A DNA stretch of 12,306 bases from assembly GCA_023380955.1 (NCBI GenBank), contig JAMCTB010000063.1, forward strand, positions 1 through 12,306, given 5' to 3'. Shown here in pieces: positions 1-12,306 of the stretch. Within the stretch, counting starts at the first letter, position 1, and every line of letters begins with the position of its first letter. The notes under the pieces were generated by a model. That model worked only from the letters and a program-made list of their open reading frames with translations. It was not told where the DNA came from and made no database searches. The position numbers were made by a program, and so were the translations under genes. The DNA is from Chloroflexota bacterium. Lineage in GTDB: Bacteria; Chloroflexota; UBA6077.

Positions 1-356
1 CGGCCGCGATCCTCCGGGGTACCCACCCGCTGGGAGATGTCGCGGAGGAGATGGCACAGGTCCGTCGGTTCCTTGTGCAGCTCCATCGTGCCGGCTTCCA
101 GTCGGGCCGATTCCACCAGATCCTGGATCATGGAGTTCATCCGCCGGGCGTTGGTCAGGATAGCCTCCGCCGCCCTGGCCTCCCGGTCCATTCCCCTCTC
201 GGCCAGCCGCCTCTGCAGCAGGCTGGCCGAGCCCAGGATGGGGGTGAGGGGGTTGCGCAGATCGTGGGAGATCATGCGGGCGTAGTCCTCGCGCTGCTCC
301 TGGAGCACGTGCACGGCGGTGATGTCGGTTAAAGTCAACACCGCCCCCAGCAGCCC
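1..356 (-). pseudogene. Sensor histidine kinase, HisKA-containing 3' part in a shifted frame (partial)
   Basis: Read on the minus strand, this stretch stays open from about 356 to the window edge. It encodes the end of a PAS domain (GAVLTLTDITAV) followed by a HisKA dimerisation/phosphoacceptor domain. The H-box is ISHDLRNPLTP, and its histidine codon is at 266-264. The helical segment after it (MNSMIQDLVESARLEAG) is typical of HisKA helix 2. The part has no start of its own and lies in the -1 frame relative to 335-1111, so the two were almost certainly one gene. The ATP-binding HATPase_c domain would lie beyond position 1 and is not visible. The family autophosphorylates on the H-box histidine and passes phosphate to a response regulator, but no regulator is in the window. 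HisKA assignment is firm. Whether the gene is truly broken or only misread is open. Confidence 0.75.
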
Positions 357-1111
357 CCTTCGGGGGTGCAGATGGGGGCTGCGCTCACGGAGAGCCAGAG
401 GTCCTTCTTGCCGGGCGGGTGGATGACCAACACCTGACCCTGGACGGTCTCGCCCCTGAGCGCCCTCAGGGGTGGAAGGTCTTCCACCCGGATTGGCTTG
501 CCCTGGGGTGTCTCAGCCTTGAGGAGCACAACTCGCTCCGAGAGCGGCAGATGGGGCTGGGTCTGACGCTCGCCCAACATCCTCACGGCGGCCGGATTCA
601 TGTGGAGGATGTTCCCCTGAGGGTCGTAGGTCACCAGTCCATCGGCGATGGAGGCGTTGGTGGCATCCAGCTCCGCGGCCCGCTTCGCCGCCTCTTGCGT
701 CAGCTCCTGCCGTCGCATGCCGGCCTCTGTCAGCCGCTGGTTGGCTTGCCGCACCTCGGCCAGCAGCCGCTCCATCTCTTCCTCGGCTCGCTTCCGCTCG
801 CTTTCTGCTTGCCGGCGTTCCGCCATCTCGGAGCGGAAGGGGCGGTACACGGCCAGGTAGAGGACGGGATACATCACGACGATCAGGATGCCGCCGTCGA
901 GGAGAGCTCCGAGAGGGTCGGCCAGATTGAACAAGAAGGAGTGGAGGCCCAGCATGATCCCGAACTCGACCACGAATATGGCCCCGGTCATGACCAGGAT
1001 CAGCCTTCGGAGCCTGATGGCCGGGTAGTCCTGGGTGGCAACGCGCTCCGGTCTGTCCGGCGGGAGGCGATCCCCCCGGTCCTCTGTCTCGCGGTCTCTC
1101 TGGCCTGGCAC
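335..1111 (-). CDS. Membrane PAS-domain sensor kinase, N-terminal part (frame ends at an apparent frameshift)
   Basis: This is a 258-residue open frame. It has two predicted membrane segments (about residues 37-61 and 70-89), a charged coiled-coil-like linker (about 93-150) and a PAS domain (about 150-255, with NASIADGLVTYDPQGNIL and MNPAAVRMLG). It ends in an unnatural tail (GGCWGRC) just where the PAS beta-sheet should continue. Re-reading one base in the G5 run at 358-354 (minus strand) restores a normal PAS end and a HisKA domain. The start is GTG at 1111. An in-frame TAG lies two codons upstream and GAGGA lies about 10 nt away, so no longer start is possible. It follows the dppC-type permease by 98 nt on the same strand and may be co-transcribed. 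The signal sensed cannot be told from sequence. Confidence 0.8.
   Translation of the reverse strand: MPGQRDRETEDRGDRLPPDRPERVATQDYPAIRLRRLILVMTGAIFVVEFGIMLGLHSFLFNLADPLGALLDGGILIVVMYPVLYLAVYRPFRSEMAERRQAESERKRAEEEMERLLAEVRQANQRLTEAGMRRQELTQEAAKRAAELDATNASIADGLVTYDPQGNILHMNPAAVRMLGERQTQPHLPLSERVVLLKAETPQGKPIRVEDLPPLRALRGETVQGQVLVIHPPGKKDLWLSVSAAPICTPEGGCWGRC
354..366 (-). other. Probable frameshift site in the histidine kinase gene
   Basis: The plus strand reads five C, TTC, then five G, a small GC-only hairpin with a UUCG-type loop. Adding one base to the C run (G run on the coding strand) joins the 335-1111 frame to the HisKA frame, giving the expected residues EGGLLGAVLTLTD. The bases do not make a good -1 slippery heptamer. 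A real deletion or a sequencing compression is therefore likelier than programmed frameshifting. Confidence 0.65.
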
Positions 1112-1209
1112 AGCCGGCTATCCTCACTTCCGCAGCCAAGATGTGAAGAAAGGGGCTGGCAACAAACGCGCCAGTTCTGAAATAGAGGAGCTGGTCGAGT
1201 CGTGGGACT

Positions 1210-2130
1210 TCAGCGCCGTGCGCGGGGGTCGAGCAGCTCGGTCAGCCAGTCGCCGAGTAGGCTGGTGGCAAGGCAGGTGAGGGAGACGGCCAGCCCAGGG
1301 TACACGGTGAGCCACCAAGCCTTGGCCATGTAGTCCTTGCCCTCGGCCAGCATGTTGCCCCAGGCCGGGATGGGGGGTTGGATGCCGTATCCGAGGAAAC
1401 TCAGGGAGGATTCGGCCACTATCAGCCGGCCCGCCTCCAGGGAGGCGAGGGCGATGGCCGGACCGACGACGTTGGGGAGCACGTGGCGGAGGACGAGCCG
1501 CCAGCCCGGTGACCCGATGCTCCGCGCCGCCTCCACAAACTCCGCCCTCTTCATCACCAGCACCTCGCCCCGAACCAGGCGGGCGTACAGCACCCAGGAA
1601 GAGATCGCCAGGGTCGCGATGATGGCCCCAAGGCCGGCGCCGAGCACGGCCGCGATGCTCAGGGCGAGGGCCATGAAGGGGAAACTGAGCTGAACGTCCA
1701 CTATCCGGGAGCCCACGATGTCCAGCCAGCCGCCGCGATACCCCATCGCGAGACCGATGATGACTCCCACGGTTCCGGCAAAGAAGACGGCCACCCCCCC
1801 GACCAACAGGGAGACCCTGGCCCCAAACAGCAGGCGAGCCAGGACGTCCCTCCCCAACTGGTCGGTGCCGAGCCAATGGCCGGGGGAGCCGGGGGCCAGC
1901 AGTCGCTGATCCACGTTCGCCCGCAGAGGATCGTAGCCGGCAAGCAGCGGCGCCGCGATGGCCAGCACCACTTCCAGAGCCAGGAACAGCCCGGCGGCGA
2001 TGCCCCAGGCGGAATCCCCCCTCAGCCTCAACCGTCGCAACAGCCGGCGCTGGGGGAGCTCCGCCTGCCAGTTCTCCGAGGTCCCTCCGCTCCGCTTGCC
2101 GGACAGCCCGCTGTCGAGCACCTCACTCAT
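1210..2130 (-). CDS. ABC peptide/nickel-type importer permease, DppC/OppC family
   Basis: This 306-residue inner-membrane permease is one half of the channel of a peptide-class (PepT/Dpp/Opp/Nik) ABC importer. The family marks are clear. There is an N-terminal membrane segment (about 43-65), then the conserved HWLGTDQLGRDVLARLLFGA stretch (about 85-104). The EAA loop that docks the ATPase follows (EAARSIG, then RHVLPN, residues 200-220). The SSLSFLGYGIQPP signature sits near 241-253. Its ATG overlaps the end of the dppB-type gene by 8 bases (ATGAGTGA), indicating translational coupling. Length is normal for the family. The substrate cannot be read from the sequence, but peptides are likely given the neighbouring M24 gene. 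No ATPase gene follows. The next gene is a sensor kinase. Confidence 0.93.
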   Translation of the reverse strand: MSEVLDSGLSGKRSGGTSENWQAELPQRRLLRRLRLRGDSAWGIAAGLFLALEVVLAIAAPLLAGYDPLRANVDQRLLAPGSPGHWLGTDQLGRDVLARLLFGARVSLLVGGVAVFFAGTVGVIIGLAMGYRGGWLDIVGSRIVDVQLSFPFMALALSIAAVLGAGLGAIIATLAISSWVLYARLVRGEVLVMKRAEFVEAARSIGSPGWRLVLRHVLPNVVGPAIALASLEAGRLIVAESSLSFLGYGIQPPIPAWGNMLAEGKDYMAKAWWLTVYPGLAVSLTCLATSLLGDWLTELLDPRARR

Positions 2131-3040
2131 AGACGATCCTGGGGTTCAGCAGACCGTAGAGCAGGTCCACGATCAGGTTGACCAGCGAGACGCTGGCGGC
2201 GGTGAAGAAGACGGCGGCCAGGGCGGTCGGGAAATCGCGAAACTGGATGGACTGGACGATCAGCCTTCCCAACCCCGGCCAGGCGAAGATGGTTTCCACC
2301 ACGATGGCCCCGCCCAGCAAACCGCTCATTTGAAGGCCAATGATGGTGACGATGGGGATGCCGGCGTTCTTCAGCACGTGGCGGTAGAGCACAACTCGCT
2401 CGGACAGCCCCTTGGCGCGGGCCGTTCGAACGTATTCGGCTCGCAGCACCTCCAGCACGCTGGAGCGTGTCAGCTTGACGATGCGGCCCAGGGAGTAGAG
2501 GCCCAGGGTGAGCCCGGGCAGGATCAACTGCTCCGGGGTGCCCATTCCTCCGGTGGGAAGCAGGCCCAGGTTCACCGAGAACAGCAGGATCAGCAGAAGC
2601 CCCAGCCAAAAGCTGGGCACCGACTGACCCAGCACCGAGCCCACGTTGGAGAGCCGGTCGGCGAGGCTGCCGTTCCGGATAGCAGCCAGGAATCCCAGGG
2701 GCACGCCCACCACCACGGCGAAGACGATGGAAACCAGGGTGAGCAAGCCGGTCGCCGGCAACCGCTCCAGCACCAGCTGCAGGGCCGGAATGTTGTACCG
2801 CAGCGACACGCCGAAGTCGCCCAGGGCGGCGCGACTGATGAATCGGCCGTACTGCACCCAGAGCGGGTCGTTGAAACCCCACTGGACCCGCACCCTCTCG
2901 ATGTATTCTGGCGTGGAGTCCGCCGGAACCAACAGCAGGACCGGGTCTCCGCTGAGGTGCAAGACTCCGAACATCAGGCTGAGCGCCAGAAAGACGGTAA
3001 GAAGGCTGAGAGCCAGCCGCCGCGCTATGTAGGGTAGCAT
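2123..3040 (-). CDS. ABC peptide/nickel-type importer permease, DppB/OppB family
   Basis: This 305-residue permease partners the DppC-type protein. It begins with the typical MLPYIARRLALSLLTVF membrane segment. The periplasmic loop follows, containing GDP and a PLWVQYGRFI stretch before the GDFGVS motif (residues 74-79). There are further membrane spans at roughly 100-122, 136-162, 230-254 and 275-297. The EAA loop is EYVRTARAKGL followed by YRHVLKN (about 202-224). The VVETIFAWPGLG motif (247-258) is diagnostic for DppB. The ATG at 3040 is preceded by a G-rich Shine-Dalgarno-like stretch (GGGGGCGAGG). It lies 114 nt after the binding-protein gene and overlaps the next permease by 8 nt, in the usual A-B-C order. 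Substrate unknown. Confidence 0.93.
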   Translation of the reverse strand: MLPYIARRLALSLLTVFLALSLMFGVLHLSGDPVLLLVPADSTPEYIERVRVQWGFNDPLWVQYGRFISRAALGDFGVSLRYNIPALQLVLERLPATGLLTLVSIVFAVVVGVPLGFLAAIRNGSLADRLSNVGSVLGQSVPSFWLGLLLILLFSVNLGLLPTGGMGTPEQLILPGLTLGLYSLGRIVKLTRSSVLEVLRAEYVRTARAKGLSERVVLYRHVLKNAGIPIVTIIGLQMSGLLGGAIVVETIFAWPGLGRLIVQSIQFRDFPTALAAVFFTAASVSLVNLIVDLLYGLLNPRIVYE

Positions 3041-3077
3041 TCGATTCGCCTCGCCCCCAGGCAGCCCTCGATACGGG

Positions 3078-3116
3078 GAGCCGAGGCTCTAGCCGGTCGC
3101 GCCAAGCGCCCGACCG
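3078..3116 (-). other. Intercistronic hairpins between binding-protein and permease genes
   Basis: The 114-nt gap holds two inverted repeats: GAGCC/GGCTC (3078-3082 with 3085-3089) and CGGTCG/CGACCG (3094-3099 with 3111-3116). No T tract follows. Such hairpins between a solute-binding protein gene and its permeases often protect the upstream message and lower downstream expression. That role is inferred from position only. Confidence 0.35.
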
Positions 3117-3154
3117 AGGCCCCGACTCCCGATGGAGACCACCGCGGATCGTTA

Positions 3155-4684
3155 CTACTTCAGGGTTGCCCGTTCCAGGTTGAACTGCTCGTCGGCCTTG
3201 GGTTTCCAGTCCAGCTTCTTGCTGGCGCCATAGATGTCGTTCTGGGACCAGAGGAAGATCCATGGGGCCTGCTGCTGGACCAGCGTCTGAGCCTGGTAGT
3301 AGGCCTGCCGGCGCTTCTCCGGATCCACCGTGGGCAGCGCGGCCTCGATGGCTGCATCGACCTTCTTATCGGAGTAGGTGACCCAGGTCGAGCCCGTCCG
3401 GAACCAGTCTTTCAGCATGGAGCCGTCGAGGGAGGTGTCGCTGCGGCCGAAGAAGTAGATGCCATCGATCTTGTTGGCCTTGACGAGGTCGAGCAGCGAC
3501 CCCCACTCGTCCACCTGCACCTTCACGTTGATCCCCGCCTGGGTGAGTTGGTCTGCGATGGCCTCGGCAGCTTCCTTGTCCTTCAGGTATCGCCCGCTTG
3601 GGGTGTGCAACGTTATCGGCTCGCCCTTGTACCCGGCCTCCTGCAGCAGCGCCTTGGCCTTGGCCGGATCGTAGGAGTAGGGCTTGAGATTCGAATCCAG
3701 ATGCTGGTTGATGGCCGGCAGGGGACCTGCCATCCGCTTGGCGTTGCCCTCCATGACCGTCCGGATGATCTTGTCCACGTCCACCGCATAGTTCAAGGCC
3801 TGTCGCACCCTCGCGTCCTGGAGCGGACCGGGCAGGAGGGTGTTGATGCCGACGAAGATCACCCGGCGGCCCGCCACCGTCCTGGTGTCCGCCGTCGACG
3901 ACTTGTTGACCTGATCCATCGACTGGGGAGGAACGTCCGGGATCAGCTGCACCTCGCCCGCCAGCAGGGCCGAAACCCGGGAGCTGACGTCGGGGATGAT
4001 GCGGAACTCCACGGCCGCGATCTGCGGCTTTGGTCCCCAGTAGTCATCGTTCCGCACCAGGGTGATGCTCTGCTCCCGCTTCCACTCCTGCAGCTTATAG
4101 GGGCCGGTGCCGATCGGTTTCTCGGTCATGGCCTGCGGGCCCTGCTCCTTGAGAACCTTGGCAGGAGCCATGTAGATCTCCGTGAATCCCTCGAGGAGGG
4201 AGGGGAACGGCTTCTCGGTGGTCGCCGTCACCGTGTAATCGTCCACAACGGTGGTGGACTTCACCGCATCGATGCGAATCTTCCTGGCGGCGTTGTTCTC
4301 CTTCTTAGCCAGGTAATCGAGGGTGGCCTTCACCGACTCGGCGTTGAAAGGCTCTCCGTTGCTGAACTTGACGCCCTTGCGCAGCTTGATCTCCCAGTTG
4401 AGATCGTCCAGGCTCTTAGCCGACTCGGCTAGCTGGGGTACCACCTTCATATCGTGGTCGCGGGTGAACAGGTGGTCGTAGACGTGGGTATCCACCCGGT
4501 CTGTGGTGTTGTCCAGGGTGTTGACGGGATCGAAGTTGCGGATGTCCGCGTTGAGCCCCACCACGACTTTGGTGGCGGCGCCGCCCTGGGCTCCGGAGGA
4601 AGTGGTACCCGACTGGGATTGCTGACAACCTGCGACGATACTGAGGATGAGTGCCAATCCGACCAGGACAAGGGTTCTGCGCAC
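3155..4684 (-). CDS. ABC importer solute-binding lipoprotein, peptide-binding family 5 (DppA/OppA-like)
   Basis: This 509-residue extracytoplasmic receptor delivers substrate to the two permeases. It starts with a lipoprotein signal peptide: MRR, a hydrophobic core, then the lipobox IVAGC with Cys20 as the acylated residue. A Ser/Gly/Thr-rich tether follows. Family-5 (SBP_bac_5) landmarks are present: FDPVNTLDN near the start, WEIKLRKGVKFSNGEPFNAE, GTGPYKLQEW, NDDYWG, and DARVRQALNYAVDVDKII. The C-terminal region reads PWIFLWSQNDIYG. The start is a GTG at 4684 preceded by AAAGGAG about 6 nt away, a strong ribosome site that decides the start. It lies only 24 nt after the M24 gene, so co-transcription is very likely. 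Ligand specificity is not predictable, and dipeptides, oligopeptides, nickel and glutathione are all family ligands. Confidence 0.95.
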   Translation of the reverse strand: MRRTLVLVGLALILSIVAGCQQSQSGTTSSGAQGGAATKVVVGLNADIRNFDPVNTLDNTTDRVDTHVYDHLFTRDHDMKVVPQLAESAKSLDDLNWEIKLRKGVKFSNGEPFNAESVKATLDYLAKKENNAARKIRIDAVKSTTVVDDYTVTATTEKPFPSLLEGFTEIYMAPAKVLKEQGPQAMTEKPIGTGPYKLQEWKREQSITLVRNDDYWGPKPQIAAVEFRIIPDVSSRVSALLAGEVQLIPDVPPQSMDQVNKSSTADTRTVAGRRVIFVGINTLLPGPLQDARVRQALNYAVDVDKIIRTVMEGNAKRMAGPLPAINQHLDSNLKPYSYDPAKAKALLQEAGYKGEPITLHTPSGRYLKDKEAAEAIADQLTQAGINVKVQVDEWGSLLDLVKANKIDGIYFFGRSDTSLDGSMLKDWFRTGSTWVTYSDKKVDAAIEAALPTVDPEKRRQAYYQAQTLVQQQAPWIFLWSQNDIYGASKKLDWKPKADEQFNLERATLK

Positions 4685-4708
4685 CTCGTTCTCCTTTCCG
4701 CGTTCCGG

Positions 4709-5875
4709 CTACGACTTCCAGACGATGCAGCTCTCCAGCTGCTTAGCTCCAAAGGTGATGCATTCGGCCCCTGTGGGGGTGAGTATGAAGGTATCCGAGT
4801 GGCGAACGCCGCCGGCGCCGGGGACGTAGATGCCTGGCTCCACGGTGACCGCCATTCCGCTTTCCAGAGTGCGGTCGCTGTCGTGGCGCATGTCGGGCAT
4901 CTCGTGGGGTTCCATGCCGATGCTGTGGCCGGTCCGATGGACGAAGTATGGACCGTAACCGGCCCTGGAGATGACGTCTCGGGCCGCGCGATCGACTTCC
5001 CGGGCGAGAACGCCGGCCCGCAGTGCCTCGATGGCGGCCTGCTGGGCCTCGCACATCACCTGGAACATCCGCGTCAATTCCGCCGAGGGGGTCCCCACGA
5101 AGAAGGTACGTTCGCACTCCGCCGTGTAGCCATCTACTCTGATCAACCGCCGATGGATGCCGAGGTCGGGGTTGGTGATGGTTCGGTTGCTGGTGACGGC
5201 GTGGGGGAGGGCGGCCTTCTCCACGCCGGAGGCGGTGAGGATCTTCACCAGGTCTATGGTAGCGTCGGGAAGTTCCTCCGCCGCCGCCAGAAGGGCAGAG
5301 CGATTGCCCTCCAGTTCGGCCAGAGGTTCCGTGATCCCGGGGCGGAATGCAGCGACGGTGTCGCGAGCAGCGATGCTCGCCAGCTTCCCCGCGATGCGCA
5401 TCAGCCGCTGCTCCTCCTCGTCCTTGATTTCCCTCATTCCATGGATGAGGGGGTCGACGTCCCCGAGGCGTAGCCCCCGAGCGGCGATCGTCTGGGCCCA
5501 CTGCCAGGGGAGGATGCTGGCCTCGATGCCCACGGCGGCTCCTCGCGGCAGGCCGGCCAGAAGATCCTCCAGCATTGCCGCCGCCCCGGCCTGCGCTCCC
5601 CCACTGGCCCGGGTTGCCCCCGGAAGTTCCTGGTAAGCCACCACTTGATCCACCACGGCTTTGGATCGGGCGTGCTTCTCCTCCAGCCCCGGGACCACCA
5701 GGGTGCTGCTAGAAGGGGTGACGAAGGTCAAGATCGGGCGCGAATATATGTGGGCGAGGAAGCCGCTCAGGTAGTGCTGGTGCGCCGGCAGCCAGATCAG
5801 CGCGGCCCCCAGTGCCCGTTCGGAGAGGGACTTCTGGAAGCGGGCGAGCCGGGCGCGCCTGATGGGGTCGTCCAT
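4709..5875 (-). CDS. M24-family protein (Xaa-Pro peptidase/creatinase fold) with altered metal site
   Basis: This 388-residue protein has an N-terminal creatinase-type domain (about 1-140) and a pita-bread catalytic domain (about 150-388). Conserved parts are PHAVTS (His225), HRTGHSIG (His317), PHE (His324) and VEPGIY (Glu346). Three of the five usual metal ligands are not canonical. The first Asp position is Arg242, the second is Glu253 (in GYTAECERTF), and the last Glu is Ser360 (GGVRHSD). Creatinase, a metal-free member of this fold, likewise has an ERT motif and lost ligands. Activity as an ordinary Xaa-Pro dipeptidase is therefore uncertain. Related C-N hydrolysis on small amidine or amide substrates is an alternative. 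The ATG at 5875 has GGAGG about 6 nt upstream. It heads the importer operon, which suggests it processes the imported solute. Confidence 0.88.
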   Translation of the reverse strand: MDDPIRRARLARFQKSLSERALGAALIWLPAHQHYLSGFLAHIYSRPILTFVTPSSSTLVVPGLEEKHARSKAVVDQVVAYQELPGATRASGGAQAGAAAMLEDLLAGLPRGAAVGIEASILPWQWAQTIAARGLRLGDVDPLIHGMREIKDEEEQRLMRIAGKLASIAARDTVAAFRPGITEPLAELEGNRSALLAAAEELPDATIDLVKILTASGVEKAALPHAVTSNRTITNPDLGIHRRLIRVDGYTAECERTFFVGTPSAELTRMFQVMCEAQQAAIEALRAGVLAREVDRAARDVISRAGYGPYFVHRTGHSIGMEPHEMPDMRHDSDRTLESGMAVTVEPGIYVPGAGGVRHSDTFILTPTGAECITFGAKQLESCIVWKS

Positions 5876-6149
5876 GGTGAACCTCCGCCTGTAACTGGGT
5901 TAGCGCGCCTTGGTGAGGGCAGCAGCAAGGGACGGTACTTGGCACCGACGTGCCTTGGGAGATGAGAACTGGAAAGGCTGGTCTTCCGCGGTGGGTTCTG
6001 GGCAAACCCGCTACTTGCTAAGGGATGGTTTGGGCCAGTATTCTAGCTGCTGCCAATCCGGCTGTCTACCCCAGGACGCTTCGTGTTGATATCCCCACCA
6101 AACCGTAGGGAGCTGTGGTGATGGCAATAGTGAGAGCAGGGGGCAAGGG
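5876..6149. promoter_or_regulatory. Divergent intergenic region between M24 operon and ggt
   Basis: This 274-bp non-coding stretch lies between two divergently transcribed genes and must hold both promoters. It contains a short hairpin, GGCAC/GTGCC with loop CGAC (5941-5954), and a GGGTT/AACCC hairpin within about 5985-6010. No clear operator or riboswitch was recognised. No convincing promoter for the M24 operon could be picked out. Confidence 0.5.
6015..6044 (+). promoter_or_regulatory. Candidate sigma-70-type promoter for ggt
   Basis: TTGCTA (6015-6020) and TATTCT (6039-6044) are separated by 18 nt and match the -35 and -10 consensus in four of six positions each. The -10 lies about 105 nt before the ggt start. 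In GC-rich DNA such an AT-richer pair is suggestive but not decisive. Confidence 0.35.
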
Positions 6150-7928
6150 ATGGAAAAGCCAAAGGCGTGGAGCCTGAACCACTCGGAACTGGGGCTCGGG
6201 GGCAAGAACTCCTTCCGCCCGGCCGTCATGGGCACCCACGGTATGGTGTCCTCTGGGCACTACCTCTCAAGCCTGGCCGGCGTGCAGGTGCTGGAGGAGG
6301 GCGGCAACGCAATAGACGCCGGCGTGGCGGCAGCCGTGGCCGGTTGCGTCCTCCAGAGCGATTTCGTCAGCTTCGGTGGGGTTGCGGCGATCCAGATCTA
6401 CCGATCCGACCTGGATCAGTCCTTCACCATAGCCGGCGTGGGCCACTGGCCCGCGCTGGCCAGTCTGGAGTACTTCCGCGATGCATGCGGCGGCCACGTC
6501 CCTAACGACGTGCGCAACGGGGTCGTCCCGGGCGGGCCCGACGGCTACCTCACTGCCATCGAGCGCTTCGGCACTTGGAGCTTCGGCCGGGCCGTTCGTC
6601 GGGCCACGGAGCTGGCCGAAGAGGGCTTCCCCATGTTTCCCTTCCGCTACGAGCAGCAGATGGCGCACCAGGACGTCATGGACAAGTTCCCATCTACCCG
6701 GGAGGTTCTGTGGCCCGGGGGAAGGCAGCCAAAGCCGGGGGAGATCTTCCGGCAGCCGGAGCTGGGGCGCACCCTGCAACTGATGGCAGGGGCCGAGGCC
6801 GGCGCGGGCTCGGGGGATCGCTCGAGGGGGATCCAGGCGGCCAGAGACCTCTTCTACCGGGGCGAGATCGCCGATCGGATCGATCGCTTCTACAGCGAAA
6901 ACGGCGGTTTCCTGCGCAAGGGGGACATGGCCGACTACAGGGCGGCCGTCGATCCGCCGATGGTGGGAAGCTGGAGGGGCTACGAGATCAGGACCTGCTC
7001 CTTCTGGTCGAAGGGCCCGATGCTGATCCAGCTGCTGAACCTGTTGGAGGAGTACGACCTCAGCGCCCTCGGCCACAACTCGCCGGAGTACGTCCACCTG
7101 GTGACCGAGGCCCTCAAGATGGCCTTCGCCGACCGCCACGCCTACTACGGCGATCCAAGGATGGTGGAGGTGCCGGCCGAGGGCCTGCTCTCCAAGGAGT
7201 ATGCCCGCGCGCGTCGAAAGCTGATCGATGGGGGCAGGGCCTGGCCGGAGATGCCCCCGGCGGGGGACCCGTGGAGCGGGGCGGCGGTTCGGGGAGAAGC
7301 CCCTGAGGCGCCCGGCGCCACACGGCGGAGTCCCCGGGAGCAGTTGGACACCAGCTACCTGTGTGTGGTGGATCGCTGGGGCAACTTCTTCGGTGCCACC
7401 TTCAGCGATCCCTTCATGAGCTCGCCCATCGTCCCAGGCACCGGCCTGGTCGTCTCCAACCGAGGCATTCAGGCCTTCGTGGACCCCGATCATCCCAACC
7501 GAGTGCGGCCTGGCCAGCGTCCCGTGATCACCCCGAACCCCGCCATGGTGTTCAAAGATGGCAAGCCGGTGCTGGCCCTGGGCTCGCCGGGCTCGGACGT
7601 GCAGGTGCAGGCCATGGCGCAGGTGCTGCTGAACGTCCTGGAGTTTGGGATGGATCCCCAACAGGCGGTGGAGGAGCCCCGCTTCGCCACCTTCAGCCAT
7701 CCCGGCTCTTTCGAGCCCCACAGCTACCTTCCCGGCGTTCTGCGCCTGGAGGCGCGGATTCCGGAGGAGACCATGGGACGGCTGGAGCAGCTGGGTTACA
7801 AGGTGGAGCCGTGGCTCGCCTGGCAATGGCAGGCAGGAGGGGTGAGCGCGATCAGCTACGACCCGAAGACGGCTCTGATGGTGGGTGGCGCCGACAGCCG
7901 GCGGGAGAACTACGCCATAGGGTGGTAA
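6150..7928 (+). CDS. ggt: Gamma-glutamyltranspeptidase-family protein (glutathione hydrolase-like)
   Basis: This 592-residue Ntn-hydrolase of the GGT family is normally cleaved autocatalytically into large and small subunits. The new N-terminal Thr acts on gamma-glutamyl bonds. The family opening MVSSGHYLSSLAGVQVLEEG and GGNAIDAGVAAAVAG is intact. The cleavage site is D400-T401-S402 (LDTSYLCVVDRWGN), predicting a small subunit from Thr401. Differences from classical GGT are visible. Tyr403 replaces the usual His of the TTH motif. The NNEMDDF-type loop reads SNRGIQAF (436-443). The GSPGG motif reads GSPGSD (478-483). These point to a GGT-like paralogue whose donor or acceptor may differ. There is no signal peptide, suggesting a cytoplasmic enzyme. 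The ATG at 6150 has a weak AGGGGG ribosome site and no in-frame start was seen just upstream. It is divergent from the peptide importer operon. Confidence 0.9.
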   Translation: MEKPKAWSLNHSELGLGGKNSFRPAVMGTHGMVSSGHYLSSLAGVQVLEEGGNAIDAGVAAAVAGCVLQSDFVSFGGVAAIQIYRSDLDQSFTIAGVGHWPALASLEYFRDACGGHVPNDVRNGVVPGGPDGYLTAIERFGTWSFGRAVRRATELAEEGFPMFPFRYEQQMAHQDVMDKFPSTREVLWPGGRQPKPGEIFRQPELGRTLQLMAGAEAGAGSGDRSRGIQAARDLFYRGEIADRIDRFYSENGGFLRKGDMADYRAAVDPPMVGSWRGYEIRTCSFWSKGPMLIQLLNLLEEYDLSALGHNSPEYVHLVTEALKMAFADRHAYYGDPRMVEVPAEGLLSKEYARARRKLIDGGRAWPEMPPAGDPWSGAAVRGEAPEAPGATRRSPREQLDTSYLCVVDRWGNFFGATFSDPFMSSPIVPGTGLVVSNRGIQAFVDPDHPNRVRPGQRPVITPNPAMVFKDGKPVLALGSPGSDVQVQAMAQVLLNVLEFGMDPQQAVEEPRFATFSHPGSFEPHSYLPGVLRLEARIPEETMGRLEQLGYKVEPWLAWQWQAGGVSAISYDPKTALMVGGADSRRENYAIGW

Positions 7929-7933
7929 GCAAG

Positions 7934-7959
7934 AGGGGGCGGCCGTCTTGGTCGCCCCT
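7934..7959. terminator. Bidirectional hairpin between convergent ggt and leuS
   Basis: AGGGG-CGGCC pairs with GGTCGCCCCT (one bulged G, loop GTCTT), an 11-bp stem. It fills the 38-bp gap between the two stop codons. On the minus strand it is followed by a pyrimidine-rich CTCTTGCTT and on the plus strand by no T run. It is therefore a better terminator for leuS than for ggt. Confidence 0.6.
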
Positions 7960-7966
7960 GGCATAG

Positions 7967-10417
7967 CTACATCACCACCACGTTGACCAATCGGTTGGGC
8001 ACGTAGATCACGTCCTTCACCTGGTGGCCGTCCAGGTAGGCCCGGATCTTCTCCCTGTCCAGCACCAGCCGCTGGACCTCCTCCTTGGGGGTGCCGATCG
8101 GGATCTCCAGCTTGTCGCGGACCTTGCCGTTCACCTGCACCACCAGGGTCACCATCTCCTCGATGGTCAGGGCCTCCTCCCACTTCGGCCAGTCCTGCAG
8201 GTGGACGCTCTCCCTGTGGCCGGTGCGGTGCCACAGCTCCTCGGCCAGGTGGGGGGCGCTGGGAGCCAGAAGCAGGTTCAGGGTCCGCACCGCATCCCTC
8301 CACACCGGCGCCGAGACGGAGCCGTAGGCCGCGTTCATGGTGTTGACGTACTCCATCATTCGGGCCAGCATGGTGTTGTAGCGGAACTTCTCCAGGTCGT
8401 CGGTGACGGTCTTGATGGTCTTGTGCATGGCCCGGGTCAGCTTCTTGTCGGCCTCGGCCGTGCCGTTGCCGGCGCCCCGGCTGGGGGCCTCCTGCAGCGC
8501 CAGAGCCCAAACCCTGTTCAGGAACTTGAAGACGCCGCTGATGCCGCTTGCGCTCCAGGGTCCTCCCGAGTCCCACGGCCCGATGAACATCAGGTAGCAG
8601 CGGACGGTGTCGGCGCCCATCTGCTTCACGTACTCGTCGGGGTTCACCACGTTGCCCCGGGACTTGCTCATCCGGTAGCCGTCGGGCCCCAGGATGATCC
8701 CCTGGTTGAACAGCCGCTGGAAGGGCTCCCCCGTTTCCGCCAGCCCCATGTCCCGCAGCACCCTCTGGAAGAAGCGGGAGTAGAGCAGGTGCATCACGGC
8801 GTGCTCCACGCCGCCCATGTACTGGTCCACCGGCATCCAGTAGCGGGACTTCTGCGGATCGAAGGGGCCTTCCCGATAGTGCGGGTCGGTGTAGCGCAGG
8901 AAGTACCAGGAGGAGTCCACGAAGGTGTCCATGGTATCGGTCTCGCGCTTCGCCGGACCGCCGCACTGGGGGCAGGTGGTGTTCAGGAAGTTCTCGTCGT
9001 ACTTCAGCGGGTTCACCCGGGCCTTGAACTCCAGCCCCTCGTATCGCGGCAGCTCGATGGGCAGATCCTCCTCGGGCACCGGGACGATGCCGCAGTGGTC
9101 GCAGTACAGCATCGGGATGGGGGTGCCCCAGTAGCGCTGGCGGGAGACCAGCCAGTCGCGGATCCGGTAGTTCACCGTCCGCCGGCCGATCCCCTTGGAC
9201 TCCAGGTACTCGGCCACCCTGGTCTTGCCCGCCACCGAAGGTGTGCCGTCGAAGGGGCCGGAGTCGATCATGATCCCCGGCTCGGTGTAGGCCTGCTCCA
9301 GCTCGCCGGAGGGCCGCCCGGTGGGGCTGATCACCTCTCGGATCTCCAGGCCGAACCGCTTGGCGAACTCGAAGTCCCGCTCGTCGTGGGCCGGCACCGC
9401 CATGATGGCGCCGGTACCGTAGGTGCCCAGGACGTAGTCGGCGATCCAGATGGGCACCCACTGTCCGTTCACCGGGTTGACGGCGTAGGCGCCGATGAAG
9501 ACGCCGGACTTCTCCTTCTCGGTGGAGAGCCGCTCGATCTCGCTCTGGCGGCGGGCCTGCTCCACGTAGGCCGTGACCTCCTGGCGCCGGTCGGGGGTGG
9601 TCAGCTTCTCTACCAGGGGATGCTCCGGGGCCAGGACGGCGTAGGTGATGCCGTAGATGGTGTCGGGTCGGGTGGTGAAGACCTCGAAGGACTCGGCGGA
9701 ACCGGCCACCTGCATGACGAACTGAACGCCCTCGCTGCGGCCGATCCAGTTGCGCTGCATGGTCACGACCCGCTCGGGCCATTCGATCTCATCGAAGTTC
9801 AGCAGCTCGTCGGCGTAGGCGGTAATCTTGAAGAACCACTGCTCCAGATCGCGCCGCGCCACGATGGTCTCGCATCGCCAGCAGCGGCCGTCCTCCACCT
9901 GCTCGTTGGCCAGGACCGTCTCGCAGTGAGGGCACCAGTTGGCAGGCGCCTTGGCCCGGTAGGCCAGACCCCGCTTGTAGAACTGCAGGAAGAACCACTG
10001 GTTCCATCGGTAGTATTCGGGGCGACAGGATGCCAGGGTGTGGCTCCAGTCGTACATGTTGCCGATGGTCTTCAGCTGGCGGGTCATGTTCTCGATGTTG
10101 CGCTCGGTCCAGTCGGCCGGGTTGATGCCATTCTTGATGGCGGCCTCCTCGGCCGGCAGTCCGAAGGCGTCGAAGCCTATGGGCTCGAAGACGTTGTACC
10201 CCTGCATCCGCTTGTAGCGGGCGTGGGTGTCGGCGGGGGCGAAGTTGTACCAGTGGCCGACGTGCAGGTCGCCGGAGGTGTAGGGGAACATGACCAGGGC
10301 ATAGTGCTTCGGCTTGGAGGGATCCTCGCGGACGCGGTAGATCCCCATCTCCTTCCACTTAGCCTGCCACCTGGCCTCGATTTCGCTGGGGTTGAACCTC
10401 TCCACCTGCTTAGCCAT
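7967..10417 (-). CDS. leuS: Leucyl-tRNA synthetase
   Basis: This cytoplasmic class I synthetase charges tRNA-Leu with leucine (816 residues, within the bacterial range). The HIGH motif is HVGH (residues 52-55, in PYTSGDLHVGHW) and the KMSKS loop is RMSKS (582-586). A first zinc-ribbon-like pair is C162-x2-C165 and C179-x2-C182. A second is C439-x2-C442 and C482-x2-C485. The CP1 editing domain shows the Thr-rich TTRPDT (248-253) and VPAHDERDFEFA (341-352), so it should be able to edit mischarged tRNA. The C-terminal VQVNGKVRDKLEIP and VIYVPNRLVNVV segments are typical. The ATG at 10417 has GGAGGTG a few bases upstream. Expression should be governed by the T-box leader upstream, induced when tRNA-Leu is uncharged. 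Confidence 0.98.
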   Translation of the reverse strand: MAKQVERFNPSEIEARWQAKWKEMGIYRVREDPSKPKHYALVMFPYTSGDLHVGHWYNFAPADTHARYKRMQGYNVFEPIGFDAFGLPAEEAAIKNGINPADWTERNIENMTRQLKTIGNMYDWSHTLASCRPEYYRWNQWFFLQFYKRGLAYRAKAPANWCPHCETVLANEQVEDGRCWRCETIVARRDLEQWFFKITAYADELLNFDEIEWPERVVTMQRNWIGRSEGVQFVMQVAGSAESFEVFTTRPDTIYGITYAVLAPEHPLVEKLTTPDRRQEVTAYVEQARRQSEIERLSTEKEKSGVFIGAYAVNPVNGQWVPIWIADYVLGTYGTGAIMAVPAHDERDFEFAKRFGLEIREVISPTGRPSGELEQAYTEPGIMIDSGPFDGTPSVAGKTRVAEYLESKGIGRRTVNYRIRDWLVSRQRYWGTPIPMLYCDHCGIVPVPEEDLPIELPRYEGLEFKARVNPLKYDENFLNTTCPQCGGPAKRETDTMDTFVDSSWYFLRYTDPHYREGPFDPQKSRYWMPVDQYMGGVEHAVMHLLYSRFFQRVLRDMGLAETGEPFQRLFNQGIILGPDGYRMSKSRGNVVNPDEYVKQMGADTVRCYLMFIGPWDSGGPWSASGISGVFKFLNRVWALALQEAPSRGAGNGTAEADKKLTRAMHKTIKTVTDDLEKFRYNTMLARMMEYVNTMNAAYGSVSAPVWRDAVRTLNLLLAPSAPHLAEELWHRTGHRESVHLQDWPKWEEALTIEEMVTLVVQVNGKVRDKLEIPIGTPKEEVQRLVLDREKIRAYLDGHQVKDVIYVPNRLVNVVVM

Positions 10418-10447
10418 CCGCCCACCTCCGTTGCCTCGTCTGCACTT

Positions 10448-10468
10448 CCCTCTCCCAGGGGGAGAGGG
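10448..10468. repeat. REP-like palindrome in the leuS 5' untranslated region
   Basis: CCCTCTCCC and GGGAGAGGG form a perfect 9-bp stem with a 3-nt loop, followed on the plus strand by GGGTCGCGGTGAGGG. It resembles the GC-rich dispersed palindromes (CCCTCTCCC...GGGAGAGGG) found in many copies in some bacterial genomes, but copy number cannot be checked here. It lies between the T-box terminator and the leuS ribosome site. A smaller hairpin (10490-10503, CACCC/GGGTG) lies next to it. Confidence 0.5.
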
Positions 10469-10526
10469 TCGCGGTGAGGGCTATTCCCACACCCTCGCGG
10501 GTGCAACAGCCCCAAATAGCGCGAAA

Positions 10527-10557
10527 GCCTTTCGCCCAACCACCAGGGACGAAAGGC
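10527..10557 (-). terminator. T-box-controlled intrinsic terminator of leuS
   Basis: On the minus strand GCCTTTCGTCCC (10557-10546) pairs with GGGCGAAAGGC (10537-10527), with one bulged T. It shares CGTCCCT with the antiterminator, so the two structures exclude each other. The T tract is short (TTT, then CGCGC), so termination may be leaky or may need help. Confidence 0.75.
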
Positions 10558-10597
10558 CGTTCCGCGGTACCACCCTGCTTGACGAGGGTTCCTTAAT

Positions 10598-10672
10598 TGG
10601 TGGAGCAGAGGGGAATTGAACCCCTGACCTCTTCCATGCCAAGGAAGCGCGCTCCCGCTGCGCCACTGCCCC
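10598..10672 (-). tRNA. tRNA-Ala(GGC), CCA encoded, inside the leuS T-box leader
   Basis: A full 75-nt cloverleaf can be drawn. The acceptor is GGGGCAG/CTGCTCC with the G3:U70 wobble that is the alanine identity signal. The D arm is GCGC/GCGC, and the anticodon arm is CTTCC-TTGGCAT-GGAAG with anticodon GGC (complement of 10638-10640). The T arm is AGGGG-TTCAATT-CCCCT, with discriminator A and encoded CCA. It reads GCC and GCU Ala codons. No separate promoter is apparent, so it should be transcribed from the leuS leader promoter and released by RNase P and 3' processing. Its location, after T-box Stem III and 21 nt before the T-box sequence, is highly unusual. Confidence 0.97.
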
Positions 10673-10856
10673 ATGAAAGTGGAGCCGCTCGTCCGCTCTT
10701 CAGCGCCGTAACGGTCGCCGACCGGCAGCGGCTACTGGCGTTCACCGCTGCAACTCCCGGGCGAGTTCGGCCCTTGGCGCTTGCCTGCCTGCCGGTTCCC
10801 ACCCTCCCGGCTCTCTGAATGTGGCTCGGCCTAATACTCCCGCTCAACGCACGGAT

Positions 10857-10886
10857 ATGATACCAGAGACCCTCGGGAGGTTGCAA
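10857..10886 (-). promoter_or_regulatory. Promoter of the T-box/tRNA-Ala/leuS transcript
   Basis: On the minus strand TTGCAA (10886-10881) and TATCAT (10862-10857) are spaced 18 nt apart. The -10 differs from TATAAT at one position. Predicted transcription starts near 10850, a few bases before the first strand of T-box Stem I, exactly where a T-box leader should begin. The next upstream gene ends at 10931. Confidence 0.65.
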
Positions 10887-10893
10887 GGGCGCA

Positions 10894-10924
10894 GACGGGG
10901 AGAAGGGTGCGTCCTCTCCCCGTC
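10894..10924 (-). terminator. Hairpin after the AroM-family gene
   Basis: GACGGGGAGA (10894-10903) and TCTCCCCGTC (10915-10924) form a perfect 10-bp stem with an 11-nt loop, starting 7 nt after the stop codon of the AroM-family gene. No T tract follows on the minus strand. It may end or stabilise that message, separating it from the leuS promoter. Confidence 0.5.
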
Positions 10925-10930
10925 TCCCCG

Positions 10931-11608
10931 TCAGACCAGCTCGGCCAGGGTTCGGGCAAGCACCGTGCGGGGCAGGATCACCGGCACCCGGGCGATCTCG
11001 GCGGCCCGCGCCTTCATGGCGGTGGTGAAGCCCATGCAGTCCAGCACGATCATGTCGGCCTCCCACCTCCTCAGGGCCTCGGTGGCCCGTTCCAGCTGGG
11101 AGATCCCCGCGTAGGGGGAGCCGGCCTCCACCCGCACCTCCCTGGCCACCGGCTTCCACCGCAGGATCGCCTGCTCCACCTGCTCCGGCGCGGGGATCAC
11201 CACCCCCAGCCGGCGGCCCTCGGCGAGGGCGGCGACGAAGTGGTGCAGAACCGGCTGCGGCTTGACCAGCAGCTTGTCACTCCGGAAGGGAGGGAACTCC
11301 CCGGTGCACAGCAGGGCCACGGCCTCGGCCCCCGCCGCGATCACCCGGTCTATCTGCCCCTGCATCCTGGGCAGGATGTGGTGCTCCGCTATCTGGACGG
11401 AGCTCCCGTCCGCCAGGCGGGTCACCAGCACGTAGTCCCCCGGCTTCGGTGCCAGCTCCGCCACCTGCTCCCCGGTCAGTCCGTCCAGCGCCCCGCCCTC
11501 GAGGAACTCGACGTCGGGGCCCAGGATCGACTGGATCTCCGGCACCACGTCGGTTCGAGGGGACTGGCCTATGGTGATGGCGCCGATCTTCCGCCTGCCG
11601 TCTCCCAT
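10931..11608 (-). CDS. AroM family protein
   Basis: From the ATG at 11608 the product is 225 residues, the same length as E. coli AroM. It shares family features: an N-terminal IGAITIGQSPRTDVVPE strand-loop, and ALDGLTGEQVAELAPKPGDYVLVTRL. The middle and end carry LLCTGEFP, GVVIPAPEQ, and the C-terminal DMIVLDCMGFT followed by PVILPRTVLARTLAEL. The open frame runs back to 11806, but that extension is Arg-rich, lies in palindromic DNA and has no family similarity. AAAGGA about 8 nt upstream supports 11608. AroM has no established biochemical function. The E. coli gene is named for its link with the aroL region. The fold resembles Asp/Glu racemase-like proteins, which is only a weak hint. It follows a probable DUF1177 gene on the same strand. 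Confidence 0.88.
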   Translation of the reverse strand: MGDGRRKIGAITIGQSPRTDVVPEIQSILGPDVEFLEGGALDGLTGEQVAELAPKPGDYVLVTRLADGSSVQIAEHHILPRMQGQIDRVIAAGAEAVALLCTGEFPPFRSDKLLVKPQPVLHHFVAALAEGRRLGVVIPAPEQVEQAILRWKPVAREVRVEAGSPYAGISQLERATEALRRWEADMIVLDCMGFTTAMKARAAEIARVPVILPRTVLARTLAELV

Positions 11609-11750
11609 TTTCCCCATCCTTTCTTGCCCCATTGCCGCCACACGCAAGCCCGGTGCTCGCGGCATCGGGGATTGCCGGCCCGGCTGACCGCGGAGCCGCA
11701 CGTGACTGCCGGCGCCGGCGAGCCGCGACCGAGCGAGACCCATCCTGTAG

Positions 11751-11870
11751 CGTCGGGGCTCGTCCCCGACGTGGTGCCACGTCGCCCACAAGGAGCGACG
11801 CAGCACGGAGCCTCTTCACGGCAGACACGGAGTCATTTACTACGATCTCAGTGCGCTCCGCGTCTCCGTG
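11751..11870. repeat. Cluster of overlapping palindromes between the DUF1177-like and AroM-family genes
   Basis: The 273-bp gap 11609-11881 holds no gene but several perfect or near-perfect inverted repeats. They are CGTCGGGG/CCCCGACG (11751-11758 with 11764-11771), CGACGTGG/CCACGTCG (11767-11774 with 11777-11784) and CGTCGC/GCGACG (11780-11785 with 11795-11800). A longer imperfect pair joins CACGGCAGACACGGAG (11817-11832) to CTCCGCGTCTCCGTG (11856-11870). The first three overlap, so alternative folds compete. The last resembles the CCACGGAGACACGGAG-type dispersed repeat seen in several bacterial phyla. Mobility or protein binding cannot be judged from one copy. Confidence 0.6.
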
Positions 11871-11881
11871 GTGTCCCGGCC

Positions 11882-12306
11882 TCACGACCTCCCCAGGGTC
11901 TGCAGCCAGCCCATGTCGCCGTAAAGCTTTCGTAGACGGGCGTACTCCTCCTCGTCGTAGAAGTGGCAGCCGCCGGCCCCGTAGGCTTTGGCCACCTCGA
12001 TACAGAAGCGGACGGCGCCCTCCACGTCGTCCAGGTGGGAGGCCCCTGTCGCCGAGCCGGGCACCGGCACCTCGGTGGTGATGGCCACCCCCACCACGGG
12101 TGCCGCGGTTGCCGTGGCCGGCTGCAGAATGCTGTTCAGGTGGAACAGGCCGTTCCCGTAGGGGGTGATGTCCTGGGTGGTGATGGCGAAGACCGCCGGC
12201 AACTTGCCGGTCACGATCTGCATCAGCCCCAGGAGATCCTCGCTGACCCGCAGGACGTAGCCCTGCTTCACCGTGGGGGAGATGGCAGGCGGAAGATCGG
12301 CGCCAT
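11882..12306 (-). CDS. Probable DUF1177 family protein (5' end outside window)
   Basis: The open frame enters at the window edge (…GADLPPAISPTVKQGYV) and ends at TGA 11884-11882, giving about 141 residues of a longer protein. A GTG at 12271 is inside conserved-looking sequence, so it is not the true start. Recognisable stretches are VSEDLLGLMQIVTG, TTQDITPYGNGLFHLNSIL, PVVGVAITTEVPVPGSATGA and the C-terminal HFYDEEEYARL. These resemble the DUF1177 family from memory. The function of that family is unknown. Genes of this type occur near AroM-family and peptidase or oligopeptide-transporter genes, and here an AroM-family gene follows 273 nt downstream. The assignment is from pattern recall rather than a search. 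Confidence 0.65.
   Translation of the reverse strand, partial: GADLPPAISPTVKQGYVLRVSEDLLGLMQIVTGKLPAVFAITTQDITPYGNGLFHLNSILQPATATAAPVVGVAITTEVPVPGSATGASHLDDVEGAVRFCIEVAKAYGAGGCHFYDEEEYARLRKLYGDMGWLQTLGRS

Follow-up and report, generated by a model that had tools for sequence, protein, structure and literature searches.

The tRNA-tufB operon of E. coli is a transcription unit in which tRNA and protein genes are joined. In leucine T-box riboswitches (RF00230), Stem I with its CUC specifier, the CCGTTA element, the RRRNG-Stem III-AA motif, the core with its UGGU bulge and a competing hairpin precede leuS. The RRRNG-Stem III-AA motif and the role of Stem III in the discriminator have been described (excerpts of PMC7583486 and PMC7778990), and insertions of unknown function occur in every T-box domain, Stem III included, according to the excerpts of PMC7583486. 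Furthermore, a two-codon T-box that binds two tRNAs has been reported (Saad 2013, as described in an excerpt of PMC4052509).

The leuS leader of the window (the whole 12,306-nt stretch of Chloroflexota DNA that was analysed) has all of these leucine T-box parts. However, where Stem III otherwise ends in a short loop, it holds here a whole tRNA gene that is probably essential. As in tRNA-tufB, one transcript would give both a tRNA and an mRNA, but the tRNA lies here inside a regulatory RNA structure and not beside the gene. Two tRNAs would be involved with one T-box, as in the two-codon case; in contrast, both are trans ligands there (excerpt of PMC4052509), whereas the second is cis-encoded here. 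T-box insertions, Stem III ones among them, are likewise known, but the excerpts of PMC7583486 mention no tRNA gene as an insertion. No description of a tRNA gene in a T-box was found in the open-licence PMC literature, outside which most subscription papers lie, or in the excerpts of PMC2494555, PMC7583486, PMC7778990, PMC4052509, PMC1262725 and PMC4919913. To that extent the original prediction, which knew of no parallel, stands; the locus is not a single oddity, though, but one case of a conserved Ala(GGC) arrangement. By its sequence and predicted structure, the leader would be a T-box riboswitch of a new, tRNA-hosting type.

The leader matches RF00230 from end to end (model positions 1-219 of 219). 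In the Stem III hairpin the match is interrupted by 101 inserted nt, within which lies a complete tRNA-Ala(GGC) (Table 1). A complete tRNA-Ala gene inside the leuS T-box leader was the central claim of the original prediction, and it was borne out, as the RF00230 match spans both sides of the tRNA and ARAGORN calls tRNA-Ala(GGC). All the elements named beforehand (specifier, CCGTTA, GACGAG, tRNA, CTCGTC and T-box core) lie on the minus strand where they had been placed, and the same 57 nt separate CCGTTA from the T-box region once the tRNA is removed. The 6-bp GACGAG/CTCGTC helix that had been proposed around the tRNA is Stem III, flanked by RRRNG and AA.

Table 1. Features of the tRNA-bearing leuS leader in the window
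Feature	Position	Strand	Basis
Promoter-like site TTGCAA-18-TATCAT, TG before second hexamer	10857..10886	-	consensus scan of 10400-11000
T-box leader, tRNA-interrupted, full-length RF00230	10542..10856	-	cmscan 76.3 bits, E 8e-17
Specifier codon CUC (leucine), context GAA-CUC-GCC	10763..10765	-	sequence and RF00230 alignment
CCGTTA element, 5' of Stem III	10709..10714	-	sequence; aligns with RF00230 consensus CCGUUA
RRRNG motif GAGCG, just before Stem III 5' strand	10698-10694	-	sequence, RF00230 alignment
Stem III 5' strand GACGAG	10688..10693	-	RF00230 alignment, flank helix analysis
tRNA-Ala(GGC), 75 nt, in Stem III loop	10598..10672	-	ARAGORN, RF00005, identity elements
Stem III 3' strand CTCGTC, then AA (10580-10579)	10581..10586	-	RF00230 alignment, flank helix analysis
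T-box core GGTGGTACC	10574-10566	-	sequence
T-box core and antiterminator region; bulge UGGU at 10572-10569	10545..10576	-	RF00230 alignment, sequence
Terminator-like competing hairpin GCCTTTCG...CGAAAGGC, U tract interrupted	10527..10557	-	sequence
leuS, leucyl-tRNA synthetase, 816 aa	7967..10417	-	ORF; Pfam PF13603, PF00133, PF08264

On the minus strand, the order is promoter-like site, Stem I, CCGTTA, RRRNG and Stem III with the tRNA, AA, core, competing hairpin and leuS. The discriminator signature of a T-box (GAGCG-GACGAG...CTCGTC-AA plus UGGU) is present, and the leucine specifier agrees with the regulated gene downstream. The score of 76.3 bits falls under the RF00230 gathering score of 93, and a default Rfam run on the window therefore reports the tRNA alone. 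The neighbouring genes at 1213-5875(-), 6150-7925(+) and 10934-12271(-) belong by Pfam to two ABC permeases, a family-5 binding protein, an M24 peptidase, a gamma-glutamyltranspeptidase, AroM and DUF1177, with no link to the T-box seen.

The tRNA of the window is a tRNA-Ala(GGC) gene with cloverleaf, GGC anticodon, G3:U70, A73 and an encoded CCA, and scores 66.5 bits with RF00005 (gathering score 29). All of the 117 embedded copies compared (116 loci and the window) have the GGC anticodon, G3:U70 and A73. They also have CCA, which the search pattern demanded; stem positions differ among the copies. The base at position -1 is U in 94 of the 117 leaders, against a background of 22% U in the 30 nt upstream, and RNase P prefers U just before a tRNA. 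The embedded tRNA thus looks like a working gene. In locus L127, its D arm appears unusual by eye (GCGAAGTTGGGATCGC). Several Chloroflexota loci (L007, L054, L056, L072, L155, L156, L158, L159) have a second tRNA gene, tRNA-Ala(CGC), about 350 nt further upstream, before the T-box, and therefore carry two alanine tRNA genes before leuS.

A one-mismatch tRNA-Ala(GGC) pattern found one GGC copy in 47 of 50 host genomes and two in the other three (G027, G028 and G035); the further matches, those with one mismatch, have the anticodon CGC. By coordinates, the embedded copy is among these matches in 49 of the 50, the exception being the genome of L116, with a single copy at longer spacing. In 46 of the 50, tRNA-Ala(GGC) is both embedded and sole, a pattern-based count from which a divergent second copy might escape, as the strict pattern misses a known embedded gene in G325, G070 and G065 and the G391 copy contains Ns; many host genomes are also MAGs and may be incomplete. 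With a looser pattern, one copy was found in each of 22 of the 50. The single match in G136, the genome of locus L151, is again the embedded copy.

Genome contigs were scanned with a pattern of T arm, CCA, gap and T-box core that is blind to tRNA identity, which gave at least 120 matches. The search for other genomes with both elements, suggested in the original prediction, thus met with many, at least 116 loci being confirmed by ARAGORN: in 116 of the 120 matches listed, the T-box core is preceded at a distance of 11-59 nt by a tRNA, which is Ala(GGC) in every one of the 116. Outside this number stand L014 and L099, where the tRNA is cut at the locus edge (the L014 genome does carry a GGC gene there), L028, a false positive with no tRNA found, and L116, with a complete tRNA-Ala(GGC) 278 nt before the core. 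In L116 (Armatimonadetes), at about 4090-4440, the tRNA 3' end is repeated nearer the core with a long stretch between the copies; this might be a trace of insertion at the tRNA 3' end.

By their labels, the matches listed come from Bacillota, Chloroflexi/Chloroflexota, Thermomicrobiales/Thermomicrobiota, Armatimonadota, Atribacteria/Atribacterota, Caldisericota, Coprothermobacterota and a few other groups, and include 12 cultured strains (Desulfotruncus, two Desulfofundulus, Thermosyntropha, Tengunoibacter, Desulfallas, two Dictyobacter, Ktedonobacter, two Syntrophomonas and Desulfovirgula). Prevalence, counted by exact patterns with the centre genome included, was at least 21 of 301 genomes in the phylum of G027 (Dictyobacter kobayashii), at least 49 of 61 in the class of G033 (Syntrophomonas wolfei), at least 22 of 60 in the class of G006 (Desulfofundulus), at least 18 of 43 in the phylum of G018 (L039, labelled Armatimonadetes) and at least 18 of 50 in that of G023 (L048, labelled Atribacteria). 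These are lower bounds because leuS loci of non-matching genomes also hold tRNA-Ala(GGC) near the core. An identity-blind pattern matched at least 30 of 149 genomes in the phylum of G033, and these 30 all end in CTCCACCA, as tRNA-Ala does here. The observation is thus real and recurrent, a conserved arrangement rather than a one-off.

The T-box is conserved around the tRNA as well. Since the fold energy of the whole leader in the window was no better than that of shuffled sequences (z 0.15) and hence uninformative, the flanks were tested by permutation in 115 of the 117 leaders (the 5' flanks of L091 and L095 were too short). A Stem III helix with 5 or more Watson-Crick pairs, anchored immediately upstream of the core, encloses the tRNA in 93 of 115 leaders and was not found in 22, whereas permuted 5' flanks gave a mean of 41.9 and a maximum of 55 enclosing helices in 200 trials. 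There are 73 distinct 5' strands among the enclosing helices, and RRRNG stands before the helix in 66 of the 93. At 10690-10667(-) of the window, the predicted fold also pairs the tRNA 5' leader with the tRNA 5' end (GCTCCA with TGGGGC), a possible competing hairpin for which conservation was not seen.

The specifier is CTC in 88 of 111 leaders scored (6 more were unscored), and some of the other calls are misreadings, as L016, L057 and L096 have GAACTCGCC just after the scored triplet. A looser specifier pattern was present in 105 of 113 leaders, with a chance rate of roughly one leader in eight. We also considered a dual specifier, with CUC followed by the alanine codon GCC. However, GCC follows CUC in L137 and L164 too, which are T-boxes with a short Stem III and no tRNA, and some embedded leaders have GTC, ACC or ATC in its place. 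Therefore, GCC is no second specifier. The full T-box model, across the tRNA, passed the gathering score in 8 of 18 relatives; 10 of 18 scored below it, like the window, which may explain why such leaders get overlooked.

The first gene after the tRNA-bearing T-box is mostly leuS. In 21 loci that looked different, a leuS match lies 1.0-2.2 kb after the T-box in 16, with an aminotransferase, an acyl-CoA synthetase or some other gene in between, and none was found within the available stretch in 5. By eye, the first gene looks like an acyl-CoA synthetase or a branched-chain aminotransferase in some loci (L006, L012, L029, L044, L077, L088, L108, L117; L007, L023, L039, L054, L060, L067, L079). 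Wherever it falls within the available stretch, leuS comes next; L006 shows none.

We consider it probable that the leader has two products, the leucine T-box governing readthrough into leuS while the same transcript serves as the precursor of tRNA-Ala(GGC). This reading is based on sequence: the anatomy, the conservation, the tRNA identity, the pattern-based copy number and the leuS operon context. From these we infer a single transcript that spans T-box and tRNA, processing of the tRNA and a working switch. A promoter upstream of Stem I would serve a leucine-specific (CUC) T-box that controls the leuS operon, and tRNA-Ala(GGC), usually the sole copy found, would be inserted at the apex of Stem III, which is the discriminator's variable hairpin. 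The tRNA would fold as a domain of its own, so that Stem I, Stem III and the antiterminator could still act on tRNA-Leu. The T-box decision would fall during transcription, while the folded tRNA caps Stem III, and maturation would come afterwards, with RNase P releasing the tRNA 5' end. Since the tRNA lies before the terminator, attenuated and readthrough transcripts would both be tRNA precursors, and the supply of tRNA-Ala(GGC) should thus be independent of the leucine decision. The promoter-like site upstream of most leaders and the U tract that, by the rule used, comes after the hairpin in 86 of 116 speak for this reading. Against it weigh the 30 leaders with no such tract, the window among them, the whole-leader fold, the 22 leaders in which Stem III was not found, the internal site of six Ktedonobacteria and the 10 relatives below the T-box cut-off. 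In the window the U tract is interrupted, and a terminator scan of 10400-11000 found none, while in the relative L151 the hairpin is followed by T8.

An RNase P cut would part Stem I from the antiterminator; hence either the switch has decided before RNase P cuts, or cutting is itself a part of the control. The latter leads to a reading that we regard as possible though doubtful, in which tRNA folding or RNase P excision forms part of the switch. The 5' cut could detach Stem I and its bound tRNA-Leu from the antiterminator and so set a time window for the decision; alternatively, the tRNA stacked on Stem III could shape the discriminator, or leucine status could tune the maturation of tRNA-Ala. 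The position of the tRNA between Stem I and the antiterminator is constant in the matches listed, the U at -1 suggests RNase P cutting, and Stem III, which is needed for the discriminator (excerpt of PMC7583486), pairs the tRNA 5' leader with its 3' trailer. However, linkers between Stem III and the tRNA vary widely in length, and the related T-boxes L137 and L164 do without the tRNA, which suggests that the tRNA is tolerated rather than a needed part. In its boldest form, RNase P excision would sever Stem I from the antiterminator and make the riboswitch dismantle itself, a race between maturation and transcription would set the switch, and leucine would feed back on the only source of GCC-decoding tRNA. 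We hold this form to be rather unlikely; if true, it would tie the translation capacity for two amino acids into one RNA.

That the tRNA is a tenant in a decayed T-box, which some lineages would keep only as tRNA promoter and terminator with switching lost, appears improbable. The weak U tract of the window and its Rfam score under the cut-off fit decay, as do L140, L145 and L146, where leuS is preceded by tRNA-Ala(GGC) and, by eye, by a stretch resembling a promoter and a hairpin resembling a terminator, but by no T-box core. On the other hand, the specifier, CCGTTA, RRRNG and UGGU are intact in the window, and the comparison with L151, the nearest relative found (LeuS 81% identical; paired on the tree with support 100), argues for a maintained T-box. 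The two tRNAs are identical at 75 of 75 positions (100%), the T-box core at 34 of 38 (89%) and the stretch from Stem I to CCGTTA at 123 of 149 (83%), whereas identity drops to 46 of 124 (37%) after the terminator; the Stem III strands with their linkers agree at 25 of 35 and 11 of 18 positions and the promoter at 15 of 30.

Separate transcription of the tRNA from a promoter inside the leader is very improbable. A separate promoter with its start between 10672 and 10576 would have refuted the original prediction, by that prediction's own terms. However, the site upstream of the T-box is the sole promoter-like match in 10400-11000 and likely marks the start of the leader, and there is no such site between Stem I and the tRNA in the window. 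Among the 104 leaders scored (relatives and window; 13 with too little upstream sequence were left out), 92 have a promoter-like site 140-420 nt before the tRNA, against 18.5 in shuffles, and 8 have one within the last 140 nt, near the 3.9 of shuffles. Six of these 8 are Ktedonobacteria (L003, L016, L056, L057, L072, L096) with a common TTGTCGG...AAT site inside the leader, 34-49 nt ahead of the tRNA, and may thus have a second promoter there. Chance or an assembly artefact is hardly credible, and the misplaced tRNA that the original prediction had allowed for is very unlikely, given the recurrence in 116 of 120 matches listed, cultured strains and contigs of up to 6.1 Mb included, and in at least 21 of 301 to at least 49 of 61 genomes of the sampled groups.

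The history of the arrangement was followed in another 60 leuS loci, of which 59 belong to genomes that the exact patterns had not matched and one (L161) to a genome that they had (G131). Among the 55 that could be scored, 15, L161 included, have tRNA-Ala(GGC) at most 160 nt from a T-box core or core variant, 9 have it without core or variant, 8 have a core but gave no tRNA call (in L126, one of these, a tRNA contains Ns), and 23 have neither, some of these being incomplete stretches. Embedded tRNAs with a variant core or longer spacing occur here, for example with GGTGGCACC in L127 and L129 and GGTGGTATC in L133, L139 and L141.

On a LeuS tree (FastTree, 134 rows with six partial rows omitted; L014, L099 and L126 set as embedded by hand), the embedded state occurs in both main halves, with 17 as the fewest state changes; Caldisericota and Coprothermobacterota rows are not among the named groups. 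The pattern fits an old ancestry with repeated losses, and transfer would also be possible; as the sampling favours embedded cases, the tree does not distinguish a single origin from transfer. The original prediction had seen the tRNA as inserted into an otherwise standard leader. The T-box match on both sides agrees with this, but the insertion itself we can only infer, because embedded, tRNA-less and T-box-less states intermix on the tree. Three MAGs labelled Desulfovibrio, Proteobacteria and Aneurinibacillus (L097, L019 and L106, respectively) carry leuS of other tree groups, and their labels or bins may be wrong.

Three questions can now be put to the test: what size of folded insert Stem III accepts, by what means RNase P processing and switching during transcription keep out of each other's way or make use of each other, and how the 3' end of a CCA-encoding tRNA is released from an mRNA leader. 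To judge by the sequences, these bacteria seem to rely on a leucine switch's promoter for their supply of tRNA-Ala(GGC). Our comparison suggests that a complete tRNA gene can reside in a riboswitch, with both roles kept over long evolutionary times.
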